Shown one piece after another: positions 1 to 64,000 of a DNA stretch of 64,000 nt (positions are counted from its first letter, which is position 1; each line of letters begins with the position of its first letter). The notes under the pieces were generated by a model. That model ran no database searches. It was not told the DNA's origin and was given only the letters and a program-made list of their open reading frames with translations. This stretch comes from Lentibacillus amyloliquefaciens. GTDB taxonomy: Bacteria > Bacillota > Bacilli > Bacillales > Amphibacillaceae. The position numbers and the translations under genes were made by a program. Location of the stretch: positions 3,794,285-3,858,284 of the forward strand of contig NZ_CP013862.1 of assembly GCF_001307805.1 (NCBI RefSeq), written 5' to 3'.

Positions 1-2
1 AT

Positions 3-767
3 CAAATAATGGGCTTGAGTGTTTTAGAGAAGCAATTGAAGGAAACATTACAACTGGACAACATTATAATTGTTCCCGGTAATAGTGATGAGCAGGAACG
101 TGTGAAGCAAGAAATGGGAAAAGCCTGTGCAACCTTTTTACGTGAGAATATCGAGGAAGCAGGAACAATTGCTGTAACAGGCGGCACGACGATAGCGGCA
201 GTGGCTGAAATGATGACACCATTTGATAAAGCGTCATGTTTATTTGTCCCGGCAAGAGGCGGTATTGGTGAAAAAGAAGAAAATCAAGCTAATACAATTG
301 CTGCTAAGATGGCCAGACAGGCAAAAGGAGACTACCGACTGCTTTATGTTCCTGACCCATTAAGTGAATCATCATACCGAACGATGATAGAAGAACCGGC
401 TGTGATTGATATATTACAGATCATACAAGGTTCGGATATCGTTTTGCATGGTATTGGTGATGCCATCACAATGGCAAAGCGGCGCAAAACGTCCAACGAA
501 ATTATTGGGAAATTGCAGCAAGAAGAAGCAGTGAGTGAAGCATTTGGTTATTATTTCAATGACGCCGGTGAGGTCGTTCATAAAGTAAAGACAATCGGCC
601 TTCATTTAGATGATTTAACCGGCAGCAGTCATTCGGTGATCACTGTTGCCGGCGGCAGGTCAAAAGCACGTGCCATCACGTCTTATCTGAAGCAAGGCAG
701 AAGTGATTTGTTAATAACAGATGAAGCAGCTGCAGAAACGATTTTAAGGGATAATCATTCCCATTAA
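3..767 (+). CDS. cggR: Central glycolytic genes regulator CggR (5'-truncated by window)
   Basis: C-terminal sugar-binding domain of the SorC/DeoR-type repressor that controls the gapA operon in Bacilli and senses fructose-1,6-bisphosphate. The reading frame is open to the window edge (codons before the ATG at 9 are Gln-Ile), so the N-terminal HTH lies upstream and the ATG at 9 is internal. Visible family signatures are VTGGTTIAAVAEMM, FVPARGGIGE, VLHGIGDA and AFGYYFNDAGEVVHKV, which I recall from B. subtilis CggR. It is directly upstream of gapA, the expected operon position. Identity is very likely from sequence and context. Confidence 0.93.
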   Translation, partial: QIMGLSVLEKQLKETLQLDNIIIVPGNSDEQERVKQEMGKACATFLRENIEEAGTIAVTGGTTIAAVAEMMTPFDKASCLFVPARGGIGEKEENQANTIAAKMARQAKGDYRLLYVPDPLSESSYRTMIEEPAVIDILQIIQGSDIVLHGIGDAITMAKRRKTSNEIIGKLQQEEAVSEAFGYYFNDAGEVVHKVKTIGLHLDDLTGSSHSVITVAGGRSKARAITSYLKQGRSDLLITDEAAAETILRDNHSH

Positions 768-803
768 AATAAAATGACTAAATGAAATAGGGAGGACTTA
801 TAA

Positions 804-1814
<1,011 letters not shown>

Positions 1815-1830
1815 TTAAGATTTGATATGA

Positions 1831-1858
1831 AGGAGGAGGTGTTATCCTCCTCCTTTTT
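1831..1858 (+). terminator. Rho-independent terminator between gapA and pgk
   Basis: Perfect 9-bp stem AGGAGGAGG / CCTCCTCCT with a 6-nt loop, followed by TTTTT. It could uncouple gapA levels from the downstream genes. The left arm also resembles a Shine-Dalgarno sequence sequestered in the stem. Confidence 0.85.
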
Positions 1859-1884
1859 CCATTCAGATACTTTAAGTGTATAAT
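1856..1884 (+). promoter_or_regulatory. Putative sigma-A promoter for pgk-tpiA-gpmI
   Basis: TTTCCA (1856-1861), 17-bp spacer, perfect TATAAT (1879-1884), 52 bp upstream of the pgk start and immediately behind the gapA terminator. The -35 is weak (4/6), the -10 perfect. Position supports a separate promoter for the lower operon. Confidence 0.55.
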
Positions 1885-1935
1885 GGGTTTTGAGAGATTA
1901 TTGAATCTACATACTTGTGAAGCAGGAGGTTTGTT

Positions 1936-3117
1936 ATGAATAAAAAAACACTGCATGATCTTGATGTGAAGGACAAAAAAGTTTTTTGCCGTGTTGATTT
2001 TAACGTCCCGATGAAGAATGGCGAAGTTACTGATGATACACGCATCAGAGCTGCATTGCCAACAATCGAGTATTTGGCGGAAAACGGAGCCACTGTTATA
2101 TTGGCCAGCCATCTCGGCCGGCCAAAAGGCGAAGTTGTTGAAAACCTGCGTCTTGATCCGGTTGCTGAGCAATTGAGTGAATTGCTTAGGAAAGAAGTGG
2201 TTAAAACGGATGCGGTTTACGGGAAAGAAGTAAATGAGGCGCTCTCTGAGGTCAGCGATGGTGATATTGTATTGATTGAGAACGTCCGGTTCGACCCCAA
2301 TGAAGAAAAGAACGGTCCTGAATTGGTGCAAGCATTTGCGGATATGGCTGATTTGTATGTAAATGATGCATTTGGAGCAGCCCACAGAGCGCATGCTTCA
2401 ACAACCGGGATAGCAGAGAAACTGCCTGCAGCTGCCGGGTTTTTGATGGAAAAAGAAATCGAAGTGCTTACGAAAGCGCTGGACAACCCTGAGCGTCCGT
2501 TTACGGCGATTATTGGCGGTGCCAAGGTGAAAGATAAAATCAATGTCATAGACCATTTGCTGGATAAAGTCGATAATTTGATTATCGGCGGCGGTCTTGC
2601 TTATACGTTTGTGAAAGCACAGGGGTATGAAATCGGAAAATCACTGCTTGAAGAAGATAAGCTTGACATGGCTAAAGAATTCATGCAAAAAGCCCGGGAT
2701 AAAGGTGTTAACTTTGTGATGCCGGAAGATGCCATTGTCGCCGATGATTTTTCGGAAGATGCCAACACAAAAACCGTTGATATTACAGCGATCCCGTCAG
2801 ATTGGGAAGCGCTCGATATCGGACCTGAAACCCGCAAAAAATACAAAAAAGCCGTTAGCGATTCCAAATTGGTTATATGGAATGGTCCTATGGGTGTATT
2901 TGAATATGGTGCTTTTGCAGGCGGAACTAAATCAGTCGCTGAAAGTTTGGCTGAAACAGAAGGATACACAATTATTGGAGGCGGTGATTCTGCTGCAGCC
3001 GTCGAAAAGTTCGGTTTTGCCGGTGATATGAACCATGTTTCAACAGGTGGCGGTGCTTCACTTGAATTTATGGAAGGGAAAGTTCTGCCGGGTGTGAATG
3101 CACTGGATGATAAATAA
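1936..3117 (+). CDS. pgk: Phosphoglycerate kinase
   Basis: Transfers phosphate from 1,3-bisphosphoglycerate to ADP. 393 aa, normal length. Seen: [10 protein letters not shown] near the N-terminus, [12 protein letters not shown], the [11 protein letters not shown] segment and the C-terminal GGGDSAAAV / [10 protein letters not shown] loop that binds the nucleotide. Strong RBS (GGAGG) before ATG 1936. Followed 19 bp later by tpiA in one transcription unit. Confidence 0.98.
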
Positions 3118-3136
3118 TTTTTAAAGAGGTGATAGA

Positions 3137-3895
3137 ATGCGCAGCAAAGTAATAGCCGGGAATTGGAAAATGAATAAAGTGTTGTCTGAAGCTGAGCAGT
3201 TTGCTGATTCTGTTACAGGGAAACTTCCGAAAGATGACAACGTTGAAGCAATTGTATGTGCACCATTTCCATTTTTGCCGTCATTGGTTGAAAAAGCAAA
3301 AGGCAGCAAATTAAAAATCGGTGCGCAAAATATGCATTCTGAAGACAATGGCGCGTTCACAGGCGAAGTGAGCCCTGCGATGCTGCATGAGCTTGGTGTT
3401 ACACACGTGGTCATCGGGCATTCAGAACGCCGTGAACAGTTCGCTGAAACAGATGACTCAGTCAATAAAAAGGTGCACGCTGCATTCAATCATGATTTGA
3501 CGCCGATTGTTTGTGTCGGTGAAACCCTTGAACAACGCGAAGCCAATGAAACAATGAGTCAGATTGAAACACAGGTGCAAAAAGGCTTGGAGGGGCTGAC
3601 TGATGAACAGATTGGTTCTGTGATTATTGCCTATGAGCCGATTTGGGCAATTGGCACAGGCAAATCAGCTTCAAGTGCTGATGCTAACCAGGTTTGCACA
3701 TATATCCGAAATATCGTTAAAAATATGACATCAGAAAATATTGCCGAACAATTAGTGGTTCAATACGGCGGCAGTGTTAAACCGGCAACGATTGACGAAT
3801 TGTTGGAGCAGCCTGATATTGATGGCGCACTTGTCGGCGGTGCAAGCCTTGAGGCGGAATCTTTCCTGCAGCTTGTGGAGGCAGGTACAAAATGA
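3137..3895 (+). CDS. tpiA: Triosephosphate isomerase
   Basis: Interconverts dihydroxyacetone phosphate and glyceraldehyde-3-phosphate. 252 aa TIM barrel. Catalytic Lys in GNWKMNK, the general acid His in VIGHSERR and the base Glu in [11 protein letters not shown] are all visible, as is the phosphate loop GGSVKP...GGAS. RBS AGAGGTGAT precedes the ATG. Its stop overlaps the start of gpmI (ATGA), implying translational coupling. Confidence 0.98.
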
Positions 3896-5430
3896 GTGAT
3901 AATAACCTAGCAGCACTCATTATCCTTGATGGGTTCGGTATCCGTGATGAGAATTTCGGCAATGCCGTCAAACATGCAAACACCCCTAACTTTGACCGTT
4001 ACTGGAATCAATTCGCCCATAATCAATTGACGGCATCAGGCGAATCCGTCGGGCTGCCTGAAGGGCAAATGGGCAATTCGGAAGTAGGGCACCTTAATAT
4101 TGGAGCCGGGCGCATTGTTTATCAAAGTTTGACCCGTGTGAATCTCTCCATCAAGGAAGGCGAGTTCTTTGAAAAAGATGCATTTTTAAAGTCCATTGAA
4201 CATGCAAAAGCAAACGACAAAGCATTGCACATTTTTGGCTTGCTGTCTGATGGCGGGGTGCACAGTCACATCAATCATCTGTTTGCTCTGTTGAAGCTCG
4301 CTAAAGACAACAATCTGGAAAAAGTGTATGTGCACGCATTTCTGGATGGCCGTGATGTTGGACCGCAAACCGCAAAAGATTATATCGCGCAGGCAGAAGC
4401 TAAAATGAAAGAATATGGCATTGGCGAGTTTGCAACGATTTCAGGACGCTATTATTCGATGGATCGCGACAAACGCTGGGAACGGGTTAAAAAGGCCTAT
4501 GATGCGATAGTTTATGGTGAAGGACCATCTTATAAAAATCCATATGAAGTGATTGACGATTCCTATGAAAATGGCATTTATGATGAATTTGTGATACCGT
4601 CTGTTTTAACGGACGAAAACGGTGATCCGGTCGGCAAAGTGGGGGACAACGATTCCATCATCTTTTACAATTTCCGCCCGGATCGTGCCATTCAGATTTC
4701 CCGAACGTTTGCCAACGATGATTTCCGGGACTTTGACCGCGGCGGGCACCCGCCTAAAAATATCGACTTTGTTATGCTGACGGAATTCAGCGAGTCAATC
4801 GACGGCTATGTTGCTTATAACCCTGTTAACCTGGACAACACAGTCGGCGAAGTACTTTCACAGCATGATATGAAGCAGCTGCGAATAGCTGAGACGGAAA
4901 AATATCCGCATGTCACATTTTTTATGAGTGGCGGACGTGAGAGTGAATTTCCGGGTGAAAAGCGTGTTCTGATCGGTTCACCAAAAGTTGCTACCTATGA
5001 CTTGAAACCCGAAATGAGTGTGTATGAAGTGACAGATGCATTACTGGACGAGCTTGATGCCAACACACACAATGCCATTATTTTAAACTTTGCCAATCCG
5101 GATATGGTCGGTCATTCCGGAAAACTTGAACCGACTGTGAAAGCTATTGAAGCGGTCGATGAATGCTTGGGGAAAGTTGTCGATAAAATATTGGAACTTA
5201 ATGGCAGCGCGATTATTACGGCTGATCACGGTAATTCAGACGAGGTCACCACACTGGAAGGTGACCCGATGACAGCTCACACGAAGAATCCGGTGCCGGT
5301 CATCGTTACAAAAGACGCAGAACTGCGTGAAGGTGGTATATTAGCAGATTTATCACCAACGTTATTGGATTTACTGGATGTTGAAAAACCGGACGAAATG
5401 ACAGGTGAATCATTAATTATAAAAAAATAA
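3892..5430 (+). CDS. gpmI: 2,3-bisphosphoglycerate-independent phosphoglycerate mutase
   Basis: Converts 3- to 2-phosphoglycerate using Mn2+, a member of the alkaline phosphatase superfamily. 512 aa, normal length. The metal site LIILDGFG at the start, phosphorylated Ser63 in [14 protein letters not shown] and the C-terminal TADHGNSDE metal motif are present. Overlaps tpiA by 4 bp. Mn-dependent iPGM is the standard form in spore-forming Bacilli. Confidence 0.98.
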
Positions 5431-5440
5431 CGCTGCTTGC

Positions 5441-5856
5441 GTATAGATTGTTGTTAGCAGTTTCGAACTCGATGGAAAGTGCGACACAGTGAAAATTCTT
5501 CCTTCTGATTTCAGTTAGTGCTATGACACCGCTCCGGAAATACACGCCGCTTTCCGCGGGCGGCTGGTGAGCCAACTCGTGCCAAGGCACTTCGCTGTCT
5601 CACCTATGCCTTTGCTCCCGCAGGGGTCGGCGTGTATTTCCTCCGCTATGGTTGTATGCTCATGTACTGCCAGGCAAACAATGATTATTTCGTAGCGTAG
5701 GCAATATACGCAGACTCCTATGGGAACAGCACGTGTCGTGACGCCCCCGCAAGAAAGCGTTCTTTGCTTTCTGAGGAGGCTGAGGCCGTGCCCATGGAAA
5801 GCGGGTTTTATTGCCGGAGCGGCTTTAAGCACTCATGTGTATTTCCGAAGCGGCGG
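5441..5856. repeat. Long intergenic palindromic repeat, copy 1 (gpmI-eno)
   Basis: This 528-bp gap has no convincing gene. It holds a compound repeat found again at 18717-19160. The first half is a large inverted repeat bounded by GGAAATACAC (5536-5545) and GTGTATTTCC (5632-5641) with TTTCCGCGGGCGGCTGGTG inside. The second half (about 5712-5800) carries GACTCCTATGGGAA and GAGGAGGCTGAGGC. A third GTGTATTTCC is near 5839. Arms could fold into a long hairpin in RNA. Open frames in it are judged spurious. Confidence 0.75.
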
Positions 5857-5946
5857 ACGACGCACCAACTCAAATTTAGAGTTAGTTCGCAGTTATGGAA
5901 GTTTTAAGATTAGAAAGCAAAGTTTACGAAAAGTATTAAAAAATAA

Positions 5947-7245
<1,299 letters not shown>

Positions 7246-7257
7246 TGATATGAATAG

Positions 7258-7296
7258 AAAGATGGCGATCCAAACGGAGAGCCATCTTTTCTTTTT
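7258..7296 (+). terminator. Terminator of eno / glycolytic operon
   Basis: Perfect 9-bp stem AAAGATGGC / GCCATCTTT with a 14-nt loop followed by TTTTCTTTTT, 12 bp after the eno stop. Confidence 0.9.
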
Positions 7297-7308
7297 GCAC
7301 TGTCGCAG

Positions 7309-7670
7309 TTGGTGCGTAGTCTGCCGCTGCGGAAATACACACCGCTGTTATTATGCTTTAAAATCTCATATTTTTTGCGTAATTAAACTTCTTCTGTGAA
7401 TGTTGATTGGAGTAAAGAGCAGTCGACTCCTGTGGGAAAGCGGTCAGCTTCTCGAATCCCTTTTGCTGCTTGAATCATCATGAAAAGTCTTCGATCCGGT
7501 TTCTCGACTCCCTTTGGCACCTTTAACCGCTGTAAAATGTCTCCGAACCGGCTTTTCCAGGATCTGAACAGGAAGCGCTCTTTTCGAGGAGACTGAATTG
7601 TTGCCCTTAGGTGCGCGACAACCCAAACTGAAATCAAGATAGCATATACGCCGCAGTTTACATCAACTGT
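7309..7670. repeat. Degenerate copies of the intergenic repeat (eno - phosphodiesterase gap)
   Basis: The 581-bp gap after eno contains no supported gene. A fragment of the first repeat half is at 7331-7340 (GGAAATACAC). From about 7395 a second-half copy follows (GTGAATGTTGATTGGAGT, CAGTCGACTCCTGTGGGAA, AGGAAGCGCTCTTTTCGAGG), interrupted by unrelated sequence at about 7455-7555. It ends with CGCAGTTTA near 7655, as in the copy at 19140. Confidence 0.6.
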
Positions 7671-7826
7671 GAAAATTTAAGGCAATAAAGCTTCACAAGA
7701 GCCTTTCAATAACTGTCATCAGCTAAGGTCAAATATTTCAAGAATAGGTCAAAATGAATTGGACAGTAATAAGAAAGAGTGACTTCTTGGGGGAGGGTCT
7801 ATTACATACAGTGAGGATGAAATAGC

Positions 7827-9296
7827 GTGGATCAAAATGTTAAACCGCTAAAACCGGTCATTCTATTAAATATCGATTCATTGATGCCTGAACCGCTGGA
7901 AATAGCTGTGCAAACCGGAAAAGCACCGGCCTTGAAGTTTTTAATGGAAAATGGCCGCTATATTTCCCACATGGTCAGCTCCTTCCCTACAATGTCAGTG
8001 ACGATTGACAGCAGTCTTCTGACAGGCACTTATGCTGATCAGCACCAAATTCCCGGTTTAAACTGGTTCGATACTTCTAAAAATGAGATTATTAACTATG
8101 GGACAGGATTCAGGGAGACGAATAAATCAGGGCTCAGAAAATCAGTCCATAACATGCTTTATCGTCTGAATAATCAACATTTGAGCGAGAACGTCAGAAC
8201 GATTTATGAAGAACTGGCAGATAAGGGAATTCATTCTGCTTCGATTAATTCTTTTGTCTATCGCGGGAACACACCGCAAAAGCTGCAAGTTCCAGGGTTG
8301 CTTCGGGGGTTGACCCGTTTTAAAGACGGTCAGTGGACAGCGGAAGCTCCATCGATTTTTTCTTTAGGTGTTTTTTCCAAACTGCGTAAACGAGGTGTGG
8401 CAACACAAATTGCAGCCGGAAATTATAAATACACAGCCCGGGAGCTGCGTCATTTAATCCACCGTCGTAAACTACCCGGCTTTACGTTTTGTATTTTTCA
8501 GGACTTGGATTTCCGCATTCATTTTAAAGGACCAATGGATATAAAGGGAATATCTAAAATTGACCGCCAAATTCAAAAAACGCTCAATTTGTACTCGAGC
8601 TGGGAGGAAGCACTGAATCAGAATGTATGGATGGTTATGGGTGATAACGGTCATGCGCCGATGGGTTCCAGGTACCGTGACTTTGTGATTGATCTCCGCA
8701 AAATACTGAAAAAACAGCGTATCGCACGAATTCAGCGTCCTATTCGAAAAAAAGATCAGGTTGTCCTCAGTGTGAACCAGCGCATGGCCTATATTTATAT
8801 TCTTGATGATACGTTACCGGTCTCTACTGTTACCGAAAAGCTGAAGAAAGATGCGCGGATTGATATCATCGCCTGGAAAAGTGAGGACGGTGTCAATATC
8901 GAATCAGGCATGAGACATGGTTCATTGCACTTTAGTCCGGGCGGCGAATACTCAGATATGTACCAGCAAACATGGCATATGGAAGGAAATCCTGAACTAT
9001 TGGATTTAACGCTTTCAAGTGACAACAACATTTCCTATGATGATTATCCGGATGGATTAGCCCGTATTTACGGTGCGTTGCATTCTCAGTCGGGCCGTTT
9101 CATTGTCGTTAATGCAAAACCCGGATGTGAATTTAAAGCACAATCGACACCATTTCATCTTGGCGGTGCTGCACATGGTTCATTGCACAAGCAGGAAACG
9201 TTGGTACCTCTTTTGATTGCAGGGACCGCCATAAAGCCAAAATACCCGCGGTTTGTCGATATGAAATCTTTTCTGCTGGAGCTGCTTGATCGGTAA
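7827..9296 (+). CDS. Alkaline phosphatase superfamily phosphodiesterase / nucleotide pyrophosphatase-like protein
   Basis: 489 aa. The N-terminal LLNIDSLMPEPLE followed by the SSFPTMSVTIDSSLLTGTY segment matches the metal and nucleophile (Thr/Ser) region of type I phosphodiesterase / nucleotide pyrophosphatases. VMGDNGHAP and the late GGAAHGSLHKQETLVPLLI supply the remaining metal ligands seen in phosphopentomutase/AP-like folds. No signal peptide is evident, so a cytoplasmic enzyme is inferred. GTG start chosen from GTGAGG 10 nt upstream. Substrate is unknown. Stands alone, transcribed from a promoter I could not define. Confidence 0.8.
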   Translation: MDQNVKPLKPVILLNIDSLMPEPLEIAVQTGKAPALKFLMENGRYISHMVSSFPTMSVTIDSSLLTGTYADQHQIPGLNWFDTSKNEIINYGTGFRETNKSGLRKSVHNMLYRLNNQHLSENVRTIYEELADKGIHSASINSFVYRGNTPQKLQVPGLLRGLTRFKDGQWTAEAPSIFSLGVFSKLRKRGVATQIAAGNYKYTARELRHLIHRRKLPGFTFCIFQDLDFRIHFKGPMDIKGISKIDRQIQKTLNLYSSWEEALNQNVWMVMGDNGHAPMGSRYRDFVIDLRKILKKQRIARIQRPIRKKDQVVLSVNQRMAYIYILDDTLPVSTVTEKLKKDARIDIIAWKSEDGVNIESGMRHGSLHFSPGGEYSDMYQQTWHMEGNPELLDLTLSSDNNISYDDYPDGLARIYGALHSQSGRFIVVNAKPGCEFKAQSTPFHLGGAAHGSLHKQETLVPLLIAGTAIKPKYPRFVDMKSFLLELLDR

Positions 9297-9443
9297 AAAT
9301 GATAAAAACATTGACACGACACCTTTCTGATGCTGCTGACAAGTGAAGTTTCATAAAGGTGTTATTTAGTTGGTATAGGACAAATACATCAACGAATAAT
9401 GTTAACAAGGTAATGATTTCCAATTTTGGAGAGGATTTATGTG

Positions 9444-10409
9444 GTGAAAAAGGTGCTGGTATTCGGTGATATTGGCATTGACGATACGGTAGCCTTGATC
9501 TATGGCTATTTTGACGACGCAATTGATATTGTTGGTGTAGTGGCTAATTATGGAAACATACCAAGGGAAAAGGCACTGGCAAATGTTAATTACGTCAGAG
9601 AATTGTTTGATATCGATCCATCGATAGAGGTTATCTTAGGTGCTGAGAAACCGATGACTGGTGAAAATCCAAAATTTGTTCCCGAAATTCATGGCGAATA
9701 CGGGCTTGGACCGATCGAGCCACCACTTTTGAACGAGGAAGGTGTCGTTGAAAATTTCTTTGAAGTGGTTGAAATTATTAATCGGTATCAAGACCAGGAA
9801 TTGGTGATTGTAAATATCGGAAGGCTGACGTCGCTTGCCACGATGTTTATTTTGTATCCATCTGTTATGGAAAATGTGCGTCATATTTATATGATGGGCG
9901 GGGCATTCTGGGTTCCGGGGAATGCAACGCCGCTCTCGGAAGCCAATTTTCATGGTGATCCGATTGCCGCACAGCTGGTTTTGAATAATGCACCGGATGT
10001 AACAATTATCCCGCTCAATGTAACCCAACAGGCAATGGCGACGCCCGAGATGGTCGATTACATCAACAGAGTGGGTTTGGCGAAAATTATAAAACCGCTT
10101 TTGGACTATTATTATCAATTTTATAAACAGCGAAATCCGAGAATACAGGGAAGTCCCCTGCACGATGTTGTAACGCTGATGGCAACTATTGATGAAGACA
10201 TGTTTATGTTCAGATATTTGCCGGTTGAAATTATCCAAGGTGTAAATGGGGTGGAAAGAGGGCAAAGCATTGCTGATATCAGACCGTATGTGGATCAGCA
10301 GGAGTCTGAAAACGGAGCCGAGAAGTCTCACCGCATTGCACTGGAGCTTGATTACCGTAAATTTTACAACAAATTTATGTCGATTATGACTGGGCAGGTA
10401 TTTCATTGA
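9444..10409 (+). CDS. Inosine-uridine preferring nucleoside hydrolase family protein
   Basis: Family members hydrolyse the N-glycosidic bond of nucleosides in a Ca2+-dependent active site. The N-terminal VFGDIGIDDTVAL corresponds to the DxDxxxDD calcium motif but lacks the first Asp (Phe instead). The central MMGGAFWVPGNATPLSEANFHGDP segment and the C-terminal LHDVVTL with the conserved His-Asp are present. Start set to GTG 9444 (GTG 9441 also possible) because GGAGAGG is at 9428-9434; an upstream TTG at 9426 would overlap that RBS. Substrate specificity cannot be read from sequence. Confidence 0.88.
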   Translation: MKKVLVFGDIGIDDTVALIYGYFDDAIDIVGVVANYGNIPREKALANVNYVRELFDIDPSIEVILGAEKPMTGENPKFVPEIHGEYGLGPIEPPLLNEEGVVENFFEVVEIINRYQDQELVIVNIGRLTSLATMFILYPSVMENVRHIYMMGGAFWVPGNATPLSEANFHGDPIAAQLVLNNAPDVTIIPLNVTQQAMATPEMVDYINRVGLAKIIKPLLDYYYQFYKQRNPRIQGSPLHDVVTLMATIDEDMFMFRYLPVEIIQGVNGVERGQSIADIRPYVDQQESENGAEKSHRIALELDYRKFYNKFMSIMTGQVFH

Positions 10410-10442
10410 ATGGCATAATAGATTGTAAGAGCGTTATACGAG

Positions 10443-11030
10443 GTGATTCCAATCGATCTATTAACAGCCATCAAAGCACGCCGGTCCATTCACAACTTTA
10501 AACATGACGAAATAGACCATGCCACATTGCGGGAAATTTTAACTTACGGGTCATATGCACCGACGCATTATATGAAAGAACCGTGGCAAATAAAACTGTA
10601 TGAGAAGGGTGGCAAGCAGAATTTTGTTGATGCTATCATCGCAAGCTATCAACGCATCGGCATGCTGAAAACGAGTGATGATGATAAGACACAAAAAATG
10701 ATCGGGTCCATGAAGCAATTTTTATTGCAGATTCCGCATCATGCATTGATTTATTTTAAAGAAGAAACGGATCACGTCCGATATGAGGAAGAATATGCTG
10801 CTGTTTGTGCATTCATTCAAAACGCCCAGCTCGCTGCGTGGGCGTATGGTATCGGAATGCTCTGGACCATCACGCCCTATATGCATGATAAAGGATTTGC
10901 TGAGGAAATTGGGTTAGATTCGTCATCTGATAAAATTGCAGCTGTCATGCAAATCGGCTATCCGGAAAAAATCCCGCGTGATAAAGGGAGAACGCCGATC
11001 GGTGATAAGCTTGAGTTTATATCGGAGTGA
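10443..11030 (+). CDS. Nitroreductase family FMN-dependent oxidoreductase
   Basis: About 195 aa. N-terminal IDLLTAIKARRSIHNF with the FMN phosphate-binding Arg pair, HYMKEPW, and the C-terminal IGYPEKIPRDKGRTP are typical of small single-domain nitroreductases. Reduces nitro compounds or quinones with NAD(P)H; natural substrate unknown. The start is odd: a near-perfect Shine-Dalgarno GAGGTGAT (10440-10447) overlaps the only usual start codon (GTG 10443), and the family N-terminus aligns with an ATC at 10452. Confidence 0.85.
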   Translation: MIPIDLLTAIKARRSIHNFKHDEIDHATLREILTYGSYAPTHYMKEPWQIKLYEKGGKQNFVDAIIASYQRIGMLKTSDDDKTQKMIGSMKQFLLQIPHHALIYFKEETDHVRYEEEYAAVCAFIQNAQLAAWAYGIGMLWTITPYMHDKGFAEEIGLDSSSDKIAAVMQIGYPEKIPRDKGRTPIGDKLEFISE

Positions 11031-11126
11031 GAATAATAGAATTAAACCGCTAAAGGAGAAGCAGGAACATGGGCTCGAGAGCAGAGACATGAGCGGGAGA
11101 ACAGGAACATGGGCGCATCAAGATAC

Positions 11127-11160
11127 AAAAGTCCGGAACCTTAAAAGATTCCGGACTTTT
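11127..11160. terminator. Bidirectional terminator between nitroreductase and ptsI
   Basis: Perfect 12-bp stem AAAAGTCCGGAA / TTCCGGACTTTT with a 10-nt loop. The A-tract and T-tract flank it on both strands, so it can serve the plus-strand nitroreductase and the convergent ptsI. Confidence 0.9.
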
Positions 11161-11167
11161 AACATTG

Positions 11168-12874
11168 TCATTCGGTTTTTTCTTTTACAAATTCGATGAC
11201 TTCTTCTGTGCTTCCCATTGATAACAGCTTGTCTTTATATGAAGCCATTTTTTCCTTCGACAGGCCACGGAGTTGTGTGCGTGCCGGCAGAATGGAAGTG
11301 GAGCTCATGCTGAATTCGTCAAGACCCAGGCCGAGAAGTGCCGGAATGGCAATCGAGTCTCCTGCCATTTCACCGCACATGCCGGTCCATTTGCCTTCTG
11401 CATGTGCCGCGTCAATGACTGTGCTGATTAAATTCAGAATCGCGGGATGGTATGGCTGATACAGGTAGGATACACGTTCATTCATCCTGTCAGCTGCCAT
11501 TGTATACTGAATCAGATCATTGGTGCCGATGCTGAAGAAATCGACTTCTTTGGCAAATTGTTTGGCAATCACAGCAGTTGATGGGATCTCTACCATAATA
11601 CCGACTTCGATGTTATCAGATACGCTTTTGTCTTCATTTTTTAAGTTTTGTTTTTCATCGAGCAGGATTCCTTTGGCCTGCCGGAATTCCTCAAGTGTTG
11701 CAATCATCGGGAACATGATTTTCAAATTGCCATGCACACTGGCTCTGAGTAACGCGCGTAATTGTGTGCGGAACACGTCCTCGTTTTCCAGGCAGAAGCG
11801 GATGGCCCGGAAGCCTAAAAATGGATTTAATTCCTCAGGCAAGTCAAGATAGCTTATTTCTTTGTCGCCGCCAACATCAAGCGTACGGACAACAACCGGC
11901 TTGTCTTCCATTTTTTCAAGCACTTTTTTGTAGGCATCGTACTGTTCGTCTTCTGTCGGCAGCTGGCTTTTTCCCATGTATAAAAATTCAGTGCGATATA
12001 AGCCAACGCCCTCACCGCCATTTGCAATCACGCCATCAACATCATCAGGCGTGCCGATGTTTGCTGCCAGTTCAACTTGTTCTTTATCAGCCGTGATTGT
12101 TGGCTCGTCTTTTAGTTTAGCCCATTCTTCTTTCTGCTTTTCGAAGTTTGCTTGTTTTTCTTTATATACCGCTATCTCATCTTCAGAAGGATTAACGATG
12201 ACATTCCCTTCAATGCCATCCACGATAACCATATCATCCTGTTTTACAGCATCTGTTATTTCTTTGGTCCCAACAACAGCAGGGATTTCCATTGATCGTG
12301 CCATAATCGCTGAGTGTGATGTCCTGCCTCCAATATCTGTTGCAAAGCCAAGAACAAATTGTCTGTTCAACTGTGCCGTATCGGATGGTGTTAAGTCGTT
12401 GGCGATAACGATGACCTCTTCATCAATCAGAGCCGGATTCGGTACTGTAACACCGAGCAGATGGGCCAGCACGCGTTTGGCAACGTCCTGGATATCGGCA
12501 GCACGTTCACGCATGTATTCATTATCCATGTTTTTGAACATATCGATGAACATATTGGTTGTTTCTTCCAAAGCAGCCTCAGCCATGACATTTTCGCCAG
12601 TTATTTTATCCTTTATTGGGTTAACCAGTTCCGGGTCATCCAGAACGAGCAAATGAGCGGAAAAAATTTGAGCGTGTTCATCTCCCATTTCTTTTTTCGT
12701 ATGTTCCCGAATCTTTTCAAGCTCTTGTTTTGCTGTTTCAAGCGCTTTCTCCAAGCGTTCGATCTCTGTATTTGGATTATCGATAGATTTTTTTTCATAC
12801 GTTAATTCCGGTGTAACAAGTTGATACGCTTTAGCGATTGCTATGCCACTAGATGCCGCAATTCCTTGAATCAT
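11168..12874 (-). CDS. ptsI: Phosphoenolpyruvate-protein phosphotransferase (PTS enzyme I)
   Basis: First enzyme of the sugar phosphotransferase system: takes phosphate from PEP and passes it to HPr. The phosphorylated His is in [15 protein letters not shown], the PEP-binding Arg/Glu region in [12 protein letters not shown], and the C-terminal catalytic Cys in [11 protein letters not shown]. 568 aa from ATG 12874, which aligns with the family N-terminus ([16 protein letters not shown]). A GTG at 12895 with GGAGC upstream would add seven residues. Normally ptsI follows ptsH; no ptsH is seen here. Confidence 0.96.
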
Positions 12875-12942
12875 AAACTTTAACCAACCCTTCACTATAA
12901 ATTTGCTCCGTGCTTCATTTTACACGTATACGCTCCTCCAAA

Positions 12943-13875
12943 TCAAGCATTCTTCCTTTTCAATCCTGCTATCCAGTTCAATAGTATTTGGTAAATGTCA
13001 TCCCGATTTTGCTCATTTAATAATTCGTGCCGGCCATTGTCCATCAGCATGGTCATCACATGATCAAGCCCTGCTTTATTATAAATTTCAGCTGTTTTCC
13101 AGACGCCTTTTGTATAGTTGCCGACAGGATCTTCTGCGCCGCTGATAATGAGCATCGGCAAATCTGAACGTATGTGCCGGTTATTTTTGTGATTGTGAAT
13201 AATTGATAGTCCTGTCATTAAATCTTTGAAAAACCCTGCAGTCGGAATGAATCCGCAATAAGGGTCATCCATGTAAGATTGGACGCTCTTTTCATCACCA
13301 GTCAGCCAGTCAAAATCTGTTGTCTTATTTTGAATGCGTTTGTTATAGGCGGAAAAAACAAGTGTATTCATGAGTGGCGATTTTTCCTTTGGCGGCAATG
13401 CTTCAGCTATTTTCATTGCAGTCGTCGTGCTGAGCCATGAGTAATAGCCTGTCCCTGATAAAATAGCACCTTTAATCAAGTGGCTATGTTCCTGGATATA
13501 ATGTCTTGCCAGGAAAGATCCCATACTATGTCCCAGCAAAAATAATGGCGTATCCGGATAATCTTGTTTAATTTGGTTTGTAAGGGCAACCATATCGTCC
13601 GTCATTTTTTCAAACCCATTTTCATCTGCCAAATAACCGAGCTGGCCTTGTTTTTCTCCAGTCAGCCCGTGGCCCCTGTGGTCATTTCCATATACCAAAA
13701 TATTATGATCAACTAAAAAGTCAGCAAATTCATGATAGCGTCCGATATGTTCAATCATTCCATGAGCGATTTGAACGATGGCTTTCGGCTCTATATTCAT
13801 GGAGGCCTGAGGCTCCCACTTTTTCACATGAATTTTAACGTTTCCAGGACGCATCATCCAAAAAGAGTTTTCCAA
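12943..13875 (-). CDS. Alpha/beta hydrolase, lysophospholipase / monoacylglycerol lipase-like
   Basis: 310 aa serine hydrolase with nucleophile Ser117 in LLGHSMGS, acid Asp in ISGAEDPVG and His in NGRHELLNE. The early AHGMIEHIGRYHEFADFL and GNDHRGHGLT blocks are characteristic of the PldB/monoglyceride lipase group. No signal peptide. Start TTG 13875 is the longest frame; ATG 13857 or 13854 are alternatives. Likely hydrolyses lipid esters; exact substrate unknown. Lies 68 bp upstream... i.e. at higher coordinates than ptsI, same strand. Confidence 0.85.
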   Translation of the reverse strand: MENSFWMMRPGNVKIHVKKWEPQASMNIEPKAIVQIAHGMIEHIGRYHEFADFLVDHNILVYGNDHRGHGLTGEKQGQLGYLADENGFEKMTDDMVALTNQIKQDYPDTPLFLLGHSMGSFLARHYIQEHSHLIKGAILSGTGYYSWLSTTTAMKIAEALPPKEKSPLMNTLVFSAYNKRIQNKTTDFDWLTGDEKSVQSYMDDPYCGFIPTAGFFKDLMTGLSIIHNHKNNRHIRSDLPMLIISGAEDPVGNYTKGVWKTAEIYNKAGLDHVMTMLMDNGRHELLNEQNRDDIYQILLNWIAGLKRKNA

Positions 13876-14038
13876 TTTGTCTTCATCCGTTCTATCTATA
13901 CTATAATCTAAGATCTATGATAAGATGAAACATAGAAAACGTCCAAAGTTATGCTGATGACAACTTGCGGCATAAGACAATATTGTGCTAAAGTAACGTG
14001 TAGGTATATAGCGTTGGTAACTGGAGGTGCGGTTTAAA

Positions 14039-14272
14039 ATGGAAACTGTCGTTCATATAGCATTATTGATTAATGCCATAATTATGGTTGTATTGATTTT
14101 ATTGCAATCAGGAAAAAGCGCAGGGCTTTCCGGAGCGATTTCGGGCGGTGCTGAGCAGCTGTTCGGTAAACAAAAAGCACGCGGAGCAGAATTGTTTCTG
14201 CATCGGGCAACGATTGTTACCGGTGTTCTGTTCTTTGCCCTGGCATTTCTGAGTGCATATATTTTGCAGTAA
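14039..14272 (+). CDS. secG: Preprotein translocase subunit SecG
   Basis: 77-aa membrane protein with two hydrophobic segments (about residues 4-21 and 53-74) separated by the GISGA-like loop containing [24 protein letters not shown], which is the SecG signature. Supports protein export through SecYEG. The ATG at 14039 is used because GGAGGTG (14023-14029) is its RBS; a GTG inside that RBS gives a false longer frame. Followed by est-rnr as in B. subtilis. Confidence 0.95.
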
Positions 14273-14278
14273 TAACAG

Positions 14279-14315
14279 ACCCTTATCGCAAATTAAGTGA
14301 TAAGGGTTTTGTTTT
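14279..14315 (+). terminator. Terminator after secG
   Basis: Perfect 9-bp stem ACCCTTATC / GATAAGGGT, loop of 11 nt, then TTTTGTTTT. Confidence 0.88.
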
Positions 14316-14337
14316 AGGCTTTTTTATTTACTCTTTC

Positions 14338-14466
14338 CCTTTCGCAGTTGATATAAAATGCGACGTAAGTGCTATGTTGATTTCCGTTCCGGGCAGTCGC
14401 GCACCTTAGGGCAACGCTTCAGTCTCCTCGGAAGGAAAAAGCGCTTCCTGCTCAGGTCTTCAGCTG
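14338..14466. repeat. Inverted partial copy of the intergenic repeat (secG-est)
   Basis: Reverse-complement version of the second repeat half: CTATGTTGATTTCCGTTCC, GGGCAGTCGC, GGGCAACGCTTCAGTCTCCT, GCGCTTCCTG. Compare 19000-19140 on the opposite strand. The rest of the 291-bp gap shows nothing I can support except the est RBS region. Confidence 0.65.
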
Positions 14467-14606
14467 CCTTTTGATAAACAGCTTTGTTGTTTCAGTGGAA
14501 AAATGAACGAATTCACTGTGCTGAAGAGCATTTTATTTTCAGAAACGGGATAATCGGGTAAGGTATAGTATATGCAGTTGAAATGATAGAAGGAGATGAC
14601 CCAATA

Positions 14607-15353
14607 ATGAAAATCAAATTGCCGGAACCATTTACATTTGAAGCAGGACCGCGTGCGGTACTTTTGCTGCACGGGTTTACCGGGCATTCAGCAGATGTAA
14701 GAATGCTGGGGCGTTTTTTGGAGAAAAAAGGCTATACAAGCCACGCACCGATCTACCGTGGTCATGGAAAAGAGCCCGAGGAACTTGTGAAGGCAAGCGC
14801 AGATGAATGGTGGGAAGATGTGACGAATGCTTTCAATCATCTGAAAGAGCTCGGCTATGAGGAGATAGCGATTGCAGGTCTGTCTCTCGGCGGTGTACTG
14901 AGCCTGAAATTAACGTATACTGAAACGGTCAAAGGTGTTATCCCGATGTGTGCTCCAATGTTTTTTGACAATGAAGAGGAACTCACGAAAGGGTATAAAT
15001 TTAAAGCACGTGAATTCAAACAGCTGGAAGGGAAAGATAAAGACACCATTCAAAATGAAGTCCAGGAACTTGTTGATAATTCCCAGGACATGTTTGCCGA
15101 TCTGGCCGACTTAATAAATGAGGTCAACCAGAATATTGACACGATTTACACGCCGACATTCGTTGTTCAGGCACGTCAGGATGAAATGATTAACACCGAC
15201 AGCGCCAACTATATTTATGAAAATGTCGAAGCAGATCAAAAGGATATCAAATGGTATGAAGAGTCCGGCCATGTGATTACAATGGGCAAGGAAAAAGAAC
15301 AGCTTTTTGAGGATGTTTACCAATTTTTAGAGTCGCTTGACTGGAGTGAATGA
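14607..15353 (+). CDS. est: Carboxylesterase, Est30 family
   Basis: 248 aa. Very close to Geobacillus Est30 as I recall it (FEAGxRAVLLLHGFTGxSADVRMLGRFLE, HAPIYRGHG, FVVQARQDEMIN, WYEESGHVIT, FLESLDW). Triad: Ser93 in GLSLGG, Asp in ARQDEMI, His in SGHVIT. Hydrolyses short/medium chain carboxyl esters in the cytoplasm. Start at 14607 because GAAGGAGATGA (14590-14600) is the RBS; the ATG at 14583 lies upstream of it. Conserved position between secG and rnr. Confidence 0.95.
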   Translation: MKIKLPEPFTFEAGPRAVLLLHGFTGHSADVRMLGRFLEKKGYTSHAPIYRGHGKEPEELVKASADEWWEDVTNAFNHLKELGYEEIAIAGLSLGGVLSLKLTYTETVKGVIPMCAPMFFDNEEELTKGYKFKAREFKQLEGKDKDTIQNEVQELVDNSQDMFADLADLINEVNQNIDTIYTPTFVVQARQDEMINTDSANYIYENVEADQKDIKWYEESGHVITMGKEKEQLFEDVYQFLESLDWSE

Positions 15354-15403
15354 TTATAAACAGACAAAAATGTTAATAATACCCATAGAAAGCAGGTGAA
15401 ACT

Positions 15404-17602
15404 ATGTACGAAAATATGCAGGAGCGTTTACGAGATTACTTTAATGATCATAGTGAGAAGCCACTGGCAGTGAATGAGCTGGAAGAAGCACTTAGGCTTG
15501 AAGATGCCGTTGAATTCAAAGAATTGGTGAAAGCCCTGAATACCCTTGAAGAGTCAGGTGAACTCGTTCGCACACGTAAAAACCGTTTCGGTCTGCCGGA
15601 GAAGATGAATCTTGTGCGCGGCCGTGTTCAGATGCATGCCAAAGGATTTGCCTTTTTGATCCCGGATGATGAGGCGCGCGCAGATATATATATCCATCAC
15701 TCTGATTTGGGATCAGCTATGAATAACGATAAGGTTATGGCTCGGATTGAAAAGCAAAATGCTGATGGAAACAGACCTGAAGGAACGGTTATCCGTATTT
15801 TGGAACGTGCCACACATCAGGTTGTCGGCACGTTTGAGGATAATAAGTCATTCGGCTTTGTTATAGCCGATGATAAACGGATACCAAATGATATCTTTAT
15901 TCCAAAAAGCATGACCGGCGGCGCAGTAAGCGGTCACAAGGTTATCGCATATATTACGAAATATCCGGAAGGCCGGATGAGTGCTGAAGGTGAAATTGTT
16001 CATATCCTCGGTCATAAAAATGATCCTGGTATTGATATCATTTCAATTATCCATAAACATGGGATCAAAGTCGATTTTCCGGAAGAGGTATTGAATCAGG
16101 CAGCCAACACACCTGATGAAATTGACCCATCTGAAATGGAAAACCGACGTGACTTGCGCGAGGAGCAAATTGTCACAATTGACGGTGCGGATGCTAAGGA
16201 TTTGGACGATGCGATTTCCGTTAAACAATTAGACAACGGCAATTATAAACTTGGTGTTTATATTGCTGATGTGAGTTATTATGTGGAAGAAAATTCTCCT
16301 ATTGATCAGGAAGCATTCGAGCGTGCAACCAGTGTATATCTGGTGGACCGGGTCATTCCTATGATTCCGCATCGATTATCAAATGGCATTTGCTCGTTGA
16401 ATCCACAAGTGGACAGGCTGACGCTTAGTTGTGAAATGGAGATCAATATGAAAGGCGAAGTGGTGAACCACGACATTTTCCAAAGTGTGATTAAGACGAA
16501 TGAACGGATGACCTATCATGATGTGAATAAAATCTTAACTGAGAAGGACGAGACACTGCGAGAACGATATGAGCCGTTAGTTCCAATGTTTGAAAATATG
16601 GAAAGACTAGCTCAGGTATTGCGTCAAAAACGCATGGATCGTGGTGCCATCGACTTTGATTTCAAGGAAGCCGAAGTACTTGTCGATGAGACTGGCAAAC
16701 CGGAAGATGTTGTGTTAAGAGAACGGTCAGTTGGCGAACGGCTGATTGAGGAATTCATGTTGGCAGCAAACGAAACGGTTGCCGAGCATTTTCATTGGAT
16801 GGACGTTCCGTTTATACACCGAATTCACCAGGATCCCGATGAAAGCAAACTCCAGCACTTTTTCGAATTCATTGCGGGACTTGGTTATGTGGTAAAAGGG
16901 ACAGCAAATGAAATTCATCCATCAGCTCTGCAGAAAGTTATTGAAGAAGTGAAGGGTAAGCCGGAAGAAATGATTGTTTCCAAACTGATGCTGCGTTCAA
17001 TGCAGCAGGCAAAATACGATCCCGGGAGTGTCGGTCACTTTGGACTGGCAACTGATTTCTATACGCATTTCACATCACCAATCCGCCGTTATCCCGATTT
17101 AACGGTGCACCGCTTGATTAGAACCTATCTGATCGATAAGCAATTGGATTCAAAGACAACCGAACACTGGAAAGAACGCATGCCGGATATCGCCCGACAT
17201 TCATCGGAAATGGAACGGACAGCCGTTGATGCCGAGCGCGAGACCGATGACTTGAAAAAGGCAGAGTTTATGCAGGATAAAATCGGCGAAGAATATACCG
17301 GTGTCATCAGTTCGATCACCAATTTCGGCTTGTTTGTTGAGCTTGAAAATACAATTGAAGGTCTGATCCATGTCAGCTATCTGACGGATGATTATTATCA
17401 TTATGATACACGAAGCCAGGCGATGATTGGCGAACGCACGGGCAATATATACCGAATCGGTGAAGAAATCGATGTGCGCGTTGTTAAAGTGAATGTTGAA
17501 GAACGTGTTGTTGATTTTGAGCTCGTCAAAACCAAACAGCCGCCAAAGAAAAATAAGAACAAGAAAAAGATAAAAGCAAAAAAAGCTAAAAAAGAACAGT
17601 GA
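15404..17602 (+). CDS. rnr: Ribonuclease R
   Basis: 732-aa 3'-5' exoribonuclease that degrades structured RNA and works with tmRNA/SmpB in trans-translation decay. Order: N-terminal winged helix, two cold-shock domains (from about residue 75), RNB catalytic domain with [14 protein letters not shown] (catalytic Asp cluster), [17 protein letters not shown], then an S1 domain ([20 protein letters not shown]) and a Lys-rich tail. RBS GCAGGTGA before ATG 15404. smpB, normally next, is displaced by about 3.1 kb here. Confidence 0.97.
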
Positions 17603-17610
17603 AAAGGAGA

Positions 17611-17657
17611 GGCTAATGTGATGCGATTCGGTGCATCATATTAGTCTTTTTATTTTT
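17611..17657 (+). terminator. Terminator after rnr
   Basis: Long stem GGCTAATGTGATGC (17611-17624) with GCATCATATTAGTC (17632-17645), allowing G-U pairs, 7-nt loop, then TTTTTATTTTTT. It separates rnr from the downstream transporter. Confidence 0.85.
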
Positions 17658-17770
17658 TATAAAAAGTTAGTTGCATTTTTAGTTTTTGAGGAATAGAATG
17701 TAACTGTGTCTGCAAAAGTTTCCTCTGACCAACAATTGTTAATGAGGACAACAAAGAAGGTGAATGGACT

Positions 17771-18580
17771 ATGTCACAAGAAGTTATTCTTGCATTTTTA
17801 CTGACGTTGTTTGCCGGTTTGGCAACCGGGATTGGAAGTATTTTGGCTTTTTTTGCCAAAACAACTAATACAAAGTTTTTATCGTTTGCGCTTGGCTTTT
17901 CAGCTGGGGTTATGATCTATGTTTCTATGGTCGATATATTCCCGAAGGCGCAGGAGGCTTTGGTCGGTGTAATGGGTGAGGAAAATGGCAGCTGGCTGAC
18001 TGTCGGTGGCTTTTTTGGCGGGATATTGCTGATTGCTTTAATCGACCGATTCATCCCAAAGCAATCCAATCCCCATGAAATGAAAAAAGTTGAAGATATG
18101 AGAAAAAACGGAACGAAAGTAAATGATCCAGATTTGTTAAAAATGGGGACGTTTACAGCATTGGCCATCGGTATTCATAATTTCCCCGAAGGTATTGCAA
18201 CGTTTATGTCCGCATTGCAGGACCCGGCACTTGGTGTGGCTATTGCATTAGCCGTCGCTATCCACAATATTCCTGAGGGTATTGCCGTATCAGTGCCGAT
18301 TTATTATGCGACTAACGACCGTCGCAAAGCATTCCGGCTGTCATTTTTATCCGGTATTGCCGAACCGGTCGGTGCAATCGTAGGATTCCTTTTATTGATG
18401 CCATTTTTGAATGATGTCATGTTTGGCGTTATCTTTGCCGCGGTCGCCGGAATTATGGTATTCATCTCACTCGATGAATTGTTGCCCGCGGCCCAAAAGT
18501 ACGATGAAGCTCACGTCTCGATTTACGGACTGATAGGTGGAATGGCTGTCATGGCACTAAGTCTTCTGTTGTTTTTATAA
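17771..18580 (+). CDS. zupT: ZIP family divalent metal (zinc) transporter, ZupT-like
   Basis: 269-aa polytopic membrane protein (about eight hydrophobic segments). The two ZIP signature helices [10 protein letters not shown] and [13 protein letters not shown] hold the His/Glu metal-binding residues. ZIP proteins import Zn2+ and other divalent metals. RBS AAGAAGGTGA precedes the ATG. Flanked by terminators on both sides, so probably monocistronic. Inserted between rnr and smpB relative to the usual Bacillus order. Confidence 0.92.
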
Positions 18581-18593
18581 TTTCAATGAAGAT

Positions 18594-18633
18594 CCTGAAG
18601 TATACTGGTTATAACTTCAGGCTTTATTTGTTG
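18594..18633 (+). terminator. Terminator after zupT
   Basis: Stem CCTGAAGT (18594-18601) / ACTTCAGG (18614-18621) with 12-nt loop and a moderately T-rich tail (CTTTATTTG). Confidence 0.7.
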
Positions 18634-18665
18634 GACAAGCGTACAGTTACCGGGTCAAAATCTAC

Positions 18666-18702
18666 AAATGAGGTCTTCCCAATCGGGAGACCTCATTTTT
18701 GT
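18666..18702 (+). terminator. Second terminator downstream of zupT
   Basis: Stem AAATGAGGTCTTCCC / GGGAGACCTCATTT (one bulged T), 4-nt loop, then TTTTT. Stronger than the preceding one. Confidence 0.85.
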
Positions 18703-18716
18703 TAATTTAGGCTGTT

Positions 18717-19160
18717 TTCGCATAGATTGTTGTTATCTGCCCCGCACTAGATGTAAACTGCGACACAGTGAAAATTCGCAGTGAGATCTCCTCTTATTCT
18801 GATTAATCTTAAGTGCTTATAGACGCTCCGGAAATACACTTCGCTTTCCGCGGGCGGCTGGTGAGCCTCCTCGAACTCCGTTCTGCGGGGTCTCACCGAT
18901 ACCTTTGTTCCCGCTGGAGTCTTCGTGTATTTCCTTCGCTGGTGGTGCGCTTTATAATCTCATTTTTTTGGTGCTGAACCAAACCTCACTTGTGAATGTT
19001 GATTGGAGTGGAAGGCAGTCGACTCCTGCGGGAAAAGCAACAGCTGAAGACCCCACAGGAAGCGGTTTTCTTCCGAGGAGGCTGAAGCGTTGCCCGCGGA
19101 AAGCGACTGCCTGGAACGGAAATCAACATAGCACTACGTCGCAGTTTATGAAAATTGCGA
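18717..19160. repeat. Long intergenic palindromic repeat, copy 2
   Basis: Same architecture as 5441-5856: leader GCATAGATTGTTGTTA and CGACACAGTGAAAATTC, inverted repeat GGAAATACAC (18830-18839) / GTGTATTTCC (18925-18934) with TTTCCGCGGGCGGCTGGTG, then the second half (GTGAATGTTGATTGGAGT, GTCGACTCCTGCGGGAA, GAGGAGGCTGAAGCGTTGCC, CTACGTCGCAGTTTATG). The 746-bp gap has no supported gene apart from this and the sigma promoter. Confidence 0.75.
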
Positions 19161-19268
19161 AGGTTAAAAAGCAAAAAGTTTATAAAAATAACCTTAATTT
19201 AAGCGTATAAATAGCTGAGCCGCTTCTCTTCCTGAGAATGAATTTAGCCCCAGTGGTAAAACCAAAAA

Positions 19269-19297
19269 TGTAACTTTTTTCAAAATTGTTGCGTTAT
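19269..19297 (+). promoter_or_regulatory. Putative autoregulatory ECF promoter
   Basis: TGTAAC (19269-19274), 17-bp spacer beginning with a T-run, CGTTAT (19292-19297), 29 bp upstream of the sigma gene. It resembles Bacillus ECF promoters (-35 tGtAAC followed by T-run, -10 CGT). The family habit of autoregulation supports it. Confidence 0.5.
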
Positions 19298-19326
19298 ACT
19301 TATAGAAAGATGAAGGAGGGGAATTA

Positions 19327-19887
19327 ATGGATGATTTGATTGAAGCAAGCAGATCCGGGGATACATTGTCATTCAATAAGCTGATCGATTACTACAGCCC
19401 CACCGTTGAACGCTTTGCTTTTCAAATAGGCGTTACCTATCATGATGTTCCTGATGTTACGCAGGAAGTATTTATACGCATTTACAGATTTTTAGATCAA
19501 TTTGACGGAAAATCATTCACTTCTTGGCTATATAAAGTAACTTTGAATGTTGTGCGGGACTATCACAGAAAACAAACAAGCTGGTTCAACAAATTTTCGC
19601 GTATCAAACACGCCGGTAAAGACTTAATCCATTCTAATAATAGTGTGGAATCCCAAATACTGAAAAATGAAGAGGATCAAATTTTATATTCATGCATTCA
19701 GCAATTGGACAAAAAATACAGAATCCCGATTGTTCTTTATTACTTTCATGATTTATCGTATGACGAGATATCCCAAGTTACAGGTGTCAAGTTATCGACG
19801 GTTAAAGTCAGGATGTTACGCGGTAAGAATAAATTGAAAAATTTACTGACAGATCAGCAGAATGAAGGAGGTATTTCACATGGATGA
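19327..19887 (+). CDS. ECF-type RNA polymerase sigma factor
   Basis: 186 aa. Region 2 (FNKLIDYYSPTVERFAFQ, DVPDVTQEVFIRIYRFLDQFDG, FTSWLYKVTLNVVRDYHRK) and region 4 (YRIPIVLYYFHDLSYDEISQVTGVKLSTVKVRMLRGKNKL, an HTH) are complete. Directs transcription of a stress regulon under control of the overlapping anti-sigma gene. RBS GAAGGAGGGG before ATG 19327. It resembles the SigV/SigX/SigY-like group; I cannot assign a specific one. Confidence 0.9.
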   Translation: MDDLIEASRSGDTLSFNKLIDYYSPTVERFAFQIGVTYHDVPDVTQEVFIRIYRFLDQFDGKSFTSWLYKVTLNVVRDYHRKQTSWFNKFSRIKHAGKDLIHSNNSVESQILKNEEDQILYSCIQQLDKKYRIPIVLYYFHDLSYDEISQVTGVKLSTVKVRMLRGKNKLKNLLTDQQNEGGISHG

Positions 19888-20608
19888 TAAGCAGTTGGAA
19901 ACTAAAATGAACCACTTGCGATCCTCAATTGACAAGATGCCTTCCAGAACGGATAAATCAGCAATTATGCAGAGAATTGACCGATCAAAGAGCAAACGAA
20001 GACATCCAAAACTTTGGGTATATATCGGAACCCTTACCAGTTTAATCATTATATCGTTACTCTTTCTTTCTTCAACTAGCGGTCTGTTTTTAGGAAATGA
20101 TAAGCAGATGGCGAACGAAAGCGCCCCTTCGAATGAAATTGTTGCCACGATTCGAAAAGTCCTTGAAACGCAATTCACAGGGCCTGATGAGGAATTAATT
20201 CAATTATTGAATGCACCTGAAAATATGACCATTATCGGAAAAGGTGTAGAATCATCAGATGAGGAAAAGCAAACAAACACTGAATTAGAATCCTATTTAA
20301 ATGAAAAGTATAAAGATCATTTCACCGAAAACATGTACAGCGATTTTATCGGTAAATATGCGATGGGATTTCAGACATCCGCACATGAGAATGGTTATAG
20401 GCTGGAAGTTGCCGATATTAGCATCGATCAGAGTGAAAATAATGAAAACATCTATGATTTCTCCGTAACAGTACAATATCAAAAAGATGACGGAGAAAAA
20501 AATGAAGCTGAAGTAACCGGTAATGCACACATGAAAGATGGTAAAATCGGTAATATGGAATACTTGGATGACGAGGGTCTATCACAGGCTTTAAAATCAG
20601 ACAGTTGA
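19880..20608 (+). CDS. Putative transmembrane anti-sigma factor
   Basis: 242 aa. N-terminal cytoplasmic part (about residues 1-47), one membrane helix (about 48-67, VYIGTLTSLIIISLLFL) and an extracytoplasmic C-terminal domain. Overlaps the sigma gene by 8 bp with its RBS (AAGGAGG, 19864-19870) inside it, so the pair is translationally coupled. Topology and context make it the cognate anti-sigma. No zinc-binding HxxxCxxC motif is visible. The ATG at 19862 is upstream of the RBS and rejected. Confidence 0.75.
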   Translation: MDDKQLETKMNHLRSSIDKMPSRTDKSAIMQRIDRSKSKRRHPKLWVYIGTLTSLIIISLLFLSSTSGLFLGNDKQMANESAPSNEIVATIRKVLETQFTGPDEELIQLLNAPENMTIIGKGVESSDEEKQTNTELESYLNEKYKDHFTENMYSDFIGKYAMGFQTSAHENGYRLEVADISIDQSENNENIYDFSVTVQYQKDDGEKNEAEVTGNAHMKDGKIGNMEYLDDEGLSQALKSDS

Positions 20609-20655
20609 ATATATATGGGGGGGCGCGGTGTCTGTCCCTTATGTCCCATTGACGA

Positions 20656-20684
20656 TTGGCATAACGGGTGTTTTCTGTTAGAAT
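20656..20684 (+). promoter_or_regulatory. Putative sigma-A promoter of smpB
   Basis: TTGGCA (20656-20661), 17-bp spacer, TAGAAT (20679-20684), 32 bp before the smpB start. Since the usual rnr read-through is blocked by inserted genes and terminators, smpB would need its own promoter. Confidence 0.5.
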
Positions 20685-20716
20685 TAATGTCATGGAAGTA
20701 GTAGGAGGACGCACGT

Positions 20717-21184
20717 ATGCCAAGAGGTAATGGGAAGACAATCGCTCAAAATAAAAAAGCAAGACATGATTTTTTTATAGAAGAAACGTATGAAGCAGGG
20801 CTTGTACTGCGGGGAACGGAAATTAAGTCGATCCGTGCAGGACGGATTAATTTGAAGGATTCGCACGCACGAATCGATCACCGCGGTGAAATGCAGCTTG
20901 TTAATATGCATATTGCGCCGTATGAGCAGGGGAACCGGTTCAATCATGATCCGACCCGTTCGCGTAAACTGCTGCTTCATCGGAAAGAAATCGACAAGCT
21001 CGTCGGCCTGATACAACAGAAAGGCTATTCTCTGGTGCCGCTGAAGGTGTATATTAAAAACGGCGTGGCCAAAGTGTTGATCGGTCTCGGTAGAGGTAAA
21101 AAGAAATATGATAAACGTGAAGATTTGAAGCGGAAGCAAATGAAGCGTGATGCTGATCGTGCTGTTAAGGAAAGCCTGCAGTAA
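20717..21184 (+). CDS. smpB: SsrA-binding protein SmpB
   Basis: 155-aa tmRNA partner that brings alanyl-tmRNA to stalled ribosomes. Signature blocks are [56 protein letters not shown] and a basic C-terminal tail ([22 protein letters not shown]). RBS GTAGGAGGA before ATG. ssrA begins 113 bp downstream, the conserved arrangement. Confidence 0.97.
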
Positions 21185-21297
21185 CCCTCGCTTGTCCTTG
21201 ACTTTTGTGGCATCTTTGTTATAATCATAAGTGTCGTAATGACAGATAAATGAATAGCGCTCGTTCTATCCAAGCGTATTCTCCATTTTATTTTCAT

Positions 21298-21663
21298 GGG
21301 GACGTTACGGATTCGACAGGGATAGATTGAGCTCAGACTGCGCGTCGAGGTTACGGCTCGTAAAACGTTACTCGCTAAATATAAACGGCGAAAAACAAGA
21401 AACTCCTGCTTTAGCAGCTGCCTAAGCACTGACTGAAGCGATCCTTCCTGCTATCGCCCGTGTGGCAGATTGAAGGGTCTCAAATGAAGCGGGCTATTCC
21501 GTCGTCCACCGTCTGAGGATGACGGCAGAACACAATCAGACTAGCTGCCGGTAAGCCCGTTGGCAGGCTGAACGGTACGCGAATGATAATATGTCAACTA
21601 TGCGTGTAGATGTCTGAGTGGCGATATCTCTGGACGTGGGTTCGATTCCCACCGTCTCCACCA
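21298..21663 (+). ncRNA. ssrA: Transfer-messenger RNA (tmRNA)
   Basis: 366 nt. The 5' end GGGGACGTTACGGATTCGAC and 3' end GTGGGTTCGATTCCCACC plus CGTCTCCACCA form the tRNA-Ala-like half (acceptor and T arm) with encoded CCA. Resume codon GGC at 21387, tag peptide GEKQETPALAAA ending at TAA 21423-21425 (alanine from the charged tmRNA precedes it). Rescues stalled ribosomes. The prophage attachment site lies in its 3' end; the tmRNA stays intact after integration. Confidence 0.96.
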
Positions 21664-21670
21664 ATACATA
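21644..21670 (+). other. attL core (27-bp direct repeat in ssrA 3' end)
   Basis: The 27 bases beginning GATTCCCACC and ending ATACATA are repeated exactly at 61411-61437. The core covers the T-arm 3' strand, acceptor 3' strand and CCA of the tmRNA plus 7 bp. Confidence 0.93.
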
Positions 21671-21704
21671 ACAAGCATTGGTGTGACAGCATTTTAAAAT
21701 CTCC

Positions 21705-21723
21705 GGTAACAATCGTGGTAACA
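21705..21723. promoter_or_regulatory. Putative integrase arm-binding boxes, left
   Basis: Two direct GGTAACA boxes at 21705-21711 and 21717-21723, 12 bp apart, between attL and the integrase stop. The same pair recurs at 61289-61306 inside attR, which fits arm-type sites of a tyrosine recombinase. Confidence 0.6.
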
Positions 21724-21725
21724 TT

Positions 21726-22790
21726 TTATTTAAAATCATAAATTTTCGCTGGCTTGAAGTCATTTTCCATTTGGGAGATGACTTCTTTTTCTGTGCTTGG
21801 ATATAAATGCGAATACGTGTTTAATGTTGTTGCCACATCTTTATGTCCTAATCGTGCAGCCACTAATGATGCAATCGTGCCTTTATTAATTAAATATGAT
21901 GCGTGCGAGTGCCTTAAATCATGTATACGTATTTTCTTAACGCCCGACTGTTTAACGTAATAATCATAATACCGATCCAGTGACGTTGTGGAGATGTGCT
22001 TATAAAACTCACCGAATATGACATAACCCTGTTTGGGCTTTCGCTCCAATTTAAATTCAGCCAATAAATTCATGACATGCTGTGTCATGAGAATAGACCG
22101 TTTGGATGCAGCCGTTTTCGTGGTTGTTACAGTCCGATTATAGGCTGTTTTATCGACATTAAGGGTATTGGTATCAAAATCCACATCATGCCATGTGAGG
22201 GCTAGCGCCTCACCTTTACGCATACCACTATAATAAAGCACCATGAATAATACGTAATAAAGACTGTCATCCACAACGGCCATAAACTGTTTAAACTCGT
22301 CCAGCGTCCAATAATTAATATGTTTTTCTTCTTCTATATCCACATTTCCTGCACGTCGGGCCGGATTATCGTTCGTGTACTCCTGTTTAATTGCAAAGTT
22401 AAAGACGGCCGATAATACCTGATGTATCTTTTTAACGTGACCGGGCGCAAACTCATCAATCAGATCATCCTGCATTTTTGTAATTCGTCTGGCTTTAATA
22501 TCATTTATTTTTTTATCACCGATTCTTGGAATTAAATGTGTGTCAATAATGCTCTTTGTTTTATTATAAGATGATTCTTTCCTCCGGCGCTTGTACCATT
22601 CAAGGTACTCATTGGCCATATGTTCAAAAGAAGGGTTTTCCTCACTCATATTATCAGCATCTAACATAAGTTGCGCTTCTGTCTGTTTAGCTTCCTTCTT
22701 TGTCTTAAATCCCCGCCGTTTAACCTGTTTTCCATTTATGCGCGTGATTAGATAGTATGTGCCGCGTTGTTTGTCTTTATAGATGGGCAT
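21726..22790 (-). CDS. int: Phage integrase, tyrosine recombinase
   Basis: 354 aa. N-terminal AP2-like arm-binding domain (YLITRINGKQVKRRGFKTKKEA), SAM-like core-binding domain (about 70-150) and C-terminal catalytic domain with Arg in GMRKGEALALTW, HDLRHSHASYLI (His-x-x-Arg), LGHKDVATTLNTYSHL with the nucleophile Tyr. Catalyses attP x attB recombination at ssrA. Next to attL, transcribed towards it. ATG 22790 has AAGGAGGA upstream. Its promoter carries a LexA box. Confidence 0.96.
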   Translation of the reverse strand: MPIYKDKQRGTYYLITRINGKQVKRRGFKTKKEAKQTEAQLMLDADNMSEENPSFEHMANEYLEWYKRRRKESSYNKTKSIIDTHLIPRIGDKKINDIKARRITKMQDDLIDEFAPGHVKKIHQVLSAVFNFAIKQEYTNDNPARRAGNVDIEEEKHINYWTLDEFKQFMAVVDDSLYYVLFMVLYYSGMRKGEALALTWHDVDFDTNTLNVDKTAYNRTVTTTKTAASKRSILMTQHVMNLLAEFKLERKPKQGYVIFGEFYKHISTTSLDRYYDYYVKQSGVKKIRIHDLRHSHASYLINKGTIASLVAARLGHKDVATTLNTYSHLYPSTEKEVISQMENDFKPAKIYDFK

Positions 22791-22818
22791 GGTTTTCCTC
22801 CTTTTTTTAACTAATGCT

Positions 22819-22865
22819 AGAACATTTGTTCTGGATATGATATACTATATTTATAAATTATTCAA
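22819..22865 (-). promoter_or_regulatory. Integrase promoter with LexA/DinR SOS box
   Basis: On the minus strand TTGAAT (22860-22865), 17-bp spacer, TATCAT (22837-22842). The palindrome AGAACAAATGTTCT (minus; 22819-22832) lies just after the -10 and matches the Bacillus LexA core GAAC-N4-GTTC. LexA bound here would block int until DNA damage. Confidence 0.7.
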
Positions 22866-22930
22866 ACACATTACATTTTTATTACAGTGTGTTATTATTT
22901 CATTAAGCCGTTCGGCTGAATAAAGCCGGT

Positions 22931-22948
22931 GAGTAGCCGAGGCTACTC
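22931..22948 (-). terminator. Hairpin downstream of the small HTH gene
   Basis: GAGTAGCC / GGCTACTC inverted repeat with a 2-nt centre, 4 bp after the stop of the minus-strand HTH gene. The tail is only weakly T-rich (CTTTATTC), so terminator function is uncertain. Confidence 0.35.
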
Positions 22949-22952
22949 GCTG

Positions 22953-23162
22953 TTACCTGCTCCATTCGTACAAGTCTTCTATATGACAATCGAGGATAGA
23001 TGCAATATTATAAGCAACTTGCAAGGACATTAGCTGTTTATTCAATACATATTTATTAATCTGCTGCACTCTAACGTCCATCAATTCAGCTAATTCCAGC
23101 TGCGTCATATCCATTTCTTGCAAACGATAACGGAGCAGGCATCTACCGACTTTATAAGCCAA
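22953..23162 (-). CDS. Small XRE-family HTH protein
   Basis: 69 aa, almost entirely a Cro/C1-type helix-turn-helix (QLELAELMDVRVQQINKYVLNKQLMSLQVAYNIASIL). No extra domain. Probably a DNA-binding regulator of the lysogeny region, between int and the CI-like repressor. RBS AGGTGTC is modest. Confidence 0.7.
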   Translation of the reverse strand: MAYKVGRCLLRYRLQEMDMTQLELAELMDVRVQQINKYVLNKQLMSLQVAYNIASILDCHIEDLYEWSR

Positions 23163-23207
23163 ACAGACACCTCATTATTTATTTATTACAGCAAAGGCGG
23201 TGATGTT

Positions 23208-23267
23208 GTGACTGATGATGTTTTAAAGCTGCTTGTTGATTTTGTTGAAATTATTCGTAAAGATTAA
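23208..23267 (+). CDS. Possible 19-aa peptide (unrecognised)
   Basis: GTG start with a good AAGGCGGTGAT RBS encoding MTDDVLKLLVDFVEIIRKD, an amphipathic acidic peptide. It runs against the two flanking minus-strand regulators and ends inside the 3' end of the repressor gene. Only the RBS supports it; no function can be given. Confidence 0.35.
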   Translation: MTDDVLKLLVDFVEIIRKD

Positions 23268-23662
23268 TCGTTCATTTTATTATAATACTCTACTGTGAAT
23301 TTAAGGCTTTCTAGAAATTTTTCCCTTTCCTCATCAGTCATGGTGAGGGTTTTCTCTATGAGTTGATTGAGAAATTCCGCATCTTTTAGGTTGAGATTGT
23401 TCGCCATTCTCAAGGCACGGTCTAATTCATCTGTTGCGTTTTCTTTTTCTGGAAACAGGTCATCTGTAGAAACGTCCAACGCTCTAGCTATTTTAAAAAT
23501 AGCGTTTTGTTCTGGTGCGTTTGTGCCTGCTTCATATGATGAAATTGTATTGTGCTTAACCCCAATCATTACACCTAATTCTTTTTGGGTTATTCCCTTT
23601 TTCTTTCGTTCTTCTTTAATTCTCTGTCCGACGTATTCGGCCAATTCTCTTTCAGTCATCAT
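23264..23662 (-). CDS. CI-like prophage repressor (XRE family)
   Basis: 132 aa. N-terminal HTH (GITQKELGVMIGVKHNTISSYEAGTNAPEQNAIFKIARAL, DLFPE motif) and a short acidic C-terminal helix region; no LexA-like autoprotease domain, so induction must involve another protein such as the antirepressor downstream. ATG 23662 chosen for its GGAAGGAGA RBS; 22 codons further upstream are open but include the promoter. Divergent from the Cro-like gene. Confidence 0.85.
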   Translation of the reverse strand: MMTERELAEYVGQRIKEERKKKGITQKELGVMIGVKHNTISSYEAGTNAPEQNAIFKIARALDVSTDDLFPEKENATDELDRALRMANNLNLKDAEFLNQLIEKTLTMTDEEREKFLESLKFTVEYYNKMND

Positions 23663-23695
23663 AAATTCTCCTTCCAAATATTTGATTGTATCTAT

Positions 23696-23787
23696 AGTAT
23701 ATACCGTTTCATGAAGTTTATGCAAAAAATATCACGTAAAATGAAATTTAAGTGTTGACACTTGAAATTATTTCATGTAATATGAAG
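23696..23787. promoter_or_regulatory. CI/Cro divergent promoter-operator region
   Basis: Plus strand lytic promoter TTGACA (23755-23760), 17 bp, TAATAT (23778-23783). Minus strand repressor promoter TTGCAT (23720-23725), 18 bp, TATACT (23696-23701). Operator-like boxes TTCATGTAATATGAAG (23772-23787, over the -10) and ATCACGTAAAATGAAA (23731-23746) agree at 12 of 16 positions. A further TTTCATGAAGTTT lies at about 23707. Confidence 0.7.
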
Positions 23788-23816
23788 TTAATCAAGTTAA
23801 GAAATGGGGTGTGAAA

Positions 23817-24038
23817 GTGCGACAGCAAAAGGAATTGGCGGCTATTAGGCGATATTTTAACTACAGTCAGACGAGAATGGCAAATTTGCTCAATATTGAC
23901 GTTAGAACGTACATTAATAAAGAAAATGGCGTAACTCAATTCAAAATGAATGAAATGTTTATCATTAGTAAAATGTTCAAAAAGCCGATTGAAGAAATTT
24001 TTTTATACGATGACTTCATGTTACGTGAAGTTGAATAG
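23817..24038 (+). CDS. Cro-like XRE-family regulator
   Basis: About 73 aa, single HTH domain (YSQTRMANLLNIDVRTYINKENGVTQFKMNEMFIISKMF followed by EEIFLYD). First gene of the rightward early operon, divergent from the repressor, the classical position for Cro. GTG 23817 follows TGGGGTGTGAA; GTG 23811 is an alternative. Confidence 0.72.
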   Translation: MRQQKELAAIRRYFNYSQTRMANLLNIDVRTYINKENGVTQFKMNEMFIISKMFKKPIEEIFLYDDFMLREVE

Positions 24039-24061
24039 TTAAAAATAAAAATCACCATCAC

Positions 24062-24192
24062 CCCACAGATGAATAATCAAACTAGCGGAGTACGCCAGAA
24101 CCTGTCATTTTCGACAGTGAGCGACAAGCGGGCCTTACATATTCCAATAAAAATACCGCTAACGCCGGAATGTTTGATTGTTGATCTGTGGG
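24062..24192 (+). promoter_or_regulatory. Long structured leader before the antirepressor gene
   Basis: Non-coding 131 nt that fold on themselves: CCCACAGAT (24062-24070) pairs with ATCTGTGGG (24184-24192), AATCAAAC (24075-24082) with GTTTGATT (24172-24179), AGCGG (24084-24088) with CCGCT (24156-24160). An inner hairpin CTGTCATTTTCGACAG sits at about 24102-24117. The outer stem ends just before the antirepressor RBS. Could be an attenuator, an RNA-protected site or a regulatory RNA. Confidence 0.6.
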
Positions 24193-24220
24193 AGGTGATG
24201 GGAGAGAAGGAGGAAAATAA

Positions 24221-24958
24221 ATGAATGAATTAATGACAAGCGGCGTAAAAATGACGAGTTTGGATATTGCTGAAATTGTAGAGAAGGAACATAAAAATGT
24301 AATGCGCGACATTCGTAACGAAATCAGAAGTCTTGGAGAAGAAAATTCACAGCTCATTTTTGAGCAGTCAAGCTATACAAATAGTCGCGGCAAAAGGTAC
24401 GAGTGTTATGAGTTCGGAAAAGACGGAGCAATGCAGTTAGCTTTAAAATATGATGCCAAAACAAGACGTAAGGTTATAAAACGAATTGACGAATTGGAAC
24501 GTGGGTCAAATAAACTACCAGGCAATTATAAAGAAGCCCTAATACAACTGGTTACCCAAGTTGAAGAAAACGAAAAGTTAGAAACGCAGAATAATATGTT
24601 AACTCAGCAAAATAAAGAGTTGCGACCAAAGGCTGACTACACAGATAAAATTTTGAAAAACAAAGGTCTTGTTACTATTGGTCAAATCGCTAAAGATTAC
24701 GGGATGTCAGCACAAAAAATGAACAGAGAATTGCACAGTCTAGGCGTTCAATATAAACAAAGCGAACAATGGTTACTATATAGAAAATATCAAGATAAAG
24801 GTTACACTCACTCAAATACAGTAGACATTGTTAAGAAAGACGGGACGCCGGACGTGAGAATGAACACGAAATGGACGCAAAAAGGTAGATTATTCCTTTA
24901 CGAATTGCTAAAGGAACATGAGATCATTCCGGTTATTGAACAGGATGACGCATCATGA
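24221..24958 (+). CDS. Phage antirepressor: Rha domain plus KilAC/ANT C-terminal domain
   Basis: 245 aa. Residues about 1-92 are a Rha-type regulatory domain (SLDIAEIVEKEHKNVMRDIRNEI, KRYECYEFGKDGAMQLALKYDAKTRRKVIKRIDELE). A coiled-coil linker (about 100-135) leads to a KilAC/ANT domain (VTIGQIAKDYGMSAQKMNRELHSLGVQY ... TKWTQKGRLFLYELL). Such proteins release or oppose CI-like repressors. AGGAGG RBS before ATG 24221. The CI here lacks a protease domain, which suits an antirepressor-driven switch. Confidence 0.87.
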   Translation: MNELMTSGVKMTSLDIAEIVEKEHKNVMRDIRNEIRSLGEENSQLIFEQSSYTNSRGKRYECYEFGKDGAMQLALKYDAKTRRKVIKRIDELERGSNKLPGNYKEALIQLVTQVEENEKLETQNNMLTQQNKELRPKADYTDKILKNKGLVTIGQIAKDYGMSAQKMNRELHSLGVQYKQSEQWLLYRKYQDKGYTHSNTVDIVKKDGTPDVRMNTKWTQKGRLFLYELLKEHEIIPVIEQDDAS

Positions 24959-25176
24959 CCAAAAATATAAATTTATATATCGCTCGTCGCGAGCATGACA
25001 TTTACCAAAAGGACATTGCCAATAAACTCGGCATACATCCACAGACCTATCACGAAAAAGAGCGCGGCAAGAAAGACTTTACCCTAACAGAAGCTCGTAT
25101 GCTGGCACAGATATTCGAATGTACGTTGAATGATTTATTCCAGGAAGAAAAAACAAATTTAAAGGTGGTTGATTAA
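24955..25176 (+). CDS. Small XRE-family HTH regulator
   Basis: 73 aa HTH (HDIYQKDIANKLGIHPQTYHEKERGKKDFTLTEARMLAQIF then LNDLFQEE). Overlaps the antirepressor by 4 bp (ATGA). Third HTH protein of the switch region on the plus strand. Confidence 0.75.
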   Translation: MTKNINLYIARREHDIYQKDIANKLGIHPQTYHEKERGKKDFTLTEARMLAQIFECTLNDLFQEEKTNLKVVD

Positions 25177-25177
25177 C

Positions 25178-25489
25178 ATGCAAAACATTCAAGCAAAACA
25201 AAGCATGTCAACAGAAGAACTAGCAGTACTAGAAGGTGAATTCGAGGAAGCTAAAAAGCCCAAATGGGTCACATACACATTGTGGTTTTTCTTGGGAGGC
25301 ATAGGCGGTCACAGATTTTATGTAGGTGACACGGGCTATGCAATCGCAATGCTTTTCCTCAATTGGGCGACATTCGGCATATGGTCACTCATTGACGTGT
25401 TCCTTATTGGCAAGCGATTGAGAAAGAAAAACGCTGAGATCGAAATGGGTTTGATTAACAAAATTAAATTGTTTAATAGGGGTGCTTAA
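25178..25489 (+). CDS. TM2 domain membrane protein
   Basis: About 103 aa. After an acidic N-terminus, residues 30-85 form a TM2 domain: two hydrophobic helices with the GGHRFYVGDTGYA turn (LWFFLGGIGGHRFYVGD, FGIWSLIDVFLIG). Function unknown; expressed early from the lytic operon, or from lysogen if read-through occurs. ATG 25178 chosen from AAAGGTGG nine nt upstream; TTG 25169 is an alternative. Confidence 0.8.
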   Translation: MQNIQAKQSMSTEELAVLEGEFEEAKKPKWVTYTLWFFLGGIGGHRFYVGDTGYAIAMLFLNWATFGIWSLIDVFLIGKRLRKKNAEIEMGLINKIKLFNRGA

Positions 25490-25490
25490 G

Positions 25491-25706
25491 ATGACCGAAT
25501 TACAACGATTCCAAAACCGTTATTTAGACATCCTGCAAGCAGAAGAACCAACCCGCACCAACAGGCTGAACAACTTATTAGATGACATGCAGGCAATGTA
25601 CCGCATTCCGTTGCTGAGGAATACAGAGTTTGAACAAAAGAATCCGAGGATTATGCATCTGTTCAGGATTGTTAGTAAGTCTAGAAATTTTGAGGGGGTC
25701 AAGTGA
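25491..25706 (+). CDS. Small phage protein, unknown function
   Basis: 71 aa, helical and charged (TELQRFQNRYLDILQAEEP). AGGGGTG RBS; ATG 25491 taken over GTG 25482. Directly abuts the next gene. No family recognised. Confidence 0.6.
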   Translation: MTELQRFQNRYLDILQAEEPTRTNRLNNLLDDMQAMYRIPLLRNTEFEQKNPRIMHLFRIVSKSRNFEGVK

Positions 25707-25952
25707 ATGTTCGACGTTATGCCAAAAGGCTATAACATCGGTTGGGAAGTTGTGAGTGATAAATGCATAACAACAGGCGCTGTTCCTTCCAGTCATCCAT
25801 TGGGCGGTTACAGATTACAGTATGAAACTTTAATTTGGGAATGGCTTGGAGAAGAAAGAGGACAAATACTAGAACAGATTGTCCACTGGAATCACAAAGA
25901 AGCGGAAAAAGTCCATGGATATATAGTCGGTAATTTAAAGGGAGTGAAATAA
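25707..25952 (+). CDS. Small phage protein, unknown function
   Basis: 81 aa, no recognised domain (VMPKGYNIGWEVVSDKC, LIWEWLGEERGQILEQI). GAGGGGG RBS within the end of the preceding gene. Early operon member. Confidence 0.6.
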   Translation: MFDVMPKGYNIGWEVVSDKCITTGAVPSSHPLGGYRLQYETLIWEWLGEERGQILEQIVHWNHKEAEKVHGYIVGNLKGVK

Positions 25953-26183
25953 ATGACCGTAAAACCAGAAGAAAAACAAGCATTCATGCACCTCACACAA
26001 GCAGTCGGTCTGCTTATGGAAAATGACTACAAAGGTACTATCACATATCTGAATAACGCACGACATGCGGTTGAGCGATTAGATACTGAACAACGTAACG
26101 CTGAAATGTACGAGGAAGCTAAACGGCTACTGAAAGAGGTTGATCGTCAGGGTGATTTGGAAATGAGGAGGCACCGGTTTTGA
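25953..26183 (+). CDS. Small helical phage protein, unknown function
   Basis: 76 aa, predicted all-helical (EEKQAFMHLTQAVGLLMENDYKGTITYLNNARHAVERL). GGGAGTG RBS. Not recognised. Confidence 0.6.
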   Translation: MTVKPEEKQAFMHLTQAVGLLMENDYKGTITYLNNARHAVERLDTEQRNAEMYEEAKRLLKEVDRQGDLEMRRHRF

Positions 26184-26251
26184 CCAATCCAGATAAGTTT
26201 TTCCCGGTTGTGGCGTTGGTTAGTTGGGCGATAGTGATTTTCTCAATATGA
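26180..26251 (+). CDS. Tiny membrane peptide
   Basis: 23 codons from TTG after GAGGAGG: a single hydrophobic helix (FFPVVALVSWAIVIFSI). Overlaps the previous stop (TTTTGA). Plausible small membrane peptide but too short for certainty. Confidence 0.4.
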   Translation: MTNPDKFFPVVALVSWAIVIFSI

Positions 26252-26268
26252 AAGGGGAGTGAGTAAAT

Positions 26269-26442
26269 ATGGAATTCAAAGCATGGGATGAAAAACACGA
26301 AAGATATGTTGATGACTTTTTAATCACGCCAGATGGACAAGTAATGATAACTGATGATAGATGCGGTGCTTGTGACCAAGATTTTTATTATGTGCCTGAA
26401 CACGAAATAGAGTTAATCAAAGTAATTAAATATAGGCCATGA
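26269..26442 (+). CDS. YopX-like small phage protein
   Basis: 57 aa, MEFKAWDEKHERYVDDF followed by an acidic Cys-containing part. The opening F-K-A-W-D and a Leu-Met/Thr patch are typical of YopX-family phage proteins, here shorter than usual. AGGGGAGTGAGT RBS. Function unknown. Confidence 0.5.
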   Translation: MEFKAWDEKHERYVDDFLITPDGQVMITDDRCGACDQDFYYVPEHEIELIKVIKYRP

Positions 26443-26455
26443 AAGGAGTGATCCA

Positions 26456-26545
26456 ATGTACAACATAAACGATTTTTCTTGGAACATTGCCGGTGCGCTA
26501 ACAATAACGTTTGCTTTGTCATACGTAATGTATTTGTGGATATGA
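26456..26545 (+). CDS. Tiny membrane peptide
   Basis: 29 aa, one hydrophobic helix (WNIAGALTITFALSYVMYLWI) after AAAGGAGTGAT. Second minute membrane peptide of the early operon. Confidence 0.5.
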   Translation: MYNINDFSWNIAGALTITFALSYVMYLWI

Positions 26546-26562
26546 AAATAGGAGGTTTTAAA

Positions 26563-26799
26563 ATGAGAGCAAAAATTCAAATTTGGAACAAGGAATACTT
26601 TTTAACAGGGATTGATTGGTACAGCGAAGGCGGGGATCTTGGCGGCAAATTATGTCACGTTGTGTTTTCTGATGAACTAGGTTCTTTCCATACAGTTTTT
26701 AATACCAAAGAACACACTCTGTATGAAGAAAACGAGGATGTAAATAAAGGTAGTTTACGCCTTGATTTAAGCAAGAAAATCATATGGATAAAAGAATAG
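26563..26799 (+). CDS. Small phage protein, unknown function
   Basis: 78 aa, mixed beta-type sequence (RAKIQIWNKEYFLTGIDWYSEGGDL). Start 26563 set by AGGAGGTTTT; the longer frame from 26479 overlaps the peptide gene before it. Confidence 0.6.
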   Translation: MRAKIQIWNKEYFLTGIDWYSEGGDLGGKLCHVVFSDELGSFHTVFNTKEHTLYEENEDVNKGSLRLDLSKKIIWIKE

Positions 26800-26865
26800 T
26801 CCACCGCCGCAAACGATGGACTGAACAAAATTAAACTTACATCCATTGTAACAGGAGGGATGATA

Positions 26866-27126
26866 TTGAACAATTTCATCAAATTGTATGACGACCAACG
26901 CTTTAAAGGCAGACAACCATACACCGCATTAGGCTTTGCTGCTTATGCCATATTCTATAAATGTCACGATGATAAATGGACGCAGATGGACGCTGTCATC
27001 AATCATTTTGAAAAAGACTTTGCTGCTGACGTGGACAAGGTATTTTATAAGCCGTCATTGGCCTTGGCTGATGAGAATGAACGGAAGATGAAAGAGGCTG
27101 GTCATAAACAATCTGACTTTATGTAG
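26866..27126 (+). CDS. Small phage protein, unknown function
   Basis: About 86 aa (YDDQRFKGRQPYTALGFAAYAIFYK). TTG 26866 preferred because ATG 26860 lies one base behind the AGGAGGG RBS. Precedes the recombination module. Confidence 0.55.
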   Translation: MNNFIKLYDDQRFKGRQPYTALGFAAYAIFYKCHDDKWTQMDAVINHFEKDFAADVDKVFYKPSLALADENERKMKEAGHKQSDFM

Positions 27127-27139
27127 GAGGTAATTATTC

Positions 27140-27673
27140 ATGGAACTTAACGAATTTCTCGATAATCAAGAACAAACCAACCAGGAAGGTTTTGAGATTA
27201 CAGACGATCAAAAAGCAAATTGGGCTTTACGGAAAATCGGACAATATAAGGACCGTCAATCCGAGGTGAACGCAACAGCCGAAGCAGAAACAGAAAAAAT
27301 CGAAGCGTGGGCAAATCAAGAGAATGATAAAGCGCAACAATCTATTGATTACTTTCAAGGCCTACTTGCTAAATACGCCATGAAACAACGCGCGGAAAAT
27401 CCAAAGTTTAAATCTATGAAACTGCCAAACGGTGCGATTCGCTTCCGCAAGCAACAGCCTAAGTTTCATTACAGTGACGATCAGCTGATTGATTATCTTA
27501 AAAAGTCCGAACGTGATGACTTAATCAAAGTTAAAGAATCACCGGATAAATCAGCGGTTAAGAAAGCATTTACTGTCAACGAGGACAAGCTTATTAATAC
27601 CGAAACGGGTGAAGCTGTTGACGGTGTGGAGATTGAACATCGTGACGAAACATTCGAGGTGGTGAGTGAGTGA
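27140..27673 (+). CDS. gam: Host-nuclease inhibitor protein, Gam family
   Basis: 177 aa. Central coiled region (ALRKIGQYKDRQSEVNATAEAETEKIEAW...YFQGLLAKY) and the PNGAIRFRKQQPKFHYSDDQLIDYLKK block typify Mu-Gam-like proteins that bind duplex DNA ends and block host exonucleases. First gene of the replication/recombination operon; overlaps the next gene by 4 bp. Confidence 0.88.
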   Translation: MELNEFLDNQEQTNQEGFEITDDQKANWALRKIGQYKDRQSEVNATAEAETEKIEAWANQENDKAQQSIDYFQGLLAKYAMKQRAENPKFKSMKLPNGAIRFRKQQPKFHYSDDQLIDYLKKSERDDLIKVKESPDKSAVKKAFTVNEDKLINTETGEAVDGVEIEHRDETFEVVSE

Positions 27674-28365
27674 ATATAACGAGTGCTGCAGATATATCGG
27701 AAAGCAGAGCGACGTATTTACTTTATGCACCACCAGGAACAGGAAAAACACACACAATCAATTTTCTGGAAGGTAAAACGTTGTATATTGCAATTGACAA
27801 AACACAATATCCGTTAAAAGGCAATAAAAATATAGACATACTCGATTTTGACACCCACAATGCGTGGAGCGCGTGGACAGATTTAATCAAATGGTTAGCG
27901 GATAACGATTTATCTAAATATGACAATCTAGTATTCGATAATGTTTCTGAATTATTTCGATCTATGCTCGGTAATTTAGGGCGCGAAGGAAAAAACAATC
28001 GAGTTCCGGAAATGCAACATTATCAACAGATAGATTTCTTCATCATTGATAGCTTGAGGTTCATCAATTCATTAAATAAAAAAGTTATTTATCTAGCTTG
28101 GGAAACAACGGACGAATTTCAAACAGAAGGCGGGCAAATTTTCAATCGGACGTTCCCGGATATACGAAGTAAGATAATCAATAATTTTATGGGGTTATGC
28201 CAAGTGGTAAGCAAGCTGGCAATAAACAATCGAACTGAAAACAGAGGGTTTATATTACAGCCAAGTAATTCGATTTTTGCAAAGAATCAATTGGACCAAC
28301 GCAAACATTGTTTGCAGGAAGATATTTTCAAAGTTGGTGAAGAAACAGCGAGTGATGCTGAGTGA
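27670..28365 (+). CDS. AAA/RecA-like phage recombination ATPase (Sak4-like)
   Basis: 231 aa. Walker A YAPPGTGKTHT at residues 18-28, Walker B near YDNLVFDNVSE. A RecA-core ATPase of the size of phage Sak4-type single-strand annealing proteins. Position after gam and before a helicase and the DUF669 single-strand-binding-like protein supports recombination. GTG start coupled to the gam stop (GTGA). Confidence 0.75.
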   Translation: MNITSAADISESRATYLLYAPPGTGKTHTINFLEGKTLYIAIDKTQYPLKGNKNIDILDFDTHNAWSAWTDLIKWLADNDLSKYDNLVFDNVSELFRSMLGNLGREGKNNRVPEMQHYQQIDFFIIDSLRFINSLNKKVIYLAWETTDEFQTEGGQIFNRTFPDIRSKIINNFMGLCQVVSKLAINNRTENRGFILQPSNSIFAKNQLDQRKHCLQEDIFKVGEETASDAE

Positions 28366-29696
28366 GTTTCATACTTCATGATTATCAGCAATCGCTTGTC
28401 GATAAAACAAGGCAAGCCTATGCAAGAAAATATAAAGCACCGTGTGTGGTAGCGCCATGCGGAGCAGGAAAATCAGTAATTATTTCAGAAATTGCCCGCA
28501 TGACGACACTAAAAGGCAATCGAGTTTTATTCCTGGTACATCGGAGGGAGTTGATTGAACAGATTGAAGAAACATTCCGATTCAATAATGTGGATTTATC
28601 AAATGTACAGTTTGGCATGGTGCAGACGGTTGTACACAGGTTAGATAAAATGCGAAAGCCGGATCTAATCATAACCGATGAAAATCATCACGGGCTGGCT
28701 AAGTCTTATCGCAAAATTTATGAACATTTCAGTGATGTGCCGCGGTTAGGGTTTACGGCAACACCTATCAGACTGAATGGATCCGGGTTAGGTGATGTGA
28801 ACGATGTTTTGATTGAAGAAGTTGACGCAAAATGGCTTATCGAAAATCAATATTTATCACCTTATAAATATTATGCGCCGAAGCTGATTGATACGCAAAA
28901 GTTGAAATTAAACAGTTTACGGGAGTTTTCCTCCACATCGGTCAATGACGCAATGGACGATAAAACAATTTACGGTGATGTGATTAAACATTATCGGCAG
29001 CTGGCAGACAGTGAACAGGCGATTGCGTATTGCCACAATGTCGAAGCAAGTAAACAAGTCTCAGATGAATTTAATCAGTCAGGCATACCTGCTGCACATA
29101 TTGACGGAAAAACACCGAAAGATGAACGGAATAATGTTATCCAAAAATTCCGAGAAGGTCAGATAAAAATTATCTGCAACGTTGATTTAATCGGTGAGGG
29201 TTTCGATGTGCCGGACTGTTCCACAGTGATCATGCTAAGGCCCACGCAGTCACTCTCTCTATTCATTCAGCAGAGCATGAGGGGGATGCGGTACAGACCG
29301 GGTAAAACGTCAACCATCATTGACCATGTAGATAATGTGAGACGGCACGGTCTGCCCGATGATAAGCGAGAGTGGAGCTTGGAGGGTAAGAAAACCGAAT
29401 CCGGCGAGAAAGAAATTCCAATCAAGGAATGTGAAAACTGTTTTGCGGTTTATCCGCCTAACCATAAATGGTGTCCAGAATGTGGGCATCAGCCGGAGGT
29501 TAAAGAACAGAAAGATTATGAAGTGGATGAAACGGCAGAATTGCAGGAGGTAACGGAATCTGATTTTAGTTTTACGATAGATCACCGTGAACCAAAGGAC
29601 TGCAAGAATATGAAAGAGTTATCAGAGTTAGCTAAGAATCGTGGATATAAGCCTGGTTGGGCTTACCATCAAGGAAAATTATTAGGTTATCTATAA
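28362..29696 (+). CDS. SF2 DEAD/DEAH-box helicase
   Basis: 444 aa. Motif I APCGAGKS (31-38), motif II DENHHG, motif III GFTATP, C-terminal RecA-like domain with motif VI QQSMRGMRYRPGK. A zinc-knuckle CENC...CPECG follows near residue 367-385. ATP-dependent DNA unwinding during phage replication. GTG start overlaps the ATPase gene. Confidence 0.9.
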   Translation: MSFILHDYQQSLVDKTRQAYARKYKAPCVVAPCGAGKSVIISEIARMTTLKGNRVLFLVHRRELIEQIEETFRFNNVDLSNVQFGMVQTVVHRLDKMRKPDLIITDENHHGLAKSYRKIYEHFSDVPRLGFTATPIRLNGSGLGDVNDVLIEEVDAKWLIENQYLSPYKYYAPKLIDTQKLKLNSLREFSSTSVNDAMDDKTIYGDVIKHYRQLADSEQAIAYCHNVEASKQVSDEFNQSGIPAAHIDGKTPKDERNNVIQKFREGQIKIICNVDLIGEGFDVPDCSTVIMLRPTQSLSLFIQQSMRGMRYRPGKTSTIIDHVDNVRRHGLPDDKREWSLEGKKTESGEKEIPIKECENCFAVYPPNHKWCPECGHQPEVKEQKDYEVDETAELQEVTESDFSFTIDHREPKDCKNMKELSELAKNRGYKPGWAYHQGKLLGYL

Positions 29697-29712
29697 AAAA
29701 GGAGAGATTTAA

Positions 29713-30231
29713 ATGACAGGATTTAATTTAGATTTTAACAACGTTTACGAAGGTAACGGCGGCAAGGTAGAAGACGGTTGGTATGAAGTGATCGTAAATC
29801 GTTGTAGTGAAGATGCGACACCGTCAGGAGCTGAATACACAGAATTTGATTTGATTATACGTAACGATCTGGACCAGCCAAGCAAGAACATGCATATTTT
29901 CGAGAAAAACTTCAAGGCAAAAGCAACCGGAAAATATAACATGACCATATTTAACACCATCGGTAAGGCTTGCCAGCTTGAAAATGGCAAAACATATAAC
30001 AGCTTTGATGAGCTGCTTAATGATTTCGTTGGTAAAACGGCCCTTGTTTTCGCAAAAAATGAAACATCCGAATATAACGGAAAAACATACGAAAACCTCA
30101 ATGTGAAGATGTGGAATCAAACGAAATACCCGAATGTCCAGCATCAGTTTAAAGGTGATGGTAAAGGTGGAGCGCCGTTGACAGGTAATGGTGGCCCAAT
30201 TGATATACAAGATGAAGATTTGCCATTTTAA
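29713..30231 (+). CDS. DUF669 protein, single-strand DNA-binding-like
   Basis: 172 aa. Starts TGFNLDFNNVYEG, has beta-rich middle and the acidic C-terminal tip DIQDEDLPF, which resembles SSB C-termini (DDDLPF). DUF669 proteins regularly accompany Sak4-like ATPases and are thought to coat single-stranded DNA. AAAGGAGAG RBS. Confidence 0.82.
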   Translation: MTGFNLDFNNVYEGNGGKVEDGWYEVIVNRCSEDATPSGAEYTEFDLIIRNDLDQPSKNMHIFEKNFKAKATGKYNMTIFNTIGKACQLENGKTYNSFDELLNDFVGKTALVFAKNETSEYNGKTYENLNVKMWNQTKYPNVQHQFKGDGKGGAPLTGNGGPIDIQDEDLPF

Positions 30232-30242
30232 GGAGCGATTGC

Positions 30243-32543
30243 ATGTATAGCAACATACCAGACGAACTAAAAGAATTGCGGCAATGGTGCGTTTACCAGA
30301 TTGTTGAACGTAATGGCAAGAAAACTAAAATACCGATTGATGCTAACACAGGAAGTTTTGCAAAAAGCAATGATGAAGTTACCTGGAGCAGTTTTGATGC
30401 TGCTCTAGGGGCCATCAATCAATTTGATTGTGATGGTATAGGATTCTTTTTCAAAGAACCATATTTCGGGATTGATATCGACGATGTAGAGGCGGATATC
30501 CAGCGTTATCGGAATGATGAAGATGATGACAACATCGTTTCTGAATTCGTTGATTTAATGGGGAGTTATGCGGAAGTTAGTCCAAGTGGTAATGGCATTC
30601 ACATTATTGCAAAAGGTGAGCTGCCAGACGGTGGGAGCAGGAAAGGTAACATTGAAATGTATTCATCAGGGCGTTTCTTCACGATGACCGGTGATGCAAT
30701 CGGAGGTTATACCGGCATCACAGAAGATGAGCTTGGCAAAGTGAATTACCTCCACAATAAATACATCGCTAGTGATGAACCGGTGAAACAAAATTTATCG
30801 GAATCAGAAGGAAACGGACTATCGGAAAATGACATTATCCGTATTGCTTCAAACAGCAAGAATGGCACACGGTTTAATTTGTTTATGAATAGCGGATGGG
30901 ATCAATTTTATGATAGCTGGTCAGAAGCTGATATGGCATTTGCAAATGATCTTGCATTCTGGACTAACCGAGATATAAGCAAAATGGACACGATATTCAG
31001 ACAGTCATCACTTTACCGCGATAAATGGGATTCTAAGCGTGGTGATATGACGTATGGCTATGCGACATTAAATAAAGCTATATCGGAATGCACGAATGTT
31101 TTTAACCCGCAAGAACACGATCCCAATTACAATTTGTACGTTTTAGAAAATGATAGCCAGCCGGTATCAAACAAACATTACAGCTATGATGATACCGGAA
31201 ATGCCGAACGGTTCACAGATAATTTTAAAGACATTATTCGGTACAGTTATATCCGTAAAAATTGGTTTTATTATAACGGTAAAACATGGCAGATTGACCA
31301 GGAAGGTAAGGTCAAAGGTCTGGTTGACGATGTGCTAGAAAAAATGAAACAAGAACCGGTTTATACAAGTGATGATGTAGATGAAGAACAGGCCCAAAAG
31401 TTTTTGCAGAAACACATTAAGTATTCCCGTGGCAGTAATGGAAAAACAAACATGCTTAAGGAAAGTCAGCATTTATTGACTGTCAATCCAGGGTCATTTG
31501 ATAAAGATGAACATCTATTAAACGTGCAGAACGGCTACATAGACTTACAAACAGGAGAGTTGCACGATCACGACAAAAACAAGTTTTTCACTAAGGTTTT
31601 ATCCATCGAATATACCGATAAAATAGATTGTCCGATGTGGGAAGATTTTCTGATGCAGATATTCGATGGAAATACAGCCTTGATTAATTATATTCAACGA
31701 GCTGTCGGATATTCATTATCTGGATCAACAGAAGAACAAATGATGTTTATTCTTCACGGTAATGGCCGTAATGGTAAATCGGTGTTCTTGGATATCATTA
31801 CCGAAATGTTGGGAAATTACACAACGAATATCCAGCCGCAAACAATCATGGTCAAACCACAACAGAGTAGCGCTAATAGTGATGTCGCTAAATTGGATGG
31901 CGCAAGATTGGTGACTTCCACAGAGCCTAATGACGGTATGCGGTTTGATGAAGGTTTAATCAAACAAATGACGGGTGGAGACAAAGTTACAGCCCGGTTT
32001 CTATACGGTGAAGAATTCGACTTTTTCCCGCAGTTTAAAATCTGGATGGCCACAAACCATAAACCAATCATACGCGGCACAGATGATGGTATATGGCGCA
32101 GGATGGCAATTGTCCCGTTTACCGTTCAGATACCAGAGCATGAAGTCGATAAACAGTTGAAATATAAATTGCGCCGCGAAATGAAAGGCATATTAAATTG
32201 GGCGGTTGAAGGCTACCGGGAATGGAAACGAATCGGACTGAATGAACCAAATGTCATCAGAGATCAGCGCCAGACATACCGGACAGAAATGGATGTGGTT
32301 GAATTGTTTATCGAAGAATGCTGCATCCGCCGTGATGGTGAGAGAGAGAAATCATCCGATTTGTACAGCATTTATAGCTCATGGGCAAAAGACAATAATC
32401 AGTATCTCATGAGTAATACAAGGTTTGGTAAAGAACTAGCCAATAAATTCCAAAAGGTGAAAAGTAACGGCGTTTATTATGTAGGTATTAAATTGAAAAA
32501 AGACTTCAATAATGAAGCTTTCCGATTGAACTTAAATAATTAA
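30243..32543 (+). CDS. Phage primase-helicase, D5/P4 family
   Basis: 766 aa. N-terminal bifunctional-primase-like part (ELRQWCVYQI...KIPIDANTG, GIGFFFKEPYFGIDIDD with Asp metal residues, GNGIHIIAKG). D5_N domain in the middle (about 370-500), then SF3 helicase with Walker A HGNGRNGKS near 505 and KIWMATNHKP. Synthesises primers and unwinds the origin. The putative iteron origin directly follows. Confidence 0.92.
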   Translation: MYSNIPDELKELRQWCVYQIVERNGKKTKIPIDANTGSFAKSNDEVTWSSFDAALGAINQFDCDGIGFFFKEPYFGIDIDDVEADIQRYRNDEDDDNIVSEFVDLMGSYAEVSPSGNGIHIIAKGELPDGGSRKGNIEMYSSGRFFTMTGDAIGGYTGITEDELGKVNYLHNKYIASDEPVKQNLSESEGNGLSENDIIRIASNSKNGTRFNLFMNSGWDQFYDSWSEADMAFANDLAFWTNRDISKMDTIFRQSSLYRDKWDSKRGDMTYGYATLNKAISECTNVFNPQEHDPNYNLYVLENDSQPVSNKHYSYDDTGNAERFTDNFKDIIRYSYIRKNWFYYNGKTWQIDQEGKVKGLVDDVLEKMKQEPVYTSDDVDEEQAQKFLQKHIKYSRGSNGKTNMLKESQHLLTVNPGSFDKDEHLLNVQNGYIDLQTGELHDHDKNKFFTKVLSIEYTDKIDCPMWEDFLMQIFDGNTALINYIQRAVGYSLSGSTEEQMMFILHGNGRNGKSVFLDIITEMLGNYTTNIQPQTIMVKPQQSSANSDVAKLDGARLVTSTEPNDGMRFDEGLIKQMTGGDKVTARFLYGEEFDFFPQFKIWMATNHKPIIRGTDDGIWRRMAIVPFTVQIPEHEVDKQLKYKLRREMKGILNWAVEGYREWKRIGLNEPNVIRDQRQTYRTEMDVVELFIEECCIRRDGEREKSSDLYSIYSSWAKDNNQYLMSNTRFGKELANKFQKVKSNGVYYVGIKLKKDFNNEAFRLNLNN

Positions 32544-32598
32544 TAATTGTTTCAAGATGATAATTATTATAATCTGTAACATTTAAAAACGTAAAAAC

Positions 32599-32868
32599 GG
32601 AAGGGTAACGGAAGGGAAGAGGAAGGGTTGAATGTATAACCCTTCCACCTTAAAAACACCGATATATCAACCTTTATATTATTATTTATTTCTTTTCGGA
32701 AGGGTTGGAAGGGTTAAAAGAAAGTAATTAAAGTCAGGGAAAAATATAAAAAACAGTAGGGCGGGTTTAGTTTTGAAGCAAACCGTTCCGTGAAATTTGA
32801 TTATGTAGTTCAAAGTCATTGGCGCGCAAAGGATTTGGCGCTGGAACGGTTGTATTTCAGACCCTTCC
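32599..32868. repeat. Iteron cluster, putative phage replication origin
   Basis: The 349-bp gap after the primase has no gene. GGAAGGGT occurs exactly at 32599, 32621, 32698 and 32707, its inverse ACCCTTCC at 32639 and 32861, and a one-mismatch copy at 32610. Related GGAACGGT / ACCGTTCC pairs lie at about 32782-32850. An A+T-rich stretch (32648-32695) separates the clusters, as in many phage origins. Confidence 0.6.
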
Positions 32869-32892
32869 GTCATCAAAAAGAGGTGAATCATT

Positions 32893-33081
32893 TTGAAAAT
32901 TTACGATTTATATCGAGGTAATGAATTTATTAAAAAGGGTACGTTAAGAGAATTATCTGATTATACACTTTTACATCAAGGGAGTTTATTAAATTACAGT
33001 TACCAAAAATACCTTGAAAAAAATAAAACGAATAATGTTTTAAAAGTCTATTTGGTGGGTGATTCCAATGCGCGAAAGTGA
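32893..33081 (+). CDS. Small phage protein of the YxGDxF... (NUMOD1-like) type
   Basis: 62 aa (MKIYDLYRGNEFIKKGTLRELSDY, then YLVGD). Shares pattern with the protein at 35608: short strand, G-x-x-x-E-L, then a small helical DNA-binding-like unit. TTG start after AGAGGTGAAT. Function unknown. Confidence 0.55.
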   Translation: MKIYDLYRGNEFIKKGTLRELSDYTLLHQGSLLNYSYQKYLEKNKTNNVLKVYLVGDSNARK

Positions 33082-33400
33082 CGTACAGAACAGTGTCAGA
33101 CTAGCATTGAATCCTTATGCAACGATATTTCGCGGTAATGTCGGAAAAGTACGTATGACAGACGGGCGTTGGTTTGATACGGGGTTGCCCAAAGGCTTCT
33201 CAGATTTATTTGGATTTAGAAAAACAGACGGCAAAATGATTTTTCTTGAAATCAAAAATGCAAAAGGCAGATTAAGAGACGATCAGCGGCATTTTTTAGA
33301 GGCGGTCAGTCAGTATGATGTGATTTCAGGCGTGGCCCGCAGTGTTGAAGAAGCGATTGAAATTGTGGAGAGGGGATTGAAATTTAATGAACTACACTGA
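33068..33400 (+). CDS. VRR-NUC domain nuclease
   Basis: 110 aa. ESDVQNSVRLALNP, LPKGFSDLFGF and IFLEIKNAKGRLRDDQRHFLEAV form the PD-(D/E)xK core (Asp in SDL, ExK in LEIK) of VRR-NUC proteins, possible Holliday-junction or structure-specific nucleases. ATG 33068 follows GGTGGGTGATT and overlaps the preceding gene. Confidence 0.88.
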   Translation: MRESDVQNSVRLALNPYATIFRGNVGKVRMTDGRWFDTGLPKGFSDLFGFRKTDGKMIFLEIKNAKGRLRDDQRHFLEAVSQYDVISGVARSVEEAIEIVERGLKFNELH

Positions 33401-33656
33401 AACAGGAAAACGAATCGGTCAGCTAGTACAAGCTAAAAACGATCAATACGGTGATGCTTTCAATAAATCAGATGACTTTCTGAAAATCTTATATCCGAAC
33501 GGTGTTAAGCCGGAACAGTACAAAGATATGCTGGCACTTGTCCGAGTATTCGATAAACAGATGAGAATTGCAAATGGGAATCAAGGTGAAGAAAATGCGT
33601 GGGCTGATATCACTGGATATGGAATATTGAAAAGCGGTGATTCTGATGAACTATGA
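33387..33656 (+). CDS. DUF1599/Nmad-like small phage protein
   Basis: 89 aa. IGQLVQAKNDQYGDAFNKSDDFLKILYPNG and MLALVRVFDKQMRIAN resemble the nucleotide-modification-associated (DUF1599-like) family common in Firmicutes phages. Role uncertain, possibly nucleotide metabolism. Overlaps the nuclease gene. Confidence 0.6.
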   Translation: MNYTETGKRIGQLVQAKNDQYGDAFNKSDDFLKILYPNGVKPEQYKDMLALVRVFDKQMRIANGNQGEENAWADITGYGILKSGDSDEL

Positions 33657-33855
33657 ATCAGCAACTAAAGAACAATTACTACAGGTAGCATTAAACGAAG
33701 ACTGCAGCAACGATGATAAATTCAAGGCTTGCCGGTATTTAATCAAATTCAAAATATCCGAATACCGCAAAGTGGGATCGGCTGAAATTAATTTTGATGG
33801 GGAGTTGAGTGAGTATTGGCAGTATGTGTATGAGAGTACGTTTAAGGGGTGGTAA
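33646..33855 (+). CDS. Small phage protein, unknown function
   Basis: 69 aa, helical (YESATKEQLLQVALNEDCSNDDKFKACRYL). Start 33646 behind GCGGTGATT, overlapping the previous stop. Not recognised. Confidence 0.55.
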   Translation: MNYESATKEQLLQVALNEDCSNDDKFKACRYLIKFKISEYRKVGSAEINFDGELSEYWQYVYESTFKGW

Positions 33856-33860
33856 ATAGA

Positions 33861-34058
33861 ATGGAACATTTTATAAAGCATCTTGTTTATATATTTGTTT
33901 TTCTGTTCTTAATTACCATAGGATGGCAGATTTATGAGTTGATTGTGTACGGAAAATTATATCCTAATCAACATGATACATGGTTGGCTATATTTCTGGC
34001 GCTGTTTTGTGCAGAAGCTAGGATACTATTTGAAAGATATGAAAAACGAAAGCGGTGA
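33861..34058 (+). CDS. Small two-helix membrane protein
   Basis: 65 aa with hydrophobic segments at about residues 8-25 and 40-54 and a basic tail (ERYEKRKR). RBS AAGGGGTGG. Function unknown. Confidence 0.6.
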   Translation: MEHFIKHLVYIFVFLFLITIGWQIYELIVYGKLYPNQHDTWLAIFLALFCAEARILFERYEKRKR

Positions 34059-34064
34059 TATGAC

Positions 34065-34190
34065 ATGAAATTCTGGAAGGGGAAACAATTCAGACCCAGA
34101 GTAACGGTACTCAAAATGAAAGGTGAAAAACCAACAGTAATACAAGTATCCGGACAACGTTACGTCATGGAACCGGAGGGCAAACGATGA
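34065..34190 (+). CDS. Small basic phage protein, unknown function
   Basis: 41 aa (MKFWKGKQFRPRVTVLKMKG), basic. GCGGTGATATG upstream. Its stop overlaps the next ATG (ATGA). Confidence 0.5.
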   Translation: MKFWKGKQFRPRVTVLKMKGEKPTVIQVSGQRYVMEPEGKR

Positions 34191-34264
34191 AACGCATAAT
34201 CCGATTGATTAAAGCGATTAGAGAGTATGAGCCGGAGAAGTGGATGCAAGATGACGGAAAATAA
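34187..34264 (+). CDS. Tiny phage peptide
   Basis: 25 aa, amphipathic (MKRIIRLIKAIREYEPEKW). Coupled to the preceding gene and with GGAGGGC as RBS. Low certainty because of size. Confidence 0.4.
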   Translation: MKRIIRLIKAIREYEPEKWMQDDGK

Positions 34265-34286
34265 AATTATGAGAGGGGATTTTAAA

Positions 34287-34835
34287 ATGAGTGAAAAAGT
34301 GAAGGTTACGAAATATGAAAAAGAAAAAATAGAAGAATTTTTAGAGCGATACCATTTATTCGCTGGTGTGCCAATGATAAAGATATTTAATGCGGCTGTT
34401 AGAGGCTATGAAGTCGAGCCGGAGTTTGAAGAGGAGCAATGGATAATCGCATTTCATGATAACGGGAAACACAAATGCACAGCTAAGATAACCGGTATCT
34501 ATAGCGGATATTTAACGGTCGATGTAATCAATGTGCATGGTGAAGATTTACATTTACCACTTGATGGTTATTATGTCATCCGCCACGCCACATTATCTGA
34601 AATAGCAGAAGAAAAAGAGCGGAGGATGTTTGAAGCGAACGGACGTGATTATCGGCAATTTCGAGATGGCGATATTGTCAAAGGCCAAGCGGAGTCAGAT
34701 GGTCAACGGTTGTTCGGTGAATTATTATTATCACCCGGAAATCCTCCGAAAATAAACAAAATCGAGACTTTTATTAGTGGGCTGAAAATCATCTGCTTTG
34801 CCGAAAACCGCCTAGACAGGAGTGGTGACGAATGA
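34287..34835 (+). CDS. Phage protein, unknown function
   Basis: 182 aa. N-terminal helical piece (KVTKYEKEKIEEFLERYHLF) and a beta-rich middle (EEEQWIIAFHDNGKHKCTAKITG). Start 34287 after GAGAGGGG; an in-frame ATG 24 nt... upstream region overlaps the tiny peptide. No family recognised. Confidence 0.6.
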   Translation: MSEKVKVTKYEKEKIEEFLERYHLFAGVPMIKIFNAAVRGYEVEPEFEEEQWIIAFHDNGKHKCTAKITGIYSGYLTVDVINVHGEDLHLPLDGYYVIRHATLSEIAEEKERRMFEANGRDYRQFRDGDIVKGQAESDGQRLFGELLLSPGNPPKINKIETFISGLKIICFAENRLDRSGDE

Positions 34836-34993
34836 AAATAGATTTCAATGATTTAGCAGCGATCGTTGAACATGTGGTAGAAGAGGCGCATGGTTTCGAA
34901 AACCCAATACACTCAATTGATGATTTGTACGAGTATTTAGAAGAAAATGCGGATGATTTTATTAGAATGAAAAGGATTGGTGATAGCGAATGA
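34832..34993 (+). CDS. Small acidic phage protein
   Basis: 53 aa, strongly acidic (AAIVEHVVEEAHGF, DDLYEYLEENADDF). AGGAGTGGTGACGA RBS, overlaps both neighbours by 4 bp, so clearly part of the operon. Confidence 0.55.
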   Translation: MKIDFNDLAAIVEHVVEEAHGFENPIHSIDDLYEYLEENADDFIRMKRIGDSE

Positions 34994-35361
34994 GATTAAA
35001 CAGAGCAATTCAAAAGTCTATAACAGGAGAACAAAGAAGAATCGAACAACTCGAATCCGAAAATGAAGCAAAACGAGAAGGTATAAACGAACTAGAGGAA
35101 CGAATAGAAGGTTTGTCATATGACATTTATCAACTCGATTCCGAAAACAAGGAATCGGAAAACAGATTATCAAGAACTAAGTACGAATTGGATTTATCGT
35201 ATGAGGTTAATGAGCGATTAAAATCCGAAAATGAACGGTTGCGGGAAGCATTAAAAGAGATAGCGGGCTTTAGCTTAGCATCAAATGATCTAATTGCAGT
35301 TAGCGCCTTGAAAGAGGAAAAACGAATAGCGCGTCAAGCCCTGCGAGGTGACAGCAAATGA
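34990..35361 (+). CDS. Coiled-coil phage protein
   Basis: 123 aa, heptad-rich coiled coil over residues 8-90 (EQLESENEAKREGINELEERIEGL). The motif ESEN recurs four times. Possibly a structural or partner-binding protein of early genes. ATGA overlaps at both ends. Confidence 0.6.
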   Translation: MRLNRAIQKSITGEQRRIEQLESENEAKREGINELEERIEGLSYDIYQLDSENKESENRLSRTKYELDLSYEVNERLKSENERLREALKEIAGFSLASNDLIAVSALKEEKRIARQALRGDSK

Positions 35362-35606
35362 CCACCATAGCCGATTACGAAAAACTCGAATCCAAAATAG
35401 AATCACTCCGGGAATCTAACAAAAAATGGAACTATAAATACCGAAAAGAAGCTGCCAGAAATGAAACCCTGCTTGAGAAATTAAACGATATGGACAGCAA
35501 CCACAGTTTGATAAAGCGGTATGAGCACGAGAATACGGAATTGAGAGCAGAAATCAATCAGTATAAAAGGGATTTGCGGAAGATACGAAAGATTGTGGGT
35601 GAGTGA
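35358..35606 (+). CDS. Coiled-coil phage protein
   Basis: 82 aa coiled coil with basic patches (EKLESKIESLRESNKKWNYKY). Coupled to the previous coiled-coil gene; the two may form a heteromer (inference). Confidence 0.55.
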   Translation: MTTIADYEKLESKIESLRESNKKWNYKYRKEAARNETLLEKLNDMDSNHSLIKRYEHENTELRAEINQYKRDLRKIRKIVGE

Positions 35607-35607
35607 C

Positions 35608-35811
35608 ATGACGCGAAAGCAGAAGGAGTGGGCGTTCTATAAAGGAGACGAGTTTCGATTCATGGGAACGACACGTGAATGCGCTGAATTTTTAGGGTCA
35701 AGCGAAGAATCTGTCAGATATTATGCCACAACTGCTTATCAGAGAAAACTGGCAAAGCGAAAAACCATAGACAATTCAACGATAACTGTAGATGTGAGCG
35801 GTGTTGTGTAA
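35608..35811 (+). CDS. Small NUMOD1-like DNA-binding phage protein
   Basis: 67 aa. AFYKGDEFRFMGTTRECAEF followed by LGSSEESVRYYATTAYQRK resembles single-unit NUMOD1-type helix proteins of phages. Related in pattern to 32893-33081. ATG 35608 after GGGTGAGTG. Confidence 0.6.
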   Translation: MTRKQKEWAFYKGDEFRFMGTTRECAEFLGSSEESVRYYATTAYQRKLAKRKTIDNSTITVDVSGVV

Positions 35812-35902
35812 ATAAGCATTTTAAGGCTCATGTGACGATTTTAAATCTATCATGACCTAAGATACCTGAAATAGATTTATAACTAAATTTGGCGGTGATT
35901 TG

Positions 35903-36016
35903 TTGAAAATATACGTACGAGAGAAAACAGTCGTACAGGAAGGGCAGAAACTTGTGGTTGTGGAGACGTTTTGGTCAAAGCCGGGGAACGATTTTGATTA
36001 CTTGATATTTGTTTAA
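35903..36016 (+). CDS. Small phage protein, unknown function
   Basis: 37 aa from TTG after GGCGGTGATT (KIYVREKTVVQEGQKLVVVE), beta-like. The rest of the 223-bp gap 35812-36034 holds only a CATGACCTAAGA motif similar to one at 36362. Confidence 0.45.
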   Translation: MKIYVREKTVVQEGQKLVVVETFWSKPGNDFDYLIFV

Positions 36017-36034
36017 ATTAGGAGGCGTTTATAA

Positions 36035-36313
36035 ATGGGATTGAAATTTTGGTTAGTCAGAGAACCTTATTATGCTTTAATCAAAGCGAAAGACGAAGAA
36101 GAAGTCGCAAAGCTATACGAAGAAGTTGTCGCGGATATCGAAGAAGAAGATGCGTTTTATGAGGAATGTGCTTGCATCAGTGACAAGATAGCATTAGACG
36201 AATTGCATAAAGCTCAAGATGAAAACGGAAATAGGATGACATATAAAGAGCAAATGGAACTCTATGAAAGAGAAGAAAGTGACGTTCTTTTAATAGAAGA
36301 ATCGTTGCTGTAA
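36035..36313 (+). CDS. Acidic phage protein, unknown function
   Basis: 92 aa, very acidic (AKDEEEVAKLYEEVVADIEEEDAFYEE). AGGAGGCG RBS. The acidity recalls DNA-mimic inhibitors, but nothing else supports that. Confidence 0.55.
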   Translation: MGLKFWLVREPYYALIKAKDEEEVAKLYEEVVADIEEEDAFYEECACISDKIALDELHKAQDENGNRMTYKEQMELYEREESDVLLIEESLL

Positions 36314-36430
36314 CTTTGCATGTCAATAAATAACCTGCATGAGCGTTTCTAATACATACATGACCTAGACTATTAAATTATTAAATGGAGCGCTCAGTGT
36401 TGCTTGAAATTAAAATGGGAGGTATGTCTG

Positions 36431-36622
36431 ATGCAGATAAACGAAAAAGAAGTAACACTCAGTGAAGATGAAGCAATGCTATTTGGTTCTATATTGTTCG
36501 GAACCATAAAGGGGTATGACCAAAAGCGAGACGAAGGGCATTATTTTAGCAAAGAAGAAAGAGAAGTTTCCGAAATGATTAAATACATGTTAGAACAACT
36601 GGAAGATAACGATATTATTTAA
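36431..36622 (+). CDS. Small acidic phage protein
   Basis: 63 aa (MQINEKEVTLSEDEAMLFGSI). ATG 36431 placed by GGGAGGT eight nt upstream; the longer frame from 36404 covers the RBS. Unknown function. Confidence 0.55.
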   Translation: MQINEKEVTLSEDEAMLFGSILFGTIKGYDQKRDEGHYFSKEEREVSEMIKYMLEQLEDNDII

Positions 36623-36637
36623 TTGGAGGTATATCCG

Positions 36638-36835
36638 ATGACCAAACAAGAGTTGATTGACTTTTACCAAAAAGAGTATCAAGAACATTTTATAATGGCC
36701 GAAAATCACTTGCAGGATATGATTGATTCAGCGGATGAGGTGGAAGCTGATTATTCCGAAAAACACTGGACATATCACAGAACAATCGCATCAATGTGCG
36801 AGCAGTTTGTTAAATATTTAAAGGAGTTGGAATAA
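36638..36835 (+). CDS. Small phage protein, unknown function
   Basis: 65 aa helical (TKQELIDFYQKEYQEHFIMAENHLQDMI). ATG 36638 after TTGGAGGT. Not recognised. Confidence 0.55.
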   Translation: MTKQELIDFYQKEYQEHFIMAENHLQDMIDSADEVEADYSEKHWTYHRTIASMCEQFVKYLKELE

Positions 36836-37414
36836 ATGAACCTAGAACAATTAAGACCGATACAAGCTGAGCTAGATAATCGAATTGTGGAAGAACACGG
36901 ATTGCAAAATGAATATCTGCTACCAAATAAAACGGTCGCTCTACTCACTGAGCTATACGAAACAGTAAACGAAGCGCGTTGGTTTAAATTTTGGAGTAAG
37001 AACCGCAAACCGAAAACTAAAATAGAGCATTTGTGTCCAGTGTGTAACGCCACGGGTCAAGATCCGGAATTAGATCCGTATGGATGCGAAGATTGTGAGG
37101 GAACTGGAAAATTAGGTGAGTCAATTCCTTTGCTGGAAGAATTCACGGACACTGTACATTTCGCGCTCTCTATTGCCAATGATCTGGAACTGCCAGCCTA
37201 TGAATATACTGAGCCGGAAAACAATGATTTAAATATACTGACTATCGGACTCACAAACATGATTACCAGGTTGCCAGTTGAAAAGAATATCGAGCAGGTA
37301 TTGAATTATCTGATTAAGTTAGGTTATCAGTTAGGATTCGATGAACAGCAAGTGATTGATGAGTATTACAGGAAGAATGAGATTAATCATCATAGGCAGG
37401 AGGTTGGTTATTGA
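36836..37414 (+). CDS. Zinc-ribbon phage protein
   Basis: 192 aa. A DnaJ-like pair CPVCNATG ... CEDCEGTG (residues about 65-90) forms a four-Cys zinc site. The N-terminal half (LELDNRIVEEHG-like, LLTELYETVNEARWFKFW) resembles dUTPase/MazG-like all-alpha phage proteins, so a nucleotide-pyrophosphohydrolase relation is possible. RBS AAAGGAG. Confidence 0.55.
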   Translation: MNLEQLRPIQAELDNRIVEEHGLQNEYLLPNKTVALLTELYETVNEARWFKFWSKNRKPKTKIEHLCPVCNATGQDPELDPYGCEDCEGTGKLGESIPLLEEFTDTVHFALSIANDLELPAYEYTEPENNDLNILTIGLTNMITRLPVEKNIEQVLNYLIKLGYQLGFDEQQVIDEYYRKNEINHHRQEVGY

Positions 37415-37584
37415 TGGATTTCATTGAAATTTCTACAGACGAAGCTATTGCGAAGATTTTTGATGGTAATTTAGACAATCTGTACTTTGAAACTTATGAC
37501 GGTAAAATTGTTTCATGCCAAACCAATAAAGTAATTTTCGGTAATTTGAGGGAGAGACGCTATTTTAAGAGGGTGATAACATGA
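37414..37584 (+). CDS. Small phage protein, unknown function
   Basis: 56 aa (MDFIEISTDEAIAKIFDGN). GCAGGAGGTTGGT RBS; overlaps the next gene by 4 bp. Confidence 0.5.
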   Translation: MDFIEISTDEAIAKIFDGNLDNLYFETYDGKIVSCQTNKVIFGNLRERRYFKRVIT

Positions 37585-37739
37585 CTGAATCCGAAAAACG
37601 CAAACAGTATTTAATCAATGAATTACGCAAAGTAGGCAGGTTCCCAAATGCTGAACGGTGGAATCTGGCAGACCTGGAATGGGTACACATCAAAGAGAAG
37701 AATAAAGCAGCAAGAAAAATAAATGAAGGCTGTTCTTAA
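37581..37739 (+). CDS. Small phage protein, unknown function
   Basis: 52 aa, basic and helical (MTESEKRKQYLINELRKVGR). AGAGGGTGATA RBS and ATGA coupling. Confidence 0.5.
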   Translation: MTESEKRKQYLINELRKVGRFPNAERWNLADLEWVHIKEKNKAARKINEGCS

Positions 37740-37802
37740 ATGGATTGCACACTACTCATTGCCGGGGTGTTAGTGCTATTAATTTTAGGGGTGATTGAGT
37801 GA
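37740..37802 (+). CDS. Tiny membrane peptide
   Basis: 20 aa, one hydrophobic helix (LLIAGVLVLLILGVIE), start overlapping the previous stop (TAAATG region) and end overlapping the next start (GTGA). The tight packing suggests real translation. Confidence 0.4.
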   Translation: MDCTLLIAGVLVLLILGVIE

Positions 37803-38047
37803 GAATTATTATAAAATCAATTGAAAGAGTGACCGAACCAATAGAATTGACAACCGCTGATGGTTTGACGGCAGAGGAAATTTTCAATGAACTAGACAGA
37901 TTTATAATTAATTATGAAATATATTTTGACGACTTAGAGAAAATCAGCGACAATCTGGAAGTCAAAGAAAAAGATTTGTCCTTTTCGCGAGCTAGACAAA
38001 TGATTAAGCATAATTTGATAATTGCGCTTGATGAGGTGATTGAGTGA
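37799..38047 (+). CDS. Small phage protein, unknown function
   Basis: 82 aa (RIIIKSIERVTEPIELTTAD). GTG start after AGGGGTGATT. Precedes and overlaps the late regulator. Confidence 0.55.
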   Translation: MRIIIKSIERVTEPIELTTADGLTAEEIFNELDRFIINYEIYFDDLEKISDNLEVKEKDLSFSRARQMIKHNLIIALDEVIE

Positions 38048-38472
38048 CAACAACAATCAAAATGACAAAGACGACATTCAAGAAATTAGAATCAGAATGG
38101 TACAATTATCATCATACACTTAAAGAGATTTCGAAATTACGTGAAGAGATCATGAATCCATACCAAGAAGAAGAAATGAATCATGAGGGCGGTCAATCGA
38201 ATTTACCGGGGCAACCCACTGAACGGATTGCAACACGATTAACGACTAGCAAGCAACTGAACTATCTCAATGAAATCGTGGACGCTGTTGAACGGGTGTA
38301 CAATGCCTTGCCAGATAATTATAAGAAAGTCGCGCGTTTGCGATACTGGAATAAAAACGGTAAGCTGAAATGGGAAGGGATCGCACTTGAAACAGGCATG
38401 AGTGAACGACAGGCCAGAAGATGGCGAAATGAGATTATACAAGCGACTGGGGAGGTTTTGGGATGGAGATAA
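38044..38472 (+). CDS. RinA-like late transcription regulator
   Basis: 142 aa. Central basic-helical part and a C-terminal sigma-region-4-like HTH (NYKKVARLRYWNKNGKLKWEGIALETGMSERQARRWRNEI) as in RinA/ArpU-type activators that switch on packaging and structural genes. Located just before the late operon (HNH-terminase), the expected place. GTG start overlaps upstream gene. Confidence 0.82.
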   Translation: MTTTIKMTKTTFKKLESEWYNYHHTLKEISKLREEIMNPYQEEEMNHEGGQSNLPGQPTERIATRLTTSKQLNYLNEIVDAVERVYNALPDNYKKVARLRYWNKNGKLKWEGIALETGMSERQARRWRNEIIQATGEVLGWR

Positions 38473-38654
38473 AAGGAATGGATATAATAATCAATGATGA
38501 TGGTGAAGTTGCAACATTATATGCTGCATTAATGCTTCTTGTTAAAGGAACTGAAGAAAACAAAAGACGGGGAAATTATTTAGATAGGGAAACAAAGGAA
38601 GCGTACGAAAAGGGTAAAGAAATGCTGTCTAAGCTAGAAGATGATTTATTTTAA
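38463..38654 (+). CDS. Small phage protein, unknown function
   Basis: 63 aa (VATLYAALMLLVKGTEENKRRG), acidic C-terminus. GGAGG RBS inside the regulator gene, overlapping it by 10 bp. Confidence 0.5.
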   Translation: MEIKGMDIIINDDGEVATLYAALMLLVKGTEENKRRGNYLDRETKEAYEKGKEMLSKLEDDLF

Positions 38655-38755
38655 ATGTCCGACTGATGTCCGTTTTGAACCCTGTCAACCGTGTTATATT
38701 GGTACCATGGAACAAATATCCATAGAACCGCTCAGGATATTTAGTATATATTGTA

Positions 38756-38790
38756 AAGGCATCTGCCATTAGGTGGGTGTCTTTTATTTT
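38756..38790 (+). terminator. Hairpin terminator at start of late region
   Basis: AAGGCATCTGCC / GGTGGGTGTCTT stem closed largely by G-U pairs, then TTTATTTT. Such hairpins sit between the RinA-type regulator and the late operon in many Firmicutes phages. Confidence 0.6.
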
Positions 38791-38834
38791 GGTGCAGGGT
38801 TTAAGGGAACATTCGATATGGTGGGGTGTCGAGT

Positions 38835-38987
38835 ATGGATATGCATGTAAACATATCATGGCAAGTTATATCAGACATATACGGCATTATGACGGTGGCA
38901 TTTTATTTTGATGATGAACTATTTACCGTTGCCGCTGGTGATGCTGAGTATATGACAGAGCGATTGAAAGAGATAAATGAAAGGTAA
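38835..38987 (+). CDS. Small phage protein, unknown function
   Basis: 50 aa (VNISWQVISDIYGIMTVAFYF). GTGGGGTGT RBS. Immediately before the HNH gene. Confidence 0.5.
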   Translation: MDMHVNISWQVISDIYGIMTVAFYFDDELFTVAAGDAEYMTERLKEINER

Positions 38988-38992
38988 CGATT

Positions 38993-39313
38993 ATGTATAA
39001 ACAAGTCAATCCATTCTACTTACAAAAGAAATGGAAGCACAAACGTAATGTGATATTAAGGCGCGACAACTACGAGTGCCGAGAGTGTAAACGATATGGA
39101 CGGGTAATGCAAGCAACAACAGTTCATCATATATATCCACTGGAAGAATATCCAGAGTACAGACTAAGGACACACAACTTGATAAGTCTTTGTGGTAATT
39201 GTCATAACATGATGCATGACCGGACAACGAACGACATTACACCTAAAGGCGAACAATGGCAAGCAAGGGTGAGAAAAATTGTCGGAGGAGTAAAAGTAAA
39301 AGCCGAACGATGA
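38993..39313 (+). CDS. HNH endonuclease of the packaging module
   Basis: 106 aa. CRECKRYGRVMQATTVHHIYPLEE ... LISLCGNCHNMMHD is a zinc-bound HNH motif (two Cys pairs, HH, N, H). HNH proteins encoded next to terminase in cos phages are needed for specific DNA cleavage by TerL (established for HK97). Confidence 0.92.
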   Translation: MYKQVNPFYLQKKWKHKRNVILRRDNYECRECKRYGRVMQATTVHHIYPLEEYPEYRLRTHNLISLCGNCHNMMHDRTTNDITPKGEQWQARVRKIVGGVKVKAER

Positions 39314-39419
39314 ACAGCCCCCGCCTTTTAAAAATTCGAATTTAAATTATGCGGAAACCGGAGGATGGAAATTTCTCCAATAGTGCGGGCTTCACAAAAA
39401 CTTTTTTGGAGGTGATGGC
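39314..39419 (+). other. Putative cos site region
   Basis: 106-bp non-coding gap between HNH and the small terminase. Contains CCCCCGCC, the A+T-rich ATTCGAAT palindrome area and GCGGAAACCGGAGGATGG. HNH-cos-terS order is typical of cos phages. The cut point cannot be fixed by eye. Confidence 0.5.
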
Positions 39420-39776
39420 ATGGCTAAAAAGAAGATACCGACAGTTGATACAATCAAAAAACGAACAATTGAAGATATGGAATCATTAGGCGTTTACAAG
39501 AAAGAATATCGTGATTTAATCGATATTTACGCTGATACTTACTACTCTTATTTAACCGCACAAAAAGAGTTTGAAGAAGGTGGCAGACAGTTTGAAACTA
39601 TGACCGCGGCCGGAAACCCTAAAAAATCTGGTATTGTTGATAGTATTGAAAAATTAAGGAAAGACATAATTGCATACTCTGACCGGCTTTGTCTATCTCC
39701 GAAAAGTTTAGAAACCGTGACCGCAGAAAAACAAAATAAATCCACGCTCGCCAGTGTGTTGAGTAAACTAGAATGA
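39420..39776 (+). CDS. terS: Terminase small subunit, P27 family
   Basis: 118 aa. N-terminal Lys-rich helix, [24 protein letters not shown] and the C-terminal [11 protein letters not shown] block typical of P27-family small subunits, which recognise the cos site. GGAGGTGAT RBS; ATGA overlap with terL. Confidence 0.9.
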
Positions 39777-41506
39777 TAGAACACAAAAATTTTAAGTCGG
39801 TAAAAGAGTATGCAGAAAATATTGTTAGCGGTAAAAAGCTAGCTGGCAAAGAAATCATACAAGCTGGTGAACGATTTTTAAAAGACCTGGATAACGATAA
39901 TTATGATTTCAATCCGAAAGATGCTGAATTTGTTATACAAATAATCGAAAAAACGTTTGTTCATGACCAGGGAGAAAAATTAGACGGTTCACCGATACGC
40001 GGTGAGCCCTTTTTATTGAAACCGTGGCAGAAATTTATTGTCTATAATTTACTTGGCTTTTTCAGAAAGGGAACAAAGATAAGACGCTTTAAAGAAGCAT
40101 TTATTTATATTCCACGAAAGAACGGAAAAACAAGATTCGTTGCCGCTCTATCGTGGGCTATGGCTTTATTAGAAAGAAAGTCAGGTTCAAAGATATATAT
40201 TGTGGGTGCTGCATTAAGGCAAGCGAGACAGTCCTTTGAATTCATCAAATTTAATGTAGACCGAATGGGAGAGTCCGAAAATTTTCGTATACTAAACAAT
40301 AACCAAGAGTCCAGCATCAGCGGTGATGTGGGGGATGGTTCTTTGCACATCGAAGCACTCGCTGCTAATCCGGACAAACAGGATTCATTAAACAGTAACA
40401 TTCAAATATTGGATGAGTTACATGCTTATCGTAATGCTAGGCAATATAATGTTATCAAAGAGGCTGGAAAAGCCTATACAAATAAATTGGCAATTGGCAT
40501 CACGACAGCCGGTGACGACATGACTAGTTTTTGTTATCAACGATTACAGTATTGTCAAAAGATAGTGGAAGGAGCAGTATCCGATGAATCCTATTTTGTG
40601 TTCATTGCAAAAGCGGATGAGGACGAAAATGGTGATGTCGATTACACAAACCCGGAGCAACATGAAAAAGCAAACCCTAACTACGGTGTGACCATTCGGA
40701 CAGAGGATATCATAGACGATGCTTTACAGGCGCAGAATGACCCGCAGCAGCGCAAGGATTTTTTGGCTTATTCCATGAACATATATACATCTGCAATGCG
40801 GGCTTATTTTAATATTGATGAATTTAAAATCTCAGATAGTCAATATGATTGGACAATCGACGATTTAGCAAAAATGCCTATTACGTGGTATGGGGGGGCT
40901 GACTTATCCAAACTACATGATTTAACAGCAGCTGGACTATACGGTAAGTATACTGATAAAAACGGAAAAGAAATTGATATTACAATCAGTCATGCTTTCT
41001 TCCCTATTGTAAGAGCAACACAAAAAGCCGATGAAGATAACATACCATTGTTTGGATGGAAAGATGACGGCGTGTTGACAATGAGTAATACACCCACAGT
41101 GAGTTATGATGATATTGTGCATTGGTTCATTGCCATGAGACAAATGGGGTTCAAAATTAAAAAAGTTGGTTTCGATAAAAAATTTGGTCGAGAATTTTTC
41201 TTGAAGATGAAAAAGGCCGGATTCCGAATTGTGGATCAACCACAGTATTTTTATAGAAAATCAGAAGGATTCAGACGTATTGAGGTTAAAGCAAAAGAGC
41301 AAGAGTTTTATTATTTAGGCAATCAAGCATTTGAATACTGTGTTCAAAACGTTCGAGCAATCGAAAAAACAGACGATATGATTCAATACGAAAAGGTTAT
41401 GGATGACCAACGTATTGATTTATTCGATGCATCGGTTTTTGCGTGTTGTCAAATGTTAGAAGATATGGCAACTACAACATCAGTTAGCAAATGGCTGAAT
41501 AGTTAA
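39773..41506 (+). CDS. terL: Terminase large subunit
   Basis: 577 aa ATPase-nuclease motor. Walker A IPRKNGKT (residues about 113-121), Walker B ILDELHA, and the RNase H-like nuclease start [14 protein letters not shown] in the C-terminal half. Belongs to the phage terminase-like group found with P27 small subunits. Packages DNA into proheads. Confidence 0.95.
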
Positions 41507-41523
41507 GGGGGGGAGGTGATTAA

Positions 41524-42699
41524 ATGAAATGGTTTGATAGGTGGAGAAAGAAAAAACGGTCACTCAATGAAGCTGAAATAGCCTTATCCAGCGCCGGTTA
41601 TTTTGACGACGCCGTGGGCTACACAAAATTATCAGATAACCCGGATGTGAGAATAGCGGTTGATAAAGTGGCAGATTTAGTTTCCAATATGACGATCCAT
41701 CTTATGGAAAACACAGATGAAGGTGATAAGCGCGTCAAAAATGAGTTGTCACGGAAATTAGACATCAACCCTTACCGGTATATGACCCGTAAAAATTGGC
41801 TGTATAAAATCGTTTCAGATTTATTGTTATATGGTGATGGTAATTCGGTTGTTCATATCGGCATGGATGGTGACTTTATTGGAGAATTAACACCATTTCA
41901 AATGCAAGCGGTTGGATATAGAAGTAGCAGAAATGGTTATCAAATTGAGTATAACAATAAAAAATACGATCCGGATGAGGTTATACATTTCGTGATTAAT
42001 CCTGATCCGTTATATCCATTTAAAGGTACTGGTTATCGGGCTACATTAAGAGATGTTGCCAAGAACTTGGAACAGGCCACAAAAACAAAAAACAGTTTCA
42101 TGAGTGGTAAATACATGCCGAATGTGATTGTCAAGGTTGACGCAATGAACGAGGAATTAGCTTCACCGGAAGGCAGGGAATCTGTAAAAGATAAATATTT
42201 AAGTTCAACAAACGCGGGAGAACCGTGGATAATCCCTGCTGAATTGTTGGAAGTGCAGCAAGTCAAGCCGTTGTCTCTCAATGATATTGCCATTCATGAG
42301 GGCGTCGAACTGGATAAGAAAACAATTGCTGGACTCTTAGGAGTACCGGCTTTCTTTTTGGGTGTAGGTGAGTTTGATAAAGCGGAATACAATAATTTTG
42401 TCAATACGCGGATTTTTTCAATTGGACAAGTTATTTCGCAGACATTGACAAGGGATTTGTTGTTTAGTCCAGATTTGTACTTCAAACTAAACCCGCGCAG
42501 CTTATATTCATACGATTTGCAAGAAATGGTCGGCGCTGGGGTTCAGATGATTGACCGTAACGCTATGCGTAGGAATGAGTTACGAAACTGGATAGGATTG
42601 GGACCTGATGAGGATATGCACGAATTGATAGTGTTGGAAAACTATGTACCTGCTGACCAATTAGGGGATCAGCAAAAATTACAAGGTGGTGATGAATAA
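41524..42699 (+). CDS. Portal protein, HK97 family
   Basis: 391 aa. DNPDVRIAVDKVADLVSNM, LYGDGNSVVHI and LGVPAFFLGVG are HK97-type portal features. Forms the dodecameric DNA-entry channel. RBS GGGAGGTGAT. Last base shared with the next gene. Confidence 0.93.
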   Translation: MKWFDRWRKKKRSLNEAEIALSSAGYFDDAVGYTKLSDNPDVRIAVDKVADLVSNMTIHLMENTDEGDKRVKNELSRKLDINPYRYMTRKNWLYKIVSDLLLYGDGNSVVHIGMDGDFIGELTPFQMQAVGYRSSRNGYQIEYNNKKYDPDEVIHFVINPDPLYPFKGTGYRATLRDVAKNLEQATKTKNSFMSGKYMPNVIVKVDAMNEELASPEGRESVKDKYLSSTNAGEPWIIPAELLEVQQVKPLSLNDIAIHEGVELDKKTIAGLLGVPAFFLGVGEFDKAEYNNFVNTRIFSIGQVISQTLTRDLLFSPDLYFKLNPRSLYSYDLQEMVGAGVQMIDRNAMRRNELRNWIGLGPDEDMHELIVLENYVPADQLGDQQKLQGGDE

Positions 42700-43067
42700 T
42701 GGCAGATATTAATAGTTATGCACCGCAATCAGGAAGGATTATAGGCGAGGACGGAAATATTTATAACATGGTCGATCTATTACAAAACTCTGGCGGAGGC
42801 GGTGGAGATATGCTGAAAGAAACGTATGATACTAACGACGACGGTAAGGTTGACGTTGCAGAGAGTGCTGATAGTGTTGCTTGGGCTAATGTGAGTGGCA
42901 AGCCGTCAACGTATCCGCCAGAATCACACAATCATGATGGTACTTATGCGTCAGCGTCTCATTCCCACGCATCAGGTGTAGCAGCAATCGCAGACCCAAC
43001 AACAGCAACGGCCGAGGATGTGGCAAATAAAATCAATGAACTACTGACAGCACTGCAAGGGGGGTGA
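42699..43067 (+). CDS. Head-fibre-like decoration protein
   Basis: 122 aa. SYAPQSGRIIGEDGNIYNMVDLL opening, Gly run, then VAESADSVAWANVSGKPSTYPP with HNHDG / SHSHAS, a pattern of phage fibre proteins. Possibly a capsid fibre (head-fibre family). Its place between portal and protease is unusual. Family assignment is tentative. Confidence 0.5.
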   Translation: MADINSYAPQSGRIIGEDGNIYNMVDLLQNSGGGGGDMLKETYDTNDDGKVDVAESADSVAWANVSGKPSTYPPESHNHDGTYASASHSHASGVAAIADPTTATAEDVANKINELLTALQGG

Positions 43068-43642
43068 TGACAATACAGACTAGAGAGGTTTATTTTAATT
43101 CCAATTTGCAAACTAGGGAAACCGACGATAACGAAAAAGTAATTGAGGGTTATTTCATTCGGTTTAATGAGGAAACGGAATTAGCGCCGGGTATGTTTGA
43201 AGAAATTAATCCTACCGCGGTAAGCCGGAGTCTGACAAACAATGATATTTATGCTTTATTTAATCATGATTCAAAGTCACCGCTTGGCAGAACCGGCAAC
43301 GGTACTTTGGAATTACGAGCAGACAATGAAGGCTTGTGGGGTAAATTGAGGTTGAATGAAAACGATCCGGAAGCAATGAGCGTTTATGCCAAAATATCGC
43401 GAAATGATATATCCGGTTGTTCATTCGGTTTCATACCGCTTGACGAGGATATACAGCACCGTGATGACGGTACAGTCAAATTCATTGTAAAGGATGCAGA
43501 CATCAAGGAAGTATCGGCGGTAACCTTTCCTGCCTATCCCACAACTTCTGTACAAGCAAGGGAAAAAGATTTGGAACAACACAAAAAGCGTTTGTTTGAA
43601 CAACGCAAAAAACAATTAAAGGAGCGATTAGAGCATGAGTAA
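43067..43642 (+). CDS. Prohead protease, HK97 family
   Basis: 191 aa. GYFIRFNEETELAPGMFEEI, ALFNHDSKSPLGR (catalytic His) and DIKEVSAVTFPAYPTTSV (Ser in EVSAV) are the U35-type protease core. Cleaves the capsid delta domain. A C-terminal coiled tail (EQHKKRLFEQRKKQLKERL) probably binds scaffold. ATG 43067 or GTG 43064. Overlaps the capsid gene. Confidence 0.93.
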   Translation: MTIQTREVYFNSNLQTRETDDNEKVIEGYFIRFNEETELAPGMFEEINPTAVSRSLTNNDIYALFNHDSKSPLGRTGNGTLELRADNEGLWGKLRLNENDPEAMSVYAKISRNDISGCSFGFIPLDEDIQHRDDGTVKFIVKDADIKEVSAVTFPAYPTTSVQAREKDLEQHKKRLFEQRKKQLKERLEHE

Positions 43643-44813
43643 CCCAGTAATTCTAGGTGCAAAACTTAACATGCGCCGCGAATCACTCAGAACAATTGAT
43701 GAGACAATTCAGCAGCTAAAAGAAAAGCGCGATGAACTCTATGAATCTGTGGAATCAGCCGAAACTGACGAGGATTTACAAGCCATTGAAGGTGAAGCTG
43801 ATGACAACGACAAAGAAATCGAAACACAGGAATCCGAAAAACAAAAGCTAGAAGATGAAATCGCAGAATTGGAAAATAAAATCGAGGAATTGAATCAAAA
43901 AAGCCCAGATAAACAAGAAAGAAAGGATGAACGGCATATGTCAAACGAGAAATTAGAAGTAAGGGAAGCAATCAATCATTATGTCAAGACTAAAGGACAA
44001 ACACGCGATGGCTTTACATCAGTAGAAGGCGGGGCGTTGATTCCAGAAGAATTACTCAGCCCACAGAAAGCACCAGAGGACGTTGTAGACCTTAGTAATT
44101 TGGTTCGGCGCGTACCTGTTAACAGCGGTTCGGGAAAATATCCAGTTATCAAAAAGTCTGGAAGCAAGATGAACTCTGTCACAGAATTAGCAAACAATCC
44201 GGAACTAGCAAAGCCAAATATTTCTGAGGTACCTTATGACGTGGAAACTTACCGCGGTTACATCCCTGTATCACAGGAAGTCATTGACGATGCTGATTAT
44301 GATGTAACACAGTTGATTGCTGACGAAATATCAGATCAGGAATTAAACACTAAAAACGCCGCAATCGCCACTGTACTAAAGGCTGCCACGGCAAAAGCAG
44401 TAACCGGCATTGATGGACTTAAATCAGTGTTCAACAAAGACATCAAAAAGGTTTATAACGCAAAAGCGATCATTTCGTCTTCTCTCTATAATTCTCTTGA
44501 CACGGAGAAAGACGCAAACGGACGTTATTTGCTCCAGGATGATATTACGGTAGCATCCGGCAAACGTTTATTCGGCAAAGAAGTAGTTGTTTTGGATGAT
44601 GACATGATCGGCGGAGCAGACGGCGACATGGTCGGTTTTATTGGTGACCCTAAAGCAGCAGTAGCATTGTTTGACCGCAAACGCGCGTCTGTTAAATGGG
44701 TAGACAATGATGTATATGGTCAATTGCTCGCAGGTTTTGTGCGTTTCGATGTGGAAGAAACCGATTCAGAAGCCGGTTTTTATGTGACATATACAGAAGC
44801 AACATCAGCATAA
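43635..44813 (+). CDS. Major capsid protein, HK97 fold
   Basis: 392 aa. N-terminal coiled-coil delta/scaffold domain (about 1-105, QLKEKRDELYESVESAETDEDLQAI...) followed by the mature HK97 fold (EVPYDVETYRGYIPVSQEVIDDADYD, DLLQ/GKEVVVLDDDM, KRASVKW). Protease cleavage expected around residue 105-130. RBS AAAGGAGCG. Confidence 0.95.
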   Translation: MSNPVILGAKLNMRRESLRTIDETIQQLKEKRDELYESVESAETDEDLQAIEGEADDNDKEIETQESEKQKLEDEIAELENKIEELNQKSPDKQERKDERHMSNEKLEVREAINHYVKTKGQTRDGFTSVEGGALIPEELLSPQKAPEDVVDLSNLVRRVPVNSGSGKYPVIKKSGSKMNSVTELANNPELAKPNISEVPYDVETYRGYIPVSQEVIDDADYDVTQLIADEISDQELNTKNAAIATVLKAATAKAVTGIDGLKSVFNKDIKKVYNAKAIISSSLYNSLDTEKDANGRYLLQDDITVASGKRLFGKEVVVLDDDMIGGADGDMVGFIGDPKAAVALFDRKRASVKWVDNDVYGQLLAGFVRFDVEETDSEAGFYVTYTEATSA

Positions 44814-44826
44814 TAGGAGGGGTTGA

Positions 44827-45006
44827 ATGGGCAATAAAGTTTTGAAACCATTCCAGGATAAAACGAACTTTTATAAGCTGTATGAAAAGGGCGACACCTA
44901 CAAGCACAATGATGCTGATAGGGTCGCTTCTTTAGTACAAAAAGGATTTTTGCAAGAAACCAAGAACCCACCTAAGAAAAATAAGAAAGTTGATAAAGAT
45001 GAATAA
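44827..45006 (+). CDS. Small head protein, unknown function
   Basis: 59 aa (VLKPFQDKTNFYKLYEKGDTY) with a Lys-rich tail. GGAGGGG RBS. Sits between capsid and connector; similar small ORFs occur at this place in many siphophages. Confidence 0.65.
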   Translation: MGNKVLKPFQDKTNFYKLYEKGDTYKHNDADRVASLVQKGFLQETKNPPKKNKKVDKDE

Positions 45007-45292
45007 CGAAATAGTTTCAAATGCGATGGAAATGGTCAAGGCTAGAATAGGCATAAGCACAAGTGTCCGCGATATGTATTTACAAGAGATTATACGGAGC
45101 GTAGTTACTCAATTGGAACAGGAACAAGGGTTGTCATTAAAAAGTGGCAACTCTTATCATTTGATGTTCATTGTCGATTTTTCAGTTTGGCGCTATCAAA
45201 ACGTAGATGAATCAGGGGCGATCCCTAGACACTTGCAATTTCGAATGCACAATCTGGTAATCACGGGCGGTGGAAATGATGTACAATCATGA
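44999..45292 (+). CDS. Head-tail connector protein (gp6-like)
   Basis: 97 aa. NAMEMVKARIGISTSVRDMYLQEIIRSVVTQLEQEQG is the helical head-tail connector pattern (SPP1 gp15 / HK97 gp6). Ring protein below the portal. ATG 44999 overlaps the previous stop; TTG 44990 also open. Confidence 0.82.
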   Translation: MNNEIVSNAMEMVKARIGISTSVRDMYLQEIIRSVVTQLEQEQGLSLKSGNSYHLMFIVDFSVWRYQNVDESGAIPRHLQFRMHNLVITGGGNDVQS

Positions 45293-45581
45293 GCTTATTC
45301 TGATTCGTACAGAAACTGAATATGACGACATCGGCAACCCTATCAAAGTTGAAGAAAAAAACCCTGTATTATGCCAAGTCAATTCGATCGGTTCAAATGA
45401 ATTTTACGATGCTGCTGCCCAAGGATTGAAACCGGAGATAGAATTTGTTGTACACGGCTATGAATATTTCGGTGAACAAGTTGTAGAATTCGAGGGCGTT
45501 CGGTATTCGGTTATCCGAGTATACCGTGAAAGTTTCGAAGAAATTGAATTGACATGTGAAAGGGATATTGCTAATGGATGA
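45276..45581 (+). CDS. Head closure / head-tail adaptor (SPP1 gp16-like)
   Basis: About 101 aa. HELILIRTETEYDDIGNPIKVEEKNPVLCQVNSI and the beta-barrel end match the head-tail joining family. Gates DNA in the filled head. Overlaps the connector gene. Confidence 0.8.
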   Translation: MMYNHELILIRTETEYDDIGNPIKVEEKNPVLCQVNSIGSNEFYDAAAQGLKPEIEFVVHGYEYFGEQVVEFEGVRYSVIRVYRESFEEIELTCERDIANG

Positions 45582-45939
45582 TTTCGCAAAAGAAATTGCA
45601 CAAACGTTGTCTGATTATACCGATGAAGTGACAGAAGGACTGCAGGAAGCACAGAAGGATGTTGCCAGGCAAAGCCGAAAGCGTCTGAAATCTGACAGTC
45701 CAGTTGGCGACTATGCAGGCGGCGGTGATTACGCCAAAGGGTGGCGCGCTAAAAAGATTAGGAACGGCGGTTATGTTGTTCACAACAAGACAGATTACCA
45801 ACTTACACATTTACTTGAATACGGACATGCAAAACGCGGTGGTAGCGGGCGCGTAAGAGCATATCCTCATATACGAAAAGTGGAGCAACAAGCTATTGAC
45901 GAATACCAACGCCGCGCAGAAAAGGTGATCCGTGGATGA
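45574..45939 (+). CDS. HK97 gp10-like tail completion protein
   Basis: 121 aa. SRKRLKSDSPVGDYAGGGDYAKGW and LLEYGHAKRGGSGRVRAYPHIR are the HK97 gp10 signature. ATG 45574 behind GAAAGGGA. Involved in joining tail to head. Confidence 0.85.
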   Translation: MDDFAKEIAQTLSDYTDEVTEGLQEAQKDVARQSRKRLKSDSPVGDYAGGGDYAKGWRAKKIRNGGYVVHNKTDYQLTHLLEYGHAKRGGSGRVRAYPHIRKVEQQAIDEYQRRAEKVIRG

Positions 45940-46250
45940 CCCTAAAAGAGTTAGTATCAATTTTAAGGCAATCGGGCTATCCGGTTGCCTATTCTCATTT
46001 TGATAACCCGCAGGAGTTTCCATATATAACGTATCTGACTGCTTTATCGAATAACTTCCACGCTGATGATTCGGTTTACCAGAAAGTTGATACGGTGCAG
46101 ATTGAGTTATACACGGACAAAAAGGATTTACAAGCAGAAAACACAGTCGAACAATTATTGAATGAAAATAATCTGTCTTATGAAGTGACAGAAAACTATA
46201 TTGACACTGAAAGAATGTTCCAAAGAATTTACGAAACAGGAGTGATATGA
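45936..46250 (+). CDS. Tail terminator/completion-like protein
   Basis: 104 aa. FPYITYLTALSNNFHADDSVYQKVDTVQIELYTD pattern and gene position before the major tail protein fit tail terminator proteins. Assignment by context more than by motif. ATGA overlap upstream. Confidence 0.65.
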   Translation: MTLKELVSILRQSGYPVAYSHFDNPQEFPYITYLTALSNNFHADDSVYQKVDTVQIELYTDKKDLQAENTVEQLLNENNLSYEVTENYIDTERMFQRIYETGVI

Positions 46251-46826
46251 ATGGCTAACAAAGTGAATTTTGGTCTAAAAAATGTACATTATGCACCAAT
46301 TACGAATGACGAAACAACAGGCGAACGAACTTATGGATCACCGATCGCTATTCCCGGAGCAGTCGAACTCTCCCTTGAACCACGTGGGGATATGGCTGAA
46401 TTTTATGCTGATGACATGCTGTATTACAGTGCCCAAAATAACCAGGGGTATGACGGAACATTGTCAATTGCAACAATCCCGGAAAAATTCTCTATTGACG
46501 CGCTGGGAGAAGAAAAAGACGAGACAGACATGGTGTTGACAGAAATTCAGAAGAATCAAGGGAAACCATTTGCGCTGATGTTTGAATTTGACGGTGATGT
46601 AAAGGCGACGCGTCATGTCATGTATTATTGCACGGCAAACCGCCCTACAGTAACCGGAGCAACACGAACGGATTCACTCGAACCTAGTCCGAATGAGTTG
46701 ACGTTTATTGCAACGGCTCGGTCTGGCGATTATTACGTTAAAACAAAAACTACCACGAATACAACGGCAGAGGTTTATGATGCGTGGTACGATGCTGTAT
46801 ATGAAAAAACCACAACGGCATCTTAA
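46251..46826 (+). CDS. Major tail protein
   Basis: 191 aa. NKVNFGLKNVHYAPITNDETTG start, KATRHVMYYCTANRP and a Thr-rich end are typical of phi13/TP901-type major tail tube proteins. Precedes the chaperone pair. RBS AGGAGTGAT. Confidence 0.88.
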   Translation: MANKVNFGLKNVHYAPITNDETTGERTYGSPIAIPGAVELSLEPRGDMAEFYADDMLYYSAQNNQGYDGTLSIATIPEKFSIDALGEEKDETDMVLTEIQKNQGKPFALMFEFDGDVKATRHVMYYCTANRPTVTGATRTDSLEPSPNELTFIATARSGDYYVKTKTTTNTTAEVYDAWYDAVYEKTTTAS

Positions 46827-46839
46827 GGCGGTGAATTAA

Positions 46840-47196
46840 TTGGAAAAAACACTCACAATTGACGGTAAACAAATAACGTTTAAATCAACGGGTGGAACAG
46901 CGCGGCGATACCGCAATCAATTCGGACGCGATTTATTTGCCGATTTGATGAAAATGTACCCACTAATGGAATTGCAAAAAGAGGGAATCAGTACGGAAAA
47001 CCTTGACTATGAAACACTTCAAACTATTGATTTTTCAGTATTCGAGAATATCGCGTGGTCGCTTGCCAAAACGGCAGACAGCAATATTCCTGACCCAGAT
47101 TCATGGTTTGATAGTTTTGATGAGTTTCCAATCATGGACATCTTCCCAGAATTGCAGGAACTCATCGAGAAGTCATTACAGACTAAAAAAAAGTAA
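46840..47196 (+). CDS. Tail assembly chaperone, gpG-like
   Basis: 118 aa from TTG after GGCGGTGAATTA. KTLTIDGKQITFKSTGGTARRYRNQFGRDLFADLMKM matches the gpG-analogue of Gram-positive siphophages. Ends in a slippery A-run (47185-47193) where ribosomes can shift to make the GT form. Confidence 0.88.
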   Translation: MEKTLTIDGKQITFKSTGGTARRYRNQFGRDLFADLMKMYPLMELQKEGISTENLDYETLQTIDFSVFENIAWSLAKTADSNIPDPDSWFDSFDEFPIMDIFPELQELIEKSLQTKKK

Positions 47197-47396
47197 AGGA
47201 AGGGGAATCGGGCGGTGATCCACTCACTACCGATTCTCTTTTATATGCTTGCAAGACAGCCGGGCTTGATTATGAAGATATTGACAATATGGCTATTGGA
47301 TTCTGTCTTGATTTTATAGATGAGTATGTCGAGCAGAATAAGCCGGAGGACAAGAAGGTTAAACAGGCTAGGCAGTCTGATTTTGATTCCTTCTAA
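46840..47396 (+). CDS. Tail assembly chaperone, gpGT-like -1 frameshift product
   Basis: Join of 46840-47193 and 47193-47396 by a -1 shift on A AAA AAG (47187-47193). The 0 frame stops at once (TAA 47194). The -1 frame is open for 67 codons (GTA AAG GAA GGG ...), giving a 185-aa protein ending ..QSDFDSF. The T part (DSLLYACKTAGLDYEDIDNMAIGFCLDFIDEYVEQ) is typical. The GT protein recruits the tape measure to tail tube subunits. Confidence 0.85.
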
Positions 47397-47411
47397 AAGG
47401 CAGGTGAGGAC

Positions 47412-49679
47412 ATGGCTAAACGCATAAAAGGTATCACGATAGAGCTTGATGGCGAGACAAAGGGGTTAGACAAAGCATTATCCGGCATCAACAAGAAATC
47501 CCGTGATTTACAAGGTGAGTTGCGCGACGTGGAAAAGCTTTTAAAGTTTAATCCTGGCAACAGTGACCTTATACGGCAAAAATATGACTTGTTAGCTGAG
47601 CAGGTTGAGACAACATCCGACAAACTCGATCAACTTAAACAAGCTCAGTCACAGGTTGAACAGCAGTTCAAAAGTGGAAAAATTGATGGTCAACAGTATC
47701 GTGCATTCCAGAGGGAAATAACCGAAACCGAAAGTAAACTTGACCACTTTAGAGGTGAAGCTAATAAAGCCTTTGACCAGATAGAAACGCAGGGCGCGGT
47801 CAAGGAAACTGGAAGGCTAGGAAAAGCATTTGATCGGGTATCTAAAAAAGCCCAGGACATGAAAAGTGACATAAGAGATGCTACATCAAAAGCAGGAGCT
47901 GCAGCAGGCGCGGCGGCTGGTGCTGCATTAGCTGGCGTCGGAGGGCAACAAGACAGCGCCAGACGGTTGGCGAGAGTTCAAACTTCTGCTGATGCGGCAG
48001 GTGTAGATATATCAGTAGCAGAACAAGCGTACAAAGACCTTATTGCCGTAACAGGTGATGCTGATTCGGCGAGTGAAGCAGTTTCAAACCTTCTGTCAAG
48101 CGGCGTTGACGGAAGCAATTTATTAGATTATGTAGACCAAATAAACGGCGCATTTATTAATTTTAATGGAACGTTACAAGCAGAGGGTATCGCTGATGGG
48201 ATTCAAGAAACATTTGCGAGCGGTGAAGCAGTCGGTCCATTTATGGAACTACTGGAACGCGCCGGAGTTGATATAGATAATTTCAATAAAAAATTAGGTG
48301 AAGCAAAGAGCGCGGGTGAAGGCACAAACTTCATTCTTGACACACTCGCTGAAAATGGCTATGGGAAGTTACTTGAAAGGTATAAAGAACTTAACCCAGA
48401 AATAGCAGAACAAGGAGAATCCCAAGCAGAACTGCAATCAAGTTTAACCAACCTTGCGACAGCCCTAACGCCTCTGCTTACAACGATAACCGATCTTGTA
48501 AACAAAGTGGCAAATTGGGCCGAAGAAAATCCGCAATTAGTTAAAACGTTAGTAATGATCGCGGGCGTTGTTGGCGCTTTGGTGGGTGTGTTTACAGCAT
48601 TGGCGCCGATTTTCACAGCACTTTCAGCTCTGTCAGTAGCTCTTGGTATAGGCATGGCCCCATTGGCAGGAATTATAGCTGCTATTGTTGCTGTTATAGG
48701 AAGCTTGGTCGCAGGCGGTATACTCTTAATCAAAAACTGGGATACAGTTAAAGCCGCCGCTATGGTTACATGGGAAGCTATTAAAATGACCTTTCAAACT
48801 GTATGGCAATTTATCAAAGCTATGATAATAACCACATGGAACACAATACAAACATTTCTGATCGTCGGTTGGAACTTTATCAAAACAACAGCGCTTGCCA
48901 TATGGACGGCAATTAAAATCGGAATACAAACTGTATGGAATGGTATAAAAGCAGTGACTATGACCGTGTGGAATGCAATAAAAGGATTTATTACCGGGTT
49001 ATGGAATGGCATTAAAAGCACTGCATCATCAGTATTTAACGGAATCAAATCAGCTATAACCGCAGTTTGGAATGGTATTAAATCTGTTTCATCGAGTGTT
49101 TGGAATGGCATTAAAGGCACACTCACCGGCATATGGGATGGTTTGAAATCAAACGTCTCAAGCGCATTCAACACAATCAAAGACACTATCAGCGGCGTGT
49201 GGGATAGTGTTAAATCCTCCACAGATGACATATGGGATGGTATTACCGACAGTGTAAAAGGAGCTGTTAACGGTGTTATTGGTGCAATAAACGGCATGAT
49301 AAATGCGCTAAACAACCTTGATATAACATTACCTAAAATACCAGATTGGGTTCCCGGCATGGGCGGCAAAGGCGGCGGTTCGATCGGCTTTCCCAACATC
49401 CCTAACATTCCGAAACTCAAAAGAGGAACAAACTATGTCGATGATGAAGGCCTGGCATACCTGCATGAAGGTGAAGCGGTTGTGCCAAAACGCTACAATC
49501 CTGCAGCTGGCGGCGGTGATATGGGCGAATTAGTACAAGCCATCAACAATTTGGCTGGCCGTGATGTTGTGCTGGCCGTCAATGATCGTGAAATTGCAAG
49601 GGCAACAGGTGGTGCTATGGCGGTTGAATTACAAAATATGAAAGTGAACAGTTCAAGAGGAAGGGGGATAAGAGGATGA
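47412..49679 (+). CDS. Tape measure protein
   Basis: 755 aa. N-terminal coiled coil (SRDLQGELRDVEKLLKFNPGNSDLIRQ), TMP core (residues 190-330), hydrophobic helices about 375-440, then about 14 tandem 11-residue repeats with Trp/Phe and Ile-Lys (VWNGIKSxxSS type, about 460-615). The LHEGEAVVPKRYNP end is also typical. Sets tail length and helps DNA entry. RBS GGCAGGTGAGGAC. Confidence 0.95.
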   Translation: MAKRIKGITIELDGETKGLDKALSGINKKSRDLQGELRDVEKLLKFNPGNSDLIRQKYDLLAEQVETTSDKLDQLKQAQSQVEQQFKSGKIDGQQYRAFQREITETESKLDHFRGEANKAFDQIETQGAVKETGRLGKAFDRVSKKAQDMKSDIRDATSKAGAAAGAAAGAALAGVGGQQDSARRLARVQTSADAAGVDISVAEQAYKDLIAVTGDADSASEAVSNLLSSGVDGSNLLDYVDQINGAFINFNGTLQAEGIADGIQETFASGEAVGPFMELLERAGVDIDNFNKKLGEAKSAGEGTNFILDTLAENGYGKLLERYKELNPEIAEQGESQAELQSSLTNLATALTPLLTTITDLVNKVANWAEENPQLVKTLVMIAGVVGALVGVFTALAPIFTALSALSVALGIGMAPLAGIIAAIVAVIGSLVAGGILLIKNWDTVKAAAMVTWEAIKMTFQTVWQFIKAMIITTWNTIQTFLIVGWNFIKTTALAIWTAIKIGIQTVWNGIKAVTMTVWNAIKGFITGLWNGIKSTASSVFNGIKSAITAVWNGIKSVSSSVWNGIKGTLTGIWDGLKSNVSSAFNTIKDTISGVWDSVKSSTDDIWDGITDSVKGAVNGVIGAINGMINALNNLDITLPKIPDWVPGMGGKGGGSIGFPNIPNIPKLKRGTNYVDDEGLAYLHEGEAVVPKRYNPAAGGGDMGELVQAINNLAGRDVVLAVNDREIARATGGAMAVELQNMKVNSSRGRGIRG

Positions 49680-50485
49680 ATGAATCAGACGTATTAATTA
49701 ATGACACAAACATCAAAGAGTATGGTCTACGTTTGCGACCAGAACATGAACATCCTTCCCCTGAAACAAGTGAAACCACAATAGACATCCCTGGTCAAAT
49801 CGGTGCGCTGCCTGTGAAATCGACAACGGGAGTAAGGACGTTTAGTTTACCGTTAGGCGTTATACCGCAAGAAAATAAGTACCAATTGCAACGAAAAATA
49901 CGAGCATTCACAAATGTTTTGTTTAATGAATTCGGCAGAACAAAAAAGGTTAAACTTCAATTCGGATATGAGCCGGATAAGTTCTATATGGTCAAACTCA
50001 ACAGCACAATATCACCTGAAAGATTAGTGAAATTAGGCATGTTTGATTTGTCGTTTGTAGCCCACGATTCACGCGCTTATTCAAACGCTAAAAATACAGA
50101 AATAACGTGGGGAAGCAAAATAATTACGTTTGAGTACGATTATTTATTAGGACACAAGACACATACAGACGTTGATATAACAAATCCGCAAACGCTGATT
50201 TACACAGTACAAGGTCTAGCAATTAAACCAACAATCGAAATCAGCGGTAGTGCTGATTCATTGTCAATTAATACAAGCAATTACGCTATTAACCTACCTT
50301 CTTTTTACAGCGAACATTGGGTAATTGACTGCCAAAAGTATATCGTCTCCCGGAACGGTTCAAATGCTTTTAATGATGTGAAATTACGTGAGTTTCAATT
50401 GATGCCAGGTGAAAATCCTATTGAAATCACAGGAAGTAATATTGATGTGTCAATGCGCTTAACATATCGAGATAAATGGATGTGA
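49676..50485 (+). CDS. Distal tail protein (Dit), siphovirus type
   Basis: 269 aa. GLRLRPEHEHPSPETSETTIDIPGQIGALP near the start and the galectin-like C-terminal half fit Dit/YqbO-type tail-tip hub proteins. Follows the tape measure with a 4-bp overlap. Confidence 0.85.
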   Translation: MNESDVLINDTNIKEYGLRLRPEHEHPSPETSETTIDIPGQIGALPVKSTTGVRTFSLPLGVIPQENKYQLQRKIRAFTNVLFNEFGRTKKVKLQFGYEPDKFYMVKLNSTISPERLVKLGMFDLSFVAHDSRAYSNAKNTEITWGSKIITFEYDYLLGHKTHTDVDITNPQTLIYTVQGLAIKPTIEISGSADSLSINTSNYAINLPSFYSEHWVIDCQKYIVSRNGSNAFNDVKLREFQLMPGENPIEITGSNIDVSMRLTYRDKWM

Positions 50486-50489
50486 TGAT

Positions 50490-50609
50490 ATGACGACAGT
50501 TAAAGTGTTGAATAAACCAAAAACCGTTAAATTGATGAAAGCAGAAGTCCATACCGATTTTTTCTTTGTTTCACAAGACCAAGTAACGCCAGTTAATAAG
50601 GAGGGATGA
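50490..50609 (+). CDS. Small tail-tip protein, unknown function
   Basis: 39 aa (TTVKVLNKPKTVKLMKAEVH). TGTGATGAT RBS is weak. Lies between Dit and the baseplate-like gene and overlaps the next RBS. Confidence 0.45.
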   Translation: MTTVKVLNKPKTVKLMKAEVHTDFFFVSQDQVTPVNKEG

Positions 50610-50611
50610 TA

Positions 50612-50884
50612 ATGCCGGCGAGTTTCAGCGTCAAAGCCGGTGACACCAAAGAGCCTTTAATGTTACAGCTTTTGAACGGCGGCGAACCGGAAAATTTATA
50701 TGATTGTCGTGTTAGGTTTTATTGCACTAATGGCATCAAAGGTGATGCAGAAATACGAGATGAAGAAAACGGAATCGTGTGGTATGTATTTAGTGAAAAC
50801 GAAGTGTCTGATGTAGGTATATATAAAGCTGAATTTGAAGTGATTTATCCAGATTTTCATACACAGACATTTCAACAGATATGA
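50612..50884 (+). CDS. BppU-like baseplate upper protein fragment/domain
   Basis: 90 aa. SFSVKAGDTKEPLMLQLLNGGEPENLYDCRVRFYC and the IYKAEFEVIYPDF segment look like the N-terminal domain of BppU-type baseplate proteins, here standing alone. ATG 50612 follows AAGGAGG. Confidence 0.6.
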   Translation: MPASFSVKAGDTKEPLMLQLLNGGEPENLYDCRVRFYCTNGIKGDAEIRDEENGIVWYVFSENEVSDVGIYKAEFEVIYPDFHTQTFQQI

Positions 50885-50967
50885 TTGCAAAAGCTGAAAG
50901 CTATGGATTAGAATCTACTGTTCTGTATTTTGAGTACCTTGTTCAAAAAGGTAAATTACAAATGTAA
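50881..50967 (+). CDS. Small tail protein, XkdX-like position
   Basis: 28 aa (MIAKAESYGLESTVLYFEYL), coupled by ATGA to the preceding gene. Could be a short independent protein or the remnant of a longer C-terminus. Confidence 0.4.
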   Translation: MIAKAESYGLESTVLYFEYLVQKGKLQM

Positions 50968-51002
50968 TACTCAACTAACTGATATCGAGATCGGAATAAC
51001 AC

Positions 51003-51027
51003 AAGCGCTCATAACGGGCGCTTTTTC
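51003..51027 (+). terminator. Hairpin within the tail module
   Basis: AAGCGC / GCGCTT stem with a 9-nt loop followed by TTTTT, 21 bp before the next gene start. A weak or partial terminator. Confidence 0.55.
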
Positions 51028-51047
51028 TTATGAAAGGAAGTGATTTA

Positions 51048-51539
51048 ATGGCCGAATTAATACAAGAAACTGACTCACTTAATAAAGGTAGAGTTAAGTT
51101 AAATAACGCCATCAATGATGCCGAAACTGCCAGGAATACATCAGAGAACGCGGATGATAAAGCAGATCAGGCATTGTTTAATTCAGAATCTACACAAGAC
51201 CAATTAGACCAGGTTGTCATAGATGGCGATTCATCAGTCGAAGCAGCACAAGCCCGTGTGGATGTAAATGGAGAATCACACCAAACACTTAAAGAACGAA
51301 TTGATGATGATTACAGCGATTTGCTACAAGTCGATGAACAAATAGGAACAACCACATTCACGCGAACAAACGGATTGGTCAGTCAAATAACAACGCCAAC
51401 CAAAGATGTCACATTCACACGTGATGCTGATGGTGTGGTTACAAGTATTACTGAAGTCAAAGCAAATAAAACAGTCGAAACAACATTTACTCGTGATTCA
51501 GACGGCGTTGTACAGTCTATCGATAAGGTGGTGGTTTGA
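51048..51539 (+). CDS. Tail fibre-like protein with coiled coil and beta repeats
   Basis: 163 aa. N-terminal coiled coil (RVKLNNAINDAETARNTSENADDKADQALFN) typical of trimeric baseplate/fibre stalks, then repeated FTRTNGLVSQI / FTRDADGVVTSI / FTRDSDGVVQSI beta units. Probably a receptor-binding or baseplate component. ATG 51048 after GAAAGGAAG. Confidence 0.65.
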   Translation: MAELIQETDSLNKGRVKLNNAINDAETARNTSENADDKADQALFNSESTQDQLDQVVIDGDSSVEAAQARVDVNGESHQTLKERIDDDYSDLLQVDEQIGTTTFTRTNGLVSQITTPTKDVTFTRDADGVVTSITEVKANKTVETTFTRDSDGVVQSIDKVVV

Positions 51540-52051
51540 TGTTTACAGAGATTTTGAATAGTTTTTTGAATGTAAGGAATAAGGTTAAAGACATTAACGG
51601 TAATTGGGTTGACCAAACCAAACTGAAAGAAACACAAACAACAGCGCACGGTTCACAAATAGCTATGACGAATGGTGATGTGCCGGTTTTCGAGATTTGG
51701 GATAAGAAAGTCATTATTGATTCTTTTGAATGGTCTCCTTCAAGTGGCGCACGTACAGCCCCAATGTTGAGTGTTGAACAGGGTGTTATGCATGAAACCA
51801 ATAATCAGATATTAAATACAATATCGTCCGGTCAATCTTATTACAGGGCGACAGCATTACGTTTATACGAGGACAAACACGATTATTTTGAAACCACTGA
51901 ATACAATGTAGCCGATTCCCGGTTTAAAGTAATTTTGAAAAAACCAATCATATTGCCGGTGGGCGGAAAACTGATATTCCGTTCAGTTATCACACCAGAA
52001 ACGGGCGATATCGTTACTTATCATGTCAACTATCGAATTATTGAGGGTTAA
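51539..52051 (+). CDS. Tail protein, unknown function
   Basis: 170 aa, beta-rich (AMTNGDVPVFEIWDKKVIIDSFEW, ILPVGGKLIFRSVITPETGD). Between the fibre-like gene and the Tal gene, starting at the previous stop. No family recognised; structural role inferred. Confidence 0.6.
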   Translation: MFTEILNSFLNVRNKVKDINGNWVDQTKLKETQTTAHGSQIAMTNGDVPVFEIWDKKVIIDSFEWSPSSGARTAPMLSVEQGVMHETNNQILNTISSGQSYYRATALRLYEDKHDYFETTEYNVADSRFKVILKKPIILPVGGKLIFRSVITPETGDIVTYHVNYRIIEG

Positions 52052-52054
52052 AGC

Positions 52055-54901
52055 ATGATTAATATACCGTATAGTTTTCAAGGGACACTGGAGCAACAAA
52101 GTTATAATACAATAATCAACCGCACCAAACGTTTTGATAAATGGCGCACAATTGGTAAGGATTCAAGCGGTAACTATGATTTATATCTCATCGAATTGGG
52201 CGATCCGTCTAAACCGGTTATTATGTTGAATGGTTCAATGCACGGTACTGAATACTGGGGAACACTTTATAGTATGGAATTCATGGAACAATTACGCGAC
52301 AATTCCTTCCCTGATAAAGGGTTTAGAGATATGTTACTGAATCATTTTTGTATTGCCTATGTGCCTGTTTTAAACCCGTGGGGATTTGACCGGACACCGC
52401 CATTTATCCGCACTACACAATATCGTTATACGTCCACGGGCGCAGAACTGAACAGCGACTTTCACCCTGACAGGATGAATGAGCCGGAGACGTGTCATTT
52501 AGTTGCTGAAATGCAGAATTATAGACCGTTCGCTTATTTGGATATACACATGTTTTCAAGCGGCTATGATGTCGCGTGGGGGAACAATTTAATATTAGGT
52601 CATGGACAACATGCAACAGATAATGTCAGGGAAGAGTGGGCTAGGTCGTGGGAGAATTACACAGGAGAAGCAGTTTCCCGCTGGCGTCCGACTGATAACT
52701 GGACAAACTCTGGACTTGCTAGAGCGCATGCAACAAGAATTAGCAACCCATACACACCGGAAACATTATCCTATATCACTGAAATATTAAGGCCAACTAA
52801 TGATACACCAGATTCAGAATTATTATCACCTGAACAGATTTATAACTATGGTTTTGGTAGTCTGTATTTGTATTTTAAAACATCAATTGACTATTTCCAA
52901 AAAAACGCAGAATTACCATCTATTCCATCTAATCCTAGTCCTAAATCGGATTTTCACGGGTTGGTTGTCAAAGGTCAGAGTAACAATGAACTAGGCGTGC
53001 TAGAAAATGCTTATAATGTATCAATAAAGAGGACTGTCAATGAGGTGTGGACAGCCTCTTTTAGTTTGCCGTTAAGCGATCCAAAAAATGAATTTTGTAG
53101 ACATTTTAACTATATAGACATTACAAGTCCATCTGGTCGGTACATGGGCTTATATCGCATCATGCCAGCGGAAACAAGGAAATCAGCATCAGATGAGAGT
53201 ATTACGTATGAGTGCGAACATGTTTTATCGACGTTGCTAGATGATGTGATAGAAGGGTATCATCAGTTCACGAATTACAATACGAGCTATGTATTACAAT
53301 CAATACTGGATTTGCAGGAAACCAAACACTGGCAATTAGGTGAAATTGAATTCGAGCGTTATTTTCATTACAGTTTTGAGAACGAAAACGGGTTGCTTGC
53401 ACCGTTATTAAGTATTCCGCAGCCGTTCAATGAAACATATGAATTTACATTCGACACAACAGTTTATCCGTGGAAATTGAATCTTGTTAAATCATCTAAT
53501 GATGTTAAAGCAGAAATCAGATGGGGGCACGATATGATTGATTTTAGCGAGGTATCTGACCCGTCTGAAATCGTTAATCATATTATTCCCAAAGGCAGTG
53601 GTGAAGGTGTTAATCAGCTTACAATTGAGGATGTTAATAACGGTGTTCGCTATTTGGAAAACGCAGCTTCAATTAGCGAGTGGGGAAAACGTAAATATAT
53701 CTGGATTGATAAGCGTTTTGATGATGCATCCACGCTGAAAGAAAACGCACAATCATTATTAAAACAGTGGAAAGACCCAAAAATCAGCTTTGATTTGAAC
53801 ACAGTTGATTTGTCTGTATTGGAAGAAGAAAACGATGAAACTTATTTTATACAGCATGATCAAACAATAGAAGTTGAAAGTCCGGTTAAACCATTGGCGC
53901 GACCGTTAAATGGCGTGACTCGTATTATCGTTGATGATAAAGAGTATGAAGCCCGGATTATCAGCGAGGATATAGCGGATTTATTCAATGAGCATGATGT
54001 TAGTTATGAGATTAATAATAAACTGGATGATATTGCTACAACGCAGGCTAATTTGGAAAGGAAACAGCAGGTGAACGAAGCGTATAGTCAAGGGGCGACT
54101 AATATTATGGCTATACCAATACAGGACAATGCGGATGCTAATCATCCATTGATATTGCCGTTTGTAATTGATGATGATGTGGTTAATGTCAACACGCTAG
54201 ATTTATGGTTTGAAACAAAAGAATTCAGGGCATACAGCACAACTACAGAAGGCGGGGGCGCAATTGTTAAGTCCACTAAGGGAGGTGGGGGAACAACCGA
54301 ATCCACAACGTCAGGTGGTAGCACAGAAGCAACAAGTTCATCCGGTGGCGGCACATCAAAAAGTACGGCAAACGGAGGCGGAAGTTCGCAAACAACATCG
54401 ACGCAATCGTTTGGTGAGTTGTCAGTGGAATCAGAACCCCCGACGTCGCCAGATCATGATGGGCATAGACACAGAGTTGTTATGGATGGTGATTATTGGA
54501 ACCATTCTCATTCGGTTGACGTACCATCCCATTCGCACTCTTTTTCTGTTCCGAGCCATACGCACAGTGTTAATATACCGTCACACAGTCACAATGTAAC
54601 AATTCCAGACCATACACATGAGATAGAGTTGCCAGATCACTCGCACGATGTTCGTCATGAGATAGTCACGCTTAACGAAAAGCCATCATCTGTACAAATA
54701 AAGGTAGATGGAAACGTTGTGAGTTTTTCCAATACAAGTGGTGACAGAATTGATTTATCTAATTACATCGAAAAGAATAACAACGGAAAAGCAACACGAG
54801 GCAAGCATGAAATTGAAATATTGCCAAATTCACTAGCGAGAATTGAAGCTAATCTTGTATTAAGACTGTTCATACGCTCCCACATTGGAACCACAATATA
54901 A
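52055..54901 (+). CDS. Tail-associated protein: M14 carboxypeptidase-like domain fused to prophage tail (Tal) domain and His-rich fibre
   Basis: 948 aa. Residues 1-290 look like an M14 zinc carboxypeptidase: H63/E66 in MHGTEYWG, NPWGFDR (107-113), ELNSDF, third ligand H165 in LDIHMF, and catalytic Glu243 in TLSYITEIL. Residues about 305-680 are a prophage endopeptidase-tail domain (LENAYNVSIKRTVNEVWTA, YECEHVLSTLLDDVI). Then a Gly/Ser/Thr linker and a run of HSHS/HTHS units with Val/Ile-Pro-Ser/Asp spacing (about 805-870), probably metal-coordinating. Probably cuts peptidoglycan peptides at entry. Confidence 0.75.
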   Translation: MINIPYSFQGTLEQQSYNTIINRTKRFDKWRTIGKDSSGNYDLYLIELGDPSKPVIMLNGSMHGTEYWGTLYSMEFMEQLRDNSFPDKGFRDMLLNHFCIAYVPVLNPWGFDRTPPFIRTTQYRYTSTGAELNSDFHPDRMNEPETCHLVAEMQNYRPFAYLDIHMFSSGYDVAWGNNLILGHGQHATDNVREEWARSWENYTGEAVSRWRPTDNWTNSGLARAHATRISNPYTPETLSYITEILRPTNDTPDSELLSPEQIYNYGFGSLYLYFKTSIDYFQKNAELPSIPSNPSPKSDFHGLVVKGQSNNELGVLENAYNVSIKRTVNEVWTASFSLPLSDPKNEFCRHFNYIDITSPSGRYMGLYRIMPAETRKSASDESITYECEHVLSTLLDDVIEGYHQFTNYNTSYVLQSILDLQETKHWQLGEIEFERYFHYSFENENGLLAPLLSIPQPFNETYEFTFDTTVYPWKLNLVKSSNDVKAEIRWGHDMIDFSEVSDPSEIVNHIIPKGSGEGVNQLTIEDVNNGVRYLENAASISEWGKRKYIWIDKRFDDASTLKENAQSLLKQWKDPKISFDLNTVDLSVLEEENDETYFIQHDQTIEVESPVKPLARPLNGVTRIIVDDKEYEARIISEDIADLFNEHDVSYEINNKLDDIATTQANLERKQQVNEAYSQGATNIMAIPIQDNADANHPLILPFVIDDDVVNVNTLDLWFETKEFRAYSTTTEGGGAIVKSTKGGGGTTESTTSGGSTEATSSSGGGTSKSTANGGGSSQTTSTQSFGELSVESEPPTSPDHDGHRHRVVMDGDYWNHSHSVDVPSHSHSFSVPSHTHSVNIPSHSHNVTIPDHTHEIELPDHSHDVRHEIVTLNEKPSSVQIKVDGNVVSFSNTSGDRIDLSNYIEKNNNGKATRGKHEIEILPNSLARIEANLVLRLFIRSHIGTTI

Positions 54902-54902
54902 C

Positions 54903-54930
54903 TTGCATATTTTTGAAAAGTGTGTATTAT
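54903..54930 (+). promoter_or_regulatory. Putative promoter of the secreted accessory gene
   Basis: TTGCAT (54903-54908), 16-bp spacer, TATTAT (54925-54930), right after the Tal stop. A small hairpin GGATG / CATCC follows (54963-54979). It supports independent expression of the next gene. Confidence 0.45.
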
Positions 54931-55017
54931 ATATGTTAAGGGATAGGTAAGCGCAACCGAAAAGGATGTACCCGCATCCCTTCCCCTAATTTTAAACGGG
55001 TGACTGTGGGAGGTCTT

Positions 55018-55527
55018 ATGATGAAGAAATTAATTGCAAGTTTAGCGACAGTTGGTGTTATTGGCATAGGTGGTGTTTTTGCTATGAGCCAAACAAGTGG
55101 AGAACCTAAACAAGAAATAGAGACTGCATCAGTAAATGAGACAGAGGAGACAAAAGAAATTCCAACAGCAAGAACAGTTGATACGGGCCCTAATATGCCG
55201 TGGGAGCATTTTGCTACCGAATTAATTAAAGAACATCAAAATAAAGGCGAAACGGTTTATCTTTGGTCTGATGCAAAAGCGTTAGAAGATTCAATTATAG
55301 AAACGATTGATTTTCCAATTCATGAAGATTCATCCACAACAAGAGAAGGACTACTCGTAACGAAAGCTAAATATTTAAACCTATTTATAAATGAAGTTAG
55401 CCAGTATGTAGATAAGCCGGATTATTTTGATAAAATGCAAGAAGTAAAAACAGCATTGAACAACGTGGAATCTGATAAAGCTAAAAACTTAATATCAGAA
55501 GCAAAGCAAATCAGAGGATCCCAATAG
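55018..55527 (+). CDS. Secreted accessory (moron) protein, unknown function
   Basis: 169 aa. N-terminal signal peptide (MMKKLIASLATVGVIGIGGVFAMS) without a lipobox Cys, acidic linker, then a helical domain (LFINEVSQYVDKPDYFDKMQEVKTALNN). Preceded by its own promoter and followed by terminators, between tail and lysis genes. ATG 55018 behind GGGAGGT. Might alter the lysogen's surface; no family recognised. Confidence 0.6.
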   Translation: MMKKLIASLATVGVIGIGGVFAMSQTSGEPKQEIETASVNETEETKEIPTARTVDTGPNMPWEHFATELIKEHQNKGETVYLWSDAKALEDSIIETIDFPIHEDSSTTREGLLVTKAKYLNLFINEVSQYVDKPDYFDKMQEVKTALNNVESDKAKNLISEAKQIRGSQ

Positions 55528-55549
55528 GGTTCTTTTTTATTATGCAGAC

Positions 55550-55573
55550 AGCGCCGAATAGGGCGCTATTTTT
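55550..55573 (+). terminator. Terminator after accessory gene
   Basis: AGCGCC / GGCGCT stem, 6-nt loop, then ATTTTTA. A weaker hairpin GATCCC-AATA-GGGTTC with TTTTTT precedes it at 55518-55537. Confidence 0.7.
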
Positions 55574-55701
55574 ATGTAGGCGGGGCGAGCATGCGCCCCT
55601 TCCACGCTTGCAGGGGTTATGCAGCGTGGTTTTATATAATACGAGAATTTATTTATTTTGCAGGGGGTCAAATTAACCTCTCTCTTGTTAGGAGGTAAAA
55701 A

Positions 55702-56082
55702 GTGGGTGAAAACAACGTGGAACTCGTTGAGCAAAACGTACAGCACATATCAGAGGATGTGCGGGCACATGGGAAGAGCATACGAAACCACGAGTCACGC
55801 ATCTATCAGCTTGAATCGAACATGCAGATGACGCAACAAAGTGTTCAGCATACGAACGAAAAAATAAGCGACTTGACATCGAGCTTCAAAACGCTTGAAC
55901 AAAAACTTGACCAAGACCGGGAAGACTTACAGAAAGACCGAGAAGAAAGACAACGAAACGAAATTAAACAGTTAGAAGATTATAAACACTCAGTATCAAC
56001 GAATATGTGGAAAATCGGCGGCACAATCGTTGCAACGATTGTTGCAGGCATGGTCGCTGTTATTTTATGGGGAGGTATTTAA
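55702..56082 (+). CDS. xhlA: XhlA-like hemolysin/lysis accessory protein
   Basis: 126 aa. Long coiled coil (residues 5-85, LVEQNVQHISEDVRAHGKSIRNHESRIYQLES) and a C-terminal membrane helix (WKIGGTIVATIVAGMVAVILWGGI), the layout of XhlA from PBSX. Works with holin and endolysin. GTG start behind AGGAGGT. Confidence 0.82.
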   Translation: MGENNVELVEQNVQHISEDVRAHGKSIRNHESRIYQLESNMQMTQQSVQHTNEKISDLTSSFKTLEQKLDQDREDLQKDREERQRNEIKQLEDYKHSVSTNMWKIGGTIVATIVAGMVAVILWGGI

Positions 56083-56352
56083 GTGAAAAAAGTAAATTGG
56101 AAAGTACGTTTACGCAATAAAAAATTCTGGTTGGCATTAATCCCGGCTGTATTGTTGGTGGTCCAAATCATTTCTGAATGGTTTGGATATGAACTGCCAG
56201 CAGATGTTATCAGTCAGGAAGTAGCGGGGTTAGTTAATGCTGTTTTTGCGGTGTTAGTGATTTTGGGTATTGTTAATGATCCTACTACTGAGAATCTGTC
56301 GGACTCTAAGCAGGTTATGAGTTATCGGAAACCTAAACGGGAGGTTAAGTAA
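56083..56352 (+). CDS. Holin, phi LC3 family
   Basis: 89 aa. VNWKVRLRNKKFWLALIPAVLLVVQII and VFAVLVILGIVNDPTTENLSDS(K) are the phi LC3-type holin signature; two membrane helices and a charged tail. Forms the lethal membrane lesion that releases endolysin. GTG start after GGGAGGT, adjacent to xhlA. Confidence 0.93.
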   Translation: MKKVNWKVRLRNKKFWLALIPAVLLVVQIISEWFGYELPADVISQEVAGLVNAVFAVLVILGIVNDPTTENLSDSKQVMSYRKPKREVK

Positions 56353-56353
56353 T

Positions 56354-57583
56354 ATGGCTACAGTTTATTTTGACGCAGGGCACACACGAAACACTTTCGA
56401 CCGCGGCGGTGGTAAAGGTGTTCGCAGGAACGGCCGTTCATATGAAGAACATGACAGCAATATTGACATAGCCGAACACGCGGAAAAGATTTTAAAATCA
56501 CATGGTTTTGATGTCCATATTACCAGTCAATCCTACGCAAGCAGTGAAAGTCTGACAAGCCGAACAAATGAAGCAAACCGCGCAAACGCTGACTTACTTG
56601 TATCCATTCACGCAAATGCGGGCGCGTCATCGGCTAATGGTGCATGTATTTTCCACTGGCCGACATCAGAGGACTTTGCTAATATATGGGCAAATCAGTG
56701 GGAAGATGCTGACACAGGTGTTGGTCTACATGGTAACGGTAAACACGCTGTCAGGGTTGGGACATGGACTAACCTCCACATGGTCAGAGAAGCGGCTATG
56801 CCTGCTTATTTGATTGAACATGGTTTCATGACTAACGACCATGACTTTGATTATATTTTTGGTAGTAAAAAAGACAGTTACCGCAAACAATGTGCTGAGG
56901 TAATCGCGAAATCTGTTTGTGAGTATTTTGGTGTGGATTATAAGGGAGGTAGTACCTATACCCCTAATCATCAAGAGAAGTCACACACAGTCAGTAATAA
57001 CGTTGATTGGGTAGGCACAGACGACAAAGGAAAAGAATTAATTATCACTGGTTCGTACGTCAATTATTACGACACTCAGCGCTGGAGCAATCCCACAGGC
57101 GCCAAGAAACGCGGCTACAAATGGGAAATTGATAACCTATACAAGGTCAATGGCAGCTTACAATATCGTGTGCAGGACGAAAACAACGATTTATATTTTA
57201 CCACTGGTCGCAGTGATCTTGTTAAGGTTGGTGGTGAGTATACAAAAGATGAATCAAGCGGTGGATCCAATCCTGCTCCGAAATCCGGTGAAGGAATCGT
57301 TGATTACATGAACAGAATCGGTATGGATTCATCATATAGCAATAGGTCAGACCTTGCTGCACAATACGGTATCAACGGTTATCAAGGAACTGCTTCACAG
57401 AATATGCAACTACTTGATTATATCAGCGGTTCAGGAAGTGGATCCGGCAAATCAATCAGTCAAATGGCTAACGAGATTATTCGAGGTGAACATGGCAGCG
57501 GTCATGCCAATAGAAGGCAGTCGCTTGGCATCAGTAAATCGCAGTACGAAAAAGTTAGAAAAGAAGTAAATAAGCGACTTTAA
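56354..57583 (+). CDS. Endolysin: N-acetylmuramoyl-L-alanine amidase (Amidase_3)
   Basis: 409 aa. Catalytic Zn domain 1-195 (FDAGHTRNTFDRGG, VSIHANAGA, YLIEHGFMTN). SH3-like region 205-295, a PlyG-type segment (DYMNRIGMDSSYSNRSDLAAQYGI) and a C-terminal CW_7/Cpl-7-like motif (ISQMANEIIRGEHGSGHANRRQSLGIS). Three wall-binding modules for one enzyme. Directly follows the holin. Confidence 0.93.
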   Translation: MATVYFDAGHTRNTFDRGGGKGVRRNGRSYEEHDSNIDIAEHAEKILKSHGFDVHITSQSYASSESLTSRTNEANRANADLLVSIHANAGASSANGACIFHWPTSEDFANIWANQWEDADTGVGLHGNGKHAVRVGTWTNLHMVREAAMPAYLIEHGFMTNDHDFDYIFGSKKDSYRKQCAEVIAKSVCEYFGVDYKGGSTYTPNHQEKSHTVSNNVDWVGTDDKGKELIITGSYVNYYDTQRWSNPTGAKKRGYKWEIDNLYKVNGSLQYRVQDENNDLYFTTGRSDLVKVGGEYTKDESSGGSNPAPKSGEGIVDYMNRIGMDSSYSNRSDLAAQYGINGYQGTASQNMQLLDYISGSGSGSGKSISQMANEIIRGEHGSGHANRRQSLGISKSQYEKVRKEVNKRL

Positions 57584-57642
57584 AATAAATTAAACTAAAA
57601 TTAATGTGCAGTGGTACGGCAGACCACAAAATAAGGCCAGTA

Positions 57643-57678
57643 AGCCCGTGGGTGTGGAAAGCTCACGGGTGTTTTTTT
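57643..57678 (+). terminator. Terminator of the late operon
   Basis: GCCCGTG / CACGGGT stem with about 13-nt loop and TTTTTTT, 60 bp after the endolysin. The convergent minus-strand gene ends at the same point. Confidence 0.85.
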
Positions 57679-58384
57679 ATATTGCTTCAACCTCCGCCGG
57701 ACTATCCCAATCACACATTTCTGATTCATCTTCTAATGCCTGCCAGTAATCAACAACTTCCCATTTTACTTCATATTCATTACCTTCTTGGTCAATACCT
57801 AAAGCCCTGTAAATAGGTTTTTCATCCGCCGGACCGTCAATGTATGGCTGTTGTGATATAGCAATTTCTGTTTCGTTTTCTTTAACCGATCCGTTTTCGT
57901 TTTTAGCAAGTGTCATAACTGCCCAATCGTAATCTTCTTTGTTCACCTTGTGTGGGATATATCCTTCTCCGCCTTCGTTTACCAAGTTGTTATATCCTTT
58001 TTTCCATTCTTTAATTTCTTCTTTAGTCATCAGTTTTTCAGCGTTTCCAGCATCTTCAATTATTTTTTCTGCAACTTCGACTTCGCTAACTTCTTCTGTT
58101 TCCTGATTCAAAAGTTCTTGTTCCATTTCTTTAATCGTGTTATTGATTTCTTCTGCAACTTCCGATCCTTGTGTTTCTGCTTTACCTACAATTGATCTTT
58201 CACCAATGATTGTTGCTTTGCTTGCGTCGGTCACAATTTTTCCGTTTGGAGCAACGATTTCAACCGTGCTTTCCGCAATTGTTTCTTCACCGTATTTTTG
58301 TCCGTCTGCCACTTTATCCTGAACTTTCGTTTCAACTGTGATTTTCGCTGTTGCTTTGCCAAAGTTTACGTTTTTTACTAACAT
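57677..58384 (-). CDS. Unknown acidic protein of the right-end minus cassette
   Basis: 235 aa. N-terminal beta-like part (MLVKNVNFGKATAKITVETK, STVEIVAPNGKIVTDASKAT), a central acidic helical part (EINNTIKEMEQELLNQETEEVSEVEVAEKI) and an acidic C-terminus (ALEDESEMCDWDSPAEVEAI). No family recognised, no signal or membrane segment. ATG 58384 follows AAGGAGGAAT. Driven by its own palindrome-bearing promoter. Placed behind lysis genes on the opposite strand, a usual site for lysogenic accessory genes. Confidence 0.65.
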   Translation of the reverse strand: MLVKNVNFGKATAKITVETKVQDKVADGQKYGEETIAESTVEIVAPNGKIVTDASKATIIGERSIVGKAETQGSEVAEEINNTIKEMEQELLNQETEEVSEVEVAEKIIEDAGNAEKLMTKEEIKEWKKGYNNLVNEGGEGYIPHKVNKEDYDWAVMTLAKNENGSVKENETEIAISQQPYIDGPADEKPIYRALGIDQEGNEYEVKWEVVDYWQALEDESEMCDWDSPAEVEAI

Positions 58385-58432
58385 TTTAATTCCTCCTTTT
58401 TTTGTTTTTGCCTTCCCTTGATGTCTAACTAC

Positions 58433-58461
58433 ATTATAATACATGTATTAGATAGTTGCAA
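58433..58461 (-). promoter_or_regulatory. Palindrome-controlled promoter, copy 1
   Basis: On minus: TTGCAA (58456-58461), 17 bp, TATAAT (58433-58438). The 14-bp perfect palindrome TAATACATGTATTA (58437-58450) lies in the spacer/-10. About 60 bp around it match copy 2 at an offset of exactly 240 bp. Confidence 0.72.
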
Positions 58462-58469
58462 GGGGTAAA

Positions 58470-58640
58470 CTAAAATTCTTTTAACTTTTTTTCAATCAAT
58501 TCATTGAGTATTTCCAAATCGTCTTTTTCAGCGTATTTATTGATAAATGTCTTCGCAGTAGACCGATAAGAAAGTTTTCGTTTTTGTTCCTTGTTCTTAT
58601 CAGCCCATCTTTTGTTATACTCTTGTTGTTTATTTATCAT
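58470..58640 (-). CDS. Small basic protein of the right-end minus cassette
   Basis: 56 aa, Lys-rich and helical (MINKQQEYNKRWADKNKEQK, LEILNELIEKKLKEF). RBS GGAAGGGTGATT. Controlled by its own copy of the palindromic promoter. No family recognised; the size and charge would suit a nucleic-acid-binding or antidefence peptide, but that is inference only. Confidence 0.6.
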   Translation of the reverse strand: MINKQQEYNKRWADKNKEQKRKLSYRSTAKTFINKYAEKDDLEILNELIEKKLKEF

Positions 58641-58672
58641 TTAATCACCCTTCCTTGTTTGACTGTAACTAC

Positions 58673-58701
58673 ATCATAATACATGTATTAGGTAATTGCA
58701 A
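58673..58701 (-). promoter_or_regulatory. Palindrome-controlled promoter, copy 2
   Basis: On minus: TTGCAA (58696-58701), 17 bp, TATGAT (58673-58678), with TAATACATGTATTA at 58677-58690. Drives the 56-aa gene. Confidence 0.7.
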
Positions 58702-58730
58702 GGGGTAAGTCAAAACTTTTTTAATAAATT

Positions 58731-58916
58731 TTATTCATACAATTCCGTAACCTCACACCCCAACAATTCAGCCAATTTAACAGCCTTATCAAACGGAATC
58801 ATGCTCCGGCCATGCATCCAATTGGAAAGTGTATCTTTGTTTACACCTAACTTTTCTGCTATATATCCCTTCTTCAATCCACTTTCTTTTATCCGTTCAT
58901 CAATCAATAATTTCAT
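58731..58916 (-). CDS. Small XRE-family HTH regulator of the cassette
   Basis: 61 aa single HTH domain (GYIAEKLGVNKDTLSNWMHGRSMIPFDKAVKLAELLG then EVTELYE). ATG 58916 after GCAGGTGAT; ATG 58931 possible. Immediately upstream of the two palindrome-controlled genes, so it is the obvious candidate repressor of TAATACATGTATTA. Its own upstream region lacks that palindrome. Confidence 0.78.
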   Translation of the reverse strand: MKLLIDERIKESGLKKGYIAEKLGVNKDTLSNWMHGRSMIPFDKAVKLAELLGCEVTELYE

Positions 58917-59040
58917 TTTTATCACCTGCATTAATATTCCACGCTGATTAATAAAAATCCTTTAATAAAAATATATTTCCGCAATTTTTATGTATATTTT
59001 CCGTACAAACTGACTATACTATGAATACAACAGAATATAC

Positions 59041-59062
59041 AGATGCATATTGAGATGCATAT
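59041..59062. repeat. Tandem AGATGCATAT boxes upstream of the FtsK-like gene
   Basis: AGATGCATAT at 59041-59050 and 59053-59062, each with an ATGCAT palindrome core, 12 bp apart. ATATGCAT recurs near 59173 and GCATAT at the start codon. A TATACT -10 candidate is at 59015. The 298-bp gap 58917-59214 otherwise shows nothing. Confidence 0.5.
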
Positions 59063-59214
59063 CGAAATTCACATGCGCGTAATCCCCAAACCACTTTTAC
59101 CTTTCCCCTTTATTATGAATTATCGCTGATTGATTATTTCAATCTATCAAACTACTGATATAACAACATCGGAATATGCATTTGTATAAAGATGACATGA
59201 AGGGAGATTTGCAT

Positions 59215-60345
59215 ATGGATTTCGTTATTGGCGGGAGCTTGGCCGCATTTTCGATTTATGCTGCTGCTAAATGGCAGAAGTCCGATAAAGATAAAATACA
59301 GCATACGTTTCGTAATGTGGGTTACACCGTTAAAGATCATGAACCCAAATTATTTAAAACCCACAAATCAGATAACTCCACTCTTTACACTTATCATGTC
59401 CCATATGGTCTAATTGATGACGATGAATTAAACGTACTGGATAAAGTGTTAAATAAACCCGTCAATGTATCGTTTGTAAATGGCAAACTGCACATCAGAG
59501 TTTACAAAAATAAGATTCCAGTAAGAATTAAATATGATTGGAACAAAACCGATGACTGGACCGTTCCAATCGGTCAATCACACGATCAATTCATATCACA
59601 TGATTTTGATAAAATCCCACATATGGCCATATCCGGCATGACGCGTCAGGGGAAAACCGTACTGCTTAAACTTATCTTTTCACATCTTATTCATAATCAC
59701 CCTGATGACGCGGAATTTACAATCATTGATTTAAAAGGCGGGCTTGAATTTAACCGCTTCTCTAATCTGGAGCAAGTCAATGCGGTTGCAAGTGATGTAT
59801 TTGAGGCGAAAGAGGCACTCACAAGCGTTTTAAATCAAATAAGGAATGATATGTACTGTTTTAAATCAAAAGGCTATACAAACGTTTTAAACACTAATAT
59901 AAGCAATCGTAAATTTATCATCGTGGATGAAGGTGCAGAGCTTACACCAGGTTCTCACTTGTCAAAAGAAGAAAAGCAGGACTACCAATATTGCCAGAAT
60001 GCTTTATCAGAAATTGCAAGAGTTTCCGGGGCCTTGGGCTATCGTCTCATTTTCGCTACACAATACCCTACGGCTGATACATTACCGCGGCAAATCAAAC
60101 AAAATGCCGATGCTAAAATCAGTTTCCGGCTTCCAACTGAAACAGCTTCCCGTGTGGCTATTGATGAGAAGGGGGCGGAAACGCTGGCGAATGTAGGTAG
60201 GTGCATTTACCGCACACACGAACGGCGTGAAGTGCAATCTTTGTTTGTGGACGACAACGACATTAAGGAGAGGTTGAGTGTATATGATGCTCCAAGAGCG
60301 AAAGAAAACAGCGAGACACGAAAAGATTATGTCCAGTTTGGATGA
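59215..60345 (+). CDS. FtsK/SpoIIIE-type DNA translocase-like ATPase
   Basis: 376 aa. One N-terminal hydrophobic segment (FVIGGSLAAFSIYAAA), then an FtsK-type ATPase core: Walker A GMTRQGKT (about 141-148), IIDLKGGLEFNRF, Walker B FIIVDEGAEL, FATQYPTADTLPRQIKQNADAKISFRL. No gamma DNA-reading domain. Relatives occur in conjugative elements (TcpA/ConQ coupling proteins) and Bacillus phages. ATG 59215 after AAGGGAG. Confidence 0.85.
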   Translation: MDFVIGGSLAAFSIYAAAKWQKSDKDKIQHTFRNVGYTVKDHEPKLFKTHKSDNSTLYTYHVPYGLIDDDELNVLDKVLNKPVNVSFVNGKLHIRVYKNKIPVRIKYDWNKTDDWTVPIGQSHDQFISHDFDKIPHMAISGMTRQGKTVLLKLIFSHLIHNHPDDAEFTIIDLKGGLEFNRFSNLEQVNAVASDVFEAKEALTSVLNQIRNDMYCFKSKGYTNVLNTNISNRKFIIVDEGAELTPGSHLSKEEKQDYQYCQNALSEIARVSGALGYRLIFATQYPTADTLPRQIKQNADAKISFRLPTETASRVAIDEKGAETLANVGRCIYRTHERREVQSLFVDDNDIKERLSVYDAPRAKENSETRKDYVQFG

Positions 60346-60877
60346 ATTGACGTATGCCACGCGCCGACAATTGCAAGTCATTAATAACCTGAGCGGTGAC
60401 AGAAACGCTCACAGAATCCTTCACGATATGGAAAGAGATAGATTGATTTCAAGCATACGGAAAGAGCAGAAGATTTATTATCTGACCAATACAGGAAAAC
60501 AACAAATTGGCAGCAGTCAGGCCGAATTAAAGCAATCGTGGGTTACACATGTTTTGATGCGGAATGACCTCTATATCGAATTGGGTATGCCTGGTGATTG
60601 GCGCAAGGAAGTGCCTGCCAAAATTAATGGTGAAATGCTGCTGATACCAGATGCCATGTTCACACGGAATGGCGAAAGTCACTTTGTGGAGATTGACAAC
60701 AAGCAAAAGATGCAGACTAACATTGAGAAAATAAAAAAGTATAAAAAATTAAGTGATGCTGTATTCGGACAATTAAACCACACACCAACTTTAATATGGT
60801 ATTCGTTGTCTGATATTCGGAAAGAAAAATTAAAGTCAGCGTGTGAGAGGTATGGAGTTAAGTTTAAAATATATTGA
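60284..60877 (+). CDS. Replication-relaxation family protein
   Basis: About 197 aa. N-terminal winged helix (LDELTYATRRQLQVINNLSGDRNAHRILHDMERDRLISSIRK) and a C-terminal nuclease-like domain (GEMLLIPDAMFTRNGESHFVEIDNKQKMQTNIEKIKKY, with D and ExD/K residues). Matches the RepRel family often next to FtsK-like genes in plasmids and phages. Overlaps the FtsK-like gene; RBS AAGGAGAGG. Confidence 0.82.
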   Translation: MMLQERKKTARHEKIMSSLDELTYATRRQLQVINNLSGDRNAHRILHDMERDRLISSIRKEQKIYYLTNTGKQQIGSSQAELKQSWVTHVLMRNDLYIELGMPGDWRKEVPAKINGEMLLIPDAMFTRNGESHFVEIDNKQKMQTNIEKIKKYKKLSDAVFGQLNHTPTLIWYSLSDIRKEKLKSACERYGVKFKIY

Positions 60878-60926
60878 AACTTTTTCCATAGTCAATTAGT
60901 ATTAGAGTGTAAAAGGGGGAGACGGA

Positions 60927-61256
60927 ATGAATTGGAAAAAGGTATTAATAACAATGGGAATTATTGTTATGGCATTTTTTGCAACGATTGTTGTTATATT
61001 GATTGTAGACATATCGAATGATCCAGAAGTGGCGGCGCACGAAACCATAAAAGAAGTTGATGACGGAGCTATGATGAGAGTGTATGTCTACACCGAAGCA
61101 ACTAAAGAGGATGAACTCGTAACACTAGCTGAGGAAATCAAGAAAAATTATTCAGAAGAAGTTGTGTGGGTATTCTTTAGTGAAATGGAAGAACCACACG
61201 TGAGTATAGGTAACATTTCTTTTAAAGATGGTGAAATGGAAGTGAGTATGGATTGA
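60927..61256 (+). CDS. Membrane-anchored small protein, unknown function
   Basis: 109 aa. N-terminal anchor (VLITMGIIVMAFFATIVVILIVDI) and an outward acidic domain (VYVYTEATKEDELVTLAEEIKKNYSEEVVWVFFS). RBS AAGGGGGAG. Last prophage gene before attR, with its own terminator. Could be a lysogenic surface protein. Confidence 0.6.
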   Translation: MNWKKVLITMGIIVMAFFATIVVILIVDISNDPEVAAHETIKEVDDGAMMRVYVYTEATKEDELVTLAEEIKKNYSEEVVWVFFSEMEEPHVSIGNISFKDGEMEVSMD

Positions 61257-61282
61257 AGGGGAATAAAACCCCTTCTTTTTTA
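61255..61282 (+). terminator. Terminator at prophage right end
   Basis: Perfect 7-bp stem GAAGGGG / CCCCTTC with a 7-nt loop and TTTTTT. Confidence 0.85.
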
Positions 61283-61288
61283 TTCCGT

Positions 61289-61306
61289 GGTAACAAATTG
61301 GTAACA
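61289..61306. promoter_or_regulatory. Putative integrase arm-binding boxes, right
   Basis: GGTAACA at 61289-61295 and 61300-61306, matching the pair at 21705-21723 near the other end. In the excised attP the two pairs would flank the core. Confidence 0.6.
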
Positions 61307-61410
61307 TCAATCTAAAATAATACACTTATCCCAATTTACCATGATATGCTTTAACCATTGATATTATGCCTTTTTATTTAACAATAAAATAATAACAAAA
61401 CCATCCAATA

Positions 61411-61437
61411 GATTCCCACCGTCTCCACCAATACATA
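61411..61437 (+). other. attR core (27-bp direct repeat)
   Basis: Exact second copy of the 27-bp ssrA 3' end segment. It marks the right junction of the prophage; only this short tmRNA remnant is left here. Confidence 0.93.
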
Positions 61438-61449
61438 CGTTGGTGGTTT

Positions 61450-61533
61450 TTATTTGTTATTTTTTATTAAGGTTAATGTATATACGGATATGACTAATGC
61501 CATAATGGAAATGAAAAGCGAAATCCAAAGCAT
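61450..61533 (-). CDS. Possible small membrane peptide (type I toxin-like)
   Basis: 27 aa: one hydrophobic helix (LWISLFISIMALVISVYTLTLI) with a basic end KNNK. Good RBS GGAAAGAAGTGAT before ATG 61533. Just outside attR. Size and shape resemble holin-like toxin peptides of Bacilli. Confidence 0.45.
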   Translation of the reverse strand: MLWISLFISIMALVISVYTLTLIKNNK

Positions 61534-61604
61534 GTTATCACTTCTTTCCTTGCGTATTTTTCATAAATGAATTACAATTAGAATAGAATATGGGAGGAGA
61601 GGAA

Positions 61605-61760
61605 TTAATCCTCTCCTGGGTTAGTAGGACTTTCTCCGTGTATGGGAGAGTCCTTTTTCTTTTTCCGTCTTGTTAAAATGACGGCTGTCAAGTTAATAAC
61701 AGCGATTGTCAAATTAATGACGGACGTTAAAAAATTAACCACATCTCCATATCTGCTCAC
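61605..61760 (-). CDS. TxpA/BsrG-like small membrane peptide (candidate type I toxin)
   Basis: About 51 aa from GTG within AAAGGGGGTGAGCAGATATGG: a hydrophobic helix (VVNFLTSVINLTIAVINLTAVIL) followed by RRKKKK and a polar tail. This layout matches TxpA/BsrG-type toxins. The start is unclear because the GTG overlaps the RBS. A plus-strand terminator inside the ORF may belong to an antisense RNA. Confidence 0.45.
   Translation of the reverse strand: MSRYGDVVNFLTSVINLTIAVINLTAVILTRRKKKKDSPIHGESPTNPGED
61626..61666 (+). terminator. Plus-strand terminator inside the toxin-like gene
   Basis: AGGACTTTCTCC / GGGAGAGTCCT stem (one bulge/mismatch) followed by TTTTTCTTTTT. No plus-strand protein gene ends here. 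It fits a short antisense RNA against the minus-strand transcript. Confidence 0.5.
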
Positions 61761-61873
61761 CCCCTTTCTGCAAGGGGTTATATTTATTTTACCATAAAAA
61801 TCAAAAAAGAATATCCTTTTTTCAGAAAATTGCAATCCACTGTGCTACAATTAGTGTAGGGTTTGGTGAACCT

Positions 61874-62030
61874 CTCCACCTAAATCCAAGATTTTGATGG
61901 AGCTTCCCTATTCACGGACGATAGCTTTGTTCTAAAGAACCGAGTCTTACATCATCTCCAAGGGCTTTGTTTATACTGATCGGACAGGACCTTGCCCTAC
62001 AGTTGGAACAAATTTATTTATGCAGTTGGA
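61874..62030 (-). ncRNA. Probable omega RNA (reRNA) at the tnpB 3' end
   Basis: Non-coding sequence from the end of tnpB to the right-end hairpin, about 140 nt on the minus strand. In this family the omega RNA scaffold overlaps the 3' part of tnpB and the element end, and the guide is read from flanking DNA. Position and terminal hairpin support it; the fold and guide (minus strand, below about 61870) are inferred. Confidence 0.5.
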
Positions 62031-63184
62031 CTCAGATCAAAAAGAGCCAGTCCAGCTGCTTCAATATTGATGGCCGCATTATGGTCGCGGTCTAAAATGG
62101 TCCCGCATGACTTGCATACATGGGTTCTGACGGACAGAGACTTTCTCACGCGCGCCTTACAGCCGGAACAGTCCTGACTGGTATAATGCGGTTTAATGCT
62201 TACGAGCTTGCCACCATTATTGTTGCACTTGTAGTCGAGCATATTACCAAAAGCACCCCAGCCTGCGTCATGAATCGACTTTGCCAAATGACGATTTTTC
62301 ACCATATTTCGGATCATCAGATCTTCTACAAAAACAAATTTATAAGTCTTCGAAAGCCGGTAACTTAGCTTATGGAGAAAGTCACGACGCTGATTTGCAA
62401 CTTTTATGTGCAGCTGCTGCACGTTTTGACGTTGTTTCTTCCAGTTATTTGAGCTTTTTTTCATGCGGGAAAGTTTCTTTTGCGCTCGCTTCAATTTCCT
62501 TTCTACTTTTAAGAGGAACTTTGGATTTTCGATTGTCGTCCCATCGGATAGGACGGCAAACTTTTGAATACCAACATCAATGCCTGTTGATTGGACAGGG
62601 AACTCAACCGTTTCGTTTACGTGTCTTTCAACACTGAATATCGCAAACCAACGATGACCCTGACGTTTGATGATGACTTGTTTCACTTTTCCTTCCAACG
62701 GGCGATGAAAATTCACATACACTGCGCCAAGCTTTGAAATAAGAAGATGATTGCTCTCGTCTAACGAAGCAGCGTAACGCACATCGCGTCGTTTGACTTC
62801 ACCGGTTGTCTTGTTTTTTACATGTCGATTTTCTATCCCAAATTGTGTAAATGTCAGTGAGTTATAATCTTTGTGTTTTTTGAGTTTTGGATAACGTGCA
62901 CGCCCTTCAAAAAAGTTCTTGTATGCGCGTTCCAGACGGAAGAATACCTCCTGCAATGGTTGCGACGGCATTGTCTTAAGAAATGGGATCTTTTGTTTAT
63001 CTGCTTTTTGCTGTTTTTGTAATTGCGTTCGGGACAGCCCCATCTGGTTCTTTTGGTAAAAACGCTGTTTATCCAAAAGAGCGGAATTGTACTGCTGACG
63101 ACAAATCGATAGCCAACTATCCAATAGTTGCATCTGTTCTTCGTTTGGAAACATTTCATATTTATAATTCATGCGCACCAGCAT
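62018..63184 (-). CDS. tnpB: TnpB RNA-guided endonuclease (IS200/IS605 OrfB)
   Basis: 388 aa. RuvC residues Asp203 (STGIDVGIQKFAV), Glu287 (FVFVEDLMI) and Asp365/367 (ILDRDHNAAINI) are present. The zinc ribbon C339-C342-C357-C360 (CSGC...CKSC) is complete. N-terminal wedge/REC region (YKYEMFPNEEQMQLLDSWLSICRQQYNSAL) is typical. An ancestor-type relative of Cas12 that cuts DNA next to a TAM guided by omega RNA. RBS GGCGGTGAC before ATG 63184. Appears intact. Confidence 0.93.
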   Translation of the reverse strand: MLVRMNYKYEMFPNEEQMQLLDSWLSICRQQYNSALLDKQRFYQKNQMGLSRTQLQKQQKADKQKIPFLKTMPSQPLQEVFFRLERAYKNFFEGRARYPKLKKHKDYNSLTFTQFGIENRHVKNKTTGEVKRRDVRYAASLDESNHLLISKLGAVYVNFHRPLEGKVKQVIIKRQGHRWFAIFSVERHVNETVEFPVQSTGIDVGIQKFAVLSDGTTIENPKFLLKVERKLKRAQKKLSRMKKSSNNWKKQRQNVQQLHIKVANQRRDFLHKLSYRLSKTYKFVFVEDLMIRNMVKNRHLAKSIHDAGWGAFGNMLDYKCNNNGGKLVSIKPHYTSQDCSGCKARVRKSLSVRTHVCKSCGTILDRDHNAAINIEAAGLALFDLSPTA

Positions 63185-63203
63185 TTGTTGTCACCGCCCG
63201 AAC

Positions 63204-63247
63204 GTTTGATATATTCTCATTATATCAAACAAATGTTCCCTTGTCTA
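63204..63247 (-). promoter_or_regulatory. tnpB promoter with 10-bp palindromic operator
   Basis: On minus: TAGACA (63242-63247), 17 bp, TATAAT (63219-63224). A perfect inverted repeat GTTTGATATA / TATATCAAAC (63204-63213, 63221-63230) overlaps the -10 and likely start site. It may be an operator or an RNA hairpin at the 5' end. Confidence 0.6.
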
Positions 63248-63352
63248 GAATTTTTAGTTTTTTCATAACAATAAAGCACCGATTCATCCCCCACTAAATC
63301 ACAGATTTTGAAGGGGACTTCTCGGCAAATCTGTTAAGAAGAGGGTGATACC

Positions 63353-64000
63353 TTGCCTGCTATTCAATTTAATGATCAAAAAGAACAAGAGATTACCAAA
63401 TCTTTCTACCAGGATTATCAGACGGTACAGAATGCGCTATTTTTACATTTATTGGAGAAAAACACGCAATTGAGTGAACCTGTTCTCTTTGATAAATCAC
63501 AAAAAATACTCAATCGTATATTGTTACTCTGTTTTTGCGAAGATTATCATCTGTTATCGATGAAATCGTTCAGAAAGATTTTACAAAATGAGCAACATAT
63601 ATTTAATACGGATGGAAAACAGCTTTGGGAGAAATCGAAAAGTCTGTTCCGTTCATTTGGAGAGAGTCTGGCTGATGCCGCAATCAGTAAATTTTTTCAA
63701 GAAGATACTTTTTTAACTCAACTGACTCTCAAAAATAATATTTTCCCCGCCTTTAAAACAATTACTGCTTATGATTTTGCCTCAGACTTTGATATCAATG
63801 TATTTGGCTATGTTTTTGAGCATACGATTAATGATATGGGCAAACGGAAAAAAGATGGTATATTTTATACGTCTTCTGATATAACTAGACTGCTGCTCGA
63901 GGAAACATTGCTGAATTGGGTGAACGACCGAAAGAATGAATTGTATGAAAGCTTTACCGGGGCCGAAAAAGTTACTGAATTTAACCGTAAATTACTGCAG
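63353..64000 (+). CDS. Type IIG-like restriction enzyme / Eco57I-type methyltransferase, N-terminal part (cut by window end)
   Basis: 216 codons, open to the window edge. DFDINVFGYVFEHTINDMGKRKKDGIFYTSSDITRLLLEETL is the entry to the N6-adenine methyltransferase domain of type IIG / Eco57I-family enzymes (the GIFYTP-like SAM region). The upstream 130 residues would be a helical or nuclease part. TTG start behind AGAGGGTGAT; the frame is closed by TAA at 63335. The catalytic NPPY motif is expected beyond the window. Confidence 0.72.
   Translation, partial: MPAIQFNDQKEQEITKSFYQDYQTVQNALFLHLLEKNTQLSEPVLFDKSQKILNRILLLCFCEDYHLLSMKSFRKILQNEQHIFNTDGKQLWEKSKSLFRSFGESLADAAISKFFQEDTFLTQLTLKNNIFPAFKTITAYDFASDFDINVFGYVFEHTINDMGKRKKDGIFYTSSDITRLLLEETLLNWVNDRKNELYESFTGAEKVTEFNRKLLQ

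Follow-up and report, generated by a model that had tools for sequence, protein, structure and literature searches.

A minus-strand cassette of two genes, encoding proteins of 235 aa (P235) and 56 aa (P56), was found in the window (the whole 64-kb stretch of DNA analysed) between a lysin gene and a pair of FtsK/SpoIIIE-like and Replic_Relax genes, all three of which are on the plus strand. Promoter 2 reads into the P56 gene and promoter 1 into the P235 gene; a gene for an XRE-type HTH protein lies upstream. The layout, established computationally, is as follows.

56354-57583, plus strand: lysin gene (Amidase_3, family match), flank, convergent neighbour
57677-58384, minus strand: P235, ORF of 235 aa with two modules and no family over the cut-off; occupies the effector (acr) position and is a candidate anti-defence protein
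57890-58384, minus strand: N-terminal module of P235, about residues 1-165; relatives P0001, P0003 and P0002
57677-57871, minus strand: C-terminal module of P235, about residues 172-235 (..YIDG..DESEMCDW..); relatives L090-L094 and L215
58426-58484, no strand: control-region repeat, copy 1 (59-nt direct repeat)
58433-58461, minus strand: promoter 1, of the P235 gene, TTGCAA-N17-TATAAT, with candidate operator 58437-58450 (score 19)
58470-58640, minus strand: P56, 56 aa, Aca13-related by sequence comparison, phrog_2277; predicted operator-binding autoregulator (sequence comparison and model)
58666-58724, no strand: control-region repeat, copy 2 (59-nt direct repeat)
58673-58701, minus strand: promoter 2, of the P56 gene, TTGCAA-N17-TATGAT, with candidate operator 58677-58690 (18-mer score 17)
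58731-58916, minus strand: XRE-type HTH protein, 61 aa (66 aa if started at the upstream ATG, 58931); HTH_3, E 1.7e-10
59176-60345, plus strand: FtsK/SpoIIIE-like gene (family match), flank, divergent to XRE
60278-60877, plus strand: Replic_Relax gene (family match), flank, after the FtsK/SpoIIIE-like gene

An OrfB_IS605/TnpB-type gene was also seen near the prophage (62018-63184, minus strand).

A palindrome shared by two promoters

Two exact copies of the 14-bp palindrome TAATACATGTATTA are present at 58437-58450 and 58677-58690, spaced 240 nt apart. These were the only sites within 2 mismatches in the 64-kb window (0.42 expected); at this tolerance, at least two sites occurred in 6 of 100 shuffles. 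One palindrome lies inside each copy of the 59-nt repeat, whose copies are 86% identical at an offset of 240 nt. Each lies in the spacer of its minus-strand promoter and extends into the -10 element. The twin minus-strand TTGCAA-N17-TATRAT promoters with palindromes 240 bp apart, proposed in a sequence-only reading of this DNA, were thus confirmed. A simple promoter scan gave 8 sites versus 6.0 in shuffles, so that it is the 59-nt repeat and not the scan that makes the promoters notable. By operator score, promoters 1 and 2 ranked first and second on the minus strand of the 64-kb window.

Genome-wide, the exact palindrome was found four times: at the two window sites and at two positions close to the start of the contig. 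The latter duplicate the former, since the beginning of the contig repeats the end of the window. The contig start is identical to the window from 52593 on over its first 3412 bases, after which there is a small length difference, and is also identical over 3014 bases around the cassette; the coordinates suggest an overlap of ~11.4 kb, which is probably a terminal assembly overlap. The bare palindrome occurred in 13 of 159 other genomes of the family versus 8 of 159 for a reversed control. In its TTGCAA context it was confined, among the family genomes, to the source genome (G000) and the congener G050.

Association of the palindrome with P56

The sequence-only reading had suggested the XRE protein as the palindrome's binder. 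Its placement of a 61-aa XRE gene upstream of both cassette genes holds; the pairing of XRE with the palindrome is not supported. Scanning viral contigs for the palindrome together with TATRAT yielded 49 stretches, 40 of which encode P56 relatives and none of which encodes XRE. Two of the nine stretches without P56 (L054 and L077) contain too little downstream DNA to tell, and their contigs carry P56 relatives. The 49 stretches include many close copies and form 11 groups less than 80% alike around the palindrome; P56 was present in 6 of the 11 group representatives and absent from 5. Palindrome promoters without P56 were seen in L059, L080 and L084. The last two (at 12110 and 10368, respectively) are nearly identical; in both, a TTGACA promoter containing the palindrome stands ahead of a gene of 252 aa, and there is no P56 relative.

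Neither the palindrome nor P56 was found in any of 43 XRE-relative loci (0/43 each), and a divergent FtsK gene lay beside XRE in 19 of them. These relatives are only 22-57% identical to the window's XRE and were examined with flanks of at most 3 kb, which makes this the weaker half of the association test. The closest XRE relative with known surroundings (congener G050, 70% identity) is an exception, adjoining both palindromes and P56. When 160 P56 loci were taken (80 of 136 viral and 80 of 86 genomic), XRE gave one short partial match. We judged XRE to belong to the neighboring FtsK/replication module rather than to the cassette. The regulator of the palindrome is probably P56, to go by these patterns of co-occurrence, and its earlier assignment to XRE an error. 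Upstream of XRE, the window (58932-59175) and G050 (L006, near 760-830) nearly share CGGAAAATATACATAAAAATTRCGGAAA, an inverted-repeat-like element unlike the palindrome, which is a candidate XRE operator.

A perfect palindrome of length at least 14 was present within 700 nt upstream at 62 of 127 non-redundant P56 loci, versus 11.2 in dinucleotide shuffles. An 18-mer operator score of at least 18 was reached at 69 of 132 P56 loci versus 1.5 in shuffles (two-base blocks), and a score of at least 17 at 74 of 132 versus 3.5. For genome loci alone (n = 72), the corresponding values were 27 versus 0.6 and 31 versus 1.9; for viral loci alone (n = 54), 38 versus 0.9 and 38 versus 1.6. Score 17 was not reached at 58 of the 132 loci, chiefly genome loci (41/72). 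Among the 74 operators scoring at least 17, 66 have TTGA/TTGC in the preceding 16 nt; in 63, exactly 3 nt separate the end of the -35 hexamer from the 18-mer, as in the window. Both the scoring of operators and the residue groups used below were devised after the first palindromes were known; the shuffle controls, not the thresholds, therefore carry the weight. Because palindrome-scan proteins seeded the search alignment (3 of the 8 proteins in A3) and several viral contigs are in both sets, greater independence attaches to the genome loci in this operator-P56 association, which the computation bears out.

Relationship of P56 to Aca13 and covariation with the operator

Residues 3-54 of P56 matched residues 90-141 of AcrIIA32 chain 8ye6_B ("A32") with E 6e-7, the sole chain matched among PDB sequences. 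We take Zheng et al. 2024 to be the structure paper for this chain. P56 belongs to phrog_2277, a PHROGs family of unknown function. No Pfam domain, HTH included, was found in P56, which thus departs from acr-aca loci whose regulator carries an HTH domain. Its AlphaFold monomer model has three helices (pLDDT 92), of which helix 2 comprises residues 17-36; Foldseek comparison of the model with the PDB gave no match at E ≤ 0.001. The window's P56 as scan query found no relative in viral contigs.

In the passages available of Song et al. 2022 (PMC8934645), AcrIIA32 is described as a "fusion with Aca13" and AcrIIA32.1 as being without Aca13. Because the fusion is stated there and an AcrIIA32-like protein covers residues 1-88 alone, residues 90-141 evidently correspond to the Aca13 part. 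P56, being homologous to these C-terminal 52 residues in the comparison with AcrIIA32, is therefore related to the Aca13 family. Relatives of P56 have Acr neighbors in the same orientation (L283/Javan213, and 10 of 160 P56 loci with AcrIIA2/3/4-like genes nearby), as expected of that family, and an inverted repeat lies inside the core promoter here, as in acr-aca loci. The earlier suggestion of an Acr/Aca-like locus is supported both by this relationship of P56 to Aca13 and by a Streptococcus phage in which an AcrIIA32-like gene follows the same arrangement. AcaFinder omitted Aca13 on the grounds of a missing HTH and a lack of validation; PMC9410906 covers ten Aca families, with no mention of Aca13 in its available passages. 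The available passages, and the titles and abstracts listed for open-licence papers, describe no Aca13 operator.

A palindrome could be assigned in 59 of 140 P56 loci, and its center varied with residues 21-32 of the P56 relative. TATGCATA was paired with the motif YLS[DN]RSR (n = 9), TATCGATA with RYLRNRST or related sequences (n = 12), TAGTACTA with KY[IT]SARSR (n = 9), and TACATGTA with NYLKSRSA and others (n = 26, the window included); the other 3 loci had other centers. Mutual information with the operator core was highest at residues 17, 21, 24, 25 and 28 (z 4.9-6.7 for 41 non-redundant pairs, with label shuffles that ignore relatedness). In the AlphaFold model these residues form one face of predicted helix 2.

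Leave-one-out prediction was performed with residues 22, 24, 25 and 28, picked from the core/residue table, and with 43 other positions as control. With all relatives allowed, the motif gave 18.0 of 36 versus 18.3 for the other positions. With relatives more than 70% identical excluded, the values were 16.3 versus 11.0; for more than 60%, 6.8 versus 3.4; and for more than 55%, 8.0 versus 3.8. The covariation of helix 2 with the operator is detected computationally, and the signal partly reflects phylogeny.

P235, the proposed device and known systems

No family over the cut-off was found for P235 in Pfam, NCBIfam (only DUF3461, E 0.13 and 0.8), PHROGs, PADLOC or PDB sequences, and no homology to known Acr proteins was found. 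Structural, defence and known Acr roles for P235 were accordingly rejected. The AlphaFold model is weak (pLDDT 67) and gave no Foldseek match at E ≤ 0.001. Six relatives of P235 were found, and the protein has two modules. P0001 and P0003, 161-aa proteins encoded on short contigs, consist almost wholly of the module formed by its first 165 residues; in P0002 this module is joined to a different C-terminus with a weak HTH_59 match, below the cut-off. The last 64 residues recur as 70-92-aa proteins in five viral contigs (L090-L094). In L215 the C-module is fused behind a P56 relative (C-module 46% over 63 residues, E 2e-20; P56 part 53% over 51), and L216 has the same fusion. The L215 fusion locus holds two TACTACATGTAGTA sites and, by reading, adjoins holin- and lysin-like ORFs on the other strand; its C-module had no match in known phages. 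A protein of Salinivibrio phage SMHB1 that resembles the C-module (34.6% over 81 residues) was retained as a distant lead only.

Several neighbors of these relatives were noted. In L215 (2484-2891) the first twin operator is followed by the gene for an acidic 135-aa protein that has no Pfam match, and a similar-looking protein lies beside the C-module gene in L094 (5253-5777). In L093 (5124-5513) the C-module is beside a Phage_Gp111 protein, with look-alikes in L091 and L025.

The same twin-promoter layout was seen elsewhere. Congener G050 has a palindrome promoter, a ~90-aa gene, a P56 relative, a second palindrome promoter and a 91-aa gene; the last resembles the P235 C-module by eye, and the P235 searches did not report it. 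The comparison that carries most weight is Streptococcus phage Javan213 (L283, L302), which has a ATAATACATGTACTAT promoter, two small genes, a P56 relative, a second such promoter and a 95-aa gene matching residues 1-88 of AcrIIA32 (E 1.3e-18). Phage 700P1 has a 141-aa AcrIIA32-type fusion between two promoters sharing TTGACTTTTTAACGTACATGTACTATAAT, and reads against the lysin gene as here. AcrIIA2/3/4-like genes were found near P56 relatives in 10 further loci, closely related by look, which brings loci with an AcrIIA2/3/4/32-like gene within the DNA fetched to 11 of 160; other Acr families were sought in 39 of 129 listed neighbors and in four long P56 proteins. In many P56 loci, including L007, L008 and L041, two peptides of ~33-62 aa, membrane-spanning by look, precede the P56 relative.

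We consider it likely that the cassette is an autoregulated prophage anti-defence device of the acr-aca kind, with P56 as regulator and P235 as effector. P56 would bind the palindrome in its own promoter and that in the P235 promoter, and would silence both promoters by occluding their spacer and -10 element. Upon phage entry into a cell without P56, both promoters would fire; as P56 accumulated, expression would be capped, leaving a low level in the lysogen. P235, which occupies the place of the AcrIIA32-like gene (cf. Javan213), would inhibit a host defence. We infer binding, repression and timing, like the function of P235, from these comparisons.

Binding of the palindromes by P56 and repression of both promoters is the half of this proposal that the sequence comparisons make very probable. 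Were XRE the repressor on the palindromes, with P56 and P235 as the genes regulated, its adjoining position on the same strand and the XRE beside matching palindromes in G050 would be explained, and relatives as distant as the 43 palindrome-less ones may differ in binding specificity. However, the absence of the palindrome and of P56 from all 43 XRE-relative loci, the divergent FtsK gene beside XRE in 19 of them, the absence of XRE from the 49 palindrome stretches, and the different inverted-repeat-like element upstream of it, common to G050, make this highly implausible. A host regulator encoded elsewhere might also bind the palindrome, P56 being a co-transferred passenger or effector. The lack of a Pfam HTH in P56, the AT-rich operator overlapping the promoters, and the palindrome in the TTGACA promoter of L080 and L084 without P56 are consistent with such a regulator; but from genus to genus the operator core varies together with the P56 residues of one helix face, and P56 genes have operators upstream even where the rest of the operon differs, so we regard it as improbable.

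The role of P235 is more evenly balanced. P235 is a candidate anti-CRISPR protein by its position and by the fusion. Regulation of the cassette by P56, with P235 serving in ordinary lysogenic conversion or phage physiology rather than in anti-defence, has a probability somewhat short of even: P56 relatives occur in operons with membrane-spanning-looking small peptides, AcrIIA2/3/4/32-like genes are present in only a small part of the P56 loci, and of Cas1 and Cas9, the two proteins sought, neither was over the cut-off in the host genome (one weak 21-bit match). By contrast, the layout matches that of the AcrIIA32-like locus, and the fusion of the C-module to a P56 relative parallels that of AcrIIA32 to Aca13. 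By analogy, inhibition of a host defence, possibly CRISPR-Cas, would be the most likely function of P235, and we give this anti-defence half slightly better than an even chance. Among 12 genomes of the genus, Cas1 was over the cut-off in 5 and Cas9 in 1. Because the host is without Cas1 or Cas9 over the cut-off, P235 may act on a system other than Cas9 or on a different kind of defence.

A broader proposal, to which we give an even chance, is that phrog_2277 comprises widespread non-HTH autoregulators of anti-defence and moron cassettes in Firmicutes prophages, which would read a promoter palindrome by one helix face with a code readable from sequence, and that both P235 modules are new anti-defence domains, one of them fused also to the regulator. 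Aca13 was named by association; a candidate operator and a covarying helix face make its role directly testable. The DNA pattern combined with the protein profile could find anti-defence genes in Firmicutes prophages beyond the known Acr families, and P235 and its two modules are concrete candidates to test for such activity.

AcrIIA2/3/4 islands are described from Listeria prophages. The islands found here resemble the cassette in having P56 relatives, most with a TATAATACATGTATTATA promoter, that are closely followed on the same strand by AcrIIA3- and AcrIIA2-like or AcrIIA4-like genes, at a distance of ~120-350 nt where inspected. They differ in that the operon there opens with two membrane-spanning-looking peptides, whereas none was seen in the window. 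HTH-type acr-aca operons (the ten Aca families of PMC9410906) likewise have an inverted repeat in the core promoter and a small operon-coded regulator; P56, however, has no HTH, and in the window the regulator gene is flanked by two separate operator-promoters in place of a single promoter for the operon. The AcrIIA32/aca13 loci of Streptococcus phages (PMC8934645; Javan213, 700P1) share with the cassette an Aca13-related protein flanked by near-identical palindromic promoters beyond a lysin gene, and the TACATGTA core. The gene after the second promoter is unrelated, P235 here versus the AcrIIA32 domain there. In Javan213 the P56 relative is third behind its promoter, whereas P56 is first here, and Javan213 reads with the lysin gene, whereas the window and 700P1 read against it.
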